Assembly (NCBI RefSeq): GCF_900100765.1
Contig: NZ_FNFO01000011.1
Location: 1 to 64,000, forward strand
Direction of reading: 5' to 3'
DNA from: Catalinimonas alkaloidigena
GTDB taxonomy: Bacteria; Bacteroidota; Bacteroidia; Cytophagales; Flexibacteraceae
DNA: 64,000 bases
In this document: positions 1-64,000 of the stretch, piece after piece
Position numbering within the stretch: position 1 is the first letter of the stretch
Layout: each line of letters opens with the position of its first letter
Notes under the pieces: model-generated
The model's input: the letters and a program-made list of their open reading frames with translations, nothing else
What the model was told of the DNA's origin: nothing
Database searches by the model: none
Translations under genes and position numbers: made by a program

Positions 1-189
1 TTGGGTATAAGACGCCCGAAACTATCTACAACCTAGCCGCTTGAACCAACTTAAATTCTAACGAACGCTGTCCTAACATTGGGGACCACCATAGGTTTCA
101 TTCTCCGTATCATTTACTAAGTTGTTGCCAATACGCCTCCTACTTTCGAAAGACAGATCCGTATCGAATGATCACCAGCGCTTCTACTC

Positions 190-1056
190 ATGACCTTCCT
201 AAAGCGAATAGCCCTGATTACAATTTCTGTAGTTGCCGTGTTGGTGGCGGGTCTATACCTTTTCTTATATGTGTATCAACCGCCCTTGTCTGAAAAATAC
301 GGTCAGGTAGACGCTCAGTTGTTTATGGGGGAGGCTGACCATCAACCTTTGATTGTTGCGTTTGGGGGCAGCCAGGGGGGGAATACATGGGCGGAAGTGT
401 ACTGGGCAGGGATGAGAAACCGATTGTTGCAGCAAGGTTACGCGGTTCTGGCGATTGGTTATTTCAATACTACCAACACCCCTGAAACCCTGGACCGCAT
501 TTCGCTGGATGCCATCTATGACATGATCATGAGCATAAGCCATCGGCCAGGCATCAATCAGGACAAGATAGCCCTTCTGGGCAGCTCAAAGGGCGGAGAA
601 CTGGTGCTGAATCTGGCGAGCCGCTACGAGGAGTTCGATGCGGTGGTGGCACTGGTCCCTTCACATGTGACCTTTCCAGCCCTCACGGCTTCGGGAAGCA
701 CCTCGTCCTGGATGGTGCACAATCAGGAAATACCTACTTTCAAACGACCCTTCCCGGCCATTTGGCGTTTGCTGAAAGGCGATCCTCAGGGTGGGCTGCG
801 CGTGATCCTGGAAAACGAAACCTATTCGAAACAAGCGGAAATCGACGTGGAAAAGATAAGGGGTCCCCTGTTGTTGTTATCCGCCAGATACGACGAACTC
901 TGGCCTTCTGCATACATGTCGGATCGAGTAGTGGCACGATTAAAAGCGCATCAATTTCCCTACTACTACCAACATATCTCTTTTGAAGGCAAGCATCACG
1001 ATACGAAGGAACATTTCGAGGTGGTGTTTCAATTTCTGGATGAGCATTTTAAGTGA
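190..1056 (+). CDS. Membrane-anchored alpha/beta hydrolase, BAAT C-terminal type
   Basis: The N-terminus has a hydrophobic segment at about residues 6-28, which could be a signal anchor, so the enzyme probably acts outside the cytoplasm. The fold reads as an alpha/beta hydrolase. The nucleophile elbow is GSSKGG with Ser133, the acid is probably Asp235 in RYDELWPS and the base His269 or His270 in GKHHD. The order and spacing resemble the C-terminal catalytic domain of bile-acid-CoA:amino acid N-acyltransferase/acyl-CoA thioesterase proteins. The usual N-terminal Ig-like domain of that family is absent. The substrate is unknown. The start ATG gives the hydrophobic N-terminus directly. It stands alone, followed by an intergenic palindrome. 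Confidence 0.75.
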   Translation: MTFLKRIALITISVVAVLVAGLYLFLYVYQPPLSEKYGQVDAQLFMGEADHQPLIVAFGGSQGGNTWAEVYWAGMRNRLLQQGYAVLAIGYFNTTNTPETLDRISLDAIYDMIMSISHRPGINQDKIALLGSSKGGELVLNLASRYEEFDAVVALVPSHVTFPALTASGSTSSWMVHNQEIPTFKRPFPAIWRLLKGDPQGGLRVILENETYSKQAEIDVEKIRGPLLLLSARYDELWPSAYMSDRVVARLKAHQFPYYYQHISFEGKHHDTKEHFEVVFQFLDEHFK

Positions 1057-1113
1057 ACCCGTTCAAAGTTTTCTGTCAAACATCCAACCTATCAGCACTA
1101 GAAATGATCCTTG

Positions 1114-1142
1114 TTACTTTTTGTCATTGCCACAAAAAGTAA
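1114..1142. repeat. Intergenic inverted repeat, possible bidirectional terminator
   Basis: Perfect 11-bp arms TTACTTTTTGT and ACAAAAAGTAA flank a 7-base loop. The element lies between the hydrolase on the plus strand and the permease on the minus strand, which converge here. It could end transcription from both sides or be a dispersed intergenic repeat. The rest of this 264-bp gap shows no gene. Confidence 0.5.
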
Positions 1143-1320
1143 CCAAAAAAGTCTAGAAAATTCAAAGCTTCCTCACGCAGGGCCACCGTGCGCCCCCGCT
1201 AAATTTCCAGGCCCCCGCACCTCATTCTTGCACAGAAGCATTTGTGAAACGTGAAAAACTTTGAGTCACTTCAGTGACAGGAAGAAGTGGAGCCTAGCGG
1301 GTGGAGGCTGACTTCGAGGC

Positions 1321-3966
1321 TCACTCGCTTTTCAGCACGTCGGCGGGGTTGGTGCGCGCCACTTTCCAGGTCTGAGAACCGATCATTAGCGCGGCGATGC
1401 TGCCCACCGCGACCGTTCCCAGCACCAGCGCGCCCCAGCCGATGGGCGGGTGGTAGGCGAAATTGGGCAGGATCACCCGCTCGAAAAAGAGGTAGGTCAC
1501 CGGGAGTGCCACGGCCGCGGCCAGCCCCAGCAACATCAGAAAACCCCGACTCAACAGGTAGATCAGCCGGGCTTCGTCGGCCCCCAGCACTTTGCGAATG
1601 CTGACTTCTTTCAGGCGGGTTTCCGTAGTGAAGACCACCATGCCGAACAGCCCCATCGACGCGATGCAGATCGCCAGAAAGGCCAGAAACCCGATCACCT
1701 TGATCATCACCGAAAACTGATTGTACGCTTCCTCGATCTGGTCGTCGTAGAAGCGGGCTTCGAGTGGATGCACCGGGTCCAGCTGTTTCCAAGCCGCTTC
1801 GATTTGCGCCCGCGTGGTGGGCAAATCGCGCGAGACGATCTGGAGGTTCAGGTACCCGCCGGGCTCGTTGGCCGAATACCGGAACAGCACCGGATCGATT
1901 TTACTTTCGACCGTGCCGTAGTGGAAATCTTTCAATACTCCGACGATGGTCAGCTCCTTGCGGTCGGTCTTGAGCACCTCGCCGAGGGCCTGTTGCGGGT
2001 CCTGGTTGGCAATGTTGAACCGCTTCAGCACCTGTTCGTTCACGATCACCTCGCTTTCGGTTTCGCCTTCTGCCTTGGGGTGAAAATTGCGTCCGGCCAG
2101 AAACTGGTGTTGGTGAAGGGGCAGGTAATGCTCGTCGACGGCATTGAGCCAGACGTTGGTCGAATCCTGCGGGTCCTGGTACTTCACCGTGCTGCCGTAG
2201 TAGCTGCCCAGACTGGTCACCATGCGCGAGACACTGATGTCGCCCACGCCCGGAAGGGCCGCCAGCGCCTGTTTGACCGGTGCCGTCGGGTTGCCCTGGA
2301 GCTTGACGTTCAGGATGTTCTGGGTCGAATAGCCCAGGTCGAACGACACAAAGCTTTTGTACTGCTGGTAGCCGATCAGCGTGGTGGTGATGAACATCAA
2401 CGAAAACGTGTACTGCACCACGATCAGCGCCTTGCGCAACGTAATGCGGCGAAACAACGGCAACGCCGACATGTTTTTCATCACCTGCAAAGCGGGCAGG
2501 CGCGAGAAAAACAGGGCCGGTAGAACGCCGGCCACCAACCCGACCACCACCGCCAGGACCACAAACCAGGCCACCAGACGGAAGGAAAGTTGCAGGGTGA
2601 ACACGTCCGACAGGTAGCTACTCAGGCCCAGGAATTGCGTGCGCAGCACGGCGAACAGCACCACGGCGAACCCCAGCGCCAGCAGGGAAATAAAGACCGA
2701 TTCGATGAGGAACTGACCCAGCACCTGGCTGCGCAGGGCCCCGATCACCTTCCGCACCCCGACTTCGCGCGAACGGCGCAGCGACCGGGCAATGGACAAG
2801 TTGGTGTAGTTGAAACAGGCCGAGAGGATGACGACCAGCGCCAGCCCGCTCAGAATCCAGAGGGCCAGCGGAATCATGGTAGGGCCAATCGGGTTGGAGA
2901 GCGTCCTTCCCAGCACAATGTCGTGCAGCGGCTGTAGTTCCAGCGTAACGCTGAGGTGGGCGGAGGCCGGAAGTTGCGCGTTTTCGCGGGCGCAGAGCTG
3001 GGCCAGACGCGCCTCCACGTCCTGCACCGCGTCGGCCTGGGGCAGCGTCAGGTAGACGTAATTCATGTAGACATTTTCCCAGCTCAGGAAATCGCCGTCG
3101 CTGTCCTGCCCGTCGGCCGCCGCCATTTGGTTTTCGAGCGTAGCCAGCGAGGCCAGCACGTCAAAGCGCAGGTGCGAAAACTTGGGCAGGTCGCGCACCA
3201 CACCCGTCACGGTGTAGTCGAGGGTGTCGAGCCGCACGGTCTGACCCAGCGCGTCGGCCGTGCCGAACAGCCGCTCGGCGGTGGTTTCCGTCAGCACGAG
3301 CGAGTACGGTTCCTGCAGGGCCGTGGCCGGATTGCCCTGCCGAAGCGGGTAGGGAAGGACCTGGAACAGGTGGCCATCAGCCCAACGCCCCGACAGCGGA
3401 AGCGTTCGGTCGCCGACCTGGGCATCTCCTCCGAAGCCGTTGCGCAGGATCGTCACCGCGCCCAGTCCCGGAACGTTCTCCCGAATCGCTTTCCCGGCTT
3501 TGAGCGACGTACTGGCCAATTCCATGCCGGGGCCTTCCTGACGTTGCAAGGAGGTGACGATGCGGTAGACCTGTGCTTTGTTCGGCAGAAAATCATCGTA
3601 GGCGAACAAGTCGGCGAGCATCGAAAGCACCAGCAGACCGACCGACAGGCTAATGGCCAGCCCAATGACGTTGATGGCGGAAAACAGTGGATTACGCACG
3701 AGGCTGCGTCCGGACGTTTTAAGGTAGCTGCGAAGCATGATCGAATGGAGGGAAAGGTGGAGGAAATCGGGTGGACGGACGGTGTAGAGCCGGAGGAATT
3801 TGAGCACGTCGAGCACGTAAATCCACCGGGCGCGGCGGGGGCCGTACTGGCGCAGGTGGCGGTCGAAATATTCGTTCAGGTCGCCTTGCAGGTCTTCGAG
3901 CAGTTCGGGGCGGCAGTACCAGGCCAGGAAGCGCTGCGCCCAGCGGGGAGGTCGGGGGGTATTCAT
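1321..3966 (-). CDS. MacB/FtsX-type ABC transporter permease with PadR-linked prefix domain
   Basis: An 881-residue membrane protein. About 70 N-terminal residues (MNTPRPPRWAQRFLAWYC onward, including LLEDLQGDLNEYF) look like the permease prefix domain found in Bacteroidota permeases controlled by PadR. Then comes a first TM near residue 95, a large MacB-type periplasmic domain, three TMs, and a second half of periplasmic domain plus three TMs ending in TWKVARTNPADVLKSE. Two FtsX cores are visible (around SREVGVRKVIGA and LKEVSIRKVLGADE). No ATPase gene is next to it, so the ATP-binding partner must be encoded elsewhere or the protein works without one. The start is fixed by a 4-bp ATGA overlap with the upstream regulator. 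The reading frame stays open further upstream, but that part lies inside the regulator gene. Confidence 0.88.
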   Translation of the reverse strand: MNTPRPPRWAQRFLAWYCRPELLEDLQGDLNEYFDRHLRQYGPRRARWIYVLDVLKFLRLYTVRPPDFLHLSLHSIMLRSYLKTSGRSLVRNPLFSAINVIGLAISLSVGLLVLSMLADLFAYDDFLPNKAQVYRIVTSLQRQEGPGMELASTSLKAGKAIRENVPGLGAVTILRNGFGGDAQVGDRTLPLSGRWADGHLFQVLPYPLRQGNPATALQEPYSLVLTETTAERLFGTADALGQTVRLDTLDYTVTGVVRDLPKFSHLRFDVLASLATLENQMAAADGQDSDGDFLSWENVYMNYVYLTLPQADAVQDVEARLAQLCARENAQLPASAHLSVTLELQPLHDIVLGRTLSNPIGPTMIPLALWILSGLALVVILSACFNYTNLSIARSLRRSREVGVRKVIGALRSQVLGQFLIESVFISLLALGFAVVLFAVLRTQFLGLSSYLSDVFTLQLSFRLVAWFVVLAVVVGLVAGVLPALFFSRLPALQVMKNMSALPLFRRITLRKALIVVQYTFSLMFITTTLIGYQQYKSFVSFDLGYSTQNILNVKLQGNPTAPVKQALAALPGVGDISVSRMVTSLGSYYGSTVKYQDPQDSTNVWLNAVDEHYLPLHQHQFLAGRNFHPKAEGETESEVIVNEQVLKRFNIANQDPQQALGEVLKTDRKELTIVGVLKDFHYGTVESKIDPVLFRYSANEPGGYLNLQIVSRDLPTTRAQIEAAWKQLDPVHPLEARFYDDQIEEAYNQFSVMIKVIGFLAFLAICIASMGLFGMVVFTTETRLKEVSIRKVLGADEARLIYLLSRGFLMLLGLAAAVALPVTYLFFERVILPNFAYHPPIGWGALVLGTVAVGSIAALMIGSQTWKVARTNPADVLKSE

Positions 3967-4298
3967 AGCGAGCCTTTCAGCGAAAATTCGGGAATGATGC
4001 GCCACAGCCCGTCGCGGACCTCTTTGGTACGGACCAGGGCCACTTTCCCGGCGTGCGTTACCGTATAAAAGCGCTTGCGTTTGCCGCCCCGCACCTGCGT
4101 GGCCTCGCCGAGTTCGCTCTTCACCAATCCCTTCTTTTCCAGGCGGTTCAATACGGAATGGACCACGCCAAGTTTGGGTGCGCGGCCCGTGTGTTTTTCC
4201 AGTTCGTCGCAAATCGCCACACTGTAGGCCTCCTGCACCAGCGCCGCGATGGTGAGTAGCACCAGTTCTTCAAATTCGCCGAGGTGTGTTCCTTTCAT
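3963..4298 (-). CDS. PadR-family transcriptional regulator
   Basis: A 111-residue winged-helix protein. MKGTHLGEFEELVLLTIAAL begins the PadR domain, VVHSVLNRLEKKGLVKSEL is the recognition region and wing, and KRKRFYTVTHAGKVAL is the typical PadR strand. Its stop codon overlaps the permease start (ATGA), so the two are translated together. In Bacteroidota this regulator/permease pair is common and the regulator normally represses its own operon. The chosen ATG removes 34 residues of non-homologous leader. The ligand is unknown. Confidence 0.88.
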   Translation of the reverse strand: MKGTHLGEFEELVLLTIAALVQEAYSVAICDELEKHTGRAPKLGVVHSVLNRLEKKGLVKSELGEATQVRGGKRKRFYTVTHAGKVALVRTKEVRDGLWRIIPEFSLKGSL

Positions 4299-4699
4299 GC
4301 ATCCGGTAGTTATGCTCCGAATGTATGAAAAATTCCGATTACCTCTCCATTTGTATGTAAAATAAGGTTGAGCGGTTGGGAAGACAAGACGAGCGGCCAC
4401 CGAAAGGTTGCTGATTATGGCCTGTGCCCTCCCTGAGGCGTAGAAGTGTAGAAAATAGTGCTATAAAGAAATAAGGTTATGTATATCAGATAAATAGGAA
4501 GACAGAAAAGAGTGATGTTAGGGTTGCGCCATTGCACAGAGACAGCGATGAAAGCAAAGGGTGATTGAAAATCAAAATGAAATCGCATTTTTAGGGCGCT
4601 TATTCGGAATTATATTTCATTTTCGGGGTATATTTCCGAATATTAGTCATCGGGTTTCGCCACCACGCCCACCTCGCTTCTTTATCCACGCCTTTCCTT
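4299..4699. promoter_or_regulatory. Divergent intergenic region between padR-type gene and aminotransferase
   Basis: This 401-bp AT-rich stretch has no gene and must hold promoters for both directions. Two TGTATG direct repeats at 4322 and 4352 are 30 bp apart, just upstream of the PadR gene, and could be regulator sites. On the other side an inverted repeat ATTCGGAA (4602-4609) and TTCCGAAT (4634-4641) lies 60-100 bp before the aminotransferase. Function is inferred from position only. Confidence 0.35.
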
Positions 4700-5983
4700 A
4701 TGCAACGACGTAATTTCCTGACCCGACTGGCCGGAACGGCCGGACTTTTGACCACCGGTGGTATGACCAGCGTGCTACAGGCGCGTAACCTGCACGAAGG
4801 CCTCGCCCGCCTGCGGGATCAGCCCCCGCTCGATGCCGTACGCGACGAAGAAGCCTGGAACCGTGTGCGGCAGGCCTATACGGTATCGCGAACGGTGATC
4901 AACCTCAACAACGGCGGGGTAAGTCCGCAGCCGCTGGTGGTGCAAGATGCCGTCGACCGCTTCTACCGCTACTCGAACGAAGCGCCGTCGTATTACATGT
5001 GGCGGGTGCTGGACATGGGACGCGAACCCCTGCGCCGCCAGTTGGCCGACTTTGCGGGCTGTTCACCGGACGAGCTGGCCATTCACCGCAACACGACCGA
5101 AGCCCTGGCGACGGCCATTTTCGGGATTCCGCTGAAGAAAGGCGACGAGGTGGTGCTGACCAAACAGGATTATCCGAACATGATCAACGCCTGGAAGCAG
5201 CGTGAGCTGCGCGACGGCATCAAACTGGTGTGGATCAACCTGGCGTTGCCGAGCGACAATGAAGCGGCGCTGGCGAAGAGCTATACCGACGCCTTCACGA
5301 ACAAAACGAAGGTGGTGCATGTCACGCACATGATCAACTGGACCGGGCAGGTGCTGCCGGCCGCACGCATTTGCGAAGAGGCCCGGCAACGGGGCATCCT
5401 GTCGGTGGTGGACGGCGCCCATACCTTCGCCCACATCGACTACCGCATTCCCGACCTGAAACCCGATTATTTCGGTACGTCGCTGCACAAGTGGATGTGT
5501 GCGCCGTTCGGCACCGGGTTGCTCTACGTGAAGAAAGACAAGATCAACGACCTGTGGCCGCTCTTCGGGACAAACGATCCGAAAAGCGACGACATCCGGA
5601 AGTTTGAGTCGCTGGGCACCCGCTCGTTTGCCAACGAACAGGCCATTGCGCAGGCGCTGGATTTCCACCTGGCCATCGGCGGGGAGCTGAAAGAGCAGCG
5701 CCTCCGCTATCTGAAAGACTACTGGGCCGAACAGGTGAAAGACTTGCCCCGCGTGCGCTTCAACACGCCGCTGCACCCCGATTTTTCGTGTGCCCTGGCC
5801 AACGTCACCATCGACGGTCTTGACCCGAACGAGTTCGGCAACCGCCTGTTCAACGAGTACAAGATCCACACGACAACGGTCAACTGGGAGCAGATCCACG
5901 GCGTGCGCGTGACCCCCCACGTCTACACCTCGCTCCGCGACCTCGATCTCCTCGTGGAAGCCATCAAGAAAATGGCGACGTAG
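4700..5983 (+). CDS. Tat-exported class V PLP-dependent aminotransferase
   Basis: The N-terminus QRRNFLTRLAGTAGLLTTGG is a twin-arginine signal, so the folded PLP enzyme is predicted to cross to the periplasm. The body is fold-type I class V (isopenicillin-N epimerase/cysteine-desulfurase-like). INLNNGGVSPQP is the N-terminal substrate loop, VVDGAHTFAHID carries the cofactor Asp, and Lys264 in TSLHKWMCAPFG is the Schiff-base lysine. The length of 427 residues suits the family plus a signal. The activity may be transamination, epimerization or lyase, and sequence alone does not decide. It is one of three Tat-marked amine or amino-acid enzymes within 9 kb. The 118-bp space to the convergent GH20 gene holds no gene. 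Confidence 0.85.
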   Translation: MQRRNFLTRLAGTAGLLTTGGMTSVLQARNLHEGLARLRDQPPLDAVRDEEAWNRVRQAYTVSRTVINLNNGGVSPQPLVVQDAVDRFYRYSNEAPSYYMWRVLDMGREPLRRQLADFAGCSPDELAIHRNTTEALATAIFGIPLKKGDEVVLTKQDYPNMINAWKQRELRDGIKLVWINLALPSDNEAALAKSYTDAFTNKTKVVHVTHMINWTGQVLPAARICEEARQRGILSVVDGAHTFAHIDYRIPDLKPDYFGTSLHKWMCAPFGTGLLYVKKDKINDLWPLFGTNDPKSDDIRKFESLGTRSFANEQAIAQALDFHLAIGGELKEQRLRYLKDYWAEQVKDLPRVRFNTPLHPDFSCALANVTIDGLDPNEFGNRLFNEYKIHTTTVNWEQIHGVRVTPHVYTSLRDLDLLVEAIKKMAT

Positions 5984-6101
5984 GGAAAGGGCAGCCCTTG
6001 ATCCAGTTGCGCTAGCAGTTAATCCTAAACGCTACCCCCACCTATTTGCGGTACAAGATGCGTACAGCACAACGGCAAGACGTCGGAGGAAGGCTGTGCA
6101 G

Positions 6102-8711
6102 TTAACGGTAGCGAATGGTGCCGTTTTCTACCCGTTGGCCCAGCGTGACGGTGCGCCCGCCGCGCCCGGTAGAGGTGAACAACCGTAGCTTGATCAGTCC
6201 CTGGGCCGGAATGGGGCCGGAATAGACCGGACTTTTGGCGGTAGGCGTTCGGCCGTTTGTGGTGTAGCGGAGGGTCAGCCCGGGCAGTTGCTGGTTGGCT
6301 TCCACCCGACCGTCGATGCTCCGGGCACCGGGTGTAGGAATGCGGTAGTGAAACCCACCGGCGTAATGGTCGAGGCGGGGGAGTTCGCGTTTGCCGACGA
6401 CGTTGACAAACTCCGACCAGGCGTCCTGATACAAGGCGGCGCTCCGAGCCGAATCGGGTTCTGTAGCCCAGGCAGGGGCGGGGGCCCAGGCGCGTTCGGC
6501 CATGCCGAGAAGTTTGGGCAACAGCCGGTATTCCATCGCTTCCGGACCCTGGATGGTCTCGCTCCACAACAATCCCTGGATGCCCACGATGTGTTCTTTG
6601 CCGTAGTCGGTGAGACGCGTTTTCCCGAGAAACGAAGTCGGCGAGAGCGGATTGCCCAGTTTGTCGGTCGTGACGTTCTTGAAGTAATCGTAGGGAATGA
6701 ACGAAAAGGGCTTGTCGAGGTCGAGAAAGGCCCCCCAGTAATAGCCCGGTTCGTCGAAGGCCTTCTGGTAGGCCATGTCGAAGTACAGGTTGCTCACCGG
6801 CGAAAGGACCACGTCGTACCCCGCGTTGGCCAGCTGGTAGGCCAAATCTTCCGCCCCCCAGCCCAGCACGTTGTTCCACACGTCGACCCGGACGCCTTCG
6901 CCCGCCCAGTCGGGGTTGGGAATCATGATCGGTTGTCCGTCGAGTTTGGTTTTCCGCAGGGCCACTTCTTCCCAGCCGTAGAGGTACAACCCCCGGCTTT
7001 CCAGCAGCGCTTTCACCTTGCCGTAGTAGTAATACCAGAGGTCGTTCGTGTGGCGGACGGTCGGGTCGGTAGCGATCAGTTGCTGGCAGGCCGGAGAGCC
7101 TTCCCATACCCCCGCGGGCACCTCGTCGCCACCCAGGTGAATCGTCTCCAGCGGCACGTCGGCCTCCCGGTACATCGCCTGGATTTCGTCGATCACTTTT
7201 TCCAGAAAGCGGTAGGTCGACGGCAGCGCCACGTTCATCACGTTGTCGTTCCAGAGTTGCACCGACCGGTAGCGCGACGTATCGTTCGGATCGGCCAGGC
7301 GGTAGCGGTTGGCGGCTTCCTCCTCGCCGGCGGCGTGAAGTTTCCGGTAGCGCGCTTCCATCGCCTGCACCGCGGCGCGGGCGTGTCCCGGCGACTCGAT
7401 TTCCGGAATCACCCGGATGTGGCGCGTGTGGGCATAACGAAGAATTTCCAGAAAATCGGTCCGCGTGTAGTAGCCGGAACCGTACAGCGTAGCCGCCGGT
7501 CCTGAGCCGTAGGAGGGAGGCAGGTGGTCGTTCCCGTCGGGATGGCTGCGGTGTGCCCCCACGTCGGTCAGTTCGGGCAGGCCGGGGATTTCGAGCCGCC
7601 ATCCTTCGTCTTCGCTGAAATGGAAGTGGAACACGTTCAGCTTGTAGAGCGCCATCAGGTCGAGGGTCTTCAGGAGCTGTTCTTTCGTCTGAAAGTGCCG
7701 CCCCACGTCCAGCAGAAACGCACGGAACCCGAACCGGGGCGCGTCTTCTACATCGACCGCCGGGATGGCCAGGGCGCGTTGGGACCTCTTCCAGGCGGTG
7801 GGGGGCAGGAGGGACTTGAGCGACTGAAGGCCGTAGAACATTCCGGCTCCGTCGGCGGCAGCCAGGGTGATGCGGTCCGGCGTTACCGACAGGTGATAGG
7901 CCTCCGGGGCGCCTTCGCGGCGTTGCAGGACGAGGGCTTTGCCGGTGGCCGCAGCGCGCTCCGGAAGGGGCCTGCCCAGGAGCGTGGCCATTTCGCCCTG
8001 CCAATAGGCCGCTTCTCCGGCGAAAGCTTTATCAGCGACCAGCACCACATCGCGATTCAGCACAAATGTGCCTTCTTTTTTCTGGTACGAAACGGGCGTC
8101 GGGAAAATCAAGGGCAACTCCTCGGCCGGAAGGTCACGGATGCCTTGGTTCTGATCAAACACCATTTCGGAGGTCATCGCGTCGACCCGGTCGTCGGGCG
8201 TGCGGGCAAACTGTTTCGGCTGCGTCGAAGGAATGATCTCGTAATGCGCTACCGGTTGGGGTTGCGTGGAAGCATCGTCCCAGACCCAGTACAGGCCCAG
8301 CGGGGCATCGGTCCGGTTGATGGACCAGTCGCTGGCGACAAACGTCACCTCCACCGATTGTCCGGCCGGAAGTCCCGGAAACGCCGGGCCGGACACGAGG
8401 CGAAACAGGTCGCCGTTCAGGTGCTCGATCCGAAAGCCCTTCGTCACCGACGCCGAGTCGATCAGCCGGGGCAGGTTGAAGTAGAGGGACCAGCCGGTGG
8501 TGGGGAGGTTTTGCTGGCTGGTATTTCGCAACGTAAACGCCGACTGAAACTGCGATTTTCCCTGGTGCTGGTTCTCTGTCAGTTCCCAGGAAACCGCGAG
8601 TTGCTGCAGATCGAACGAAGGTTGGGCGAGGGAAGAATACCCCAGGAAAAGGGTCAGCAGAAGGAGGAGCGCCGTACGTGCCAAGGAAAGAACAGGTCTA
8701 GTGATACACAA
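6102..8711 (-). CDS. Secreted GH20 beta-N-acetylhexosaminidase
   Basis: An 869-residue protein with a strong signal peptide (SLARTALLLLLTLFLGYSSLAQ). It has an N-terminal chitobiase carbohydrate-binding domain (WSLYFNLPR region), a GH20b domain (about 200-330), the catalytic TIM barrel with Asp-Glu in HLGGDEVPAGVW near residue 528, and a C-terminal domain with YTTNGRTPTAKSPVYSG. Such enzymes remove terminal GlcNAc/GalNAc from chitin oligosaccharides or glycoproteins by substrate-assisted catalysis. No ATG precedes the signal peptide in frame, and the start is probably TTG at the given end or a second TTG nine codons later. It stands alone, converging on the aminotransferase. Confidence 0.92.
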   Translation of the reverse strand: MCITRPVLSLARTALLLLLTLFLGYSSLAQPSFDLQQLAVSWELTENQHQGKSQFQSAFTLRNTSQQNLPTTGWSLYFNLPRLIDSASVTKGFRIEHLNGDLFRLVSGPAFPGLPAGQSVEVTFVASDWSINRTDAPLGLYWVWDDASTQPQPVAHYEIIPSTQPKQFARTPDDRVDAMTSEMVFDQNQGIRDLPAEELPLIFPTPVSYQKKEGTFVLNRDVVLVADKAFAGEAAYWQGEMATLLGRPLPERAAATGKALVLQRREGAPEAYHLSVTPDRITLAAADGAGMFYGLQSLKSLLPPTAWKRSQRALAIPAVDVEDAPRFGFRAFLLDVGRHFQTKEQLLKTLDLMALYKLNVFHFHFSEDEGWRLEIPGLPELTDVGAHRSHPDGNDHLPPSYGSGPAATLYGSGYYTRTDFLEILRYAHTRHIRVIPEIESPGHARAAVQAMEARYRKLHAAGEEEAANRYRLADPNDTSRYRSVQLWNDNVMNVALPSTYRFLEKVIDEIQAMYREADVPLETIHLGGDEVPAGVWEGSPACQQLIATDPTVRHTNDLWYYYYGKVKALLESRGLYLYGWEEVALRKTKLDGQPIMIPNPDWAGEGVRVDVWNNVLGWGAEDLAYQLANAGYDVVLSPVSNLYFDMAYQKAFDEPGYYWGAFLDLDKPFSFIPYDYFKNVTTDKLGNPLSPTSFLGKTRLTDYGKEHIVGIQGLLWSETIQGPEAMEYRLLPKLLGMAERAWAPAPAWATEPDSARSAALYQDAWSEFVNVVGKRELPRLDHYAGGFHYRIPTPGARSIDGRVEANQQLPGLTLRYTTNGRTPTAKSPVYSGPIPAQGLIKLRLFTSTGRGGRTVTLGQRVENGTIRYR

Positions 8712-9073
8712 GCGACCAGCGGTCGGCTGGTCATCACCGAATCGGGGCCGATCCGCCTGCCGGGGCGGTCTCCTGATCGGTAAGCAAGATTACAGAAAAA
8801 TGCCGGGATCGTTGCTGACGGGAACGGAACTACGTTTGCCGGGCGGGTGTTGGGCCGCGCCCCACTAGGTCCTAAAAAACGGATGGTCCCGCGGAGCGTA
8901 CCGCACTGAAAGCAAAGATTTGCCTTACTTCCGGGATTAACGTGATCACCCATCGGATACAGCGGATGGTCCGCAAAAGCACTAGCCAGAGGGAGAGCCG
9001 TAGAGAGAGAGTTAAAAGGCACAAAAAAAGGGCCGCCCCGCTGGGAGCGACCCGGTCTACTACAGGAATGACC
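8712..9073. other. Intergenic region, no gene seen
   Basis: This 362-bp stretch carries the upstream region of the GH20 gene and the terminator of the Hint-domain gene. Short open frames here have no recognizable domain or start signal. Confidence 0.5.
9022..9053 (-). terminator. Rho-independent terminator of the Hint-domain gene
   Basis: On the minus strand a 10-bp stem GGGTCGCTCC / GGGGCGGCCC (two G-U pairs) with a 4-base loop is followed by seven T residues. It lies about 20 bp after the stop codon of the Hint-domain gene. Confidence 0.8.
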
Positions 9074-10051
9074 CTATCGTTTGTCAGCAACTACCGTTCC
9101 TTCAATCAGGTAGTTGCCAGCTTTGGTAACTAAGTTGTACACGGTGTGCGCCTGGGTCGGAGCGGTGGCGACTTGCCGGACTTGCCCGAGGCGGAACCCG
9201 TTGAGGCCCGCATCGAAGTAGTACACTTGGTCACCGGCATGCAGGTCGGCCAGCGCTTTTTTGCCCTGTGGCGTCAGGATCGGGTGGTTGCCCGTGGCAG
9301 TCAGCGTGTAGTCGGCCGCGGTAGGCGCAAGACCCGCCGTTACCACTTCGACCGGCGAAGCGGTCAGTTGCATCAGGTCGAAGGCACGTCCGGCGTGCAC
9401 CTGGACCTCCTCTACTGTGGTCACCGCCTGCGTTTGCGTGGCCGGATCGAACGCCAGCACGTCCATCCCGACTTGCACCTGGGCAATGGGCAGTTGTGCA
9501 CCGTCGGCCAGCGTCACTAGCGCTTCCGGCGTGAAGCAATACTCGTACTCCTCGTCGGTCGAGGCCTGGTCGCCACTACCGGCGCCGCCCATCAGGTTCA
9601 TCATTTCCTTGGTCAGCGAGAACGACAGGCAGGCGGCAAAACCATCGGCGGCTTTGTCGTATTCCTTGATGTCGTCGATGTACAGCCCCCACACGTCCTT
9701 GGCGCCCTTGTTGTTAGGCATCGGCAGGTTCAGCACCTCGGGCGTTTTGGAGTTGGTATACAGTGCCATCATGCCGATGTCCGCCATGTTTTTCGTTTCG
9801 TAAACACGGTACAGGTACACTTTCCGCTCGATGCCGTCGCTGAATTTGAACACAAATGGCGGCTTCATCTCGTAACGATCCAGCACGTACCCTTCGTCGA
9901 ACTTCACGTACGTGTCCTTTTCGATGTTCTTCATCGTCAGCGTTTTCAGCGCTTTGTAGTCGTCCGGGGTCATTCCCGCCGTGGCTTCCTGCGCGCGTAC
10001 ACCGACCGCCAGTAAGGCAAAAAACAGAAAAAGTGCAAACTTGGATTTCAT
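9074..10051 (-). CDS. Secreted protein with C-terminal Hint (hedgehog/intein) autoprocessing domain
   Basis: Residues 1-20 (KFALFLFFALLAVGVRA) are a signal peptide. Residues 21-171 form a domain I do not recognize, ending in a Gly/Asp/Glu-rich linker. Residues 172-325 read as a Hint domain: Cys172 in YCFTPEALVTLADG as the N-terminal nucleophile, a VGMDVLAFD strand, the block B motif TATGNHPILTP with His256, and the closing strands VYNLVTKAGNYLIEGTVVAD. The terminal His-Asn of inteins is replaced by Ala-Asp, so full splicing is unlikely, while thioester formation and cleavage or ligation to an outside nucleophile, as in hedgehog and type-A/B bacterial intein-like domains, is possible. A separate role as a non-cleaving domain cannot be excluded. 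Confidence 0.8.
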   Translation of the reverse strand: MKSKFALFLFFALLAVGVRAQEATAGMTPDDYKALKTLTMKNIEKDTYVKFDEGYVLDRYEMKPPFVFKFSDGIERKVYLYRVYETKNMADIGMMALYTNSKTPEVLNLPMPNNKGAKDVWGLYIDDIKEYDKAADGFAACLSFSLTKEMMNLMGGAGSGDQASTDEEYEYCFTPEALVTLADGAQLPIAQVQVGMDVLAFDPATQTQAVTTVEEVQVHAGRAFDLMQLTASPVEVVTAGLAPTAADYTLTATGNHPILTPQGKKALADLHAGDQVYYFDAGLNGFRLGQVRQVATAPTQAHTVYNLVTKAGNYLIEGTVVADKR

Positions 10052-10210
10052 GGATATGGAATTGGTTAACAGTTAAGGAGTTGATTCGGGTATCCGATTC
10101 AGAATAGAAAGTTTTGAGTTCAGCGTTATGAGTTAAAAGTGCGTTTGAGGCGATGCACTCCGCCTGTTGTACGGTACTGCATGCTGCCCGCTTTGCGCCA
10201 TTCACTCATT

Positions 10211-11815
10211 TCAATTGCTGGCAATCCGCTGGTGCAGCGCTTCGACCACGTCGCGGGCGGACGTGAGTGCACCGGCCATCCAGGCCGTCAGGTACGAGAC
10301 GTGTTCTCCGGCAAAGTAGTAGGGGCCGTCGGGTTCCAGGAGAGCCGGGTAGTGCTCTTTGCGGTTTTCGTCCGTGTAGTGCGCCCAGCCGCCTTTGCTG
10401 TACGCGATTTTGGGCCAGTAGAGCGAAAAGGCGTTTTCGAACTCTTCGTGGTACTGCGGGTGGATGCGTCCGCCCTGTTCCATCGCGGCCTTAAGGCGGT
10501 CGGCCGGAGACAAGTTACCCAGAATTTCGGCGCGCTGGTGGAAGTTGTAGTAGCCTTTCAGGACGCCCTTTTTCGCCATGAAGGCGTACGACGGATAGAA
10601 GATCTGAGTGATGTCCTGGTTGGTTTTGCTGATGCCGCCGTAGATCAGGTCGTCTTCTTCCCAGAAACGCCGCTTGAACTGGATGCCGATTTTACCGGTC
10701 GACATGTAGTGGATCGACGAAATGGCAGTCTGTACGTGAGGTGAAAAATCGGAAGGAATGTCTTTCAGGACGGGCAGCGGAATGGTGCAGATGCAGAAGT
10801 CAGCCTTCAGTTCCCGCGCTTTGCCGCCCTTTTCTTTGTAAACGACCCGGGCTTTGCCGTTGGCTTCCTTGCGGATTTCGCTCACCACCGCCTGGTACAC
10901 AATTTTGTCGCCCAGCGCCCCCGCAAAGGCCCGCGGCAGGGCGTCCATGCCACCGATGGGTTGCAACATGGTGGGCTGCTGGTAAAATGTGTACTCGCCT
11001 TCGTTCGAGAAGGCAGGGTGGGTAAAGCCCGAATAAAGGATGTTGCGGAGCGGATATGGGTCGTCGATCATGCCGCTGTGCACTCCACCGGCCGGGCGTT
11101 CGCGGTAGCCGCGTCGTTCCGTGCCTTTGTAGAGGAGATCGGCCGTCAGGCTGCCTTCACTGCGGAGGTAGTCCAGGAGTTTTTCCACGTCGGCGGGCGA
11201 CATGGGTAGGTCCAGGGCGTCCTGGTTGATGGCCTTTGCCAGCAGTTCGTTGGTGTGGCCACGCAGGTCGGCGTGAATTTCGCGGATGCGAACCGGTTTG
11301 TTGGCGAGCGGACCTTTGCCCTCGCTGTAGTAGTAGGCCCCCTCGTTCATGTTCATGAAAATTTCGAGGGGAATGTTGAACTCGCGGCAATAGTGCAGCG
11401 AAATGTCGTGGTTGTGGGGGATGCGGGCCGCGCCCCCGTTCAGGTAGTGGCCTTCGTCGAACTGACACGTTTGTGTGGGGCCGTCGATTTCGGTTTCCTG
11501 CGTGCCGCCGCGCACGGTCCAGACCCGTCCGCCGGGGCGGTTGCGGGCTTCCAGAATGGTGCAGTCGTAGCCGAGTTTGCCCAGTTCGTAGGCGGCGGCC
11601 ATGCCGGCCATGCCGGCACCCAGAATAATGACTTTGCGTCCTTTTTCCCGTCCGGTTCGTTCGGCCCGCAGGGGCTTGGCCGGGGCTTCCTGAATAAAGC
11701 CGAGACCCATCATGGCGGCGTAGCCACCGCCCGTCAACAGGGAAAATCGCTCGATAAACTGCCGGCGACTCAGGCCGGAAAAAGAAGGTTTTTGAGAAGA
11801 GGAGAAGTTTGTCAT
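10211..11815 (-). CDS. Tat-exported flavin monoamine/L-amino-acid oxidase
   Basis: The N-terminus holds a twin-arginine signal (LSRRQFIERFSLLTGGG), so the flavoenzyme is predicted to be exported folded. KVIILGAGMAGMAAAYELG with a later ARNRPGGRVWT is the FAD-binding GG-doublet of the amine oxidase family, and the C-terminal YYFAGEHVSYLTAWMAGAL is the second FAD motif. Family members oxidatively deaminate amines or L-amino acids to make H2O2 and ammonia. The ATG is used, and a TTG two codons earlier is possible. It runs in the same direction as the HisC-like gene upstream (136-bp gap) and the Hint-domain gene downstream. Confidence 0.88.
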   Translation of the reverse strand: MTNFSSSQKPSFSGLSRRQFIERFSLLTGGGYAAMMGLGFIQEAPAKPLRAERTGREKGRKVIILGAGMAGMAAAYELGKLGYDCTILEARNRPGGRVWTVRGGTQETEIDGPTQTCQFDEGHYLNGGAARIPHNHDISLHYCREFNIPLEIFMNMNEGAYYYSEGKGPLANKPVRIREIHADLRGHTNELLAKAINQDALDLPMSPADVEKLLDYLRSEGSLTADLLYKGTERRGYRERPAGGVHSGMIDDPYPLRNILYSGFTHPAFSNEGEYTFYQQPTMLQPIGGMDALPRAFAGALGDKIVYQAVVSEIRKEANGKARVVYKEKGGKARELKADFCICTIPLPVLKDIPSDFSPHVQTAISSIHYMSTGKIGIQFKRRFWEEDDLIYGGISKTNQDITQIFYPSYAFMAKKGVLKGYYNFHQRAEILGNLSPADRLKAAMEQGGRIHPQYHEEFENAFSLYWPKIAYSKGGWAHYTDENRKEHYPALLEPDGPYYFAGEHVSYLTAWMAGALTSARDVVEALHQRIASN

Positions 11816-11951
11816 CCGCAACGAAGTAGATAAAAAGGAGAGGTAAGTCCCGACCGGAACTTACCTGCTCACGAAAGATTCACTAAAGATAGTACACGTT
11901 TTCGTAGATACCGCGTCGGTAGTTTTGAGGGTGACGGAGGCGGAGCACCGC

Positions 11952-13118
11952 TTAGCTTACTACCTGATTGAACGCCTGGGCGAACAGTTTCATGTCGTCC
12001 ATCTTGCCCATGCTGACGCGGCACCAGTGCTGGCGGTTAAACTCCCATGTGCGGATGCCCACCCCCTTGTCCATCATGGCGTTGCGGAACTGGTCGCCGT
12101 GCATACGGAGCGGAAACAGCACGAAATTGGTATCCGACGGCACGTATTCGTAATCCATCGCTTTCAGCGTTTTGTAGACGAAGTCTTTCGACTCCTTGTT
12201 CATCTTCACGCTGTATTTAATGAAGTCGGCGTCCTGGTACGAAGCCAGCGCGGCCAGCGCCGTGGGGCCCGACAGCGTGCCCCCGCCTGTCGAGAAGGCA
12301 TCCAGCTCTTTGATCACTTCCGGCTGGGCGATGAGGTACCCGGCGCGCAGGCCCGCAAAGGCATGTACTTTTGAGAAAGTGCGGGCGATCATCACGTTGT
12401 GGCCGTCGCGAACGCATTTGATCATCGACGTGACATCCGGATTGGCTACGTAGTCGATGTAGGCCTCATCAATAAAGATCGGCGCTTTTTTCGATACCGA
12501 CTTACAGAAATCTTCCAGCTTGGCCGGATCGAGCGTGGTACCCGTCGGGTTGTTGGGGTTACAGATGTAGACCAGTTTGGTGGCACCGACCGTCCGTGTG
12601 TCCATCGCGTTCAGGTCGTGCTTGTAATCCGAGGTCAGCGGCACTTTCACCCACTCGCTGCCGATCCGGTCGGCCATGCGCATGAGCGAAGTATAGCTCG
12701 GATCGGCCGACAGAATGTGTCCCTCTTTCAGGCCGTAGTACAGGGCTGCAGCCATCAGCAGCTCGGTCGAGCCGGCCCCCAGCATAATGTGGTCGGGTGT
12801 AACCCCTTCTTTGGCGGCAATGGCCTCCTGGAGCTGCCGTTTTTCGGCGAAAGCGTATTTAAATCCATCGTCTACGGCCGCTGCGAAGGCTTTTTTGGCG
12901 CTGGGAGCCGGGCCGAACGGGTTTTCGTTGGCCAGCAGACGCGCTTGCAGCTCGGGGCGCTCGCGGAGCGTCCGGTTCAGGTACTGGGATGGAAGTTCGG
13001 CCGTAGTGGCGGCTGGCCGAGACGCCGCAGTGGCCCATTTCCAGGGGGCAGCCACCAGACCTGAGGCAAGTAGGGCTCCTGACTTAAGCCATTTCCGACG
13101 ATTGATAGAAGTGTTCAT
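11952..13118 (-). CDS. Tat-exported HisC-like class I/II aminotransferase
   Basis: NRRKWLKSGALLASGLVAAP is a twin-arginine signal. The rest is a fold-type I aminotransferase closest in layout to histidinol-phosphate aminotransferase: LLANENPFGPAPSAKKAF near the N-terminus, YICNPNNPTGTTLDP with the conserved Asn, FIDEAYIDY with the cofactor Asp and Tyr, and the Schiff-base Lys in ARTFSKVHAFAGLRAGY. The export signal and lack of any his operon argue against histidine biosynthesis. A periplasmic amino-acid transaminase or racemase-like role is more likely but unproven. It lies upstream of the amine oxidase on the same strand. Confidence 0.85.
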   Translation of the reverse strand: MNTSINRRKWLKSGALLASGLVAAPWKWATAASRPAATTAELPSQYLNRTLRERPELQARLLANENPFGPAPSAKKAFAAAVDDGFKYAFAEKRQLQEAIAAKEGVTPDHIMLGAGSTELLMAAALYYGLKEGHILSADPSYTSLMRMADRIGSEWVKVPLTSDYKHDLNAMDTRTVGATKLVYICNPNNPTGTTLDPAKLEDFCKSVSKKAPIFIDEAYIDYVANPDVTSMIKCVRDGHNVMIARTFSKVHAFAGLRAGYLIAQPEVIKELDAFSTGGGTLSGPTALAALASYQDADFIKYSVKMNKESKDFVYKTLKAMDYEYVPSDTNFVLFPLRMHGDQFRNAMMDKGVGIRTWEFNRQHWCRVSMGKMDDMKLFAQAFNQVVS

Positions 13119-13499
13119 GGGGCGATCAAAAATTGGGATTTAGGAAAAAGAAAAAAGCATCACGCGTTTACGAAAGCGAGCTTCGACAAACGAGTAGGTA
13201 GTACCGCGAAAAGATGAATAGCTACGGAAAGCGGGTGGGAGCTTTCGAGGTGGTGGTCAGGAGAAGAAGACGACTTCAGGCGAAGCAGTATTCTTACGGA
13301 TGTAATTTGTCGGTAATAATACGGCCTTATCCAAATTTTTGCAATGAGATTGATAATAAAAAACAAACAAAATTAGGTATTTGGTAAAAAAGGTAGAATT
13401 AAATTACCTTGCCTGTCGCGCTTCGGTTCGCCGACTTTACTTTTCTGGCCATTTTGCCGCAAAAAGTGCGTATTCATCACCTTATTTTCTGTCTTCGCT
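13119..13499. promoter_or_regulatory. Divergent intergenic region between HisC-like gene and permuted oxidase
   Basis: This 381-bp stretch has an AT-rich core (about 13310-13400) flanked by more mixed sequence and separates two divergent genes, so both promoters should be here. Short frames inside it show no domain. No clear operator was recognized. Confidence 0.4.
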
Positions 13500-14534
13500 G
13501 TGTCTGTTGTCTCGCTCTCCTCGCCCTTCCCGTACGTTGACCTTGCCCCCGAACGCATCCTGACCGAAACCGTCGGCCTGCGGCCCTTCCGCGCCGCCGG
13601 GCCCCGGCTGGAAATCGAGTCGCTGGGGGCGAAAAAACTGGTACATCATTATGGACACGGCGGCAGTGGCTGGTCGTTGTCGTGGGGCTCGGCACAGGCC
13701 GCCGCCGAACTGGTCAAAACGCTGGAGGTCAGCAGCGTAGCCGTGATTGGTTGCGGCGCCATCGGCCTGACCACCGCGCGCGTCTTGCAGCAGCGTGGCT
13801 ACCGGGTCACGATCTACGCCAGGGATACCCCGCCCGGCGTCACGTCCAGCAAAGCAGCAGGCAACTGGTCGCCGGCCTCGCGGGTGTGTAGCCCCGACCG
13901 GGTAACGCCGCAGTTCGGTGCCTGGTGGGAGCGCGCCGCCGTCTTTTCGTTTCAACAGTACCGCACGTTGGCCGCGGGCGTCAGTGCCGTGCACGAAGTC
14001 GACAATTTTCGTTTCGGGGGACCGTGGGAACTCTATCCGCTGGAGCGGCAATTGCCCCTGATCGCCACGTTCGAGGAGGCGCAGCCGTTCCCGGCCGACC
14101 GGCATCCGTTCGACGAAGACGTGTTGCACTCCAAAACGTTTGTGTTTGACATTCCCGCTCATTTTCAGAAGCTGCTGAGCGATTTCCGGGCGGCAGGGGG
14201 TGTGGTGCAGCCTCGGGAGTTTCACAGCCCCGCCGAGCTGACCCAACTGCCCGAGCCGTGTCTGGTGAACTGTACCGGCTTGGGGGCAAAGGCGCTGTTC
14301 GGGGACAAGACCCTGCAGCCCATCGCCGGGCAACTGGCCAAGTACCCGGCCCATCCGACCGCTTATTTCAAAATCGATACGCCCGAAGGGGCGCTGGTGT
14401 CCCGGCCCGACGGCATTTTTGTGGGCGGCAGCGCCGATTACGACCGCTGGGACACCGATCCCCGCCCCGGCGTCACCCAACGGACGCTGAATGCCCTTCT
14501 CCCGCTCATGGCAAAGTTGAAACAGGGCCGGTAG
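13500..14534 (+). CDS. D-amino-acid-oxidase-like flavoprotein with circularly permuted domain order
   Basis: The protein begins with the segment that normally ends D-amino-acid oxidases: VGLRPFR (25-31), containing the substrate-carboxylate Arg, then HHYGHGGSGWSLSWG (49-63). The FAD Rossmann motif VAVIGCGAIGLTTARVL follows only at about 80-96, then YARDTPPGVTSSKAAGNW, the NCTGLGAKALFG region and IFVGGSADYDRWDTDP, where the protein stops. In ordinary DAAO the Rossmann motif is first and the GLRP and NYGHGG motifs are last. All blocks are present once, so this is a reordering, not a truncation. The start is GTG. The frame is open and hydrophobic upstream without a good start codon, so a longer exported N-terminus is possible. 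Probable activity is FAD-dependent oxidation of D-amino acids or similar amines. Confidence 0.8.
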   Translation: MSVVSLSSPFPYVDLAPERILTETVGLRPFRAAGPRLEIESLGAKKLVHHYGHGGSGWSLSWGSAQAAAELVKTLEVSSVAVIGCGAIGLTTARVLQQRGYRVTIYARDTPPGVTSSKAAGNWSPASRVCSPDRVTPQFGAWWERAAVFSFQQYRTLAAGVSAVHEVDNFRFGGPWELYPLERQLPLIATFEEAQPFPADRHPFDEDVLHSKTFVFDIPAHFQKLLSDFRAAGGVVQPREFHSPAELTQLPEPCLVNCTGLGAKALFGDKTLQPIAGQLAKYPAHPTAYFKIDTPEGALVSRPDGIFVGGSADYDRWDTDPRPGVTQRTLNALLPLMAKLKQGR

Positions 14535-14604
14535 CCTCTATTTTACCAGACGGAACATCCATCCGGCAGGAACCAGCCGCGTCGTTTGCTTACAAACGGT
14601 AATG

Positions 14605-15135
14605 TTATAGTTCGCGGATCACGCCTTCCAGCAAGGTTGGCTGAAACGGGAGCGTGGCGTGGGCATCGTAGAGCACAGATACCTCGCCGGACGATTCCAG
14701 CACCACGGCTTTCACCTGGGTGTAATTGTGCACGTTGTGTGCCCGCAACTTGGCGCGCAGTTCGTCTTCCGTAATGCGGACGGCGCGCAGGTTGCGGTGC
14801 AGTACCTGCCCGTTTTCCATCAGCAAGGTGGGTGGGTTGTCTACCCATTTGCGCACATAAGGCCAGCGGGTACGCACCAGCGCCACACTAATTTGCAGTG
14901 CGTAAAGGGCCAGCAAGGCCGTAAATCCTTCCACAAGGGCAACGTCTTGACTCACCACGGTCGATGCCAGCAATGCGCCCATCGCCAGGGTAATCAGAAA
15001 GTCGAAGCTCGAAAAGGTGGTAAAACTGCGCAGGCCCACCAGGCGGGTGGTCAGGATGGTAAAGACATAGTATACGACGCACGAAAGCGCAATCCACAAC
15101 ACATGGGGCAGAGGAGCCAGGAACCAGTCGTTCAT
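14605..15135 (-). CDS. DUF421 (YetF-like) membrane protein
   Basis: A 176-residue protein. Three hydrophobic segments fill the first 90 residues, with the conserved FDFLITLAMGALLASTV stretch after the second, followed by a soluble part with PPTLLMENGQVLHRNLRAVRITEDEL typical of DUF421/YetF. The function of the family is unknown. YetF/YrbG-type proteins are small membrane proteins found in many bacteria. It has its own ATG and a 140-bp space to the next gene, so it is probably transcribed alone. Confidence 0.85.
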   Translation of the reverse strand: MNDWFLAPLPHVLWIALSCVVYYVFTILTTRLVGLRSFTTFSSFDFLITLAMGALLASTVVSQDVALVEGFTALLALYALQISVALVRTRWPYVRKWVDNPPTLLMENGQVLHRNLRAVRITEDELRAKLRAHNVHNYTQVKAVVLESSGEVSVLYDAHATLPFQPTLLEGVIREL

Positions 15136-15278
15136 GAGGGAGGGCGTTTAAAGGTAGAAGAGGCAATCCGCTACAAGTTTAGCGGATTTGCCAGATGCCG
15201 TTTCATCGCGCGCCCGTGTGGGTACTCCGCTAGATCGGATCGCCCGCAACTCCGGGAATCAAGACCCTGAACCGATCG

Positions 15279-16766
15279 TCAGAATTTCACCAGATGGTAT
15301 TGCTTGCTTGTGGGCTCGTAATAGCCGTAATAGTATTTGTTATTCCAGTTGAAAACCGTCTCGGCCGAGGCGTTCTTCAGCTTTTTAGCGTATTTGTCAA
15401 TTTTCTTCAACACAGGGGTAGACAATTCCCCGGTTTCGTGTGCGAGTGTTTGATCATTGAGGAGGCCTTCGAAGTAAGTAGTTTTATAATTGCTAGTACC
15501 CTGCTGCCAGCTATACATGGAACTGAAGTATCCAGGGAGACTAACAGGGCCATATGGCGAGTTTAGGGTGCCTCCAGGCGTGTAGCCCCCCATATAACCT
15601 CCTCCTGTAGTATTCACTTTTTGATAGGAACCTATAGAGATCACGAGCCGATCGGAAGAGTCAGCATTTACTGCCAGTGCTACTCTCGAATTGTACATCC
15701 GCGACAGAAGTTGTTTGATGGAAGGTTCCTTGGTTTGGGCTGAACTGGTCTGCGTAGGTGTTTCGCGGTAGAGGGGTGTATTGGCAAATGGAATACTGGA
15801 TTCGGTTCTGGTAAACTTGTATTCCTGAACAAGTTCTTGAGAATAAAGATCGCGTATGGTCAATGCGCCTTCTTGCGTGGTTGCCGCGAATTGAAATATC
15901 TTTTGCCCGTACAAGAAAGAGTTCGTACGGGGAAATTTGCCAGCCGGATGATCTTTCAGGGGTTGTGTGGTGGTAAAAAACTTTTTGTCACCCGTGGCAG
16001 GATCGAGCATTAATACATACGTATGATGGGAGACATCATCTAGGGTAATAATGATTTTACGGTCTTCGTAATACAGTTTATAGAGGGATTGAGTTAAAGG
16101 GAAACTGTTATAAACCTCATCTGTGATCTTGACAAGCGGATTCACCGAAAGGCGCTGCTTGTTCTCATTCAGTACGAGCTTATGGTACAGGTTGAGTTGT
16201 GGCCTCTCAAAAGTTACCTCGTCAAAGGAAAATGTTTGTGCTTGCCCTAGCCCATATTCTTCTAACGGATAAAGATGCAGCCTTGAGCTATGGTTGGCAA
16301 TGGTCAACACATAGAACTTCTCTTCGGTAGCGAAACAAGCCAGATAGGTCTGCTTTTCTAAAGGGAGATCGTACAGTTGAACCCGCGATGTTCTGAGACG
16401 ATGGTCGAATGTAATGCTGGCAAAGTTTGTATTCCTGTTATTGCTGAAGTAATAGGTGAACAATACTCCTTTGCCAACACCTCCAAGAACAGACTTAAAC
16501 GCACCGGTAGCGGGACGAATCGCTTCCATTTCGTAAATGATCCTATAACTGGTATCGTAAACGAGGCTAATAACTCTATCTACGTCAGCAACACCTAACG
16601 ACAGAAACGCTTGATCGGAGCTTTCAATGGGCACTACGTCGGTTGTTCGGCCGGTAAAAAGTGAGCCTGTATTGAGTTGTGCAGCATAAGTAGAAACATC
16701 GTCCTGAGCTGATGCAGAAAAGTGAAATAGGCTACAAAGGAGTAGCACAAAAAAGATTTTTTTCAT
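15279..16766 (-). CDS. Secreted protein of unknown function
   Basis: A 495-residue protein with a clear signal peptide (MKKIFFVLLLCSLFHFSASAQ), for which the internal ATG was chosen over one 22 codons upstream. The mature part is rich in Tyr, Thr, Ser and Leu and looks beta-rich, with repeated short strand-like segments (VLTIANHSSRLHLYPL, THTYVLMLDPATGDKKFF) that could form a beta-propeller. A Gly/Tyr-rich insert (GGGYMGGYTPGGTLNSPYG) lies near residue 400. No catalytic motif was recognized. The gene is visibly AT-richer than its neighbours, which may mean recent transfer or a lineage-specific gene. Confidence 0.75.
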   Translation of the reverse strand: MKKIFFVLLLCSLFHFSASAQDDVSTYAAQLNTGSLFTGRTTDVVPIESSDQAFLSLGVADVDRVISLVYDTSYRIIYEMEAIRPATGAFKSVLGGVGKGVLFTYYFSNNRNTNFASITFDHRLRTSRVQLYDLPLEKQTYLACFATEEKFYVLTIANHSSRLHLYPLEEYGLGQAQTFSFDEVTFERPQLNLYHKLVLNENKQRLSVNPLVKITDEVYNSFPLTQSLYKLYYEDRKIIITLDDVSHHTYVLMLDPATGDKKFFTTTQPLKDHPAGKFPRTNSFLYGQKIFQFAATTQEGALTIRDLYSQELVQEYKFTRTESSIPFANTPLYRETPTQTSSAQTKEPSIKQLLSRMYNSRVALAVNADSSDRLVISIGSYQKVNTTGGGYMGGYTPGGTLNSPYGPVSLPGYFSSMYSWQQGTSNYKTTYFEGLLNDQTLAHETGELSTPVLKKIDKYAKKLKNASAETVFNWNNKYYYGYYEPTSKQYHLVKF

Positions 16767-16871
16767 TAAGGATGGACCAGTAGCTGAGACAGAGAATGCC
16801 TCAAAGATGTTCAGGGGCGCTGGCCAGGACAACTCTCTTTCGCCGTTTTTCTTACATGCTCGAGCGGCCTG

Positions 16872-17948
16872 TTAGCGTCGCGCATCGGACGGCTGCCGTT
16901 GGTCCGCGAAGGGGGCATCGAGGTCGGTCTGGTACTTGGGGCCGTCCAGGTCCTGCCACTGCCAGCCGTCTTTCTGCACGTTGGCCAGCAGCAGCTTGCG
17001 CCGTTTGTCCAGCGACTGGTAGATCTGGCGTTGCGCTGCACCTTCGGTCCCGACAAACGCCAGGCCCGTGCGGCGCTCGAGCAGCGCAAAGCGGGGATAG
17101 GGGGGCGCTTCGTCGGGAAGCTCCAGATAGAGGATGGTTTGCAGGTAGGCCGTGATGGCACGGCGGGCCGATTGCAGGGACAGCAAACTGGGACGCAGCT
17201 CGTCGGGAACGTGGAACAGAAACAGCGTCAGCGCTTCGTCGAGGGCGGCCAGTCGCAGCACAATGTTTTCGCTGGGGTTGCAGCTGTGCATGTAGTGGAG
17301 AATGGGATAGGCGACGTTGTTCTGCGTGTACAGGAAAATCTCGGACGAAAGGCTCGTCAGCGTACTTTCGATGCTCCGGAAGTCGTGGCCGTCGTAGCTG
17401 TTCAGCACGATGTCTTCCGGCGTTTGGCCCAGGCTGCTGATCTGTAAACTGAGCGACCGTTTGTGAATGGCGTTGGAGATGACCGGAATCAGGTAGGTGA
17501 TCGACATGGTGATGGTCACCAGCCCCACAAACGAGACGAGCGACGTGACGACCCGCCAGAAGTCGTTGCCCGGCACGTAGTCGCCGATGCCCAGCGTCGA
17601 AATGGTGTAGCCGACGTGGTACAGTTTCTCGAAAAAATCGGCTGGCGTCTTGGAAGTGCCAACCAGAATCGAGTTGACGTCCGACAGGTAGATCAGCGTG
17701 AACCCCAACCACAGAAGCGAAATCCACACCGTGCTGATGGCCACGATGGCCACCAGGCCGATGTAGTTGAGGCGGCGGTTGTAGCCGTTGTAGCCCGAAA
17801 GCCACAGCAGCAATTTGTAAACACCGCGCCCCACCAGGGCGGTGAGTCGTCCTTCGCCGGTCGGTACGAAGGCCGTAACGGCAAAGTCGCTCAGCGCCAG
17901 CAAAAGCAGGCCAAGTCCGGCGAAGGCACACAGGAGTTGCATGAACAT
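16872..17948 (-). CDS. Two-TM potassium-channel-like protein
   Basis: A 358-residue protein with four hydrophobic segments. A TM pair surrounds a pore loop HVGYTISTLGIGDYVPGN, which matches the Ion_trans_2 channel layout with TLGIGD in place of the canonical TVGYGD filter. The C-terminal 190 residues are soluble, rich in helices, and lack a recognizable RCK/TrkA nucleotide-binding motif. The start ATG was chosen at the first hydrophobic segment (MFMQLLCAFAGLGLLLL), and the longer frame adds a low-complexity basic leader. It is head-to-head with the rhamnosidase gene, 207 bp away. Ion selectivity is inferred. Confidence 0.78.
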   Translation of the reverse strand: MFMQLLCAFAGLGLLLLALSDFAVTAFVPTGEGRLTALVGRGVYKLLLWLSGYNGYNRRLNYIGLVAIVAISTVWISLLWLGFTLIYLSDVNSILVGTSKTPADFFEKLYHVGYTISTLGIGDYVPGNDFWRVVTSLVSFVGLVTITMSITYLIPVISNAIHKRSLSLQISSLGQTPEDIVLNSYDGHDFRSIESTLTSLSSEIFLYTQNNVAYPILHYMHSCNPSENIVLRLAALDEALTLFLFHVPDELRPSLLSLQSARRAITAYLQTILYLELPDEAPPYPRFALLERRTGLAFVGTEGAAQRQIYQSLDKRRKLLLANVQKDGWQWQDLDGPKYQTDLDAPFADQRQPSDARR

Positions 17949-18155
17949 GGTACTCGTGAGTAGAATGACAAAAGGCGGAACCCCGCGTCCAAACGCAACG
18001 GCGCCTGCCCGCACACAACAAAGAGTACGTCGCGACCGGCAGTTCGGGTTACCCATGCCCGCGATTGAGCGAAGACGCGGGTGGCTGTGGAAAAAAGACT
18101 AAAAAAGCTTAGCTTTTCGGCGCTAATCCAAACCTTCCACCATTTCTCCCCACTT

Positions 18156-20891
18156 ATGAAGCTGCTCTCCTGGCTTTTGCCTACCCTGATGCTCACGCTC
18201 TTCTTTCACGATCCGCTCGCTGCCCAGAAACTTTCCGTTACCGACCTCACCACCGAACACAAAATTGACCCGATGGGCCTCGACGTGGCACAACCCCGGC
18301 TGAGTTGGAAATTGCAAAGTGCCGCGCGTGGGGTGCTCCAGAGCGCGTACGAACTGCGTGTGGCCACGTCCCCCCGGTTTGCGAAGGGCAGCCAGGTCTG
18401 GGAGAGTGGCAAAGTGGCGTCCGGCGAATCCGTGCTCCAACCCTACGCCGGCCCCGCCCTCCACGCCGGGCAGCGCTACTACTGGCAGGTGCGTGTCTGG
18501 GACCAGCGCGGAAAAGCTTCGGCGTGGAGTCCGGTCGCTTTCTGGGAGATGGGGCTCCTGCAACCCACCGACTGGCAGGCACAGTGGATCGAACCCGTAC
18601 AGGAAGAAGCGCATGACGGCCCCGCTCTGCTGGTGCGCAAGGCGTTTTCACTCCCGAAACGTGTGGTCCGCGCCCGCGCGTTTGTCACCGCCCACGGCCT
18701 CTACGAGTTGTACCTCAATGGGCAGAAGGTCGGCGACCAGGTGTTTACCCCCGGCTGGACCAGTTACGACCACCGGTTGCAATACCAGATGTACGACGTT
18801 ACCAACCTGCTGCAGCCCGGAGCGAATGCAGTTGGCGCCATGCTGGGCGACGGCTGGTACCGCGGCCTATTGGCCTGGAACGACAACTGGGGCATTTGGG
18901 GAAAGAAGATCGGGCTGCTGTGTCAGCTTCAGATTGAATACGAAGATGGTACTCGGGCGATCATCGGGACCGACGGCACCTGGAAAGGCACTGCCGACGG
19001 ACCGATTCGGTTGAATTCGATCTACAACGGAGAGACGTACGATGCCCGACGCGAAATTTCCGGCTGGAGCACCCCGGGCTTCGACGATGCCGCCTGGCAG
19101 GCGGTGCGCGAAAGCGGGGCTTCCACCACGGGGCTGATCGGCATGCAGACCGTGCCCGTCCGTAAAATCGAAGAGCGCAAGCCCGTAAAAATCTGGCGCA
19201 CGCCGCAGGGTACGCTGGTGGCCGACATGGGCCAGAACATGGTAGGATGGATGCGCCTGACCGTCCGCGGCACTGCGGGCGACACCGTGACCCTCCGCCA
19301 CGCCGAAGTCCTCGACAAAACGGGCGAGTTTTATACCGACAACCTGCGGGCCGCCGACGCCACGTTGCGCTATGTGCTGAACGGGAACGGGACCGAAACC
19401 TACGAACCGCGCTTTACCTTTATGGGCTTCCGCTACGTGGCGGTCGAAGGCTTTCCCGGTGAGCTGACGCCCGAGCACCTGACGGGCGTAGTCATCCATT
19501 CGGACATGGAGCCGACCGGCACCTTCACCAGCTCGAACGAACTGCTGAACCAACTGCAACACAACATTCAGTGGGGCCAGAAGGGCAACTTCCTCGACGT
19601 CCCGACCGATTGCCCGCAGCGCGACGAACGCCTCGGCTGGACGGGCGATGCCCAGGCCTTCTGCCGGACGGCAGCGTTCAACTACGACGTGGCTGCCTTC
19701 TTCACCAAGTGGCTGAAAGACGTCAGCGCCGACCAACTGGACAACGGTGCCGTGCCGTTTGTCATTCCCAACGTGCTGGGCGAGGGCACCTCGGCCGGGT
19801 GGGGCGACATCGCCACCATCGGTCCCTGGACGATGTACCAAGTGTACGGCGACCGGCGCTTGCTGGAAACGCAGTACCCGTCCATGAAGCAATACGTCGA
19901 TTACATCCGCCAGAAAGCAGGCGATAACTACCTCTGGAAAGGCGGCAGCGTCTTCGGCGACTGGCTGTTTTACAAGCCGCGCATGGAAAGCCACACCGAA
20001 CCCGACGGCTACACCAACCCCGACATGATCGCGACGATGTTTTTTGCCTACTCGGCCCGGCTGGTGGCGCAGGCCGCCGCGGTGCTTGGCAACACGGCCG
20101 ATGCCAGGGAATACGAAGCGCTGTTCGGCAAGGTGAAAGCCGCCTTTAACCGCGAGTACGTGACCGGTTCGGGACGCATCGCCTCCGATTCGCAGACGTC
20201 GTACGTACTGGCGCTGATGTTCGACCTTCTGTCTGAGGACATGCGCCCCAAAGCCGCCGACTACCTCGTGGCCGACATCCAGCGCCGCAACAACCACCTC
20301 TCGACCGGCTTTCTGGGCACGCCGTACCTGTGCCACGTCCTGTCGGACAACGGCCACACCGACGTGGCCTACGACCTACTGTTGCAGGAAACCTTTCCGT
20401 CATGGCTCTACCCGGTCAAAATGGGGGCTACCACCATCTGGGAACGCTGGGACGGGCAGAAAACCGACAGCACCTTTCAGGATGTGGGCATGAACTCGTT
20501 CAACCACTATGCCTACGGCGCGGTGGGCGACTGGATGTACCGTGTGGTGGCCGGCATCGAAATCGACGCGCCCGGTTACCGTAAAAGCCGCATCCAGCCG
20601 CATCCCACCCCGAAACTCGACTACGCCCGTGCCACGTTCCAAAGCAGCTATGGCACAATTGGGTCGGGCTGGGAACGGCAGGGCGAAACCCTGCGCATCA
20701 CGGTCGACATCCCGGCGAACACGACGGCAACCCTCGTCCTGCCCGGCACCACGGTAGAGGCCGTTCGCGAAGGCGGTAAGCCCCTGACCGCGGCCAAAGA
20801 CCTGCAACCGGCCCGCCAAACCGGCGACGATGTGGTGCTGGAGGTTGGCTCCGGCCACTACGTCTTCGAATACACGGCCACGTCTCTCTGA
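18156..20891 (+). CDS. Secreted GH78 alpha-L-rhamnosidase
   Basis: A 911-residue protein with a signal peptide (MKLLSWLLPTLMLTLFFHDPLAAQ). Domains in order: N-terminal Ig-like Bac_rhamnosid_N (EHKIDPMGLDVAQPRLSW), beta-sandwich domains with YELYLNGQKVGDQVFTPGW, the (alpha/alpha)6 catalytic barrel with the acid-rich motif DVPTDCPQRDERLGWTGDAQ and GWGDIATIGPW, and a C-terminal beta domain. The catalytic Glu region TTIWERWDG is present. The enzyme cleaves terminal alpha-L-rhamnose from plant or bacterial glycans or flavonoid glycosides. The ATG 25 codons into the open frame is chosen because it begins the signal. It starts a co-directional saccharide block, 43 bp before the GH172 gene. Confidence 0.92.
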   Translation: MKLLSWLLPTLMLTLFFHDPLAAQKLSVTDLTTEHKIDPMGLDVAQPRLSWKLQSAARGVLQSAYELRVATSPRFAKGSQVWESGKVASGESVLQPYAGPALHAGQRYYWQVRVWDQRGKASAWSPVAFWEMGLLQPTDWQAQWIEPVQEEAHDGPALLVRKAFSLPKRVVRARAFVTAHGLYELYLNGQKVGDQVFTPGWTSYDHRLQYQMYDVTNLLQPGANAVGAMLGDGWYRGLLAWNDNWGIWGKKIGLLCQLQIEYEDGTRAIIGTDGTWKGTADGPIRLNSIYNGETYDARREISGWSTPGFDDAAWQAVRESGASTTGLIGMQTVPVRKIEERKPVKIWRTPQGTLVADMGQNMVGWMRLTVRGTAGDTVTLRHAEVLDKTGEFYTDNLRAADATLRYVLNGNGTETYEPRFTFMGFRYVAVEGFPGELTPEHLTGVVIHSDMEPTGTFTSSNELLNQLQHNIQWGQKGNFLDVPTDCPQRDERLGWTGDAQAFCRTAAFNYDVAAFFTKWLKDVSADQLDNGAVPFVIPNVLGEGTSAGWGDIATIGPWTMYQVYGDRRLLETQYPSMKQYVDYIRQKAGDNYLWKGGSVFGDWLFYKPRMESHTEPDGYTNPDMIATMFFAYSARLVAQAAAVLGNTADAREYEALFGKVKAAFNREYVTGSGRIASDSQTSYVLALMFDLLSEDMRPKAADYLVADIQRRNNHLSTGFLGTPYLCHVLSDNGHTDVAYDLLLQETFPSWLYPVKMGATTIWERWDGQKTDSTFQDVGMNSFNHYAYGAVGDWMYRVVAGIEIDAPGYRKSRIQPHPTPKLDYARATFQSSYGTIGSGWERQGETLRITVDIPANTTATLVLPGTTVEAVREGGKPLTAAKDLQPARQTGDDVVLEVGSGHYVFEYTATSL

Positions 20892-20934
20892 GGCGAGGCG
20901 TCTTTTGTCCATCCCAACCTATCCCCACCACCCC

Positions 20935-22152
20935 ATGAAACCCTGCTTTGTTCTGTGCTTGCTCGGCCTGCTGCTGCCGCTCGCGCTCCACGCCCAACCG
21001 CCGGGCGGCGATCTGTACGCCATCACCCGCCTTCAGAAGGGCATCCGGTCGAAGCGCATCAGTTCGTTCGACACCACCGGCAACAACAACGACCGGATCG
21101 AACACATCCGCCCCGGCGAAAAGCGTACGCTGTTTCAGGTGCAGGGCGCGGGCATGATCAACCACATCTGGATCACCATAGCGCCGCCGCCCGAAGTGCT
21201 GAACCGCGACGACCTGGTGCTCCGCATGTACTGGGACGGCAACCCGTCGCCATCGGTCGAAAGCCCGCTCGGCTCGTTTTTCGGGCAGGGTTGGAACGAA
21301 AGTTATCCCTTGTATTCGCAGCCGCTGACGGCCACGCCACTACAGGGCCGGGCGCTGACCAGCTATTTTGTGATGCCGTTTGCCAAGGGCGCGCGCATCG
21401 AACTGGAAAACCAGTCGGACCGCGACGTCGATGCCTTTTATTACTATGTCGACTACCTGGAAATGGACAAGCTGCCCGCCAGTACGGGGCGGTTCCACGC
21501 CTGGTACAACCAGCAGTTGACACAAACCGACGCGCAGGAAGGCGAGAACGAATGGGGCGTGCTGGGGCCACAGCGCGAAAACCCACGCGGGGAACGCAAC
21601 TATTTGTTTGCCGATATTCGGGGAAAGGGGCAGTTTGTCGGCGTGAATTACTACATTCACACGCCTACGCCCATCTGGTACGGCGAAGGAGACGATATGA
21701 TTTTTATCGACGGCAGCGCACGGAACGGCAGCACTCGACCCACGCTAAACGGCACCGGCACCGAAGATTATTTCAACACGTCGTGGAGCCCGAAAACTTC
21801 CTTTCAGACACCTTATTTCGGCTATCCGCGCGTTAATACACAGGATGCCGGTTTTGCAGCCGGCTGGGGAGGGCGCACGCACATGTACCGTTTTCATATT
21901 GTAGATCCGCTCTATTTCGAGCAATCGCTTAAGTTTACGATTGAGCACGGACACAACAACGTGCTGGTGATGGATCTGCGGAGCGTAGCCTACTGGTATT
22001 TGTCGGAAGCCACCGCCGTTCCTGCCATTCCGCCGAAGGCCGAGCGGGCGTTTCGGCCGGAGATTACGCCAGTCGATGTGATGCGCTGGCGCGAAGCCTG
22101 GCGGCAGTCGAAGGGGAACGCCACCGACCTGTGGGGCAACGAACAGGAGTAA
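20935..22152 (+). CDS. Secreted GH172 (DUF2961) glycosidase
   Basis: A 405-residue protein with a signal peptide (CFVLCLLGLLLPLALHAQ), of DUF2961 type. Visible landmarks are MINHIWITI, LRMYWDGNPSPSVESPLGSFFG, YVDYLEMDKLP, and FIDGSARNGSTRPTLNGTGTEDYFN, whose Glu is conserved and probably catalytic. Family GH172 includes difructose-anhydride-forming alpha-fructofuranosidases and D-arabinan-degrading enzymes, which act as trimer-based assemblies of double jelly rolls. The substrate here is unknown. The start is the ATG beginning the signal peptide. It follows the rhamnosidase closely and precedes the GMC gene by 37 bp, so these are likely one operon. Confidence 0.86.
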   Translation: MKPCFVLCLLGLLLPLALHAQPPGGDLYAITRLQKGIRSKRISSFDTTGNNNDRIEHIRPGEKRTLFQVQGAGMINHIWITIAPPPEVLNRDDLVLRMYWDGNPSPSVESPLGSFFGQGWNESYPLYSQPLTATPLQGRALTSYFVMPFAKGARIELENQSDRDVDAFYYYVDYLEMDKLPASTGRFHAWYNQQLTQTDAQEGENEWGVLGPQRENPRGERNYLFADIRGKGQFVGVNYYIHTPTPIWYGEGDDMIFIDGSARNGSTRPTLNGTGTEDYFNTSWSPKTSFQTPYFGYPRVNTQDAGFAAGWGGRTHMYRFHIVDPLYFEQSLKFTIEHGHNNVLVMDLRSVAYWYLSEATAVPAIPPKAERAFRPEITPVDVMRWREAWRQSKGNATDLWGNEQE

Positions 22153-22189
22153 CCAAGCAATCTATTCTAAACACACATAATTAGTATCA

Positions 22190-23869
22190 ATGGCAGAGAA
22201 TACGTATGACGCCATCGTCGTGGGTTCGGGGATCAGCGGAGGCTGGGCCGCCAAGGAACTCACCGAAAAAGGCTTGAAGGTAATCATGCTCGAACGTGGC
22301 AAAAACATCGAGCACATCAAAGATTACGTCAACGCCAACAAAAATCCGTGGGATTTTCCCCACCGGGGGCGTCGCACCCAGCAGATGATCGAGGAGTATC
22401 CCGTGCTGAAGCGCGATTATCCGCTGAACGAAATGAACCTGGACTGGTGGGCGAGCGACAAAGATTGCCCCTACACCGAAATCAAACGGTTCGACTGGTT
22501 CCGCGGGTACCACGTCGGCGGACGTTCGCTCCTGTGGGGACGGCAGAGTTATCGCTGGGGTGATCTGGATTTCGAAGCAAACGCCAAAGAAGGCATCGCC
22601 GTCGACTGGCCCGTGCGCTACAAGGAGATGGAACCCTGGTACGACTACGTGGAGAAATTTGCCGGCATCAGCGGCAACCGCGACGGCATCGCCCACCTGC
22701 CCGACGGCCAGTTTCTGCCGCCGATGGAGATGAACTGCGTGGAGAAAGACGTGGCCGCCCGCCTGAAAGACCACTACCAGGGCGTACGCCCAATGATCAT
22801 CGGGCGGACGGCGCACATCACCGCCCCGCACCCCGGCCGGACGCAATGCCAGTTCCGCGACAAGTGCTGGCTGGGCTGCCCCTTCGGCGGGTACTTCAGC
22901 ACCCAGTCGTCGACCTTGCCGGCGGCCATGAAAACCGGCAACCTGACCGTGCGCCCCTGGAGCATCGTGACGCGGGTGTTGTACGACAAAGACAAAAAAC
23001 GCGCTACGGGCGTAGAAATTCTGGATGCCGAAAACAACCAGACGTACGTCTACAACGCCAAAATCATCTTCCTGAACGCCTCGACGCTAAACTCCGCCTG
23101 GATTCTGATGAACTCGGCGACCGACGTATGGCCCGACGGCCTGGGCAGCAGCAGCGGCGAACTGGGCCATAACCTGATGGACCACCACCTGGGCGTAGGC
23201 GCCGGCGGTTGGGTCGAAGGCTACGAAGACAAGTACGTGTACGGCCGCCGGGCCAACGGCTTCTACATTCCGCGCTTCCGCAACCTGAACGGCGAAAAAC
23301 GCGACTACATCCGGGGCTTCGGCTACCAGGGTAGCGCCAGCCGCGAAGGGTGGAGCCGCGACGTGGCCGAATATTCCATCGGAGCCGACTTCAAAGAAGC
23401 CCTGACCGAGCCCGGCCGCTGGACCGTCGGGATGGGAGGTTTCGGGGAGATTTTGCCGTACCACGAAAACTACGTGAAGCTCGACAAGGACAAGAAAGAC
23501 AAGTGGGGGCTGAACGTGCTGGCGATCGACTGTGAGTTGAAAGACAACGAACTGAAGATGCGCAAGGACATGCAGAACGACGCCGCCGAAATGCTGACCG
23601 CCGCCGGCGTGAAAGACGTGCACAGCTGGGATGGCGACGGCACACCGGGGCGTGGCATCCACGAAATGGGCACCGCGCGCATGGGCAAAGACCCCAAAAC
23701 GTCGGTCCTCAACAAGTGGAACCAGATCTGGGACGCGCCCAACGTGTTTGTGACCGACGGCTCGTTCATGACCTCGGCGGCCTGCCAGAACCCCTCGCTT
23801 ACCTACATGGCCTTTACGGCCCGGGCGGCCGACCACGCCGTCAGCGAACTGAAAAAACAAAATCTGTAG
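22190..23869 (+). CDS. GMC-family FAD oxidoreductase (large subunit of a sugar/polyol dehydrogenase)
   Basis: A 559-residue protein. YDAIVVGSGISGGWAAKELTEKG is the FAD Rossmann motif, HVGGRSLLWGRQSYRWGD the GMC signature region, and HEMGTARMG with the late PNVFVTDGSFMTSAACQNP carries the active-site residues typical of the C-terminal GMC domain. It has no signal of its own. The next gene is the Tat lipoprotein small subunit, and such pairs are exported together by hitchhiking. Likely role: periplasmic oxidation of a sugar or polyol, feeding electrons to the membrane. The two genes are 19 bp apart. Confidence 0.9.
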   Translation: MAENTYDAIVVGSGISGGWAAKELTEKGLKVIMLERGKNIEHIKDYVNANKNPWDFPHRGRRTQQMIEEYPVLKRDYPLNEMNLDWWASDKDCPYTEIKRFDWFRGYHVGGRSLLWGRQSYRWGDLDFEANAKEGIAVDWPVRYKEMEPWYDYVEKFAGISGNRDGIAHLPDGQFLPPMEMNCVEKDVAARLKDHYQGVRPMIIGRTAHITAPHPGRTQCQFRDKCWLGCPFGGYFSTQSSTLPAAMKTGNLTVRPWSIVTRVLYDKDKKRATGVEILDAENNQTYVYNAKIIFLNASTLNSAWILMNSATDVWPDGLGSSSGELGHNLMDHHLGVGAGGWVEGYEDKYVYGRRANGFYIPRFRNLNGEKRDYIRGFGYQGSASREGWSRDVAEYSIGADFKEALTEPGRWTVGMGGFGEILPYHENYVKLDKDKKDKWGLNVLAIDCELKDNELKMRKDMQNDAAEMLTAAGVKDVHSWDGDGTPGRGIHEMGTARMGKDPKTSVLNKWNQIWDAPNVFVTDGSFMTSAACQNPSLTYMAFTARAADHAVSELKKQNL

Positions 23870-23888
23870 ACTCAACCTTCCGATTGAT

Positions 23889-24461
23889 ATGATAAACAGA
23901 AGAGAAGCCCTGGCGCGCGTGGCCCTGATCATGGGCGGCACCGTGGTAGGCGCCGAAGCGTTTCTGTCCGGCTGCACCAATAGCCCCGAACAGGTCGCCA
24001 ACATCCTCGACTTTACGCCCGACACCGTCGCGCTACTCGACGAAGTAGGCGAAACCATTCTGCCGACCACGGCCTCGTCGCCCGGTGCGAAAGCCGCCAA
24101 AATCGGCGACTTCATGAAAGTAATCGTGACTGACTGTTACGACGAAAAGGACCAGAAGACGTTTGCCAAAGGCGTCGAAGAGATCGACAAAGCTGCCGAC
24201 AAGGAATACGGAAAAGCATTCGTGGCGCTGAGCGACGATCAGAAGCAAGAACTCCTGATTGCGCTGGACAAGGAAGCAAAGGGATATCAGCCCAAGGAAG
24301 GCGAGTCGCCGCATTACTTCACGCTGATCAAGCAGCTTACGTTGTGGGGGTATTTTACCTCGGAAGTGGGAGCGACCAAAGCCCTGCGTTACCTGCCGGT
24401 GCCCGGCCGCTACGACGGTTGCGTGCCGTACGAGAAAGGCGAAAAAGCCTGGGCGTTGTAA
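23889..24461 (+). CDS. Gluconate 2-dehydrogenase subunit 3-family protein, Tat lipoprotein
   Basis: A 190-residue protein. The N-terminus INRREALARVALIMGG is a twin-arginine signal and ends in the lipobox LSGC, so it is predicted to be a Tat-exported lipoprotein that anchors the GMC partner. The middle has TVALLDEVGETILPTT and the C-terminal part PGRYDGCVPYEKGEKAWAL, as in the gluconate 2-dehydrogenase subunit 3 family. A terminator follows 23 bp after the stop. Substrate specificity lies with the large subunit. Confidence 0.9.
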   Translation: MINRREALARVALIMGGTVVGAEAFLSGCTNSPEQVANILDFTPDTVALLDEVGETILPTTASSPGAKAAKIGDFMKVIVTDCYDEKDQKTFAKGVEEIDKAADKEYGKAFVALSDDQKQELLIALDKEAKGYQPKEGESPHYFTLIKQLTLWGYFTSEVGATKALRYLPVPGRYDGCVPYEKGEKAWAL

Positions 24462-24484
24462 GCACAATAACGCTAATCAAACCC

Positions 24485-24517
24485 AAAGGTCAGGTGCTGT
24501 GGCATCTGACCTTTTTT
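24485..24517 (+). terminator. Rho-independent terminator after the GMC/small-subunit pair
   Basis: Stem AAAGGTCAGGTGC / GCATCTGACCTTT (13 bp, one G-U pair) with a 4-base loop, followed by a T run. It closes the rhamnosidase to small-subunit block and separates it from the epimerase gene, which begins 111 bp later. Confidence 0.88.
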
Positions 24518-24598
24518 GTGGGAGCATGTGCCCACCAAAGGTACCTCCGCTAAACCCGGAGCACCTGCGGTCCGCCCGAATTACTTACTTTTCAGCTA

Positions 24599-24628
24599 AA
24601 CGCTATTCTCCTCAACGCTATTCTCCTC
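24599..24628 (+). repeat. Two tandem 15-bp repeats ending at the epimerase start codon
   Basis: Two exact copies of AACGCTATTCTCCTC are joined head to tail and the second ends directly before the ATG of the epimerase gene. No ribosome binding motif is visible between repeat and start. It might be a recent slip duplication or a translation-influencing leader. Confidence 0.8.
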
Positions 24629-25969
24629 ATGGTACGTCTGCTGTTCTCTGTATTCCTGAGTATTACCTGCGCGCTCGCCGCTTACGCCCAGTCTACATCC
24701 CTGAACCGGGACGCGCTGGCCGATGAGATGGAGCGCTCCTTCAAAAAGGAATTGCTGTCCGCGTGGTATCCCCGTACGCTCGACCGGCAGGCGGGTGGTT
24801 TCCTGAGCCGGTTCGATTACCAGTGGCAGCCCAAAGGCGATCAGGAAAAGATGATCGTGACGCAGGCCCGGCACGTCTGGCTCAACGCGAAAATCGCGCA
24901 GTTTTACCCCAACGATCCGTTGGCGCTGTCGGCAGCCCGGCACGGCGTGCGGTTTTTGCGCGAGCACCTGTGGGATGCGGAACAGGGAGGTTTTTACTGG
25001 CTGGTCACCCGGCAGGGGAAACCCATTCCGGAGGCCACAGGCGAGTTGATCAAACAGGCGTACGGCAATGCGTTCGGCATCTACGCGCTGGCGGCGTTTT
25101 ACGAAGCATCGCACGACCCCGAGGCTCTGCAGTTTGCACAGGAAGCGTTTCGCTGGCTGGATCAGCACGCGCACGATCCCGAATCCAGCGGTTATTTTCA
25201 GTTTCTGCAACGCGACGGCACGCCCCTCAAAGCGGGCTACAAAAATACGCCCCCGAAAGACCAGAACTCGTCGATTCACCTGCTGGAAGCGTTCACCGAA
25301 CTCTACCACGTCTGGCCTGACCCAACGCTACGCGACCGCCTGCACGAGATGCTCGTGTTGATCCGCGATACTATCACGGTCGAGCCCGGCACCCTGACGC
25401 TTTTCTCCACCGCCGACTGGCAACCCGTATCGTACCGTGACTCGTCGGCCGCCGCGCAGCAGGCAAATTTTTACCTCGATCACGTGTCGTTCGGCCACGA
25501 TGTCGAAACCGCTTACCTGATGCTGGAAGCCTCCGAAGCGCTGGGCCTGGAACACGACACGATCACATTAATGGCGGGGAAAAAGATGGTAGACCATGCC
25601 CTGAAAAACGGTTGGGACCAAGCGGTCGGCGGCTTTTACGATGGCGGCTATTACTACAAAGACCGCCCCGGCATCACCATCGTGCAGGACGGGAAAAACT
25701 GGTGGTCGCAGGCCGAAGGACTCAACACGCTGCTCCTGATGGGCGACCAGTTCCCGAACGACCCGATGCGCTACCACGCACAGTTTCAGAAACTCTGGGC
25801 CTACACCCGGCGCTACTTGATCGACCACGAACACGGCGGCTGGTACGAAGGCGGGTTGGACAAGGAACCCCAACGGAAAATGGGCGACAAAGCCCACATC
25901 TGGAAAGCCGCCTACCACGACGGCCGGGCGCTAATGAACTGCATCACGCGGCTACGGAATGGCGACTGA
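24629..25969 (+). CDS. Secreted AGE-family epimerase/isomerase
   Basis: A 446-residue protein. A signal peptide (LLFSVFLSITCALAAYAQ) places it in the periplasm, whereas most family members (N-acylglucosamine 2-epimerase, cellobiose 2-epimerase, mannose isomerase) are cytoplasmic. The (alpha/alpha)6 barrel signature is visible: QARHVWLNAKIAQFYP, FYWLVTRQGKP, NSSIHLLEAFTELYHVW, YLDHVSFGHDVETAYLMLEA and KNWWSQAEGLNTLLLM, including the His residues that act as general bases. Substrate is unknown but context suggests oligosaccharide. It is preceded by the 15-bp repeat and a terminator. Confidence 0.85.
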   Translation: MVRLLFSVFLSITCALAAYAQSTSLNRDALADEMERSFKKELLSAWYPRTLDRQAGGFLSRFDYQWQPKGDQEKMIVTQARHVWLNAKIAQFYPNDPLALSAARHGVRFLREHLWDAEQGGFYWLVTRQGKPIPEATGELIKQAYGNAFGIYALAAFYEASHDPEALQFAQEAFRWLDQHAHDPESSGYFQFLQRDGTPLKAGYKNTPPKDQNSSIHLLEAFTELYHVWPDPTLRDRLHEMLVLIRDTITVEPGTLTLFSTADWQPVSYRDSSAAAQQANFYLDHVSFGHDVETAYLMLEASEALGLEHDTITLMAGKKMVDHALKNGWDQAVGGFYDGGYYYKDRPGITIVQDGKNWWSQAEGLNTLLLMGDQFPNDPMRYHAQFQKLWAYTRRYLIDHEHGGWYEGGLDKEPQRKMGDKAHIWKAAYHDGRALMNCITRLRNGD

Positions 25970-26045
25970 GTGAGCGCGGCGCTTGGTAATTTGTGGAAAA
26001 CTAGCTTAGTAACCGTAATGCGTAGTGCTATTTAGCTCGGACCCT

Positions 26046-26462
26046 CTATGGAAATTCTTTGCGAATGATAAGTCTCCAATCAAGATTTTCAACTTCCTGG
26101 ATTGCTGAAAAAATTGCGTTCTTACCACTAAACATCAGTGTGTCATTCGTTAATCTTAATTCTAAATAGTCTAAATGAACATCACTGGGTTTGGGAATAT
26201 ATCTAGCGCTCACAAACCCGATTTTAATCATCTCTGACGATTTGAGAACGAGTCGGTACGTCGCACGTCCGTTTACGTTGATGCGACTGATTTTCCTATT
26301 AGGTAGCTCTTCGATATCGTTCGTATGGGGAGCATAAATGACCTCTATCTGTTCGTTTGTGCGATTTTCGAGGCGTAGATCATGAGAGGGATCGCACCCT
26401 GTTAAAAGCAAAAGGGTAATGAATCCCCATAAGGTAAAGGCGATTAATTTATTATGTCTCAT
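26046..26462 (-). CDS. Small lipoprotein of unknown function
   Basis: A 138-residue protein. LIAFTLWGFITLLLLTGCDPS is a lipoprotein signal with the lipobox LTGC. The mature part is charged and beta-rich with no recognizable family. The gene is AT-richer than its neighbours. It lies 49 bp after a minus-strand methyltransferase start region only on the opposite side of the operon boundary, so no shared function can be inferred. Confidence 0.7.
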   Translation of the reverse strand: MRHNKLIAFTLWGFITLLLLTGCDPSHDLRLENRTNEQIEVIYAPHTNDIEELPNRKISRINVNGRATYRLVLKSSEMIKIGFVSARYIPKPSDVHLDYLELRLTNDTLMFSGKNAIFSAIQEVENLDWRLIIRKEFP

Positions 26463-26511
26463 ACAAGCTAATCTCTGCGCTACTCACTCATTCACCACCT
26501 CACTCATTCAC

Positions 26512-27234
26512 TCATTTTTTCGCTACTACCCACACCAGGCGTTGGATGGTATCGTCTTCCAGAATCGTGAAGCCGGCATCGAGAAGGTAGCCGATGATCC
26601 GGGCACGGGTGACACGCACCTTTTCGTAAGAGCTGATTTTCTGCACCCAGCGGTCGCCCTCGCGTTCGTACACCTGATCGGTAACCCGCACTTTTTCCGG
26701 GAAGTACTCGAGGATGCAGGTATGGATGCGCGTGTCGTCCTGTCTGACGGGTAGAAAGCGTTGGGTGTCGGTCAACTCCTGACTGTAATCGCGGAAGGTG
26801 AGAAGCAGTTTACCCCCTTCGGGGAGAATTGTGTAGACGTCGTCGATCCACTGGCGGATTTCCTCTTTGGAGGCGAGGTGTGGCAGCGTATCGCCACAGC
26901 AGACGACCAGTTCCGGCGCAAACGATTGATGCCGTGTGACGTCGCGGAGGTCGCCTTTCTCGACGGTAACGGGCAGGTCCTGGGTCCGTTCCTGTAGCTC
27001 GGCCAGGAGCTGATCGTTGAAATCGACGGCGCGTACCTCGTAGCCCAGTTCTGCCAAGGCAACGGTCTGGAGGCCGTTTCCCGCCCCGAAATCAATCGCC
27101 TTGCGGGTGAGCGCAGGCAGTAACCCTTTCTCCCGAAACAGACGGGCTTGTTCCTGTTGCTTTTCCTGAAAATCGCCCAGCATCCAGGCGTAAAAATTCC
27201 CCAGATGCCGGGCGTAATGTGCTTCTGCCGACAT
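26512..27234 (-). CDS. Class I SAM-dependent methyltransferase
   Basis: A 240-residue protein. Motif I is AIDFGAGNGLQTVALAELG, followed by AVDFN as the acidic motif II, and VVCCGDTLPHLAS as motif IV. The substrate is unknown. The stop codon is followed by a TGAN-type tetranucleotide run. Its upstream neighbour, a PepSY-TM protein, lies 10 bp away on the same strand, so the two are probably co-transcribed. Confidence 0.82.
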   Translation of the reverse strand: MSAEAHYARHLGNFYAWMLGDFQEKQQEQARLFREKGLLPALTRKAIDFGAGNGLQTVALAELGYEVRAVDFNDQLLAELQERTQDLPVTVEKGDLRDVTRHQSFAPELVVCCGDTLPHLASKEEIRQWIDDVYTILPEGGKLLLTFRDYSQELTDTQRFLPVRQDDTRIHTCILEYFPEKVRVTDQVYEREGDRWVQKISSYEKVRVTRARIIGYLLDAGFTILEDDTIQRLVWVVAKK

Positions 27235-27244
27235 GGTCGGGAAG

Positions 27245-27760
27245 TTACACGAAAATCATCAGGAGCGTCAGCGCGATCCCGCCGAGGGTGAAATACAGGC
27301 CCTTACGGAAGACGCTGGTGGACGGGCGGAACATCCAGAACGCGGAAATCACGAAGAAGAGGAGGGACAGCCCGAAGAAAATGTTCAGGAAGTAGAGCGG
27401 CGAGTTAGTGGTGGCTTTGTGGAGTTGCGTGAGTTTGCCGAGGATGAAGGGCAGGTCCTTGGTCGTATACTGCGCTTCCCCGGTGGCGCGGTTATACGTG
27501 CCGGCTTCGAAATAGAGCACGTCCCCTTCGGTTTGGGTGACTTTAAATTCCCGCATCCGCAACGCCCGGCCCAGTTCGTCCGGCCCCAGGTTGGGTTCCA
27601 GGGTACGTTCGACCTGCTGTTCTACTTTCAGAAAATCGGTGGTGCGGTAAATCATGACGATGCCGCTGATCGCGTACACGGCCATCACGCCCGCCAGAAA
27701 AAAGCCGAGGTACCGGTGAATAATCCGCATGAGCATCGAAGTCGATGGTTTGGTTTCCAT
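27245..27760 (-). CDS. PepSY-associated membrane protein
   Basis: A 171-residue protein with three TMs: RYLGFFLAGVMAVYAISGIVM near the N-terminus, a middle soluble PepSY-like portion (residues 50-110), then LYFLNIFFGLSLLFFVISAFW and a last TM. The first TM with HRYLG and the layout match PepSY-TM proteins, which are often linked to iron-siderophore or reductase roles. Here no such partner is adjacent, and the neighbour is a methyltransferase. The internal ATG is used instead of one 27 codons upstream. Confidence 0.72.
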   Translation of the reverse strand: METKPSTSMLMRIIHRYLGFFLAGVMAVYAISGIVMIYRTTDFLKVEQQVERTLEPNLGPDELGRALRMREFKVTQTEGDVLYFEAGTYNRATGEAQYTTKDLPFILGKLTQLHKATTNSPLYFLNIFFGLSLLFFVISAFWMFRPSTSVFRKGLYFTLGGIALTLLMIFV

Positions 27761-27967
27761 GTTGAGCAAAATGAAATGAAGACAGAGATAAAGAAATGGT
27801 TTTGAGGATCGGGTTGTCCCAAGAAGCGCGCAAAGATACACAGCGAACCGACTCGATGCGGATCGGGTGCGTGCGGTATGAACATCCGGGCGTTAGAGGA
27901 ACATGCGGCCCGAACGTTTAATGCCCAACGAAAAAAATGGTCAGGAGAGGGGCGGGAGACAAGAGAA

Positions 27968-28465
27968 TTACGGGTTGAGTTGCCAGAGGGCGTAGGTCCA
28001 CAGCACGTCGTACAGTACCCAGACGGCGTAACACGTGACGAGCCAACCCGAAAGCCGTTCGTGGTGGCGCAGCGTCCAGGCGAGCCAAAGCACCGGAATC
28101 AGAAAAAGAAGGATGCCGACAAACCCGTTCCACGTGCTGCGCATCCCCAGGAAAGCAAAATTCCATGCCTCGTTGCCGACCAGCACCGCAAGCGTAAGCA
28201 GCAGTGCCTGCCGACGGACCCGGGCTTCCTGAATCCGGGTCAGCACGCGGTACAGCACCACTCCGAATAATACGTAATACAGCAGACCGATCGCGGTGAA
28301 GGCCCACAGCGGAATCAGAAAATCAGGCTTTTGCAGCGGAAGGTACCACGTCTCCAGCGCGTCGCCCGTAAACACGTTACCCAGCAACGCCAGGACGAAG
28401 CAAACCCCGATGGCCGTGCCCAGAGCACGTCGACGGGAATGGCGAGAAGGGAGCGCGGAGTGCAT
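27968..28465 (-). CDS. tspO: TspO/MBR-family membrane protein
   Basis: A 165-residue protein of five hydrophobic segments. The signature WYLPLQKPDFLIPLW, the LLYYVLFGVVLYR segment, NEAWNFAFLG and the closing WTYALWQLNP match TspO/MBR. Family members bind tetrapyrroles and take part in stress and porphyrin handling. An ATG eight codons inside the open frame, which begins with TTG, was taken as the start. It is transcribed alone, 207 bp from the PepSY-TM gene. Confidence 0.85.
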   Translation of the reverse strand: MHSALPSRHSRRRALGTAIGVCFVLALLGNVFTGDALETWYLPLQKPDFLIPLWAFTAIGLLYYVLFGVVLYRVLTRIQEARVRRQALLLTLAVLVGNEAWNFAFLGMRSTWNGFVGILLFLIPVLWLAWTLRHHERLSGWLVTCYAVWVLYDVLWTYALWQLNP

Positions 28466-28553
28466 AGGAGGGTAGCGTAGCGTATGCAAAAATTATCAAT
28501 GAAATGCCTACGGATTACAAATCACTCAATCACTCAATCACTCAATTCCCCCC

Positions 28554-29270
28554 TTACAAATGCTTGATGCGACTTTCGTATTTCCGGTAAAGTTCCTCGT
28601 TGCTGTAACCGTCGATGTTCTGGCTGTGGTAAATGGGGAGTTTGACGCCCTGCGCGGCCGCCAGTTTCATCGCTTCGGTGGCGATGGTGTTGACGATCAG
28701 GATGCCGGACATCGAAGAGGCGGGGCCGGTCAGGTTCCCGTCCACATGCATCAGCCCGTCGCCGGAGGGCACGCAGTTGTCGATCACCAGGTCGGCCACT
28801 TCGTAAAGTTTCCGGCCACTCGGGTGGCGCGACGGGTACTGTTTGGATTGTTCGAGCGACGTGATGGCGATGACTTGTAATCCTTCCTTCCGGGCACGGA
28901 GGGCCATTTCCAGCGGCATCGCGTTCCGGCCGGAGTTGGAAATCACGAGCATCAGATCGCCGGACCGAATGTCGTACTTGTCCCACAACACGTCGGCCAG
29001 CCCGGAAATCCGTTCCACTTCCGCCCCCCGGCGCGCCCCGCTCGTCGACAGCACCAGGTCGTCCAGCACGGCGTTGACCGGGGCCAGGCCACCCGCCCGC
29101 GTGAAGAGTTCCAGACCGATCATGTGCGAGTGGCCGGTGCCGAACGTGTGGATGATCCGATCTTCGACCAGCGCCCGGGCCATCCAGCGGGCCGCCTCTT
29201 CCAGTTGCGGTTTCTGCGAGGTGGCGATGCGCTGAATCTGTTCCTGGACTTTGGTGACGTACTCAAACAT
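28554..29270 (-). CDS. SIS-domain phosphosugar-binding protein
   Basis: A 238-residue protein. RIIHTFGTGHSHMIGLELFTRAGG and the LVISNSGRNAMPLEMALRAR stretch are the two halves of a SIS sugar isomerase/phosphosugar-binding fold. The whole length is one SIS domain with an N-terminal helix, as in UPF0309/DUF2529-like proteins. Family members work on amino-sugar phosphates. The gene sits 45 bp from a hexapeptide-repeat protein upstream on the same strand, so both may serve the same amino-sugar path. A run of TGAG/TGAT tetramers follows the stop. Confidence 0.8.
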   Translation of the reverse strand: MFEYVTKVQEQIQRIATSQKPQLEEAARWMARALVEDRIIHTFGTGHSHMIGLELFTRAGGLAPVNAVLDDLVLSTSGARRGAEVERISGLADVLWDKYDIRSGDLMLVISNSGRNAMPLEMALRARKEGLQVIAITSLEQSKQYPSRHPSGRKLYEVADLVIDNCVPSGDGLMHVDGNLTGPASSMSGILIVNTIATEAMKLAAAQGVKLPIYHSQNIDGYSNEELYRKYESRIKHL

Positions 29271-29315
29271 GGGTAGGGAATTTGCGCACAAAGGTACAAC
29301 CGGGGCGCGAGGGCA

Positions 29316-29930
29316 TCACGATGCCGGAACGGACTGATCGACCAACGCCAACCGTCCGACGACCGACCGGGGCGGTAGCAACGAGCCCGGCGACAGCACC
29401 GCGTTCGCTCCGATGCGGCTGTCGTCGCCCACCAGTGCGCCGAATTTGGTAACGCCCGTGTCGAGCACCGCCCTCTGGTACTGAATCCGAATCCGTTTGT
29501 CGGTCCGTTCGTTAAAGTGGTTCGCCGTGAGGGCTCCCGCCTCGAAGTTCACCCGCCGCCCGAGTACGCTGTCGCCGATGAAATTAAAATGCGCCACCGC
29601 ACTCTGCGGACAGAGGAGCGACGTTTTCAACTCACAGCCCGGCCCGACCGACACACCTTCGCTCAGTACCACACCGCCCCGCAGGTACGCATGCGCCCCC
29701 ACAAAGCAGTCGGCATGAATGAGGATCGGCGCTTTCAACACCACGCCCTGTTCGAGCCGCGCCGTCCGGTGAATCGCCACCCCATCTTGCACGTGATAAT
29801 CGTCACCCAGGGTAGCAATCCAGTCGGGAATCAGATGAGGCAGTTGGGCTGTCAGTTCCCAGGGCAACCAGCGGGCTTGGGCGGGAAACAGGGCAGCGAA
29901 ATCGGCGATAAAGTCAGAGAGGGAGAGCAT
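29316..29930 (-). CDS. Left-handed beta-helix acyltransferase-like protein
   Basis: A 204-residue protein with hexapeptide repeats (IHRTARLEQGVVLKAPILIHADCFVGAHAYLRGGVVL and on) characteristic of the left-handed beta-helix fold. FEAGALTANHFNER and DSRIGANAVLSPGSLLPP resemble the GlmU C-terminal acetyltransferase. No nucleotidyltransferase half is present. Probable role is an acyltransferase on an amino sugar or nucleotide sugar, though such folds can also be binding proteins. It is co-directional with the SIS gene. Confidence 0.78.
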   Translation of the reverse strand: MLSLSDFIADFAALFPAQARWLPWELTAQLPHLIPDWIATLGDDYHVQDGVAIHRTARLEQGVVLKAPILIHADCFVGAHAYLRGGVVLSEGVSVGPGCELKTSLLCPQSAVAHFNFIGDSVLGRRVNFEAGALTANHFNERTDKRIRIQYQRAVLDTGVTKFGALVGDDSRIGANAVLSPGSLLPPRSVVGRLALVDQSVPAS

Positions 29931-30002
29931 GGCACGAAGCTACCGTTTCGTCCAGAAACACCCACTAAGGATGTATACGATCGATAACTACTTCGCCCGC
30001 TA

Positions 30003-30081
30003 TGTCATCCTGAAAAGGATCTCTTTTCAAAAGAGAGGCTAAGTTCCCGATGAAGAGAAGCAAGATCCTTTCAGGATGACA
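30003..30081. repeat. Palindromic intergenic repeat, element A
   Basis: Arms TGTCATCCTGAAAAGGATCT (30003-30022) and AGATCCTTTCAGGATGACA (30063-30081) are inverted copies with one extra base. A nested palindrome CTCTTTTCAAAAGAG lies just inside. It resembles the short dispersed REP/MITE-like palindromes of high-GC Cytophagales genomes. No gene lies in the 346-bp gap. Confidence 0.75.
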
Positions 30082-30141
30082 GAAAAGTGGCTAATCTCAA
30101 TAGTGCATTACATCAATCATATTTTGATTTACACCCTTTCT

Positions 30142-30239
30142 TGTCATTTCGACCGTAGCGGGTGCCGCGCAGGGAGAAATCTTCTAAGTTGTGAAACAAG
30201 ATCTCTCATCGCTCCGCGGCGGCTACGTTCGAGATGACA
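30142..30239. repeat. Palindromic intergenic repeat, element B
   Basis: Arms TGTCATTTCGACCGTAG (30142-30158) and CTACGTTCGAGATGACA (30223-30239) are inverted with two mismatches. Inner arms GAGAAATCTT and AAGATCTCTC pair as well. The sequence differs from element A but has the same TGTCAT/ATGACA ends, suggesting a family of related mobile palindromes. Confidence 0.75.
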
Positions 30240-30276
30240 CACAAAATCAGGAATGCGATTGATTAGGGGAAGTCAC

Positions 30277-33120
30277 TCAATTTCCCGTAGCTGATCGTCC
30301 TGTCGGGACGTCCTCCCCAAAGTAAAAGTAAACTGTGCCGTGGTAGTCGCGGCCGAGGCGATCGACCCCGTTGGGTTGGCCCTGCGGGCCGTGGTCGGAG
30401 GCGGGGTGAAACTTGGTGCCGATCGGTGCGATGCCGTGGAGGAAGGAAATGTCACCCGTCGGAAAGTCGACGTGTGTGGTGCGGGGATCTTCCGCTTCGG
30501 TGGGCGTGAAGAGGCGCAGGAAGAGGTCGTCGGTCGTAGTGACCATCGTGATGGGGGCCTGCCGGGTGTCCAGCGTGGCCCAGTAGAGGTCGGCGTGGAA
30601 GCCCTTGAACTCCGGGTAGTCCCACACGTTGCCCGTCACGGCGTCGTTGTATGCCTTCTGCCACGTACCGAACGCGACGCCTTTCATGCGGTTTTTCCAG
30701 ACGCGGTACGGCCCGCGGCCCAGCCAGCGCACGCCGGTCACTTGATCTTCCGGGTAGTGAAACGAGACGCCGAGGTAGGGATGCGTTTCGCCGCCGCGGT
30801 AGTGGTACGTGTAGTCGAGCCGGAGCCAGCCACTGGGCAGGAGTCGCCAGACGAGGTACCTCAGGTTGCTTTCCTGATCGTACTGCGCCTCCACCACGTA
30901 ATCGGAACCGTCCTGCTGCCACGTCACCTTGGGAAGCGTGGTGGTTCCCTCCAGCAGTTGCGGCCCCATTTCGAAGGAAATCGGCTGGCCGTTCCGGCTG
31001 AGATGCAGGAGTGTACCGTTCGTGGCGTCGATCTGCACCTGTAATCCGTTCGTGCGCATCCCCACGATGCCGTCACCCTGTGCACCGTAGACCGTGCCGG
31101 ACCCCGGGGTGACGAAGCGCTCGGCCAGTTGTGCGGGCGAGGGAATCATCCAGGTCCAGGTATACACTGCTTGTCCGTGCGGATCGGTGGCGGTGAGGCG
31201 GAGGGCGTCGTGCTGTGACCAGTCGGTCGGAAGATCGAGCGCGAGCGTACCCCAGGCACGCGGCGCTACGTCGGGGCCGGTCGTCTGTCCGTGTGCCGCA
31301 ACATGCGCGGTGGTGTCGGTCAGCGAGGGAAAGTCGACGAGTTGCCACTGGAATTGCACCTGCTTCAAGTTCGTGAAGTCGTAGCGGTTTTCCACGCGTA
31401 GAGCCCCGGTGAAGCTGGCGGGTAGCCGGTCCTGTCCGCTTTGTTCGAAGTAGATCGGCGACCAGATTTCCCTGATCGCATAAAAACTGCCTTCTTTTTC
31501 GCGGTGCGGCCCTACGATGCCGTCCGGTGCGCGGTTCCCGGCCACGTCGATCCGCCCGCTCTGATCGTCCCGGACGATGCCTTCGTCGGCAAAAGCCCAG
31601 AGGAAGCCGCCCACCGCCAGGGGGTTGTGCCACATCGCCTGCCACCAGTCGTCGAGGCCCGCGCCCAGCCCACCGTCATAGAGGCCGTGCAGGAACTCAG
31701 TCGGCAAAAACAGATCCGATCCGTGGAAGAACGTGCCGGGGCAACAGTCGTAGGCTTCGTAGTGGGCGGTGTTGATGCCGTTCGTGTTGAGCCAGGGGTG
31801 GAGCAAAGTGCGGCGCTGCGGGTCCCACTTCGCGTAATCGTCCACCAGATCGAAGTTGAAACCGCCTTCGTTGCCGTTGTCCCAGAAGAGAATCGAGGGG
31901 TGGTTCACGTCCCGGATCACCAGTTCGCGCACCAGCTTTTCGCCCACCGTGGTGTCGTAGGCCGCCTGCCAGCCGGTCAGTTCGTCGAGCACGTAGAGCC
32001 CCAGCGAATCGGCCACGTCGAGGAAGTGCGAGTCGGGCGGGTAGTGACTCATGCGCACGGCGTTCATGTTCATCGCCTTGATCAGTTGCGCGTCCTGCAA
32101 ACTGAGGGCGGGGGAGGTGGTCCGTCCGGTTTCGGGCCAGAACGTGTGGCGGTTCACACCCTTCAGGTGGATTTTCTGATCGTTGACGTATACGCCATCG
32201 TGGGGACGTACCTCCACCGTCCGGAAGCCGAACGTCTCGGTAATTTGATGGAGCGTCTGGTCGTTCGCGCGCAGTTGCACCAGCACTCGGTACCGATAGG
32301 GAAACTCCGCCGACCACGGTTGGATGTTACGGACCTGGGTTTGCAGCCTTACTTCGGTCTGTCCCGCTTGAATGGCCGCCGAAAACGGTTCGCCGACGGG
32401 CGTGCCGTCGAGTTGCTGGAGTTGCGCCGTGACCCGCCGGGCCGAGGTGATGCTGTCGAGAAAGACGTCGATGGAGAAGGCCCCGGTATGGCGCGCGTCG
32501 ATTGCGGTGCGGACCAGGTGCTGCGGCGGGCGGGCTTCCAGCCAGACGGGACGAAAAATCCCTCCGAAGAGCCAGAAATCGGCTTCCCGCTCCGCCTTGT
32601 TGACCGAGCGATTGGTGGAGAACTTTCGCACCCGGACTTCCAACAAGTTATTCTGGCCGTATTTCAGAAACGAAGCAACCGGATACCGGAACTGGTAAAA
32701 GCCGCCCTGATGGATTGGCCCGACCGCCTGCCCGTTTATTTTTACTTCTGTGTCGGTCATCACCCCGCCGAACACCAGGTCGATGGCCTGTCCCTGCCAG
32801 TCGCGCGGCACGCGGAAGCGGACTTGGTAGTCGCCCACGCTGTCGGGCGCGAGGTCGTCACCTTCCCAGTCTTTGTAATAGTGGTAGGTGCCGTAGCCCT
32901 GCATTTCCCAGTTGGAGGGCACCGGAATCTTGCCCCAGCGTCCGGCCTGCCGCCCACCCGATACCCGAAAGCGCCAGTCGACCGTGTGGTCTTTGTCCGT
33001 GCCGGAGAGGTACTGTCGTTGCGTGGTTTGGGCGAAAGAGGAAGGCGTGATCAGGCAAGACAGCAGGAGAGCGAGGGTGGCGGAAAACACGAGGCACAGC
33101 GAGCGAAGCGCAAAGAGCAT
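30277..33120 (-). CDS. Secreted GH2 beta-galactosidase-like enzyme
   Basis: A 947-residue protein with a signal peptide (LVFSATLALLLSCLITPSSFAQ). It has the GH2 sugar-binding jelly roll, Ig-like domain and TIM barrel. HPSILFWDNGNEGGFNFD carries the acid/base Glu and LFLPTEFLHGLYDG the likely nucleophile Glu. The C-terminal domain (YHYRGGETHPYLGVSFHYPEDQ) belongs to the Bgal small chain-like beta fold. GH2 includes beta-galactosidase, mannosidase and glucuronidase; galactosidase is the likeliest but unproven. No ABC or SusCD partner is adjacent. Confidence 0.88.
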   Translation of the reverse strand: MLFALRSLCLVFSATLALLLSCLITPSSFAQTTQRQYLSGTDKDHTVDWRFRVSGGRQAGRWGKIPVPSNWEMQGYGTYHYYKDWEGDDLAPDSVGDYQVRFRVPRDWQGQAIDLVFGGVMTDTEVKINGQAVGPIHQGGFYQFRYPVASFLKYGQNNLLEVRVRKFSTNRSVNKAEREADFWLFGGIFRPVWLEARPPQHLVRTAIDARHTGAFSIDVFLDSITSARRVTAQLQQLDGTPVGEPFSAAIQAGQTEVRLQTQVRNIQPWSAEFPYRYRVLVQLRANDQTLHQITETFGFRTVEVRPHDGVYVNDQKIHLKGVNRHTFWPETGRTTSPALSLQDAQLIKAMNMNAVRMSHYPPDSHFLDVADSLGLYVLDELTGWQAAYDTTVGEKLVRELVIRDVNHPSILFWDNGNEGGFNFDLVDDYAKWDPQRRTLLHPWLNTNGINTAHYEAYDCCPGTFFHGSDLFLPTEFLHGLYDGGLGAGLDDWWQAMWHNPLAVGGFLWAFADEGIVRDDQSGRIDVAGNRAPDGIVGPHREKEGSFYAIREIWSPIYFEQSGQDRLPASFTGALRVENRYDFTNLKQVQFQWQLVDFPSLTDTTAHVAAHGQTTGPDVAPRAWGTLALDLPTDWSQHDALRLTATDPHGQAVYTWTWMIPSPAQLAERFVTPGSGTVYGAQGDGIVGMRTNGLQVQIDATNGTLLHLSRNGQPISFEMGPQLLEGTTTLPKVTWQQDGSDYVVEAQYDQESNLRYLVWRLLPSGWLRLDYTYHYRGGETHPYLGVSFHYPEDQVTGVRWLGRGPYRVWKNRMKGVAFGTWQKAYNDAVTGNVWDYPEFKGFHADLYWATLDTRQAPITMVTTTDDLFLRLFTPTEAEDPRTTHVDFPTGDISFLHGIAPIGTKFHPASDHGPQGQPNGVDRLGRDYHGTVYFYFGEDVPTGRSATGN

Positions 33121-33451
33121 AGGGGTGGAGTAGGTAGGTGAGGGCTAAGAAGACGGACTTGTAAAAATGAAAAATGAGCGCTTGTTCGCACGGGGCAGAG
33201 CGTAAGAAATGAGTGAATGGTACGGAGCGCAGCGTGGGCAGAGCGGAAGAAATGTAGAGTTATGAGTTTAAAATTTAGAGTGGGCAGTCTTCGGTGGGCA
33301 GTAGTGCGTGATGCATCACCGCAACCGCTCTTTAAACTCTTAACTTTTCAACTTTGAACTCAGAACTTTTCAACTTACAACTCAATCCATTGATTCACCA
33401 AGAACCAACTGTCGACTTTCTAAACCTGCAACGTTCCAACCGCTCAACCTC
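33121..33451. other. Intergenic region with short imperfect repeats
   Basis: No gene was found in this 331-bp stretch. It contains GGGCAGAGCGtAAGAAATG and GGGCAGAGCGgAAGAAATG (43 bp apart, one mismatch) and two AACTTTTCAACTT copies. It is the upstream region of the GH2 gene. Confidence 0.5.
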
Positions 33452-33910
33452 TCAAGAAAGGGAGCGCCAGAGTAGGAAGTGGGGGCCGGAAAGGGGCACG
33501 TTGAATTCTTCGCCGTAGGGCTCGAAGCCCATTGCGCGGTAGAAAGGCAGCGCCGAGGTGCGTCCCTGGCACCAGACGACCGTGCCGCCGTGTTTGCGGA
33601 TGTGGTCCAGGCAGGCGTTCACCAGCGCGGCACCGAATCCCTTACGTTGGACGTCGGGGAGGGTCGCCATGCCGCGGAGTCGCCAGCCGAAGGCGCGGGG
33701 GGCAGCGGGGCAGGGTTCAGGCGTAACCGAAGCGATGCCGACCAGCCGTTCGGCTTCGGCCGGATCGGGCACAAACGCGCCGGCGTGGAGGGCCAGCGGA
33801 TGCGTGTCGCCGGTAAAGATGAGGGTGTTGGGTTTCTGGCGCGGGCGCAACACACGGTGGCGCAACAGACGCGTTTCGGCGGCGGTAATGGGTCGGATTT
33901 CGGGTGACAT
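33452..33910 (-). CDS. GNAT-family N-acetyltransferase
   Basis: A 152-residue protein. The acetyl-CoA binding loop is seen at TLPDVQRKGFGAALVNACLDHIRKHGG, followed by VVWCQGRTSALPFYRAMGFEPYGEEF, the usual GNAT C-terminal half. The substrate is unknown. It is transcribed alone, on the same strand as its neighbours, 95 bp from the class V aminotransferase. Confidence 0.85.
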   Translation of the reverse strand: MSPEIRPITAAETRLLRHRVLRPRQKPNTLIFTGDTHPLALHAGAFVPDPAEAERLVGIASVTPEPCPAAPRAFGWRLRGMATLPDVQRKGFGAALVNACLDHIRKHGGTVVWCQGRTSALPFYRAMGFEPYGEEFNVPLSGPHFLLWRSLS

Positions 33911-34005
33911 GGCGCAGGCAAGGAAGGTTACTACAAAGTTAAGACGCGACGGAAAACAATCCAGTGCTCACGCCACTTTCCCGGGAAAATCCTGTGCAAA
34001 ATGAG

Positions 34006-35214
34006 TTAAAGACGTATGGTCAGGGCATCGATCAGCGCATCGATTTCTTCCGTGGTGTTGTAGTAGTGCGGCGAAATGCGCAGGGCCGTAGTGGCGCCTT
34101 TAGCGTCCATGTCGATGACGCCGTGGTTGCGGGCGGCGGCACTGAGGTTGATGTTCGCCTCGCGCAGTTGCTGCATCAGGGTTCGGGCGTCGTGTCCGGC
34201 GACCGCGGCCGTAACGATAGCACAGCGTTTCGTTCCCCGGTCCAATACTTCTACACCGTCAAGATCAGCGAGTCGGTCACGCGTGTAATCCGCCAGGGCA
34301 CCGGCCCGTCGGTAGCCGATCACGCCGGTGCGGAGGGCGTAGCGGGCGGCTTCGCCCAGCCCCACGATCAGGGCTTGCGAGAATTCGAAGTTCTCGAACC
34401 GCTTGGCATCGTCGCGCACCTCGAATGCATTCGGATCGCTCCAGAGACCGCCCTGCGTATCGAGGTAGAGGGGATACCAACCCTGTTTCAGGGCGCGTTC
34501 CGATACGTACAGAAAGCCCAGCCCGCGCGGCCCGCGCAGAAACTTTCGCGACGTGGCGGCCAGAAAATCGCAGTGCAGTTCATGTACGTCGAGGGGCAGT
34601 TGCCCCACCGCCTGGCAGGCATCCAGGATAAGCGGCACGTCCGCCTCCCGGCAGATCTGTCCCACCGCTTGCGCATCCTGCACCAGCCCGGAATTGGTCG
34701 GCACCCAGGTCATCAGTACGAGTTTCGGACGGTGTTGCGCGATCAGCGCTTGCACAGAGGCCGGATCGACCCCTCCCTCCGGGAGATCTTCGGCCCGGAT
34801 CACCCGAACGCCCCGCCGCTGGGCGAGGCTGAGCAGCATGATCTGGTTCGACGAGTAATCGACGTTGGTGGTAAGGACCACGTCGCCCGCCTGCCAGTCG
34901 AACGCGCTCAGCGCCTGCGACACCGCAACGGTGGCGTTCTCGACCAGAGCGATCTGTTCCGGCAATGCGCCGATCAGTTGCGCCAGCGCGCGGTACGTCC
35001 CTTCGATTTCGTCGGCGGCCAGTGCGGCGAGTTCGTAGCCGCCCAGCATCATCTCCCGTTCCAGGTAGTGTGTCACGGCCTCGACCACGGAACGGGTCAT
35101 CAGGCTGGCCCCGGCGTTGTTGAGGTGCAGGCGTTCGGTACAGCCGGGCGTGTCGTAACGCCATTGCTGGAGAAGCGCCGGATTGATGTTGAGCGAAGGA
35201 GTAGAAAGCGACAT
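34006..35214 (-). CDS. Cytoplasmic class V PLP-dependent aminotransferase
   Basis: A 402-residue protein. HLNNAGASLM marks the N-terminal loop, PLILDACQAVGQLPLDV carries the cofactor Asp, and ATSRKFLRGPRGLGFLYVS holds the Schiff-base Lys. It is closest in layout to the cysteine-desulfurase/isopenicillin-N-epimerase branch that includes hercynylcysteine sulfoxide lyases. No Tat signal is present, unlike the 4.7-kb paralog. The substrate is unknown. Confidence 0.82.
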   Translation of the reverse strand: MSLSTPSLNINPALLQQWRYDTPGCTERLHLNNAGASLMTRSVVEAVTHYLEREMMLGGYELAALAADEIEGTYRALAQLIGALPEQIALVENATVAVSQALSAFDWQAGDVVLTTNVDYSSNQIMLLSLAQRRGVRVIRAEDLPEGGVDPASVQALIAQHRPKLVLMTWVPTNSGLVQDAQAVGQICREADVPLILDACQAVGQLPLDVHELHCDFLAATSRKFLRGPRGLGFLYVSERALKQGWYPLYLDTQGGLWSDPNAFEVRDDAKRFENFEFSQALIVGLGEAARYALRTGVIGYRRAGALADYTRDRLADLDGVEVLDRGTKRCAIVTAAVAGHDARTLMQQLREANINLSAAARNHGVIDMDAKGATTALRISPHYYNTTEEIDALIDALTIRL

Positions 35215-35259
35215 AGCGGCAACGGTTTGCCCAAAGGTACGCGCCGCCCGTCAAATGCC

Positions 35260-36315
35260 TCAGGTGGAGTGGGTCGTGACCTGACAGGTCACCGGAAAAT
35301 GGTCGGACGCATGGGGATACTTTCGGTAGATCTTCTGGCCGTCGGGCATCTCTTCGTGGATCTGCGCCCCTGCGATCCAGGATGGCACGTTGCGGGTGTA
35401 CAAGATGTGGTCGATCCAGACCCGCTGGTAAACCCCGTCGAAAATCGGGTCTTTGAAACTGGCCGTGTAAAGGTCGTCGAAGTCGAGTCGGGCCTTTTTT
35501 TGCGGTGTAAGGGTATCGAACAGGGCGTTACCGAGCGTAAAGTCGGCGTTCCAGATTGAGCCCATCAGCCGTTCTACGCCGCTGGCCTGCAAACGCATCT
35601 CGCTCGTGTCGAACCCGGGTCCGTCGTTGATGTCACCACACACGAGCAGCGGTACCGCCTGCGTAGCCGGGTCCGAAAGGTAAGGCTCGAAAAACTGTTC
35701 GCGGAGGCGGTTGCACTGCGCGATGATCTTCTTGCGGTTGCCGTCGGCCAGCGCCCACCACTTCGACCATTCGTACGCCCCGAACACGCCCTTGCTCTTG
35801 AGGTGCAGCCCCAGCACGCGGAACGTGGTGCCGTCCCGAAGGCGTAGTTCTGCGTAGAGCGGGCGGCGCTCAAACTTGTGCAATTCCTCCAGTTTGTCGC
35901 CGTCGGTGTCCATCTGAAACGGATCGGTCGCAGCTTTCAGCACCGGGGCTTCGGCCGATGACGAGGAATCGAACTGCACGAAAGGGGTTTCCTGAAACAA
36001 CCCGGTATCCGTCCGCACGGCAAGGCCGACGCTCTGTGCCCCCGACGGCTGCACGGCACAGCGCCACTGCCCCTCCAGGTGCGTATCGAAAAACAGTTGG
36101 AGCTCGTCGGTCCGGTTGGGTCCTTCTACCACAACCCACACGTCGGCCGCCAGGTCGCCCATCACCCCCGACACATCGGTCCGACGTTGCGCCACGGTGT
36201 TTTCCCGTTGCGGACCGTTGACTTTTGCAGTGTCGTCTTTGAAAGTGGGAGGATCGCCGGTAAACAGGTCGTTCATCCATTCCACGTTCCAGACGGCGAA
36301 TCGAAGTTGTGCCAT
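35260..36315 (-). CDS. Endonuclease/exonuclease/phosphatase-family protein
   Basis: A 351-residue protein. The Mg-dependent phosphoesterase motifs appear in order: FAVWNVEWMND, a Glu in VVVEGPN, GLHLKSKG, LVCGDINDGPG, WIDHILYTR and ASDHFPVTCQ. This fold covers DNase I-like nucleases, sphingomyelinases and phosphoinositide phosphatases. No signal peptide or nuclease partner is next to it, so specificity is open. It is preceded on the same strand by unrelated genes. Confidence 0.85.
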   Translation of the reverse strand: MAQLRFAVWNVEWMNDLFTGDPPTFKDDTAKVNGPQRENTVAQRRTDVSGVMGDLAADVWVVVEGPNRTDELQLFFDTHLEGQWRCAVQPSGAQSVGLAVRTDTGLFQETPFVQFDSSSSAEAPVLKAATDPFQMDTDGDKLEELHKFERRPLYAELRLRDGTTFRVLGLHLKSKGVFGAYEWSKWWALADGNRKKIIAQCNRLREQFFEPYLSDPATQAVPLLVCGDINDGPGFDTSEMRLQASGVERLMGSIWNADFTLGNALFDTLTPQKKARLDFDDLYTASFKDPIFDGVYQRVWIDHILYTRNVPSWIAGAQIHEEMPDGQKIYRKYPHASDHFPVTCQVTTHST

Positions 36316-36488
36316 AGTAGTAGTGAGAAAGCGTTGCGGCGCAAAAGGTACGGGGTATTCCAGGGAATCGGAAGGGTGACGGCAAAAGATAACATCCTGA
36401 TCATCAGGACGCTTATTATTACATCATCGTCAATTCGGGACGCGCTGCGGTCGCTTGCGTGATTTCTCCAATCATAAAAGGAGAACGA

Positions 36489-37469
36489 CTAGGCAGACGT
36501 GACGATCACTTTGCCCTTCACGTCCCCAGTGCCGTAATACCGGAAGGCCGCGGCCGTATCAGCCAGGGGAAAAGATCGGTCAATGACAGGGCGCAGGGGG
36601 CCGGCCTCGTAGAGTTCGTTCAGCACGGTGAGGTCGCGGTTGGGGACCAGGGCCAGAATGCCGAGTTGTCGGGCGTTCATTTTCGAGAGAAGCGGTCCCA
36701 GCAGCATGGCCTGCACTATGGACGAAGACGTACCCCCGATCATCAGAAACCTGCCGCCCGGTTGCAGGGCGCGGGCGTAGTCGAAAAGCGACCGGTTTGC
36801 CACCACGTCGATGATGCGGTCGTAGCCCCGCCCGCGTTTTGCCAGCGAAGCGGGTGCGGTAAAATCCTCCTGTTGATAGTCGATCACGTGGTCGGCTCCG
36901 AGCGCTCGCAGGAAGTCCAGTTTATCAGCGCGGTCCACGGCCGTCACTTCCGCCCCGAAATGTTTGGCCATCTGCAACGCCAGGGTACCGACCCCGCCGC
37001 CCGCGCCGTTCAACAGCACCCGTTCGCCCGGCCGGACCGGGATGTCGCGCAGGCTTTGCAGCGCCATCATGCCCGCTTGCGGCAACGCGACCGCCTCTTC
37101 AAACGACATGTGCGGGGATTTCAGCGCCAGCGCCTTTTCGGGTGCACAGGCGTACTCCGCAAACCCACCCCAGCCCGATTCGCACAGATCGCCGAACACT
37201 TCGTCGCCGGGCCGGAACCGCGTGACCTGCGGGCCTACGGCTTGGACCCGACCGGCTATGTCGGCTCCGGGAACTTGGTATCTGGGTTTGGTCAGTCCCC
37301 ACATCCGCACGAAAAAGGGCTCTCCCCGTAGCATGTCCCAGTCCCACGAATTGATCGAAGCGGCGTGAACCTTCACCAGTACCTCGTCGCCCTGGGGCGA
37401 GGGAACGGGGAGGTCCCGGAGCGAAAGCACTTCGGGGGTGCCGTACTGCGTGTAAACAATCGCTTTCAT
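36489..37469 (-). CDS. Medium-chain (quinone-oxidoreductase-like) dehydrogenase
   Basis: A 326-residue protein. GADIAGRVQAVG in the N-terminal domain and VLLNGAGGGVGTLALQMAKHFGAEVTAVDRADK as the NADPH Rossmann motif place it in the zinc-independent MDR quinone-reductase branch. The Cys/His zinc ligand set of alcohol dehydrogenases is not visible. It may reduce quinones or enones. It lies 7 bp downstream of a DUF4386 gene on the same strand, so these are probably one transcript. Confidence 0.85.
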   Translation of the reverse strand: MKAIVYTQYGTPEVLSLRDLPVPSPQGDEVLVKVHAASINSWDWDMLRGEPFFVRMWGLTKPRYQVPGADIAGRVQAVGPQVTRFRPGDEVFGDLCESGWGGFAEYACAPEKALALKSPHMSFEEAVALPQAGMMALQSLRDIPVRPGERVLLNGAGGGVGTLALQMAKHFGAEVTAVDRADKLDFLRALGADHVIDYQQEDFTAPASLAKRGRGYDRIIDVVANRSLFDYARALQPGGRFLMIGGTSSSIVQAMLLGPLLSKMNARQLGILALVPNRDLTVLNELYEAGPLRPVIDRSFPLADTAAAFRYYGTGDVKGKVIVTSA

Positions 37470-37476
37470 ATTGCGT

Positions 37477-38190
37477 TTAGGCGGCCTGTGCCGCGACGGA
37501 TTGTGTTTTTTCGTTAACGCCTTTGATCAGAAGCCATAGGATGATCGAAAATTCGCCCACCGTTCCGGTCACCGACGTGATGGGCGACACAAACTTCTGA
37601 AAGGTGGGGAAGAGCAGTTCGGTCACGCTGTTGGCCAGGTACCCGAAACAGGCAATCATCAGCAAGATGCCCAGCAGACGCGGCAGAAAGCCGGAGTGGT
37701 AGACCAGCAGCCCGAACGGAAAGAGCCAAAGGCCCCAGAACACTTCGACCACCACAATGCCGTAGTGGTAGAGCCGCAGAAACACCATCGCCAATGCCTG
37801 CAACTGCGCGGGGTCGAAGGCCGCTAAAAATTCGACTTCGCTCAGCAGCACCAGGACGGCCAGTTGATTCACCAGGTTGAGAAACGCAATGGGCACCGCT
37901 ACGATCACCAGCACGAGCATTAGCCGGGCGTATGATTCGTGCACCGGCCGGAGCAAGCGGTAGAGGGCCAGCACCAGGAAGATGAAGAGCGTCTGACACA
38001 GCAGATTCGCCACGATGCCCGCGCGGTAAAGCCCTTCGGCCTGGAGGATGTTGGCGGTGGTGGCCGCGGCGTCGCCCGATACTATCAGTTGGGAGGGAAC
38101 GTACATCAGGCCAAACATGCCGGCAAATCCCATCAGGAGGTACAGCAGACCGGCAAGGCGGGCAGTTTTGTTGGGGGAGTCCATACGCAT
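37477..38190 (-). CDS. DUF4386 membrane protein
   Basis: A 237-residue protein with six hydrophobic segments. The layout of NKTARLAGLLYLLMGFAGMFGLMYVPSQ at the N-terminus and the GFLPRLLGILLMIACFGYLANS motif match DUF4386, of unknown function. The second in-frame ATG gives the same protein minus two residues. It is transcribed with the downstream dehydrogenase. Confidence 0.8.
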   Translation of the reverse strand: MRMDSPNKTARLAGLLYLLMGFAGMFGLMYVPSQLIVSGDAAATTANILQAEGLYRAGIVANLLCQTLFIFLVLALYRLLRPVHESYARLMLVLVIVAVPIAFLNLVNQLAVLVLLSEVEFLAAFDPAQLQALAMVFLRLYHYGIVVVEVFWGLWLFPFGLLVYHSGFLPRLLGILLMIACFGYLANSVTELLFPTFQKFVSPITSVTGTVGEFSIILWLLIKGVNEKTQSVAAQAA

Positions 38191-38795
38191 TGTAGTTTGG
38201 AAGGAAGATCGAACTGACCTAAAGGGATGGGGCCTTGAAGCCTCTGTGTCGGCGAGCGGGACGTTGTGGCCAGGCCCCTTTGCTGCGGACAAGTAAAGGC
38301 GGGAAACCGCCGCAGAAAACACTTTTTACACAAGGCGGCGAGCGGGGGTATGAGGTACGCCCTGCCGGGATGAGTGGTCGTGGGATACTGGGGTGGGCTC
38401 AGCCCGATCTTGTGCCGTCCTGACCAGTGCTGCCAGGGGCCTGCACCACTGTCTATACACATAGTTGAGCATACGATCCGCCAGCCAGGGCATGCGGATC
38501 GATCGTCAAGAAGGAGTCACATGCATCATGCGAGGTATCCCCATCAGTGCATCGAGTGCGTAGGTACATCCCTGCGCCGATGTAACGAAGACGATTGTTC
38601 GGGCGCTGGTAAAAATACCGGACCTGATCGCCCCACGAATGCAAATCAGCGTGCCTCCCAGTGTCTGGGGAATCGTCATCGTCATGTGGACGGGCTCGAA
38701 GGCTCGTTTGAAGATCTAAGCAAAGGTGAGGGCAATGGCAATCAGGAGAATGACGAAAGCCAAAGTCCCTTTCTGCCAACATCCTGCCTTCAGGG
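38191..38795. other. Intergenic region, no convincing gene
   Basis: About 600 bp without a recognized gene. Several open frames of 80-150 codons cross it on both strands but have no domain, no credible start signal and codon patterns unlike the neighbours. It could hold a decayed gene or regulatory DNA for the DUF4386 gene. Confidence 0.4.
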
Positions 38796-39266
38796 CTACA
38801 GCCAGCGGCCTACGCGGGTCTGGTAGCGGGTATAGTCGCCCCCGAACCGTTGGGTGAGGTACGCTTCTTCTTTTTGGATCACGAACCGGTTGATGAGTTC
38901 GGTGATGAGCGGCACCAGAATGACGGGCCACCAGTTGCCCAGCAGCAGGGCCAGCCCCACGTACAGAAACAGCATGCCGACGTACATCGGGTTGCGCGTC
39001 AGGCGGTAAGGGCCGCGGATCACCAGCGCACGCGAGGGTTTATGGGGGAGGGGATTGGTCCGGTCCTGCCAGAAGAGCCACAGGGCCCACCCGACCAGCA
39101 CACTACCCGCCGCGCCGAGCAACCCACCGCCGATCCACCGCAGAAGCAGGTAGACCTCCGGCAGCGGAATGAGCCACTGCATCAGGAAACCGAGAAGAAA
39201 CACCGCCACGTACATCAGCGGCGGCGGAAATTTTACGTTGGCGTGGTTGGAGGGTGTCGTGCTCAT
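38796..39266 (-). CDS. Isoprenylcysteine/phospholipid methyltransferase-like membrane protein
   Basis: A 156-residue protein with four hydrophobic segments. RGPYRLTRNPMYVGMLFLYVG and QKEEAYLTQRFGGDYTRYQTRV are the ICMT/PEMT C-terminal signature that binds S-adenosylmethionine. Bacterial members methylate membrane lipids or terpenoid-like substrates. Its start codon overlaps the stop codon of the upstream LURP-one gene by one base (TGATG), so the two are translationally coupled. Confidence 0.85.
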   Translation of the reverse strand: MSTTPSNHANVKFPPPLMYVAVFLLGFLMQWLIPLPEVYLLLRWIGGGLLGAAGSVLVGWALWLFWQDRTNPLPHKPSRALVIRGPYRLTRNPMYVGMLFLYVGLALLLGNWWPVILVPLITELINRFVIQKEEAYLTQRFGGDYTRYQTRVGRWL

Positions 39267-39751
39267 CAGCCGTTTTTGTCGTCGTGGTTCACCAGGTCGA
39301 TCACAATGCAGGTGGCCAGAATCGCGACGTCGTCTTCGCCGTCGACGATGTCCACCCCGTAGGTATCGCTCCAGGCGAAATAGTCTTTCGAAACGCGGGC
39401 TACCTCCCGACCGGAGCGCTCAAACACGTATTCGTGGCTGAAGAACGAGCCGGAAATGGTGTAATCGTTCGGGCCGGGAACATCGAGCGTGAAGTGACTC
39501 TTGAACCAGGAAAACTCCTTGACCACTTCGGCAAACAGGTCGCCCTGGCGGTAAATTTCGTACCGCGGTTTTAAACTCATCAGCTTTTGCGAAATGAAGG
39601 CCAGTTCCAGTCCGTCCCGGTCCTGAAAACTCAGCTTGTCGCCCCACGAAAACACTTTCCCTTCGATGCGGAACATGTCGTTCTGTTCGGCATCACGAAT
39701 CACGAAAGTGTCGGCAAAAGACCAGATTTTTTGTTTGAGTAGGTAGCGCAT
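39266..39751 (-). CDS. LURP-one-related (YxjI-like) protein
   Basis: A 161-residue beta-barrel-like protein. YLLKQKIWSFADTFVIRDA, KVFSWGDKLSFQD and VARVSKDYFAWSDTYGVDI match the LURP-one-related/Tubby-like family. Family function is unclear, with membrane-lipid binding suggested. It is translated together with the downstream methyltransferase by a one-base stop-start overlap. Confidence 0.82.
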   Translation of the reverse strand: MRYLLKQKIWSFADTFVIRDAEQNDMFRIEGKVFSWGDKLSFQDRDGLELAFISQKLMSLKPRYEIYRQGDLFAEVVKEFSWFKSHFTLDVPGPNDYTISGSFFSHEYVFERSGREVARVSKDYFAWSDTYGVDIVDGEDDVAILATCIVIDLVNHDDKNG

Positions 39752-40400
39752 GGATACAAAGGCAAGGTAAAGAATGCGCCAAAAATTAACACATTCCGGC
39801 GACCTGTCAGGCAGAAAGGGAGGAAAGGGCCCAACTGCGCATAAGCGGCTTCGGCCGTAGGGCTACAGCGTGTGGATCACCTGCCCCTCGCCGGGAGAGC
39901 CAAGCGCCCTGGGAGGATTTGTGGGTTTACGGACGAAAAATTACAGCAGCGATAGACAGTGCAAAGACACCGACAAAGCGATGCTGGACCTGTGCCGCTG
40001 CCGAACGGGATGGCCTTTGGGCAGGCGCGCCGCCGCGCAGCTTTGCGCCGTAGTTGCCGTATGAAGCGCCTTTCATACGAACAGCTGACCTGCAAACATA
40101 CATCTCCTACAAACGCCCGTTGCTGGCCGTATGCGCCGAAAAACTAGCTTTGGCGACGCGTGAGGGCGTATTCCAAACTGCCTCCATACCCCACGGTGCG
40201 CACCAGACGGGCCCCGGGTGACTTTCCGGATTTTTAACACAGGAGCAGAGCCGCCTCAGCCGCGTCGCTGCCCCTCCCGGATCAGCCTCCCCAACCTTTC
40301 CGAGCCTGCGAAACGGAAGATGGACAGAGGAGCCACCCGCCTCACGGGTGAAGCCGTTACAGCAAAAATCGCCAACTAATCCCCACTCTTATTAAATGTC
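39752..40400. other. Intergenic region upstream of the T9SS repeat protein
   Basis: About 650 bp with no recognized gene. Near its end CACCCG and CGGGTG (40334-40339 and 40345-40350) form a hairpin in the 5' leader of the repeat-protein gene. No known riboswitch core was recognized. The stretch must also hold the promoter of the minus-strand LURP-one gene. Confidence 0.4.
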
Positions 40401-42830
40401 ATGAAAAAGAGTTTACTTTTTTACTGTGTGTGGCTGTTCTCCCTGGGGACCGCTTACGCGCAGACGCCGCTACCGACCGCTGCGCTCGACCTGACGTTGC
40501 AGTCGACCTATTCGGCGCAGACCATTCGCTCCGGCGTTGCGTACAATCCGGATCAGAAACTGTACTACAGCGTGACACCCAACAGCTCGAACTACCTGAT
40601 CGAGACGTTCAATGCCGCGGGGGTTTCAAAAGCAAAGGTGAGTGCCGGGTTTGATTACGCCGGCGTCTGGTGGAACCCGAACACCCGCCAACTGGAAGGA
40701 AACGGATCGTTTTTCGGAGGAATCTGGGTACAGAATCTGGATGCCAATGCTTACCCGCTTAGCTCAGGAAGAAACGACATTCCCAACACAATGGGGCCTT
40801 ATTTCTTTTCTTCTGCCCAGTATGACTGGATGGCCGATGAAATTATCCACTACTATGAAGGTAACATCTATCGCTACAAGCGGGCTACCCACGAGCCGGT
40901 AGGGACCGTGAGCGTGACGGGATTACCGGTGCCTACCGAAGACGTTCACAATGCATTCATTGCCTATACCGGGCTGCCGGGCTACGAAATAGGGTTGTAC
41001 AACGAGCAGGAGAAAGTGCTCTACTATGTAAACAAAGCCACCGGGGCGTATGCAGGCAGTTCTCAGTTGCCGGTAAATACGCCTTCGGTCAGCTTGTTTA
41101 ACCTGGGTTTTGCCAACGGACGCCTGTGGGTGTTCGACGACGCTACCCTGCGCTGGAACGGCTACAAGGTAATGTGTACGGCAACCTCGGGCGAGATTAC
41201 GGCGACCGCTTGCGAGCGTTATACTTCACCCAGTGGCAAACACACCTGGACCGAAAGCGGTACCTACCAGGACCAACTGACCAATGCGGCCGGATGCGAC
41301 AGTCTGCTGACCATCCGCCTGACCATCAAGAAGCCTACGGCGGCAACGTTCACGGAAGTTGCCTGTTCGCGTTACGTCTGGCGCGGCAAAACCTACACGC
41401 AAAGCGGCACGTACCGGGACACGATTCCGAATGCGGCGGGCTGCGATAGTGTGATGACGCTGAATCTGACCATCACACAACCGACCGCCTCCACCACGAC
41501 GATTGCTGCCTGCGGTGCGTACGACTGGATGGGCACCACCTACACCGAGAGCGGTACCTACCAAACGACCATTCCGAACCGGGCGGGCTGCGACAGCCTC
41601 ATGACCCTGAAACTTACGATCCACCAGCCGACGGCTTCTACACTGGCCATGACCGCGTGTGGCGCTTATGCGTGGCGGGGGAAAACCTACGAGGAAAGCG
41701 GCACCTACCGGGATACGATCCCGAACGCAGCGGGTTGCGACAGTGTGCTGACGCTGAACCTGACCATCACGCAACCGACTGCGGCGACGTTCCAGGCTAC
41801 GGCTTGCGAGCAGTACGAATGGCAGGGCCAGGTGTATACCTCGGGGGGCACCTACCGGGATACCATTCCCAACGGGGCCGGGTGCGACAGCATCATGACG
41901 TTGGAACTGACGCTTCTGCAACCCACCGCTTCCACGACGCAGATTACTTCGTGCACACGCTACGAATGGCAAGGCACCGCCTATACCGAGAGCGGCACCT
42001 ACCAGGCGACCATTCCGAATGCGGCCGGGTGTGATAGTGTCATGACGCTGGAGCTTACCATGAATCAACCGACCACTTCTGCCGCCACCGTAACCACCTG
42101 CGAGGCGTATGAATGGCGTGGCACCACTTACGAAGCCAGTGGCACGTATCGGGACACGATTCCGAATATAGCGGGCTGCGATAGTGTGATGACCTTGACG
42201 CTGACCATCACGCAACCGACCGCCTCCACCGCGACGATTGCCGCCTGCGGCGCGTACGACTGGATGGGCACGACCTACACCGAGAGCGGTACCTACCAAA
42301 CGGCCATTCCGAATGCGGCTGGTTGCGATAGTGCCATGACCCTGAAACTTACCGTCACCACAGTGGATACGTCGGTGACCGTCGAGGGCGGCACGCTCAC
42401 CAGCAATGCCGCTAATGCTACTTACCAGTGGGTGGATGTAGCGCAGAACTACCTGCCGATCGAGGGAGCCACCGCGCAGCAGTTCACGCCGGAGGCCAGC
42501 GGCACCTACGCCGTGATCGTCACCCAAGGCGAATGCAGCGATACGTCGTCGCACCTGTCGGTCGTGGTCACGGGAGTTGCCGATCGCCTGCTGGCGACGC
42601 ACTGCAAAGCCTATCCTAACCCGACGGCGGGGGACGTGACGCTCTCGCTGGGACAAACCTACCGGCAGGTTGAGGTGCGTGTGCGCAACACCATGGGGCA
42701 GATCGTAGCGGTGATGCGGGCCGACGCTACCGCCGAGGTGCAGGTGCCGCTGCCGGGTGCCGCCGGGCTCTACATCGTCGAAGTGCAGGCCAACGAGCAG
42801 CGTACCCAACTCAAAGTCGTGAAGCGATAA
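40401..42830 (+). CDS. Secreted T9SS cargo protein with eight Cys-containing repeats
   Basis: An 809-residue protein. A signal peptide (KKSLLFYCVWLFSLGTAYAQ) is followed by about 240 residues of unknown, possibly beta-propeller-like sequence, then eight repeats of 49 residues with the pattern C-x4-W-G-x2-Y-x2-SGTY-x2-TIPN-x-AGCDS-x-MTL-x-LTI, a PKD/Ig-like domain (residues 660-720) and a T9SS type A sorting domain (KAYPNPTAGDVTLSLG to VEVQANEQRTQLKVVKR). It is predicted to be carried across the outer membrane and either released or anchored. A terminator follows 33 bp after the stop. Confidence 0.9.
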   Translation: MKKSLLFYCVWLFSLGTAYAQTPLPTAALDLTLQSTYSAQTIRSGVAYNPDQKLYYSVTPNSSNYLIETFNAAGVSKAKVSAGFDYAGVWWNPNTRQLEGNGSFFGGIWVQNLDANAYPLSSGRNDIPNTMGPYFFSSAQYDWMADEIIHYYEGNIYRYKRATHEPVGTVSVTGLPVPTEDVHNAFIAYTGLPGYEIGLYNEQEKVLYYVNKATGAYAGSSQLPVNTPSVSLFNLGFANGRLWVFDDATLRWNGYKVMCTATSGEITATACERYTSPSGKHTWTESGTYQDQLTNAAGCDSLLTIRLTIKKPTAATFTEVACSRYVWRGKTYTQSGTYRDTIPNAAGCDSVMTLNLTITQPTASTTTIAACGAYDWMGTTYTESGTYQTTIPNRAGCDSLMTLKLTIHQPTASTLAMTACGAYAWRGKTYEESGTYRDTIPNAAGCDSVLTLNLTITQPTAATFQATACEQYEWQGQVYTSGGTYRDTIPNGAGCDSIMTLELTLLQPTASTTQITSCTRYEWQGTAYTESGTYQATIPNAAGCDSVMTLELTMNQPTTSAATVTTCEAYEWRGTTYEASGTYRDTIPNIAGCDSVMTLTLTITQPTASTATIAACGAYDWMGTTYTESGTYQTAIPNAAGCDSAMTLKLTVTTVDTSVTVEGGTLTSNAANATYQWVDVAQNYLPIEGATAQQFTPEASGTYAVIVTQGECSDTSSHLSVVVTGVADRLLATHCKAYPNPTAGDVTLSLGQTYRQVEVRVRNTMGQIVAVMRADATAEVQVPLPGAAGLYIVEVQANEQRTQLKVVKR
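41199..42356 (+). repeat. Eight tandem 147-bp coding repeats
   Basis: The units have a 49-codon period, judged by the first Cys at residues 322, 371 and 616 (the first unit is two residues longer). Each unit has two Cys. Units 3 and 8 are almost identical at DNA level and both carry CGAYDWMGTTYTESGTYQT, while intervening units are more diverged, which points to gene conversion or recent unit copying. Confidence 0.88.
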
Positions 42831-42862
42831 GCTAGCACTCGCATATCTTACTTAACATCACC

Positions 42863-42896
42863 AAGCGCCTGGCCGGAGATCCGGTCAGGCGCTTTT
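42863..42896 (+). terminator. Rho-independent terminator after the T9SS repeat protein
   Basis: Stem AAGCGCCTGGCCGG / CCGGTCAGGCGCTT (14 bp, one G-U pair) with a 4-base loop and a short T run. The minus-strand purU stop lies 10 bp away, so the hairpin may serve both convergent genes, but the T run favours the plus strand. Confidence 0.85.
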
Positions 42897-42905
42897 GCAT
42901 GGTCG

Positions 42906-43736
42906 CTATTCAAACACGACGGTGCGGTTGTGGTGGAAGAAGACGCGCTCTTCCAGCAGGAGTTTCAAGGCGCGAGCCAGGACCAGTTTTTCGATGTCGC
43001 GCCCCGCCTGCGCCATGCTGGCCGCCGTGTGCGTGTGCGTAACGGGCAGCACGTCCTGAGCGATGATCGGACCGGTATCCAGATCGTTGGTGACGGCATG
43101 GGCCGTGGCACCGATGATTTTTACCCCCCGCTCGAACGCCTGATGGTAGGGGCGCGCGCCGACAAAGGCGGGCAGAAACGAATGGTGGATGTTCAGGATG
43201 CGGAACGGATAGCGGGCCACAAACTCGGGAGAGAGGATGCGCATGTATTTCGCCAGCACCAGGTAATCGGGGCGGTACTGTTCGAGCAGCGCCAATACGC
43301 CCCGCTCGTGCGCGGCGCGGTCGTGGGTGGCCGGCACATGATGAAACGGAATGTCGAAGCGGTTCACGAGCGGTTCCAGCACGGCGTGGTTGCTGATGAC
43401 CGCCTGGATGTCCGCGTTCAGTTCGCCGTCGGCGTGGCGCAACAGCAGGTCGCCCAGGCAGTGCGACTCTTTGGTGGCCATCAGCACAATGGGGCGTTTG
43501 CCCGCCGTAGCCAGCCGTACCGTCGTGGCCGGCGAGAGGCGCTGGCGCAACTGGTCCACCACTACCTGCGGAGGACGGTCGCCCGCAAATGCGGTGCGCA
43601 TAAAGAAGTACTGGGTACTTTGGTCGACAAACTCTTGGTTGCTGATGATGTTGAAGCCGTGTTCAAACAGCACTTGGGTGATGCGGAAAACCAGACCCGG
43701 TTCGTCGGGGCAATCGATGTGGAGCAGGTGCGTCAC
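42906..43736 (-). CDS. purU: Formyltetrahydrofolate deformylase
   Basis: A 276-residue protein. The N-terminal ACT domain (HIDCPDEPGLVFRITQVLFEHG) is followed by the formyltransferase fold with LNIHHSFLPAFVGARPYHQA and HAVTNDLDTGPIIAQDV, the catalytic Asn/His/Asp set of deformylases. The enzyme hydrolyses 10-formyl-THF to THF and formate, controlling one-carbon balance and supplying formate for purine synthesis. It lies 42 bp downstream of an unknown gene on the same strand. Confidence 0.93.
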   Translation of the reverse strand: MTHLLHIDCPDEPGLVFRITQVLFEHGFNIISNQEFVDQSTQYFFMRTAFAGDRPPQVVVDQLRQRLSPATTVRLATAGKRPIVLMATKESHCLGDLLLRHADGELNADIQAVISNHAVLEPLVNRFDIPFHHVPATHDRAAHERGVLALLEQYRPDYLVLAKYMRILSPEFVARYPFRILNIHHSFLPAFVGARPYHQAFERGVKIIGATAHAVTNDLDTGPIIAQDVLPVTHTHTAASMAQAGRDIEKLVLARALKLLLEERVFFHHNRTVVFE

Positions 43737-43778
43737 AAAAACAGAGCTAACGCCCGCAGAGGGGCGGAACGTGGGGAA

Positions 43779-44420
43779 TTATTCTTCAGTGTTGGTCGGG
43801 GTATACAGCGTCGCCTGCGAACACAGGCGGGCCGAAAACTGCTTCTCCCAGGTGGTGCGTAGTTTGCCGAGCAAGGCAAAGTCCTCGTCCGTTTCGGCCA
43901 TGGCGCACCAGTAGGGGAAGTGCAGAAACAGCATTTTGTTGTAATTGATCACTGCTTCTTCCAGTTGGCCTTCGGCATCGAGGGCCTCCAGCGCCTCCCA
44001 CTGCAACAGCGGATCGGGTTGATGCAGCCCCTCGTGCAGGTTGCCGAAAACGCGCGTGGTGGGCTCGTAGCCCTGGAAATCTTCCCGGAAAAAGGCCTGG
44101 GTCAGCTCGATCATCCCGAGAATCTGGGCATTGAGTTCGGGTAGCACTTCGGCAATGACCCACAGTTCCTCGTGTTCCGACGTCCCTACGTTCTGTTTCT
44201 TGAACTGGGTGGCGTACGCATCTTTCACCTCGAACCGCAACACGTAGCCGCACCCCTTGTCCGAATCGGCATTCCACTCTTTCGCAATCTGGCAGGCGTA
44301 GGGTTCGTTCAACACGGGGTAAAAGATGGGTTGCTGGGCCAGCCGGGCCGGAAACGCCTTCATCCCCGATTCGTAAATCAGCCGCAGTTCATGAATACCA
44401 ACAGGTCGCCAGAGAATCAT
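43779..44420 (-). CDS. Conserved protein resembling ADP-ribosylation/crystallin-J1-labelled small proteins
   Basis: A 213-residue protein. WRPVGIHELRLIYESGMKAFPARLAQQPIFYPVLN and KGCGYVLRFEVKDAY resemble small bacterial proteins often labelled 'ADP-ribosylation/crystallin J1', whose true activity is not established. No ADP-ribosyl catalytic residue could be assigned. It sits 42 bp from purU in the same direction, which may be chance. Confidence 0.55.
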   Translation of the reverse strand: MILWRPVGIHELRLIYESGMKAFPARLAQQPIFYPVLNEPYACQIAKEWNADSDKGCGYVLRFEVKDAYATQFKKQNVGTSEHEELWVIAEVLPELNAQILGMIELTQAFFREDFQGYEPTTRVFGNLHEGLHQPDPLLQWEALEALDAEGQLEEAVINYNKMLFLHFPYWCAMAETDEDFALLGKLRTTWEKQFSARLCSQATLYTPTNTEE

Positions 44421-44584
44421 AGAAAGTTGAGTTTCAGATGAGTGGCGGCAACTTAATCACTTTTTCAAGGAAATGGGAAGCGCGGGCGCAGAGATAACGG
44501 CGAGGTAACAGCATTTTTCGGGAAAATGCCGCCCTGCGGACGTGCCCGTTGCTGCCGAAACAGCGCGCACAAGCGGCGTTGGCG

Positions 44585-45502
44585 TTAGTCGCCCCAAAGG
44601 TGCTGATGCCGGTGAAGCCACGCCCGGAGCCGTTCCAGCCGCTCGAACGCCTGTGCTACCTGGGCAAGCTGCTGATGAAAATCTTGGGTGCGGTCGAGGG
44701 GTTGGGTCGCGAGGCGTATGGAAAAATACGTGTTGTGCTGAACCACGGCCGCCTGCGGTGGAAGGAGGTTTTTGAGTTGCCGCACAAGGTCGTCAGAGAA
44801 GTTCCGAAAGGTGGCGTCCACGTGGCCCTGCGCTAGTTTGTGATAAAACAGAATGCCCAGCAGGGCTTCGTCTCGGAGGATGGGCCAGTCGCTGTTGTGC
44901 GGCACAAGGTCTGGTTTCTTCATGCGAAAACGGGCATGGTGTTCTTCCCGGTAGTGCCAGTAAAGTTGCCAGAAACGTTGGACAGAGACAGAGTTGATGG
45001 GTTGGTAGCCTCTTCTTTGTTTCTGAACCGCAATCTGCAGCAGCTTGCTTTTGAAACGTCCTCGCGGCGTGCCTGATTGGTGGAGCCATTGGGCGATGGT
45101 TTCATAAGTAATGAAGCGATCAAACGCATGTTGTGCCTGGCAGAATGACGCTGGCGCGACCAGAACGCAATACGCTTCCTGGTAGGCCTGCGTTGTTTTG
45201 TACTGCTGCGCACGCAACAGATACCGTGCGAACTGATCTTCCTGAAACGAGGCATCCAGCTTGTTTTCAAGAAGCAGAAGAATGGGCGCCCCCTGCGACT
45301 CGTAGGCACACAAAATGTCGGTTTCGCCTAACCCAAATTCGGAAATGCTTTTCCACGCACCCAGCAGGTTTGAAAACGGGGGCAGGGCCAACTCTTGAAA
45401 AAACCACGCACAAAACGAAGCATCGGTCGATAGCTCCTCCAGCAGAAGCAGGTCAATGTCCCTTTCCTGAATGGACTCCACCGGTAACAGGTCACGTTCC
45501 AT
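44585..45502 (-). CDS. PD-(D/E)XK nuclease-superfamily protein
   Basis: A 305-residue protein. The order GETDILCAYES then ILLLLENKLDASFQEDQFARY is the PD-(D/E)XK active-site core, with Asp in the first strand and ExK (E, K in ENK) in the second, and a following Gln/Arg helix. The C-terminal half is unassigned. It may be a restriction-type or DNA-repair nuclease, or a phage-defense protein, but no partner is next to it. It lies 12 bp from the upstream amidase gene on the same strand, suggesting a shared transcript. Confidence 0.72.
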   Translation of the reverse strand: MERDLLPVESIQERDIDLLLLEELSTDASFCAWFFQELALPPFSNLLGAWKSISEFGLGETDILCAYESQGAPILLLLENKLDASFQEDQFARYLLRAQQYKTTQAYQEAYCVLVAPASFCQAQHAFDRFITYETIAQWLHQSGTPRGRFKSKLLQIAVQKQRRGYQPINSVSVQRFWQLYWHYREEHHARFRMKKPDLVPHNSDWPILRDEALLGILFYHKLAQGHVDATFRNFSDDLVRQLKNLLPPQAAVVQHNTYFSIRLATQPLDRTQDFHQQLAQVAQAFERLERLRAWLHRHQHLWGD

Positions 45503-45514
45503 AGAGAGCGGTCG

Positions 45515-47059
45515 CTACTTTTCCAACGTTGGCGGGACGCGGTGGTGCGTGGCCTGTTCGTAGGCGTAGGTGAGTTTGATCAGGGTAGGCTCGGCGTACA
45601 TGCGGCCCAGAAACTGCAGGCCGGCCGGGAGGTTTTCGCGCGTAAAGCCCATCGGAACCGTAAAGGCCGGTTGACCGGTGTGCGGCGCGATAATCTGGCT
45701 GTTGTCGCCCCGGTACTGCACCTGAAACGAGTCGATCAGGGCCGGCGGGTGGAGCCACGACGGATAGACGAGCGCGTCGAGCCGGAGGCTGTCCATCGTG
45801 TGTTCGATGGCTTCGCGAAATGCAATGCGGCGCGGATCGGTGTAGGCGTCCCCGCAGGGAACCTCCGGGAGCCCGCCCCGGCCGATGTGGTCTGCCTGAT
45901 AGGCCAGCCCTTCGGCGGCGTAGTCCGACGTGGTGCCCACGCGGATGATGTCTTCCAGCGTCTGCATCGTGTCGCGGTGCACGTACGTCGCCAGGTACGC
46001 TTCCACGTCCTTCCGAAATTCGGCACACCACTGGTGTTGGCGCAACGCCGCGAAGTCGGGCACCGCCACCGAATCGACGACATCTGCCCCCTGGGCGCGC
46101 AGGTCAGCCAACGCTTGTTCGAACAGCGCTTTGATCTCCGGATTCGGGTCGTGGTCGCTCAGCGCGCGTAACACCCCGATGCGCGCTCCTTGCAGGCCGT
46201 CCGCTTGCAGAAACTGTTGGTAGTTGTCCGGAATTTTGCCCTCGGCCTGGCGCGTCAGCGGATCGTCCGGGTCAAACCCGGCCGTCACTTCCAGCACGCG
46301 GGTGGCGTCTTCCACTGTGCGGCACATCGGCCCCACCACGTCGTTGCGCAGGTAGAGGGGAATGATGGCGCTGCGGCTCACCAGCCCAAGCGTGGTGCGG
46401 AACCCGACCAGCGCGTTGTGCGACGAAGGCCCCCGGATCGAGTTGCCGGTGTCGGTACCCAGGCCGAGGGTGCCGAAATTCGCCGCGACCGCCGCGGCCG
46501 TCCCCCCGCTGGACCCCGCCGGAACGTGGTCGAGGTGGTAGGGATTGTGCGTGGTGCCGACGGTCGAACTTTCCGTGTGCATCGGACTGAACGCCCACTC
46601 GGCCATGTTCGACTTCGCCAGGACGATGGCGCCGGCATCCACCAGACGTTGGATGATAAAGGCATCGGCGTCCGGGACAAAATCCTGTAGCGCCAGCGCG
46701 CCCCCGGTCGTAGGCAGTCCTCTGGTATTGATGTTGTCTTTCACAATGACGGGAATGCCGTGCAGCGGTCGCAACTGCTGCGTGCGGGCAAATTCATCGT
46801 CCAGGGCCTGTGCCGCCGCCAGCGCTTCGGGATTCACCACCGAAATGGCGTGGGTCAGGGTATCCACCTCCTTAATGCGATCCAGGTAAGCCGCCACCAG
46901 TTGCTGCGCCGTAAAGCGCCCGGCCCGGTACGCCTCGTGAATGTCAGCGACGGTCAATTCGGTCAGGTCGAGGGGGGCAGCGGTTTGCTCGGGAGTGGGG
47001 TGGCAACGGAGCAGCAGGAGGGACAGGAGGCTGTAGAACAGCAGAAAACGTTTACCCAT
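45515..47059 (-). CDS. Lipoprotein amidase-signature enzyme
   Basis: A 514-residue protein. LFYSLLSLLLLRCHP is a lipoprotein signal (LLRC). The amidase signature Ser-cisSer-Lys triad is visible: the Lys in VIVKDNINTRG and the Gly/Ser-rich stretch PAGSSGGTAAAVAANFGTLGLGTDTG with the cis-Ser and nucleophile Ser. Exported amidases of this kind act on peptides, amides or acyl groups. It precedes the PD-(D/E)XK gene by 12 bp. Confidence 0.88.
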   Translation of the reverse strand: MGKRFLLFYSLLSLLLLRCHPTPEQTAAPLDLTELTVADIHEAYRAGRFTAQQLVAAYLDRIKEVDTLTHAISVVNPEALAAAQALDDEFARTQQLRPLHGIPVIVKDNINTRGLPTTGGALALQDFVPDADAFIIQRLVDAGAIVLAKSNMAEWAFSPMHTESSTVGTTHNPYHLDHVPAGSSGGTAAAVAANFGTLGLGTDTGNSIRGPSSHNALVGFRTTLGLVSRSAIIPLYLRNDVVGPMCRTVEDATRVLEVTAGFDPDDPLTRQAEGKIPDNYQQFLQADGLQGARIGVLRALSDHDPNPEIKALFEQALADLRAQGADVVDSVAVPDFAALRQHQWCAEFRKDVEAYLATYVHRDTMQTLEDIIRVGTTSDYAAEGLAYQADHIGRGGLPEVPCGDAYTDPRRIAFREAIEHTMDSLRLDALVYPSWLHPPALIDSFQVQYRGDNSQIIAPHTGQPAFTVPMGFTRENLPAGLQFLGRMYAEPTLIKLTYAYEQATHHRVPPTLEK

Positions 47060-47244
47060 ACAGAGTGGCTTAAAACAGATGCGTTCAAGTTACAGCATCG
47101 TGTCGGGATGTCCGAACAGCCCATGCATAATTCACGCGCCTGTCGGGGCTAGCGGTTGCCCTGTTTCAGGTGCTCTTCGATGTTTTTGAGACGACCCGCC
47201 ATACTTTTGAGTCGCTTGTTCCTATCGATGAAACCGTTGTTATA

Positions 47245-48042
47245 TCAGATAAGTTGGATTTGTGTCGCGCTTTCCTGCGCGGTGCCGATCAGGTAAAGCA
47301 CCGCTGCCGGGCCCGATTTAATCCGCCCGATGTGCCACGAAAACGTGTCGTGGCGATCCAGCGAATGGATGAGCGCACGCATCTCGTCGACCGAGTAAGT
47401 GCGGAGTGACGAGACGATTCCGTCCCACCAGACGCACAGCGGGACTAACGGAATCAGGTAGGTGAAGACCAGCCGACCCAGGCGGAACGGCCGGATGAAG
47501 GGAGTGGTAAGCAGCACACTCACGGGCGAAAAGAACATGGCCAGCAGGCTCGGCAGGCTGTGTTCCTGCCCTTCGAAAATCGCGATGCCACTCCGGGCGT
47601 CGATGGCGTTTTGCAGGATGGCCCGGGCGTCGGCGGGACGGAAATGGTGCAACGCCAGAAACAGGGTGCGCAGTCCTTTCAGATGAGTCGGCACCTGCCG
47701 GGCATCGACCGGCACGTCGAGGTAATCCACATCTGGCCGGGTCTGTTGGAGGTAAGCGGCGGCATCCCGGTTCGGATAATAGTCGGTCTGAAGCACGCGC
47801 AGTTCCGGGAACTTCTGCCGGAGTTCGTCCAGCAATCCCAGCAACCCACCGCCACCGCCCGACGCCAGGTCGATCAGCTGCCGGCTGCCGCTCTGGCGGA
47901 TGGCTTCGGCGAGCAAGGGAAGGATGGGGTGGAAGAGGCGGGTTTTGTTGGAAAGGAATTGCAGGAAGTCGGTCATGTAATTCCGCAAAAATGACGGGAA
48001 AGCCTGCTGGTCCTCAAATTCGAACAGGTGGATGCGTGCCAT
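47245..48042 (-). CDS. Methyltransferase-like protein with hydrophobic segment
   Basis: A 265-residue protein. QLIDLASGGGGGLLGLLDEL is a Gly-rich motif I and LQTDYYP the acidic motif II of a class I methyltransferase fold. From about residue 160 the hydrophobic stretch SLLAMFFSPVSVLLTTPFIRPF and FTYLIPLVPLCVWWDGI suggest membrane association. The ATG at MARIHLFEFED was chosen, with an earlier one eight codons upstream possible. Its substrate is unknown. The adjacent 48.1-kb small gene is transcribed in the same direction. Confidence 0.68.
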   Translation of the reverse strand: MARIHLFEFEDQQAFPSFLRNYMTDFLQFLSNKTRLFHPILPLLAEAIRQSGSRQLIDLASGGGGGLLGLLDELRQKFPELRVLQTDYYPNRDAAAYLQQTRPDVDYLDVPVDARQVPTHLKGLRTLFLALHHFRPADARAILQNAIDARSGIAIFEGQEHSLPSLLAMFFSPVSVLLTTPFIRPFRLGRLVFTYLIPLVPLCVWWDGIVSSLRTYSVDEMRALIHSLDRHDTFSWHIGRIKSGPAAVLYLIGTAQESATQIQLI

Positions 48043-48117
48043 GTTGCCGGGGGGAGGGATGCGCATCGGTAAGATACGCCAAGCTATCTTCAACAAAAAA
48101 TGAGCGGCTGTATGGTC

Positions 48118-48403
48118 TTACTTCTTCGGTCGTTTAACGGGTATTCTTCCCACCGCTTCAGCTTTGCCCATGCCTCCCTTGGTTGAGGATGGGGCTCGCA
48201 TGCCTTCTACGTGTCGGGATTGTATAGCTGCATCCTGTTGCAATTGTGCCATGAGCTGGGGGGGAGTCGGTAAGTTGCCGGAGCGTCACACGCGCCTGTA
48301 GCTGCAGGTGTAAGCCGGTTAGGTTCGTAAAGCGGGTGCTGATTGCCTCCCAGGAAGGCAACCCATTCTTAACTTGGAAAGTAACTTCGTAGATCCCGGC
48401 CAT
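48118..48403 (-). pseudogene. Small gene disrupted at a 7-base homopolymer
   Basis: MAGIYEVTFQVKNGLPSWEA opens a short frame that ends soon after a run of seven G (48258-48264). Removing one base from the run continues the frame to a natural-looking C-terminus rich in Lys (IPVKRPKK) with a TAA stop, about 94 residues in all. Either the run is a sequencing or real indel, or the two frames are used by slippage. The N-terminal domain is not recognized. Confidence 0.55.
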
Positions 48404-48455
48404 GGAGTTGTGGTTAGTCTGAGTGGTACACGGTGACGCAGGCACGTGTCTCTAG

Positions 48456-48498
48456 AAAAAAAGTCCGGTTCCGAAGTCGGCTGACCCCGGAACCGGAC
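48456..48498 (-). terminator. Rho-independent terminator after the redoxin lipoprotein gene
   Basis: On the minus strand GTCCGGTTCCG and CGGAACCGGAC form a perfect 11-bp stem with a 14-base loop, followed by seven T residues. It lies about 50 bp after the stop of the redoxin gene. Confidence 0.88.
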
Positions 48499-48546
48499 CT
48501 GACGGATCGCCTGAACGACCCTGAAACTTTTTCTAACTATTAACTA

Positions 48547-49755
48547 TTAGTAGTACCGGCCGATGAGCGGGTGGTTGACGATCAGACGGCGGAGTTCGAG
48601 CGGATCGATGGAGCCTTGCTGGCTGTAGACCCGTTTGCCGCCCGGCTCCACCAGCACGGTGTAGGGGAGGGCCCCGGCCCAGTCGGGATCGACGGCTTCC
48701 ATCAGTGCGTATTTGTCGTCTTTGTCAAAGATGTAGTTCTCGACGGCCGAGTGCTCTTTTTGCAGGAACTTCAGCGCCTTGTCCTTCTGCTCGGGCTTGT
48801 CGGCGCTGATCGAAATGAACTCGAACGGGCGGTCGTTGTACATCCGCTCCATCACCACAAACTCGGGGTACTCGACCACGCAGGGACCGCACCAGGTGGC
48901 CCAGACGTTAATCAGCCGCAGCTTGTCGGTATCGTTTTTCAGGAGTTGCTGAATGCCCGCTTCGTCGATGGTTTCGAGCGTTACTTCCTGGGCGTCCCAC
49001 TCGTTGTAAACCTTCTCTTTCATGTCGTTCTTCCAGGCCCATTTCGTGCTGCACCCAAAGGTTTTGGTCTGCGGATTGGCCACGTCGCGCCCGGCCAGCA
49101 GGTCGTCCAGCGCCGCGCGGATGTCTTCCGCCTGGGCCGTTCCTGGCTTTTCCGAGGCATCGAGCCGCCCTACATAGCGGAGCTTCCGGTCTTTGTCGAA
49201 CACAAACGCGTGGGGCGTCGCCACGGGGCCGTAGGCGATAGAGACGGCCTGGTGGTCGCCATCGTAGAGGTAAGGGAAGTTGAAGTCTTCGTCTTCCGCG
49301 CGCATTTTCATGTCCTCGTACGTATCGCCGAGGTCGGTGTACCCTAGTTCGTCGTACAGAAGCGCCAGCGGACTGTTGGGCGAAATGGCGATGACCTGCA
49401 CGCCTTTGCTTTGGTAGTCGGTGACCAGCTGCTTGATGCGCTCTTCGTAGGCCTGTGCCGTGGGGCAGTGGTTGCAGGTAAAAATGACCGCCAGCACGGG
49501 CGCGTCCTGGTATTCGGCCAGGGTGTGGTATTTGCCGTCGACGCCCGGTAGTTTGAAATCCGGGGCAGATGCGCCCAGTTCCAGGGTTTTGACGTCGGTT
49601 TTGTGGACCAGTTGCGGATTGACCTTGATTTCCTGCGATGCCAGCGTCACGTTTGAGGAGTCGGGGGCAGAAGCGGAGGTATCGGCCGTATCCTGACCCG
49701 ACTGGCAGGCAGACAGCAGGGCGGCGAGTAGGAAGGGTGTGGAGTAGCGGATCAT
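48547..49755 (-). CDS. Two-domain thioredoxin-fold lipoprotein
   Basis: A 402-residue protein with a lipoprotein signal (LAALLSACQ). The first half (about 50-220) is an AhpC/TSA-like redoxin with VIFTCNHCPTAQAYEERI, where CNHC takes the place of the usual peroxidatic region. The second half is a TlpA/thioredoxin domain with NVWATWCGPCVVEYPEF and an active CGPC. A single protein therefore joins two redox modules, possibly passing electrons within itself. It may protect or mature envelope proteins. A terminator follows. Confidence 0.85.
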   Translation of the reverse strand: MIRYSTPFLLAALLSACQSGQDTADTSASAPDSSNVTLASQEIKVNPQLVHKTDVKTLELGASAPDFKLPGVDGKYHTLAEYQDAPVLAVIFTCNHCPTAQAYEERIKQLVTDYQSKGVQVIAISPNSPLALLYDELGYTDLGDTYEDMKMRAEDEDFNFPYLYDGDHQAVSIAYGPVATPHAFVFDKDRKLRYVGRLDASEKPGTAQAEDIRAALDDLLAGRDVANPQTKTFGCSTKWAWKNDMKEKVYNEWDAQEVTLETIDEAGIQQLLKNDTDKLRLINVWATWCGPCVVEYPEFVVMERMYNDRPFEFISISADKPEQKDKALKFLQKEHSAVENYIFDKDDKYALMEAVDPDWAGALPYTVLVEPGGKRVYSQQGSIDPLELRRLIVNHPLIGRYY

Positions 49756-50023
49756 GGATGTATGGAGAGGTGATGGGTGATTGCTGAGGGCAAATTACAA
49801 ATTACAAATTTGTCGCAAACGAAACGCAGAAGGGTTGTTGTGCCCCGCTACCAACAAGAGAGCGTCGGCCGCCGGAGTTACTGTGGCGTTGCCCACAAAC
49901 ACGTGTTTGGGACCGAAAAAAGCGCGGTAGCGATTTTTCTGTTTGCCTCGTCGCTCTTTTTCCCGGCTACGGTTCATTTTTCTGCGGAAACCCTCTAGTT
50001 TTAAGCAAAACCAACTTTATCCC

Positions 50024-50779
50024 ATGAAACCTTCTCTTCTTTTTTTGCTGGCAGCGTGGCTGATCGCCCCGCTGGTCCAGGCGCAGACTTCTTTTCGGGT
50101 ACTGGTGTTTTCCAAAACCAATGGCTACCGTCATGAGGCCATCGAAACGGGCGTCGCGACCGTGAAACAACTGGGCGCACAGTACAACTTTGACGTCGAC
50201 ACGACGGAAGATTCGCTCCAGTTCAATGACAATACGCTGAAGCAGTACGACGTGGTGGTGTTTCTGAACACGACGCAAAACGTGCTGGGCGAGGCCGAAC
50301 AGGCCGCGTTCGAAAAGTACATCCAGAGCGGCAAGGGCTACGTCGGCATCCACGCCGCCGCCGACACCGAATACGACTGGCCCTGGTACGGGCAACTGGT
50401 CGGGCACTACTTTGATTCGCATCCGAAGCAACAGACGGCGATGTTACACGTAGAAGACGCTAAGCACCCGGCTTCGGCGCATCTGCCCGATCCGTGGGAG
50501 TGGACCGACGAGTGGTACAATTATAAGGAAGACCAGGCGGGCGACCTGACGGTGCTGCTCACCGTCGACGAAAGTAGCTACGAGGGCGGCAACATGGGCG
50601 CTATGCACCCGATGGCCTGGTACCACGAGTTCGACGGCGGCCGGGCGTTTTACACCGGCCTGGGCCACCGCGACGACTGTTACGAGAAGCCCGAATTTTT
50701 GCAGCACCTGTACGGAGCGCTCTACTGGGCCGCCACCGGCAAGAAAAAGCTGCCGAATATGGTAAGTACTGAGAAATAA
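50024..50779 (+). CDS. Secreted ThuA-domain protein
   Basis: A 251-residue protein with a signal peptide (LLFLLAAWLIAPLVQAQ). The ThuA fold appears in VLVFSKTNGYRHEAIETG, FLNTTQNVLGEAEQAAFEKYI, KGYVGIHAAADTEYDWPWYGQLVG and AMHPMAWYHEFDGGRAFYTGLGHR. ThuA-type proteins (glutamine-amidotransferase-like) are linked to trehalose and other sugar use. The function here is inferred. The ATG at the signal was chosen over a leader 27 codons longer. Confidence 0.88.
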   Translation: MKPSLLFLLAAWLIAPLVQAQTSFRVLVFSKTNGYRHEAIETGVATVKQLGAQYNFDVDTTEDSLQFNDNTLKQYDVVVFLNTTQNVLGEAEQAAFEKYIQSGKGYVGIHAAADTEYDWPWYGQLVGHYFDSHPKQQTAMLHVEDAKHPASAHLPDPWEWTDEWYNYKEDQAGDLTVLLTVDESSYEGGNMGAMHPMAWYHEFDGGRAFYTGLGHRDDCYEKPEFLQHLYGALYWAATGKKKLPNMVSTEK

Positions 50780-50797
50780 CCGTAAAATCTAAAAACT

Positions 50798-50829
50798 TTT
50801 GCTTCCCTTGGCCGAGAGTGTCATCTTTG
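50798..50829 (+). promoter_or_regulatory. Candidate promoter of the nucleotidyltransferase gene
   Basis: TTTG at 50798-50801 and CATCTTTG at 50822-50829 are separated by 20 bp, close to the Bacteroidota pattern TTTG-N19-TAnnTTTG with one base different at the -7 box. The ATG follows 29 bp later. Confidence 0.45.
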
Positions 50830-50858
50830 CCCGCAGGAATAGCCACCAAACCAAAACT

Positions 50859-51764
50859 ATGAAACCAACGCTTGTGATTTTGGCCGCCGGGATGGGCAGC
50901 CGTTACGGAGGATTAAAACAGATGGACCCGATGGGCCCCTCCGGTGAAGTCATCATCGACTACTCGATCTTCGACGCCATTCGGGCCGGCTTCGGCAAAG
51001 TCGTGTTCGTGATCCGTCGCGACATCGAAGCCGACTTCAAAGAAGCCTTCGGCGACAAACTGTCGAAGCAGATTCCGGTAGAATACGTCTATCAGGAGCC
51101 CGACGTCTCCAAATACACCTCCGAAACGGTGGAACGCAGCAAACCCTGGGGGACTGCGCAAGCCGTGCTGTCGGCCAAAGACGTGGTGAAGGAGCCTTTC
51201 GCCGTGATCAACGCCGACGACTACTACGGCAAAGAAGCCTACGAGCTGCTGGTGAAATTCCTCTCCGACCAACCGGCCGGAAACCACTATTCGATGGTAG
51301 GATACGAATTGCCCAAAACCCTTTCGGAGTTCGGAACCGTATCGCGTGGCGTGTGCAAGGTGGACGAAAACCGTTCCTTGACCGAGATTGTCGAGCGTAA
51401 AAAAGTGGGCCGCGACGAGGCCGGCACCATCCGCTTCCACAACCCGGACGGCGAGCGCGGTACGTTGGGCGAAGACACCATTGTGTCGATGAACATGTTC
51501 GGCTTTACGCCCACCTTCTTCGACTATATCGACGAGTATTTCGGCAACTTCGTACGCGAAAACATCAAAGATCCGTCGGCCGAAATGACCATTCCCGACA
51601 TTCTGAACGAACTGATCGCCAAGAACGAAGTGTCGGTCAAAGTGCTGACTTCGCGCGACTCCTGGTTCGGCGTAACCTACAAAGAAGACAAGCCCGACGT
51701 GATCGGGCGGCTCAACTCCCTGATCGAGGGAGGTGTGTACCCCGATAACCTCTGGGGGAACTAA
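50859..51764 (+). CDS. Sugar nucleotidyltransferase-family protein
   Basis: A 301-residue protein. LVILAAGMGSRYGGLKQMDPMGPSG is the nucleotide-binding signature and VINADDYYGKEAYELL the acidic metal site, as in NTP_transferase proteins that make sugar nucleotides. In Bacteroidota similar genes sit beside hexosamine kinases. No kinase is adjacent here. The last residues (GVYPDNLWGN) are also family-like. It begins at the second ATG of the open frame, 80 bp after ThuA and preceded by its own promoter candidate. Confidence 0.85.
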   Translation: MKPTLVILAAGMGSRYGGLKQMDPMGPSGEVIIDYSIFDAIRAGFGKVVFVIRRDIEADFKEAFGDKLSKQIPVEYVYQEPDVSKYTSETVERSKPWGTAQAVLSAKDVVKEPFAVINADDYYGKEAYELLVKFLSDQPAGNHYSMVGYELPKTLSEFGTVSRGVCKVDENRSLTEIVERKKVGRDEAGTIRFHNPDGERGTLGEDTIVSMNMFGFTPTFFDYIDEYFGNFVRENIKDPSAEMTIPDILNELIAKNEVSVKVLTSRDSWFGVTYKEDKPDVIGRLNSLIEGGVYPDNLWGN

Positions 51765-51789
51765 ACACGAGTCGATTCACGTACTAGAG

Positions 51790-51820
51790 AAAGCCACTGC
51801 TTCTGAGCGGTGGCTTTTTT
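51790..51820 (+). terminator. Rho-independent terminator after the nucleotidyltransferase
   Basis: Stem AAAGCCACTGCT / AGCGGTGGCTTT (12 bp, one wobble pair) with a 4-base loop and T run. Confidence 0.88.
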
Positions 51821-51946
51821 CGTACGGACCCTCTGGGATTGCCGCAACGAGAAAAACCGGGAAAGCTTCTTTCAGGACATCCTGACGTGAGAAGCGAGGC
51901 CCAACGAACGAGAAACGCAGCACGCTGCCATTTGTCATTTGCTACT

Positions 51947-52198
51947 TTGAAACTCATCAGTTCCTTCTTCGTCTTTCTGGTGCGGTTCTACCAACTGGCC
52001 ATTTCGCCCCTGTTTCCGCCCTCGTGCCGGTATACGCCGACGTGTTCGCAGTACATGCTGGAGGCGATTCGCCTCCACGGACCTTTCCGCGGGGGGTGGA
52101 TGGGCCTGAAGCGCATGAGCCGTTGCCATCCGTGGGGCGGACATGGGTACGATCCTGTTCCCAAAAAGAAAGAAGCAGATATTTCTTCGTCCTGTTAA
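51947..52198 (+). CDS. yidD: Membrane protein insertion efficiency factor
   Basis: An 83-residue protein. [24 protein letters not shown] and [19 protein letters not shown] are diagnostic for YidD, which assists membrane protein insertion by YidC. No ATG begins the conserved part, so TTG (51947) is the probable start, which fits the usual length. Reading further upstream gives a long basic leader with no homology. TrhO follows 73 bp later. Confidence 0.9.
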
Positions 52199-52271
52199 TT
52201 TTGCGGTAGGCAGGTGCCCGCAACGCACCCGCACCGTGTTTTCAATTGCATTCGTATTATTGTCTTGTTCC

Positions 52272-53303
52272 ATGCTACTTCATAACCGCGTCAACGGCAA
52301 AGAACTCAAGCAGAAACTCCAGCAAAGCCAGGAACCCCGTACCACGCTGTCGTTTTACCGCTACGTCCGCATCGACGACCCGGCCGCCCTGCGCGACGAA
52401 CTGTACGCGCAGTGGATGCAGTGGCGGGTGTGGGGGCGCGTCTACGTCGCCCAGGAAGGGATCAACGCCCAGGTGAGCGTTCCGACCGAACACTTCGAAG
52501 CGTACCGCGACGCCATTTACCAGCATCCGTACCTTGGGCAGCTCCGGCTGAACGTGGCTGTCGAAGACGACGGCAAGTCGTTCTTCAAGCTGGCGATCAA
52601 AGTGCGGCCCAAAATTGTCGCCGACGGCCTGAATGACACCACGTTCGACGTGACCAACAAAGGGCAGCACCTCTCGGCCGAAGCGTTTAACCGCATCGCC
52701 GAAGATCCGAATACGATCATCGTCGATATGCGCAACCACTACGAAGCTGAGGTGGGGCATTTCGAAGGGGCCATCCGCCTCGACGCCGACTCGTTCCGCG
52801 ATGCCCTTCCGATGGCTGAGCGGGAGCTGGAAGGCCAGCAGGAGAAAAACGTGGTGATGTATTGCACCGGCGGCATCCGCTGCGAAAAGGCAAGCGCCTA
52901 TTTTAAGCACAAAGGCTATAAAAACGTCTTTCAGCTGGAAGGCGGCATCATCAAATACGCCCACGAAGTGCAGGAAAAAGGCCTGCCCAACAAGTTTCGG
53001 GGGAAAAACTTTGTGTTCGACGAGCGGCTGGGCGAGCGTGTCGGCCACGAGGTGATCAGTCACTGCCATCAGTGTGGCGCGCCGTGCGATACGCACACCA
53101 ACTGCGACAACACCGCCTGCAACCTACTGTTTATCCAGTGCGAGGCCTGTGCGGCCCAGTACGAAGGTTGTTGCTCCGATACCTGCCAGGAGGTGACGCA
53201 CCTGCCCGAAGAAGAGCAGCAGAAAATCCGCCAGCAGCAACCCGCCAAAACGCGGTTCAGCAAGGGACGCCTCACGGCCCGCCCGACGGTAGGCGACCAG
53301 TAA
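52272..53303 (+). CDS. trhO: tRNA uridine(34) hydroxylase, rhodanese type (UPF0176)
   Basis: A 343-residue protein. The N-terminal acylphosphatase-like domain ([12 protein letters not shown] to IKVRPKIV) is followed by a rhodanese domain with [19 protein letters not shown] and the active Cys in [18 protein letters not shown]. The C-terminal Cys-rich part ([20 protein letters not shown]) is a family feature. It oxidizes wobble uridine towards cmo5U/mcmo5U. The internal ATG gives the standard N-terminus. Confidence 0.9.
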
Positions 53304-53346
53304 ACCGACTCCAATCTGGCGTGCAGACAGTACGCGCAACCTCCTT

Positions 53347-53381
53347 ACCACCACCTGCGGCACCGCGGCTGGTGGTTTTTT
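53347..53381 (+). terminator. Probable terminator after trhO
   Basis: ACCACC (53350-53355) pairs with GGTGGT (53371-53376), with a GC-rich inner part and a T run. It lies 45 bp after the stop. Confidence 0.7.
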
Positions 53382-53586
53382 GTTATGGAAGAAACTAAAA
53401 TGTTTTCGCCACGTTTATCATCTCCCGTATCGGCACGGAAAATGCTTAATTCTTACGCAGATACGTTCTTGTATGAACTTGTGTGCTCGTAACCAACTGA
53501 AAATCACACTTTAGCGCGAGGGAACTCCCGCACGGGGCCGAAGGAGCACTTCGCCCGTACCCGAGTCCACGCCAAACCATTTTGCT

Positions 53587-54123
53587 ATGATTCTATCGGG
53601 AAAAGAAATTAAGAAGAAGCTGGGAAAGGAGATCCACATTGCTCCCTTCAACGAAGCGCAACTCAATCCCAACAGCTATAACCTGCGGCTGCACCAGGAG
53701 CTGCTGGTCTACGAAAATCAGGTGCTCGACATGAAGGAGCCCAATCCGTACCGGCGCATTCAGATTCCGGAAGAGGGGCTGGTGCTGCAACCCGGCGAAT
53801 TGTACCTCGGTCGGACGATCGAAACCACCCGGGCCGATTGTTACGTCCCGATGCTGGAAGGCCGCTCGTCGGTCGGTCGGCTGGGCATTTTCATTCACAT
53901 CACGGCGGGCCTGGGCCACGTCGGCGCCAATGGCTACTGGACGCTGGAAATTGCCTGCATCAAGCCCGTGCGGATTTACGCCGGTGTCGAAATCTGCCAA
54001 ATCTATTTTTCGGAACTGCAAGGGGCCTACACGGCCTACAACAGCAAAAAATACCACAACAACAACGGCGTGCAGCCGAGCCTGATGTACACGGAGTTTG
54101 CGCCGAAGGTGGAGCACTCCTGA
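53587..54123 (+). CDS. dcd: dCTP deaminase
   Basis: A 178-residue protein of the dCTP deaminase/dUTPase fold. EGRSSVGRLGIFIHITAG is the signature, and the TLEI stretch after GYWT contains the catalytic Glu region. YNSKKYHNNNGVQPS closes the trimer contact. It makes dUTP from dCTP for dTMP synthesis. The 283-bp upstream space has only the trhO terminator. Confidence 0.9.
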   Translation: MILSGKEIKKKLGKEIHIAPFNEAQLNPNSYNLRLHQELLVYENQVLDMKEPNPYRRIQIPEEGLVLQPGELYLGRTIETTRADCYVPMLEGRSSVGRLGIFIHITAGLGHVGANGYWTLEIACIKPVRIYAGVEICQIYFSELQGAYTAYNSKKYHNNNGVQPSLMYTEFAPKVEHS

Positions 54124-54145
54124 TCGCCGAAAGTTTAAGGAATCC

Positions 54146-54189
54146 AACTCCCTTTCTGCCTCACCACGCTGTGGGGTAGAAGGGGAGTT
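54146..54189. terminator. Bidirectional hairpin between dcd and the rubredoxin gene
   Basis: A 19-bp stem (54146-54164 with 54171-54189) of AACTCCC-type arms with three G-U pairs and a 6-base loop lies between the convergent stops of dcd and the rubredoxin-domain gene. Only a few T residues follow on either side. Confidence 0.65.
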
Positions 54190-54204
54190 GTTGCTTAAGC
54201 ACCC

Positions 54205-55695
54205 TTACTCTTTGGCAGGCGAGGCTTGACTCACCGGGACTTCTTCATAATCGGCTTTCGGGCTGCCGCAAACGGGACATTGGTACGTGTCGGGTACGTC
54301 GGCGAACGGCGTTTCGGGCGCGATGTGGTTCAGCGCATCGCCGTACGCCTCGTCGTAGATGTTGAGGCAATGGCGACAGCGGAAGCGCTTGTTGAGCGAT
54401 TTTTGCGCTGTGGGGGCTTTTTCTGCCCCTTTTTTGTGCGCGTCGAGCTGGTCATAATACTGCTTGCTGAGTTCGATGAGCAGCGAAGGCACAATCTCTT
54501 TCGACACGCGGCGCGCGTAGGTAAAGTACTCGAACGTATTGGGGTTGAAGTCTCGCGCGTACAGCACGTTGAACGCGTCGGGATCGTCGGGTGTCGCTTT
54601 GGGATTTTTCTCGATCACCACCGAGGTAAAAAGAATTTTGTGTGCCTGCGTTTTGACCGTGAATGTCAGCCCGTACGTGCTGATGTCCTGCTGGTCGAGC
54701 ATCCGCACGAAGTATTTTTTCAGTTCGAGCGCTTCCTGGTTAAGCACCGGCAAATGCCAGTTCAGTTCCAGGGACGAGTGGCGTACGTTGATGCCGTTTT
54801 TCCCCAGCAGTTTCTCCCAGATCACCCGGTCTTTTTCGGCAATGCCCTTGACAATGAACGACTTCCAGGGCGTCAGGCTGAGCTTTCCCACGTTGGTTTC
54901 CAGGCATAAATCGCACAGCGCCCGCATAAAATCGACATAAAAGCAGTTGTTCCGCCAGTACAGGCCCAGCCAGTACTTGCCTTCCTGCGTGCGGTTCATG
55001 CCCTCGTAATAGGGGAACGTCGGCTCCGGAAACGTAAGCGGCGCCTGAATCTCGCGGGTGTTGAACGTCACCTGCTCCTGCACCCGACGGTAAATTTCCG
55101 GGGCGGTAAGCGTCCGGCTGCGCGGGTTGAGTTGCTCAATGGCCCGGGCCACTTTCGCCAGGTCGAAGCCGTAGATCAGGTCCGGGGCGCACCACGGAAG
55201 CGGATCGAGTTCCGAGTAGCGGATGTAGAGGTACCAGTAGTTGTCGAACTGCGAGGCAATGAAGTTGATGTTGCCGGTAAACAGCGGCACCATGCTCTGC
55301 ATCGGGTCCACCAGGTTGATTTTCTCCTGGGGCTGGTAGTCGAACGTGTCGAGCACGTAATGGTAGATGTGCGACGCCAGCCACTTGGTGGAAGGCATCA
55401 CGTCGAGCGAGACGTACGAGCTGACGATGTTCTGGTTGACTTTCTGGTTGAGTTCGTATTCCAGGGGTAGGTCGCGCAGGGCGTCGATTACGCCTTCGGC
55501 TTCCGGGTCGGGTACCGGAAAAAGGATGTCCTGCCGCGAACCGAGGTGGAAATAATCGAACCCGAGGTGCTGGGCCACTTCCAGAATTTTGCGGAAATCG
55601 CCGGGCGAAAGAATGCCTCCCTTTACGAACACGCGCACCAGTTGCTCACTAGTAGTCATACCCGTAAGGTAGATATTTTCTGTCTGAACCATCAT
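54205..55695 (-). CDS. Sulfite/nitrite-reductase-like protein with C-terminal rubredoxin domain
   Basis: A 496-residue protein. Residues about 15-75 (VRVFVKGGILSPGDFRKILEVAQHLGFDYFHLGSRQDILFPV) and 270-330 (LCLETNVGKLSLTPWKSFIVKGI) are the two ferredoxin-like half domains of sulfite/nitrite reductase. The Cys-x5-Cys and Cys-x3-Cys ligands of the siroheme/4Fe-4S site are absent, so it probably does not reduce nitrite. Residues 430-475 form a rubredoxin: FRCRHCLNIYDEAYGD and TYQCPVCGSPKADY with four Cys ligands. It overlaps the upstream nitrate reductase by TAATG and is likely its electron carrier or assembly partner. Confidence 0.82.
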   Translation of the reverse strand: MMVQTENIYLTGMTTSEQLVRVFVKGGILSPGDFRKILEVAQHLGFDYFHLGSRQDILFPVPDPEAEGVIDALRDLPLEYELNQKVNQNIVSSYVSLDVMPSTKWLASHIYHYVLDTFDYQPQEKINLVDPMQSMVPLFTGNINFIASQFDNYWYLYIRYSELDPLPWCAPDLIYGFDLAKVARAIEQLNPRSRTLTAPEIYRRVQEQVTFNTREIQAPLTFPEPTFPYYEGMNRTQEGKYWLGLYWRNNCFYVDFMRALCDLCLETNVGKLSLTPWKSFIVKGIAEKDRVIWEKLLGKNGINVRHSSLELNWHLPVLNQEALELKKYFVRMLDQQDISTYGLTFTVKTQAHKILFTSVVIEKNPKATPDDPDAFNVLYARDFNPNTFEYFTYARRVSKEIVPSLLIELSKQYYDQLDAHKKGAEKAPTAQKSLNKRFRCRHCLNIYDEAYGDALNHIAPETPFADVPDTYQCPVCGSPKADYEEVPVSQASPAKE

Positions 55696-58600
55696 TAGGC
55701 GGTAACGGGCGCTTCGGCCGGAATCCGGGAAGCGAGTTGAGTGTCGAGAATACTTTTGACTTCGGGCTTGCAACTGCCGCAGCCTAGCCCGGCCCCGGTC
55801 TGCTGGCACAGGCTTCGGAATTCGGTACACCCTGCCGCCACGGCCGCTTCGAGGTTGCCCCTGCCGACGTTGCCACACGAGCAGACCAGTTTGCCCAGCA
55901 CGGGACGGCTTTCGCCCCCGCCGCGCAGCAGTTTGTTGCGTTTTTCGGCCAGCTCGGTCTGTTGTTCAATCAGCGCCTTGAACTCCGCAAACTCGGCTTT
56001 GTCGCCCATCAGAATGGCCCCGACCAGCCGGTCGTCGCGGATGATGCACTTCTTGTAATATCCCTGCGAGCGATCCAGCATCACGATTTCTTCATACGCT
56101 TCCCGGTCGCGGTGCGGAATTTCGGGTAGCCCGACGGAGCACAGATCGAGGTTGGAAAACTTGAGGATGTTCATGGGCACGGACCCTTCGTAGAGGCTCA
56201 GCAGATCGCCGGCCAGGAAACGAGCCGCGTTGTCGGCCATCTGTTCGGCGGCGGCCGTAGTGCCGTTCAGTTGCTCGCGGTGCTCGGCCAGCTCGCCCAG
56301 GGCAAAAATGTGCGGGTCGCTGGTCTGGAGGTAGTCGTTGACCTTCACGCCCCGTCCGCAGGCAAGGGCCGCGCCCTGCGCCAGTTCGATGTTCGGGCGG
56401 GTGCCGATGGCGTACACCACGGCGTCGCATTCCAGCTGCTTGCCGCTTTTCAGACGCGTGTGGATCGGCCGGCCCACGCCCTGAGTTTCCACCAGTTGGA
56501 CCTGGTCGTCCACCAACACGCGGACGCCCATGGATTCTACTTTTTCGCGCAGCAGCGTGCTGGCCATTGTGTCGAGCTGCCGTTCCATCAGGCGCGACGA
56601 AAGCTGCACGATGGTGACGTCGGCCTCGATTTCGGTCAGCGATGCGGCCAGTTCCAGCCCCAGCAGTCCCCCGCCCACAATCAGCACCCGCCCCTTGTCG
56701 GGCAGGTAAGCCTTCAGGCGGTCGGCGTTGTCGCGGTTGCGCATGGTGAACAGGCCGGGGAGGTGCATCGGGACATCGGGCGGCACAAAAGCGCGGCTGC
56801 CGGTGGCCAGAATCAACTGGTCGTAGGCATGTTCTTTCCCGTACGAGTCGGTAACGGTTTTGCGGTCGCGGTTCACCCGCACAATCGGATTGGCTACGTG
56901 CAGCGTGGCGTTCAGGGCTTCAAATTCGTCCTGGGTCTTGAACTTCAGCAGATCTTCCCATTGCAGGTGGCTGTTGACGTAGTCGGGGAGGAGCACCCGG
57001 TTGTAGAACGGATGTTCTTCTTTCGAAAAAACGTGCAGTTCGTCTTCCTGATTCAGTTCGCGGTAGGTGTGCAGGAAACGGTACGCCGCCGCACCCGCCC
57101 CAACGATGACGATCTTCTGGCGGGGCTGCCGGTAGCGCTCCACCTCGACGGCCGAAAACTTGAAGTCGGGCTCTTTCGAAACCGGATCGACCACGTTGTT
57201 TGTCAGGTTGTTGGCACGGCCAAAGTCTCGGTTCAGAATCTTGCCCCAGTGCATGGGAAGAAATACGACGCCCCGCTTGATGTCGCCGCTGATGTGCGCA
57301 TGGACCCGTACCTCGCCGCGCAGGTTGCGGACCACAACCGTGTCCCCATGCTGGATGTCGCGTTGGCGGGCGTCGTCCGGATGAATCTCCAGGAATGGCG
57401 TCGGGCGATGTTGGCCCAGCTTGCGGACTTTGCCCGTGCGGGTCATCGTGTGCCACTGGTCACGGACGCGGCCGGTGGTCAGCACCAGCGGAAAGTCGGG
57501 CGAGACGTGTTCGGAAGCATTTTGGGCTCCGCTGGGCAAAATCTGAGCGCGTTGGTTCGGCGTATAAAACTGGCGATCTGTAAACAGCCGGGGCGTGCCG
57601 CCGTGGCCGGGCGAGGGAACCGGCCATTGAACCGATCCTTGCGTTTTCAGCACATCGTAGCTCAGGCCCGAAATGTCGATGTTGGTGCCTTGGGTCAGGG
57701 CACAGTGCTCGGCGTACACGGCCGCCTGATCGGGAAAGTCGAAGCCCGAGTAGCCCATTTTCCGGGCAAAGCGGCAGAAAATCTCCGCATCGGGCAGGGC
57801 TTCGCCGGGCGCCTCGACCACCTTGGGCAGGTAGGTGATGCGCCGCTCCGAGTTGGTCATGGTGCCTTCTTTCTCCAGCCAGCCGGCAGCGGGCAGCACC
57901 AGGTCGGCGTATTTGGCCGTGTCGGAACGGTTCGAAATGTCCTGCACCACCACAAAGCGGGCATTTTTCAGCGCTTCGTCGGCCAGGCGGGCGTCGGGAA
58001 GGCTGACCAGCGGATTGGTACAGACGATCCAGACGGCCTTCATCCGTCCGTCGCGCAGGGCATCGAACATTTGCGTGGCCGTCAGGCCGGGTTTCTCCGA
58101 AATCTTCTCAACGCCCCAGAAGCGCGCCACTTCGTCGCGGTGCGCCGGGTTCAACAGGTTGCGGTGCGCTGCCAGCAGGCTCGACATGCCCCCGACTTCG
58201 CGTCCGCCCATCGCGTTGGGCTGGCCGGTTAGCGAGAACGGCCCGGAGCCGGGCTTGCCGATGTGGCCCGTAATCAGGTTGAGGTTCAGGAGGGCCAGGT
58301 TTTTGTTCACACCCTGCGCACTCTGGTTTAGGCCCATGGCCCACATGGTGATGAATCCTTTCGATTCGGCAATGTAGCGGGCCGCTAGGCGGATGTCTTC
58401 GACGGGCACGTCGCAGTGCGCAGCGGCTTCTTCCAGCGTGGTCTGCATCACTTCGTCGCGGTACGTCTCGAACCCGTCGGTGTGGTGCTGGATGAAGTGG
58501 AGGTCGATGTCGCCGTTCTCGATCAGCGCCCGGCCGATCGCCTGGTACACGATCGTGTCGGTACCCGGCCGGATTTGCAGGTGCAGGTCGGCCATCTGGC

Positions 58601-59240
58601 AGGTTTGCGTCCGGCGCGGATCGACCACGATCATTTTCATAGCCGGATGCTGTTCTTTCCGTTGCTCAATGCGGCGGAACAAAATGGGGTGGCACCACGC
58701 CGGATTCGCGCCCGCAATGAAGAAGCAATCGGCCAGTTCGATGTCCTCATAGCTGATCGGTACCGAATCTTCACCCAGCGCTTTGACGTAGCCCGCCACG
58801 GCCGAGCTCATGCAGAGCCGCGAGTTGGTGTCGATGTTGTTGGTGCCCAGAAACCCTTTCGTCAGTTTATTGACCAGGTAATACTCTTCCGTCAGGCATT
58901 GCCCCGACACGTAGAAACCAACCGAGTCGGGGCCGTACTGCCGGATCAGGGACTTGAACACCGCCGCCGCCCGGGTCAGGGCCGTGTCCCAGCTGACCCG
59001 CTCGAGCGGGTGCTGACGGCTGGCGCGCAGTTGCGGATAAAGCATCCGGTCTTGCTGATCTGACACGACGTAGTGCAGGTTCATCCCTTTGGAGCAAAGC
59101 ATGCCCCGGTTTACGGGATGGTCCGGATCGCCCTTGACGTGCAGTTTGCCCCGGGCATCCTGTTGTACCAGAATACCACAACCTACGCCACAGTAGGAGC
59201 AGGTAGAACGATGGGTGTGAGTCGAATGAGGTACGGCCAT
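55695..59240 (-). CDS. Single-chain assimilatory-type nitrate reductase (Mo domain + FAD/NAD reductase + BFD)
   Basis: A 1181-residue fusion. Residues 1-690 are a molybdopterin oxidoreductase with an N-terminal [4Fe-4S] motif (Cys14, 17, 21, 49, CSYCGVGCG) and the dinucleotide-binding C-terminal domain with HRPTPFLEIHPDDA. About residues 705-1100 are a NirB/rubredoxin-reductase-like FAD/NAD(P)H reductase (KIVIVGAGAAAYRFLHT, RVLIVGGGLLGLELAASL). Near residue 1115 is a BFD [2Fe-2S] domain (VCSCGNV and CGSCKPEV). In other bacteria these parts are separate NasC/NasB-like proteins. It lacks a signal peptide, so it acts in the cytoplasm. The gene is co-directional with narK upstream and overlaps the next gene. 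Confidence 0.88.
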   Translation of the reverse strand: MAVPHSTHTHRSTCSYCGVGCGILVQQDARGKLHVKGDPDHPVNRGMLCSKGMNLHYVVSDQQDRMLYPQLRASRQHPLERVSWDTALTRAAAVFKSLIRQYGPDSVGFYVSGQCLTEEYYLVNKLTKGFLGTNNIDTNSRLCMSSAVAGYVKALGEDSVPISYEDIELADCFFIAGANPAWCHPILFRRIEQRKEQHPAMKMIVVDPRRTQTCQMADLHLQIRPGTDTIVYQAIGRALIENGDIDLHFIQHHTDGFETYRDEVMQTTLEEAAAHCDVPVEDIRLAARYIAESKGFITMWAMGLNQSAQGVNKNLALLNLNLITGHIGKPGSGPFSLTGQPNAMGGREVGGMSSLLAAHRNLLNPAHRDEVARFWGVEKISEKPGLTATQMFDALRDGRMKAVWIVCTNPLVSLPDARLADEALKNARFVVVQDISNRSDTAKYADLVLPAAGWLEKEGTMTNSERRITYLPKVVEAPGEALPDAEIFCRFARKMGYSGFDFPDQAAVYAEHCALTQGTNIDISGLSYDVLKTQGSVQWPVPSPGHGGTPRLFTDRQFYTPNQRAQILPSGAQNASEHVSPDFPLVLTTGRVRDQWHTMTRTGKVRKLGQHRPTPFLEIHPDDARQRDIQHGDTVVVRNLRGEVRVHAHISGDIKRGVVFLPMHWGKILNRDFGRANNLTNNVVDPVSKEPDFKFSAVEVERYRQPRQKIVIVGAGAAAYRFLHTYRELNQEDELHVFSKEEHPFYNRVLLPDYVNSHLQWEDLLKFKTQDEFEALNATLHVANPIVRVNRDRKTVTDSYGKEHAYDQLILATGSRAFVPPDVPMHLPGLFTMRNRDNADRLKAYLPDKGRVLIVGGGLLGLELAASLTEIEADVTIVQLSSRLMERQLDTMASTLLREKVESMGVRVLVDDQVQLVETQGVGRPIHTRLKSGKQLECDAVVYAIGTRPNIELAQGAALACGRGVKVNDYLQTSDPHIFALGELAEHREQLNGTTAAAEQMADNAARFLAGDLLSLYEGSVPMNILKFSNLDLCSVGLPEIPHRDREAYEEIVMLDRSQGYYKKCIIRDDRLVGAILMGDKAEFAEFKALIEQQTELAEKRNKLLRGGGESRPVLGKLVCSCGNVGRGNLEAAVAAGCTEFRSLCQQTGAGLGCGSCKPEVKSILDTQLASRIPAEAPVTA

Positions 59241-59348
59241 GAGAACAAGCGGGTAGAGGTAAACGTCCGCGTGGAAGCAGACGCGTGGATCACGCGTTAA
59301 GAAGCCGGACAGAACGCGTGCGCTCCGTCCGGCTGGAAACTGATCAAA

Positions 59349-60698
59349 TTAGGCAGCGAGGGTCGCCTCGACGGGCTTCTGTTCGGCCAGGAGGGCGTCC
59401 ATTTCTTCGCGGGCCCGTGCTTCGTCTTCTTTCGAGAAGCGCACCAGCAAGGTGAACAGGGAGGTGACCGCTACGCAGATGCCCAGAATGGTCAGGGCTT
59501 CCGGGTACGACAGGCTCTCGGACTTGAACAGAAAACCTGCGGCCACCGCGCCGGCGTTGCCACCTGCCCCTACGATGCCGGAAATGGCTCCCAGGGCTTT
59601 GCGGTTTACGAACGGCACCACCGAATACGTAGCGCCTTCCGACATCTGCACGAACAGGCTGAAGACGATCATGGAGATGATGGCGATGGGCAGCACCGTC
59701 ATTTTCGAGAACAGGATCAGGGCCAGACCTTCGATCAGGATCACGACTCCCAGAAAGCCCACGCGCCCTTTCAGACCCCATTTGATGCCGGCTTTGTCGC
59801 CGAAGACGCCGCCCAGCGAGCGGGCAAACAGGTTCATCAGTCCGAACAACCCGGCGATCAGACCGGCGGTTTTTACGTCCAGGTTAAAGTAGTCGTGGTA
59901 GTAGATGGCCGCTACGTTGTTGATCGTCAGTTCCACGCCGAAGCAGGCTCCGTAGACCAGAAATAGCGCCCACACGCGGTAGTCCGAGGCGGCTTTCAGG
60001 AAGCTGCTGCCGCTGTTTTTGCTTTTCAGGGCAAACTCAGGATCGTTCCGCTTCAGGTCGGCCACGTTGCCCTGCGGCAGGTCGGTCGTAAAGCGATAGT
60101 ACAGGAAAGCACACACGAGCAACGCCACCCCGGGCACCACCATCGCCAGCCGCCAGGCCGTGGTGTCGATGAAGCCCAGGCCGACGAAACCGGCGAAAAT
60201 CAACGGCATGACCATCTGTGTTACGCCCCCGCCCAGGTTCCCCCAGCCGGCAGTGGTGGCGTTGGCCGTCCCGACCACGTTGGGCGCGAACATCACCGAC
60301 GTGTGGTACTGCGTGATCACGAACGATGCCCCGATGGCCCCGATGGCCAGGCGAAACAAAAGAAACGTCTCGTAGCTGTTGCTCAGGCCGATCAGAATGA
60401 CCGGAATGGAACCGAGGGCCAGCAGCCAGGTGTAGGCAATCCGCGGGCCGATCTTGTCGCAGAGCCAGCCGATGGCCAGCCGTGCAAATACCGTAATGGC
60501 AACCGACGAGATGATGATGTTACCGATCTGTCCTTTGGTCAGTCCCAGTTCGTCGCGGACCACGGCCATCAGCGGCGCAATACCGAACCAGCCGAAAAAA
60601 CAGAGGAAGAAGGCGAACCAGCTCAGGTGAAAGGCGCGCATCTGCGGCGTTTTCAGGCTGAAAAGGTTGATGGAAGTGGCTTTGGAAGACGATTTCAT
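59349..60698 (-). CDS. narK: NarK/NasA-type MFS nitrate/nitrite transporter
   Basis: A 449-residue protein with twelve hydrophobic segments. The nitrate signature GWGNLGGGVTQMVMPL and the paired RxxxG patterns (LAIGWLCDKIGPR, GGVFGDKAGIKWGLKGR) are in place. It imports nitrate (and possibly exports nitrite) for the downstream reductase. The second start codon, an ATG, is chosen; the longer frame begins with TTG. Porin and reductase genes lie 51 and 108 bp away on the same strand. Confidence 0.9.
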   Translation of the reverse strand: MKSSSKATSINLFSLKTPQMRAFHLSWFAFFLCFFGWFGIAPLMAVVRDELGLTKGQIGNIIISSVAITVFARLAIGWLCDKIGPRIAYTWLLALGSIPVILIGLSNSYETFLLFRLAIGAIGASFVITQYHTSVMFAPNVVGTANATTAGWGNLGGGVTQMVMPLIFAGFVGLGFIDTTAWRLAMVVPGVALLVCAFLYYRFTTDLPQGNVADLKRNDPEFALKSKNSGSSFLKAASDYRVWALFLVYGACFGVELTINNVAAIYYHDYFNLDVKTAGLIAGLFGLMNLFARSLGGVFGDKAGIKWGLKGRVGFLGVVILIEGLALILFSKMTVLPIAIISMIVFSLFVQMSEGATYSVVPFVNRKALGAISGIVGAGGNAGAVAAGFLFKSESLSYPEALTILGICVAVTSLFTLLVRFSKEDEARAREEMDALLAEQKPVEATLAA

Positions 60699-60749
60699 AG
60701 CCTTGACAAGGTTAAGGTTAGACAATTGGATTCGTAAAGGGATGCGTGA

Positions 60750-62051
60750 TTAGTGGGCTGAACTGAACAGCGTGGGTTTGATGGTGAACATGAGCCACGC
60801 CCACTGGTTGCCGCCTGCGCTGGTGGTGCCTTTGAGGGCGTCCATCGAAGCCGAGGAGAAGAGTTGGGAATAGCCGCCTTGCAGGGACACGCCCTCGGTC
60901 AGGGCCAGGTTGAACACTAGGTCGATTTCTTGTCCGAGCGAGCTGGAGAGTTCTTCCAGCGAGCCGTCGCCCGCCGGGCGGGTAACGGTGGCCGCCGCGT
61001 TGAACTGATGCAGTTGCCCCAACAGCACGGCCTTTTTGCCCAGCTTGAATTTGGTCTTGACGTAGAAGTCGGCCAGTCCTTTGTTCTGGTGTCCGTTGCC
61101 TACGTAGAAGTAGTCCATAAAGCCGTAAAACTTGTGGTTTGTGCCGTAGAGCGGGTTAAACGCGCGGTCTTTCGTGTCGGTGGCGTCCGTACCCGAGAGG
61201 TAGTCGACCCCGACGGTGAGGGGCGTAAGGGCCGTTTTGAACGTCGCGTCGAAGGCCGCCAGGTAGGCACTGATGGTCTGGCCACCCGCGTTTTTACCAC
61301 CCTGGTAATAGAGCTCGCCCGTCAAATTGAGGCCCCCCAGTTTGCGCTCGGCGTAGAGGCCGTAGGTCTGCCGGAAGTTTACGCCCGACGTATCGAGGGT
61401 CTGACGGCCGTCGTTGTGAACCAGGAGCGATGCTTTCATCACGTCGTTTTCCTGGTGCAGCCAGAGGTACTGCATGGTTTTGTAGTTGCCACCGGCACGG
61501 GCGTTGGCCAGATCGTAGTAAGTACCCGATAGCTTGCCGGGCTCAAACGCTACCGACTGGTTGTAGGCCGCCCCGAAGTGGGCCTGAAAGCCCGAAGGCG
61601 CTTTGTAGAGGAACAGGGCGGCATCGTGACTGCGACCCTGTTGCGCCCAGTCGAGGTCGCCCAGAAAGCGGGCGTTGTCGTAGTCGAGGGCCTGCCGTCC
61701 GGCGCGTACCGAAAACTGCGGTGTGAAGAAGTACTCGCCCCAGGCTTCGTAGACGTTGAACAGCGCCGGGTCGTCGTTTTTGTAAATCTGGTTGGCCCCA
61801 CCCCAGATGCGGACGTCTTGCAGGGTAAGGCGGAAAGCCATTTTCTCGGCTTTGTAGCCGGCGTACAGGCGGGAGCGCTGCTCTACGAAAAAAGCCGGAT
61901 CGGTCGCCAGCGTGTTCGGGGATTTAAAGCCGTTGCGGAATTCGGCCCGGGGGCGAACTTCCCCCTGTAGCGTGAACTGCGCGAAGGTCTCTGTGGTACC
62001 TGCAAAAGACAGTACGGAGAGGAGGAGCACGCGTAAGTAGTACTGTTTCAT
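60750..62051 (-). CDS. Alginate-export-type outer membrane porin
   Basis: A 433-residue protein with a signal peptide (LLSVLSFAGTTETFAQ). The mature part is a series of amphipathic beta-strands (LQGEVRPRAEFRNGF, RLYAGYKAEKMAFRLTLQDV, FFTPQFSVRAGRQALDYD and on), typical of alginate_exp/OprD-like barrels of Bacteroidota. It probably admits nitrate through the outer membrane. It is the first gene of the operon, preceded by the palindrome-bearing regulatory region. Confidence 0.82.
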   Translation of the reverse strand: MKQYYLRVLLLSVLSFAGTTETFAQFTLQGEVRPRAEFRNGFKSPNTLATDPAFFVEQRSRLYAGYKAEKMAFRLTLQDVRIWGGANQIYKNDDPALFNVYEAWGEYFFTPQFSVRAGRQALDYDNARFLGDLDWAQQGRSHDAALFLYKAPSGFQAHFGAAYNQSVAFEPGKLSGTYYDLANARAGGNYKTMQYLWLHQENDVMKASLLVHNDGRQTLDTSGVNFRQTYGLYAERKLGGLNLTGELYYQGGKNAGGQTISAYLAAFDATFKTALTPLTVGVDYLSGTDATDTKDRAFNPLYGTNHKFYGFMDYFYVGNGHQNKGLADFYVKTKFKLGKKAVLLGQLHQFNAAATVTRPAGDGSLEELSSSLGQEIDLVFNLALTEGVSLQGGYSQLFSSASMDALKGTTSAGGNQWAWLMFTIKPTLFSSAH

Positions 62052-62127
62052 GTCCGTAAGGAGAGTTAAGAAGTGGAGAGCGTTAGAATGAGAAGATCTA
62101 CGTAAGTGGGTGGGAAGCCTTACGCAA

Positions 62128-62168
62128 CAAAGGTAAGAAAAGAAATTTAATTACGTATTAATACGTAA
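62128..62168 (-). promoter_or_regulatory. Promoter with NarL-like palindromic operator
   Basis: The perfect palindrome TTACGTATTAATACGTAA (62151-62168) has TACGTAT-TA-ATACGTA geometry, which is the 7-2-7 inverted heptamer layout of NarL-family sites. A -7 box TACCTTTG starts 15 bp downstream, so the palindrome centre is near -36 to -41, suited to class II activation. Confidence 0.6.
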
Positions 62169-62284
62169 AATATTTTCAGTAATCTTTTTGCGCATCGGAA
62201 AGGGTACGTAGGTGAGGGAGAAGCTGTTATCCGCTTTTTTGCCACAAGAGCGTAGCGAAAAGGAAGCTATGGCGGAGAGAAGGC

Positions 62285-62322
62285 AAAAAAATAACCCGGC
62301 CGTTCGCTGAGAACCGCCGGGT
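62285..62322 (-). terminator. Rho-independent terminator after the response regulator
   Basis: On the minus strand ACCCGGCGGTTC and GAACGGCCGGGT form a 12-bp stem with one mismatch and a 5-base loop, followed by TATTTTTTT. It lies 32 bp after the response regulator stop, separating it from the nitrate operon. Confidence 0.85.
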
Positions 62323-62354
62323 CGGGTGAGTGAGGAAATTACGTAGTAGGTACG

Positions 62355-63062
62355 TCAGGCGTGCAGGGCTTGTTGCAGACTGGGCTCTTCTTCGATCTTC
62401 TTTAACAGTTCTACAACGTTGCTGACTTCCAGCTTTTTCATGATGTTGAAGCGGTGCGTTTCGATGGTGCGGACGCTCTTGCCAAACTGCGCGGCAATTT
62501 CCTTGTTGGGCAACCCTTCCGTGATCAGCCGCAAAATTTCGCGTTCGCGTTTCGTCAGCGTATAGTCGTTGCCGCTCGGCGTGCTCTCGGTGTGTGACGA
62601 CGGTGCGGTGTCGGCCGCGGCCGGACCGTCCTGCCGGTGATTCAGGTAGCGGTTCACAAACACCCGCGAAATGTCGCCGCTGAAATACTTGCCTCCGCTG
62701 TGGACCGTCCGGACCGCCTTGAGGAACTCTTCGCGGCTGGAGCCCTTTAGCAGGTAGCCGTGGGCGCCGTTGTCGACCGATTGCAGAATGTACTCGTCGT
62801 CGTCGTGCATCGAAAGGACCAGCACCCGCGTGCGGGGTGAGTATTCCGGCAGGCGGCGGGTCGCCTCCAAGCCGTTCAGTTCCGGCATCCTGATGTCGAC
62901 AATCAGAAGGTCGGGCCGGTAGTCGCGGGCCATTTCCAGCGCCTGCTGTCCGTTGGCCGCTTCGGCCACTACTTTGATGTCGCCTTCGCTTTCCAGCAGC
63001 GAGCGGATGCCCGTTCGTACGAGGCTGTGGTCGTCGGCTAAAATGACATTAATAGGATTCAT
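62355..63062 (-). CDS. NarL/FixJ-type response regulator
   Basis: A 235-residue protein. The receiver domain has INVILADDHSLVRTGI, the phospho-acceptor Asp in LLIVDIRMPELNG, and a Lys in HGYLLKGSSREEF. The LuxR-type HTH is LTKREREILRLITEGLPNKEIA and SVRTIETHRFNIMKKL. The first ATG of the conserved receiver is used, inside the last codons of the kinase gene (14-bp overlap). It probably controls the adjacent nitrate operon through the TACGTA sites. Confidence 0.92.
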   Translation of the reverse strand: MNPINVILADDHSLVRTGIRSLLESEGDIKVVAEAANGQQALEMARDYRPDLLIVDIRMPELNGLEATRRLPEYSPRTRVLVLSMHDDDEYILQSVDNGAHGYLLKGSSREEFLKAVRTVHSGGKYFSGDISRVFVNRYLNHRQDGPAAADTAPSSHTESTPSGNDYTLTKREREILRLITEGLPNKEIAAQFGKSVRTIETHRFNIMKKLEVSNVVELLKKIEEEPSLQQALHA

Positions 63063-64000
63063 ATACTTTGTTGTGGTGGATGGGAATGTGGATGTTGATG
63101 CGCGTGCCCTGCCCCGGCGTCGAGTTGATGTCGAGCTGGGCGTTGATGAACAGCGCGCGTTCCTGCATGTTGAAAATACCTTGTCCGGTGCCGTTGTCGT
63201 GAATCTCCCGGATCGACTGTTGCGGATCGAACCCCACGCCATTGTCGCTGATCGTGACGTTCAGCACGTCGAAGTTGTGGCTGAACTCCACCCGAATCTC
63301 GTCGGCTTGTGCGTACTTAATCGCGTTGTTCACCGCCTCCTGAATCATCCGGTACAAATTGGTCTCCACGCTCTTTTCTAAACGATTCAGAAAGCCGGTC
63401 TTGTTCTCGAACACGATGTTTTTATCGGAAAGACGGCTCATTTCCGCACAGTATTTCTTCGTAACCGGCACAATGCCGTAATCGCTGAGCGAACTGGGCG
63501 TCAGGTTGAACGAAATGCGCCGGATTTCTTGGAGGACCTGATTCATGATGTGCTTCACTTCCTGGACGTTATGCGGCAGGTAGCGGCTCTTTTGAGGATC
63601 TTCCAGGGTCTCGACCCGGTAGCGCAGGGCGGTCAGCAGTTGGCCGATGCCGTCGTGGAGGTCGCGGGCCAGCCGTCGCCGTTCCTCTTCTTGCCCTTCC
63701 AGAATCAGAATGGAGCGGAAGCGTTGTTCCTTCAATTTCTTTTCGATGCGCTCGCGCGTAATTTCCTGCGACCGCGCCCGGGCCTCTTTCTCGTCGGTAC
63801 GGTTGGTGCCGACCAGCAGCAGTTGCTGCGTCTGGCCGTTGCGGTGCAACAGCGGCACTACGTAGAGGTCGAGCCAGACAAAATCGCCGCTTTCGGACGT
63901 CACCTGCACTTCGCCCGTCCAGGGATCGCCCACGCTGCTGAGCTGGCGGATGCGGTGCACATTTTCCGGGGCGTACCCTTCTTCGGTCAGCCAGTCGAAC
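63049..64000 (-). CDS. PAS-domain HisKA_3 sensor kinase, partial at window edge
   Basis: The 5' end lies outside the window. The visible part has the end of a PAS domain (FDWLTEEGYAPENVHRIRQ, then GEVQVTSESGDFVWLDLYVVPL), a helix region, the HisKA_3 motif RRRLARDLHDGIGQLLTALRY with the phospho-His, and the ATPase domain with VNNAIKYAQADEIRVEF and DNGVGFDP. It overlaps the response regulator by 14 bp and is its partner. NarX/NarQ-type sensing is inferred from the downstream nitrate operon, since no P-box is seen in the visible portion. Confidence 0.88.
   Translation of the reverse strand, partial: FDWLTEEGYAPENVHRIRQLSSVGDPWTGEVQVTSESGDFVWLDLYVVPLLHRNGQTQQLLLVGTNRTDEKEARARSQEITRERIEKKLKEQRFRSILILEGQEEERRRLARDLHDGIGQLLTALRYRVETLEDPQKSRYLPHNVQEVKHIMNQVLQEIRRISFNLTPSSLSDYGIVPVTKKYCAEMSRLSDKNIVFENKTGFLNRLEKSVETNLYRMIQEAVNNAIKYAQADEIRVEFSHNFDVLNVTISDNGVGFDPQQSIREIHDNGTGQGIFNMQERALFINAQLDINSTPGQGTRINIHIPIHHNKVYESY

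Follow-up and report, generated by a model that had tools for sequence, protein, structure and literature searches.

The window analysed here is a stretch of 64,000 nucleotides at the start of contig NZ_FNFO01000011.1 of Catalinimonas alkaloidigena (RefSeq assembly GCF_900100765.1). Towards its end lies a gene for a protein of 495 amino acids (P0001), in which a body with the predicted fold of sulfite and nitrite reductases (SiR/NiR), lacking the cysteine ligands of siroheme and the 4Fe-4S cluster, is followed by a rubredoxin. The genes and features of the locus are listed below, each with its basis in brackets.

54205..55695, reverse strand: rubredoxin-fused SiR/NiR-fold protein without cofactor ligands, 495 aa, P0001 (open reading frame, Pfam, predicted fold)
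54238..54390, reverse strand: rubredoxin domain, residues 436-486, with Cys 440, 443, 473 and 476 (Pfam, fold match, conservation)
54436..54798, reverse strand: residues 300-420, a predicted second NIR_SIR remnant that lacks the C-x5-C / C-x3-C ligand motif (alignments, fold match)
54826..55014, reverse strand: second ferredoxin-like half domain, residues 228-290, the most conserved part with a mean entropy of 0.98 bits (genome-wide Pfam search, second of two PF03460 stretches)
54904..54915, reverse strand: CxxC, C261 and C264 (conservation, C261 being kept in 110 and C264 in 109 of 111 homologs)
55051..55470, reverse strand: residues 76-215, a predicted first NIR_SIR remnant with approximate boundaries and with invariant N89, N127, Q133 and N144 (fold match to NirA/SiR, conservation)
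55471..55644, reverse strand: residues 18-75, the first of two ferredoxin-like half domains (NIR_SIR_ferr), in which R54-Q55 is invariant (Pfam PF03460, conservation)
55695..59240, reverse strand: partner enzyme of 1181 aa, consisting of a MopB catalytic part, a NirB-type FAD/NAD(H) flavoprotein and a BFD [2Fe-2S] domain, a probable assimilatory nitrate reductase (Pfam, NCBIfam, context)
59349..60725, reverse strand: MFS transporter, by context a probable nitrate/nitrite transporter (Pfam MFS_1; many of 80 loci have a similar gene upstream of the partner)
60750..62051, reverse strand: outer-membrane porin-like protein, Alginate_exp (Pfam)
62355..63242, reverse strand: LuxR-type response regulator (reading of the neighbourhood)

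The gene starts at an ATG (55695-55693) whose A is also the last base of the TAA stop codon of the upstream 1181-residue reading frame (TAATG), and the overlap with a nitrate reductase gene given in a preliminary description of this DNA is thus borne out by the coordinates of the two frames, which share the single base 55695. At E ≤ 1 the protein matches the Pfam family NIR_SIR_ferr in two stretches (E 5.5e-15) and Rubredoxin at residues 437-482 (E 1.6e-15), the latter family (PF00301) scoring 57.3 bits against a cut-off of 23. The complete four-cysteine rubredoxin C-terminus of that description is likewise found, with two CxxC loops and a rubredoxin fold: in the structural model, residues 435-486 superpose on Desulfovibrio gigas rubredoxin (1rdg) with a Z of 10.1, an rmsd of 0.7 Å and 40% identity. 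The NCBIfam rubredoxin model reaches 51.7 bits, below its cut-off of 90. Across 111 aligned homologs all four cysteines are present in 110, the exception (L137, from genome G126) ending before the rubredoxin, and from these ligands the domain would be expected to bind one redox-active iron. The domain thus shares its four cysteines with PF00301 and differs in that some 430 residues of body are fused to it. A rival rubredoxin encoded elsewhere in the same genome was looked for and rejected, the 495-residue protein being the sole PF00301 match at E ≤ 0.001.

For the first ca 420 residues an SiR/NiR fold is predicted, closest to that of NirA from Mycobacterium tuberculosis. In an AlphaFold2 model of the full-length protein, built from a 34-sequence alignment (pLDDT 80, pTM 0.60), residues 14-421 superpose on NirA (1zj8) over 373 residues with a Z of 22.9, an rmsd of 6.0 Å and 13% identity, other SiR/NiR chains lying within about 3 Z of this match. 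A model of the body from 45 sequences (pLDDT 91, pTM 0.86) aligns with NirA through residues 1-319 (278 residues, 3.1 Å, Z 21.9), while its residues 291-405 taken on their own match a DsrB domain (2v4j, Z 9.1) and IspG (Z 8.0); over the whole length of this model the Foldseek rmsd is 16 Å. Since the placement of the last domain differs between the two models, its orientation is unsure. NirA and CysI are ferredoxin- or NADPH-linked siroheme nitrite and sulfite reductases, and their hallmark, a two-lobed fold with two ferredoxin-like half domains of the NIR_SIR_ferr type, is seen in the predicted models. In other words, the two half domains recognised in the preliminary description stand, but they appear to belong to a whole SiR/NiR architecture, with remnants of both NIR_SIR domains also predicted. 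The protein differs from NirA and CysI in being only about 13% identical, in lacking the 4Fe-4S/siroheme cysteine motif, in its C-terminal rubredoxin, and in a CxxC at positions 261 and 264 of the second half domain, which the earlier description did not mention.

The loss of the siroheme and 4Fe-4S cysteines, which that description had read from the one protein and proposed to follow through its homologs and the two Pfam families, extends to all the homologs. A C-x5-C or C-x3-C pair within the ligand region, residues 296-360, occurs in none of the 111 aligned homologs. The 4Fe-4S/siroheme domain PF01077 is absent from the seven Pfam families listed at E ≤ 1 for the 495-residue protein; among 45 representative bodies, all of which match NIR_SIR_ferr, it is listed for none at E ≤ 0.01. 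In both searches HMMER filters may hide weak matches. The cysteine motif is present in five NirA proteins (see below) and in a canonical siroheme reductase encoded on another contig of the C. alkaloidigena genome. From these comparisons we infer that siroheme binding has been lost. The separate contig carrying that reductase (L010:163-4372; Pfam) also holds open reading frames named by eye as SUMT, siroheme-synthase-like and PAPS-reductase-like.

Residue-level comparison of the body with active reductases gives leads rather than proof. An hhalign comparison with NirA has a probability of 5.5%, the ligand loops being missing in this weak alignment, and a second run (16.6%) matched the query's first half to the template's second half. 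A profile search with the body finds SiRHP at E 0.45, behind Cas2 at E 0.18. In this weak SiRHP alignment, R54-Q55 coincides with R-Q in the LTNRQ motif, N89 with the second asparagine of NRN and N144 with that of MNF; R83 of SiRHP pairs with R21, a position occupied by R or K in 109 of 111 homologs, R153 (the R of NRN) pairs with Q88, where R occurs in 0 of 111, and the stretch with K215 and K217 is unaligned. These four SiRHP residues, R83, R153, K215 and K217, we take to be the anion-binding residues of the siroheme site; a literature search on their roles returned no match. Regarding ancestry, the NCBIfam model for CobG (precorrin-3B synthase) gives the protein 19.9 bits against a cut-off of 234.8, and weak matches (E ≤ 0.1) among the 45 bodies are to CobG in 24, NirA in 14, PRK13504 in nine and CysI in seven. 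Sequence comparison does not favour NirA over CobG or CysI, and residue-level descent from NirA was accordingly set aside.

The protein belongs to a conserved Bacteroidota family. The genome collection has 458 stretches that match the pattern, and 448 of them encode relatives, such that the resemblance is more than chance. The best 80 of these 448 loci were kept; their record titles name Bacteroidota taxa, and no homolog from outside the phylum is among them. A plasmid search returned five matches outside Bacteroidota, all confined to the rubredoxin part. The 111 distinct homologs aligned (the window plus 116 loci, minus six duplicates) range in identity down to about 32%, and still 24 columns are invariant, all within the body: G27, G52, R54, Q55, N89, S93, W105, N127, Q133, G141, N144, W154, P228, E231, G232, W242, G244, Y246, R248, T275, K278, E310, K326 and T340. 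Half of these (R54, Q55, N89, N127, Q133, N144, E231, R248, K278, E310, K326 and T340) are polar or charged. Mean column entropy is similar in the body segments (0.98-1.79 bits) and the rubredoxin (1.47 bits). The idea of the preliminary description that an enzyme fold was kept as a scaffold is therefore upheld as to the predicted fold and weakened as to the scaffold: 24 invariant residues and a near-invariant CxxC make a passive role unlikely. Conservation of this strength suggests that the body does more than hold the rubredoxin, and the invariant polar residues and the CxxC would leave room for a ligand within it.

The nature of the neighbouring enzyme is important to any reading of the protein. 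Pfam assigns to it a molybdopterin enzyme with a 4Fe-4S motif, a flavoprotein (PF07992), a rubredoxin-reductase C-terminal domain (PF18267) and BFD. Its best NCBIfam model, FdhA, reaches 588.8 bits against a cut-off of 666 and the second, NasC, 531 bits against 1100, and because both fall below their cut-offs the name nitrate reductase is given by context. This context consists of the MFS transporter and porin, the LuxR-type regulator and its PilJ-type sensor kinase, the gene of the latter extending beyond the end of the window and being followed there by nirD and nirB, and published Bacteroidota gene sets annotated alike, in which, in Aquirufa, a rubredoxin is named together with nitrate/nitrite genes (parts of PMC12528234 and PMC10821818). 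The kinase and regulator genes (window 62355-64000 together with L009:3049-4893) stand beside the operon, and the pair resembles the Bacteroidetes narHK/narRR described in a section of PMC8199190. The four BFD cysteines are intact in all 43 carrier sequences, and from its motifs the electron route of the enzyme, from NADH through FAD, BFD and 4Fe-4S to Mo, is apparently complete.

An open reading frame for this MopB-flavoprotein lies directly upstream of the gene, on the same strand, in 80 of 80 loci, some of these frames being cut by contig ends. With the first ATG taken as the start, stop and start overlap by one base in 27 loci and by four bases in 21 (48 of 80). In 30 of 30 carrier genomes from the samples described below, protein and partner are encoded on the same contig and strand with match starts less than 4.5 kb apart. 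The coupling to nitrate reductase claimed in the preliminary description thus holds for the MopB enzyme, while the word nitrate is contributed by context. In two of the 30 carriers a Nitr_red_assoc gene (PF09655, presumably NarM-like) stands between the nitrate reductase and the gene (L142:6799-7302 and G544:C1:346815-347249). The family occurs in one of 14 controls (Synechococcus) and is not among the Pfam matches of the 495-residue protein at E ≤ 1; as these two genomes carry both, the protein does not replace Nitr_red_assoc there. In another genome (G190) a 269-residue open reading frame without a Pfam match at E ≤ 1e-4 occupies this position (L138:9627-10433).

The presence of the gene was followed in two samples. 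Among 296 genomes of the phylum, with the partner defined by at least 55% identity and an open frame of at least 1169 aa and NirB by E ≤ 1e-30, 23 have a full-length homolog or body, 27 the fused partner and 22 NirB, and all 22 NirB genomes are also in the protein and partner lists; 72 of the 95 protein matches tallied span the rubredoxin region only. Among 326 genomes of the class (protein E ≤ 1e-20, partner E ≤ 1e-180, NirB E ≤ 1e-30) the protein is found in 20 and partner and NirB in 19 each, the 19 being identical genomes. The samples overlap by 11 carriers, giving 30 distinct genomes with protein, partner and NirB, and no loss of the gene is seen among the sampled genomes that have both partner and NirB. 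NirB lies on another contig in two carriers (G190 and G154) and more than 20 kb away in G088. The odd genome in both samples is G126, in which partner and NirB are below the thresholds used and the body stands as an orphan without rubredoxin (L137:45-1553). This copy is near a contig start and the assembly may be at fault; a rubredoxin frameshifted away was sought in the three forward frames just past the stop, and none was seen.

Five genomes (G219, G008, G050, G155 and G179) have the partner without the protein or NirB. The operons of all five contain a NirA-type reductase with the cysteine motif and, between NirA and the nitrate reductase, a FAD/NAD reductase of 440-476 aa resembling the C-terminus of CysJ (L132-L136), which in L133, where Pfam was applied, has no flavodoxin domain, similar frames being present in the others. 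Since the gene goes with NirB-type and not with NirA-type operons, the partner enzyme as such does not need the protein in every lineage. In a tree of 50 partner sequences the 43 from carriers form one clade (97/100) with the five exceptions outside, although the rooting is provisional, given a very remote outgroup and a deviating composition in the rows of the five exceptions. Taken at face value, this points to a single gain of the protein, together with the replacement of NirA by NirB. That it descends from NirA in particular is an attractive but unproven reading of the operon swap and the tree, to which the sequence comparisons lend no support.

Overall, nitrate reductase probably has in this protein a hitherto overlooked partner, either in passing electrons or in assembly. 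More specifically, the reading that we tentatively favour, without holding it as established, makes the protein an obligate redox subunit of the NADH-type assimilatory nitrate reductase encoded beside it. The two-lobed body, devoid of siroheme and 4Fe-4S ligands, would dock on the flavoprotein/BFD part of the partner, and the rubredoxin would serve as an electron relay, its likeliest place being between the [2Fe-2S] centre of BFD and the molybdenum domain, with the direction of flow conjectural; alternatively, it might share electrons between nitrate reductase and NirBD, as proposed for NasG in Paracoccus. The gene may have descended from a NirA-like one when NirBD took over nitrite reduction. 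This redox role is favoured by the unbroken adjacency of the two genes and the frequency with which they overlap, by their pairing in every carrier while NirB lies on another contig in some, by the sole rubredoxin-less copy coming from a genome in which no partner or NirB was found, and by a partner with a flavoprotein of the NirB/rubredoxin-reductase type and intact BFD cysteines. There are also precedents. The NasG ferredoxin of Paracoccus and the Flp flavoprotein of Bradyrhizobium, encoded in nas operons, are proposed in the relevant part of PMC4724949 as electron carriers to NasC; being a ferredoxin and a flavoprotein, they are likened to the present protein by their proposed role in assimilatory nitrate reductase alone. 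Class III hybrid cluster proteins also fuse a rubredoxin, there N-terminal, to a reductase of nitrogen oxides, and differ in having another body and an active metal cluster (a section of PMC10502027). The same source gives rubredoxin potentials of -50 to +50 mV, against -400 to -300 mV for a [4Fe-4S] cluster, and so high a potential suits an acceptor on the nitrate side rather than the siroheme side.

The redox role is weakened by the partner, which with its FAD, BFD and 4Fe-4S motifs looks complete without a rubredoxin, such that the latter must be an extra or alternative relay, a NasG-like splitter of electrons between nitrate and nitrite, or an aid to maturation; the five genomes with partner and no gene further indicate that the protein is not intrinsically needed. 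Also counting against it are the strong conservation of the body, which suggests more than a rubredoxin holder, and the fact that within the carriers the gene follows NirB as exactly as it follows the partner. A fuller form of this proposal is more doubtful still: that a nitrite reductase without siroheme and Fe-S cluster became a new redox subunit once in Bacteroidota, as NirBD replaced NirA, with no loss since among the sampled carriers of enzyme and NirB, its rubredoxin linking it to the NADH-driven nitrate reductase and its emptied cavity (invariant R54, Q55, N89, N144, K278 and E310, and the new CxxC thiol pair) holding some other ligand or cofactor.

It is possible, if on balance unlikely, that the protein is instead a maturation factor, which would help nitrate reductase (or NirB) to receive its Fe-S or molybdenum cofactor or to keep it protected; the rubredoxin would be a redox helper that tolerates oxygen, and the CxxC would take part in reactions of clusters or thiols. 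The strict pairing of the two genes and their overlap are consistent with this, as is a CxxC outside the rubredoxin; the PF09655 gene found between the two in two of 30 carriers suggests that accessory proteins cluster here, although the co-occurrence in those genomes argues against a simple substitute. A rubredoxin needed for the accumulation of photosystem II is described in PMC3772215, which lends weight to maturation and takes some from electron relay. Against a maturation factor are the existence of partners without the protein and the lack of homology to any known maturation factor above a Pfam cut-off.

An active enzyme in its own right is distinctly improbable. The old siroheme cavity would then hold another cofactor or substrate, and the protein would reduce nitrite, NO or hydroxylamine, or catalyse thiol reactions, with electrons arriving through its rubredoxin from the adjacent domain resembling NADH:rubredoxin reductase. 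We know of no such activity for an SiR/NiR fold without siroheme. The number of invariant body residues, half of them polar or charged, and the weak placement of R54/Q55, N89 and N144 on SiR motif positions argue for it, but ligand loops are absent in the alignments, one of them weak, and the cavity is a putative ligand site only. Published parallels are the fusion of rubredoxin to hydroxylamine reductase (PMC10502027, in part) and, in the part of PMC4724949 concerned, the ability of NasC to make NO and a nas operon with NO detoxification.

Nor is it at all likely that the protein works on the nitrite side, channelling nitrite or electrons with NirBD, and stands beside nitrate reductase merely through a shared operon. 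Its presence tracks NirB as exactly as it tracks the partner, the three-gene genomes coinciding with the NirB genomes (22 of 22 and 19 of 19), which is compatible with such a role, and the five genomes with NirA in place of NirB are without it. It is the nitrate reductase, however, that the gene adjoins in all 30 carriers, NirB being elsewhere in some, and a siroheme/4Fe-4S acceptor would call for a lower potential than rubredoxins have (PMC10502027, same section). Finally, that the protein is a decaying nitrite reductase carried along with the operon, as the loss of all four ligand cysteines and the one orphan copy might hint, is scarcely credible, a relic being rejected, like a frameshift or chance reading, in view of conservation across the 111 homologs (24 invariant residues, rubredoxin cysteines in all but one, identities down to about 32%) and of its place beside the partner in every carrier.

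What was already known of the family is its rubredoxin label. Of four full-length plasmid homologs, two are labelled rubredoxin, one has no feature under the match and one is in an unannotated record. In Bacteroidetes nitrate loci, 'rub, rubredoxin' is listed among genes of unclear involvement in the Fig. 3 legend of PMC8199190, and by its description this gene is very probably the present family. No account of the SiR/NiR body was found in open-licence papers, and no described function in literature searches. What is new is a known fold and a known domain in a ligand-stripped, obligately paired form. A subunit known to annotators simply as 'rubredoxin' seems to take part in the assimilatory reduction of nitrate by Bacteroidota; should it prove to be required, its gene ought to be considered when nitrate use is predicted for these bacteria. 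It would also illustrate clearly how a redox enzyme with a cofactor can become a partner that has lost this cofactor and bears a different metal domain.
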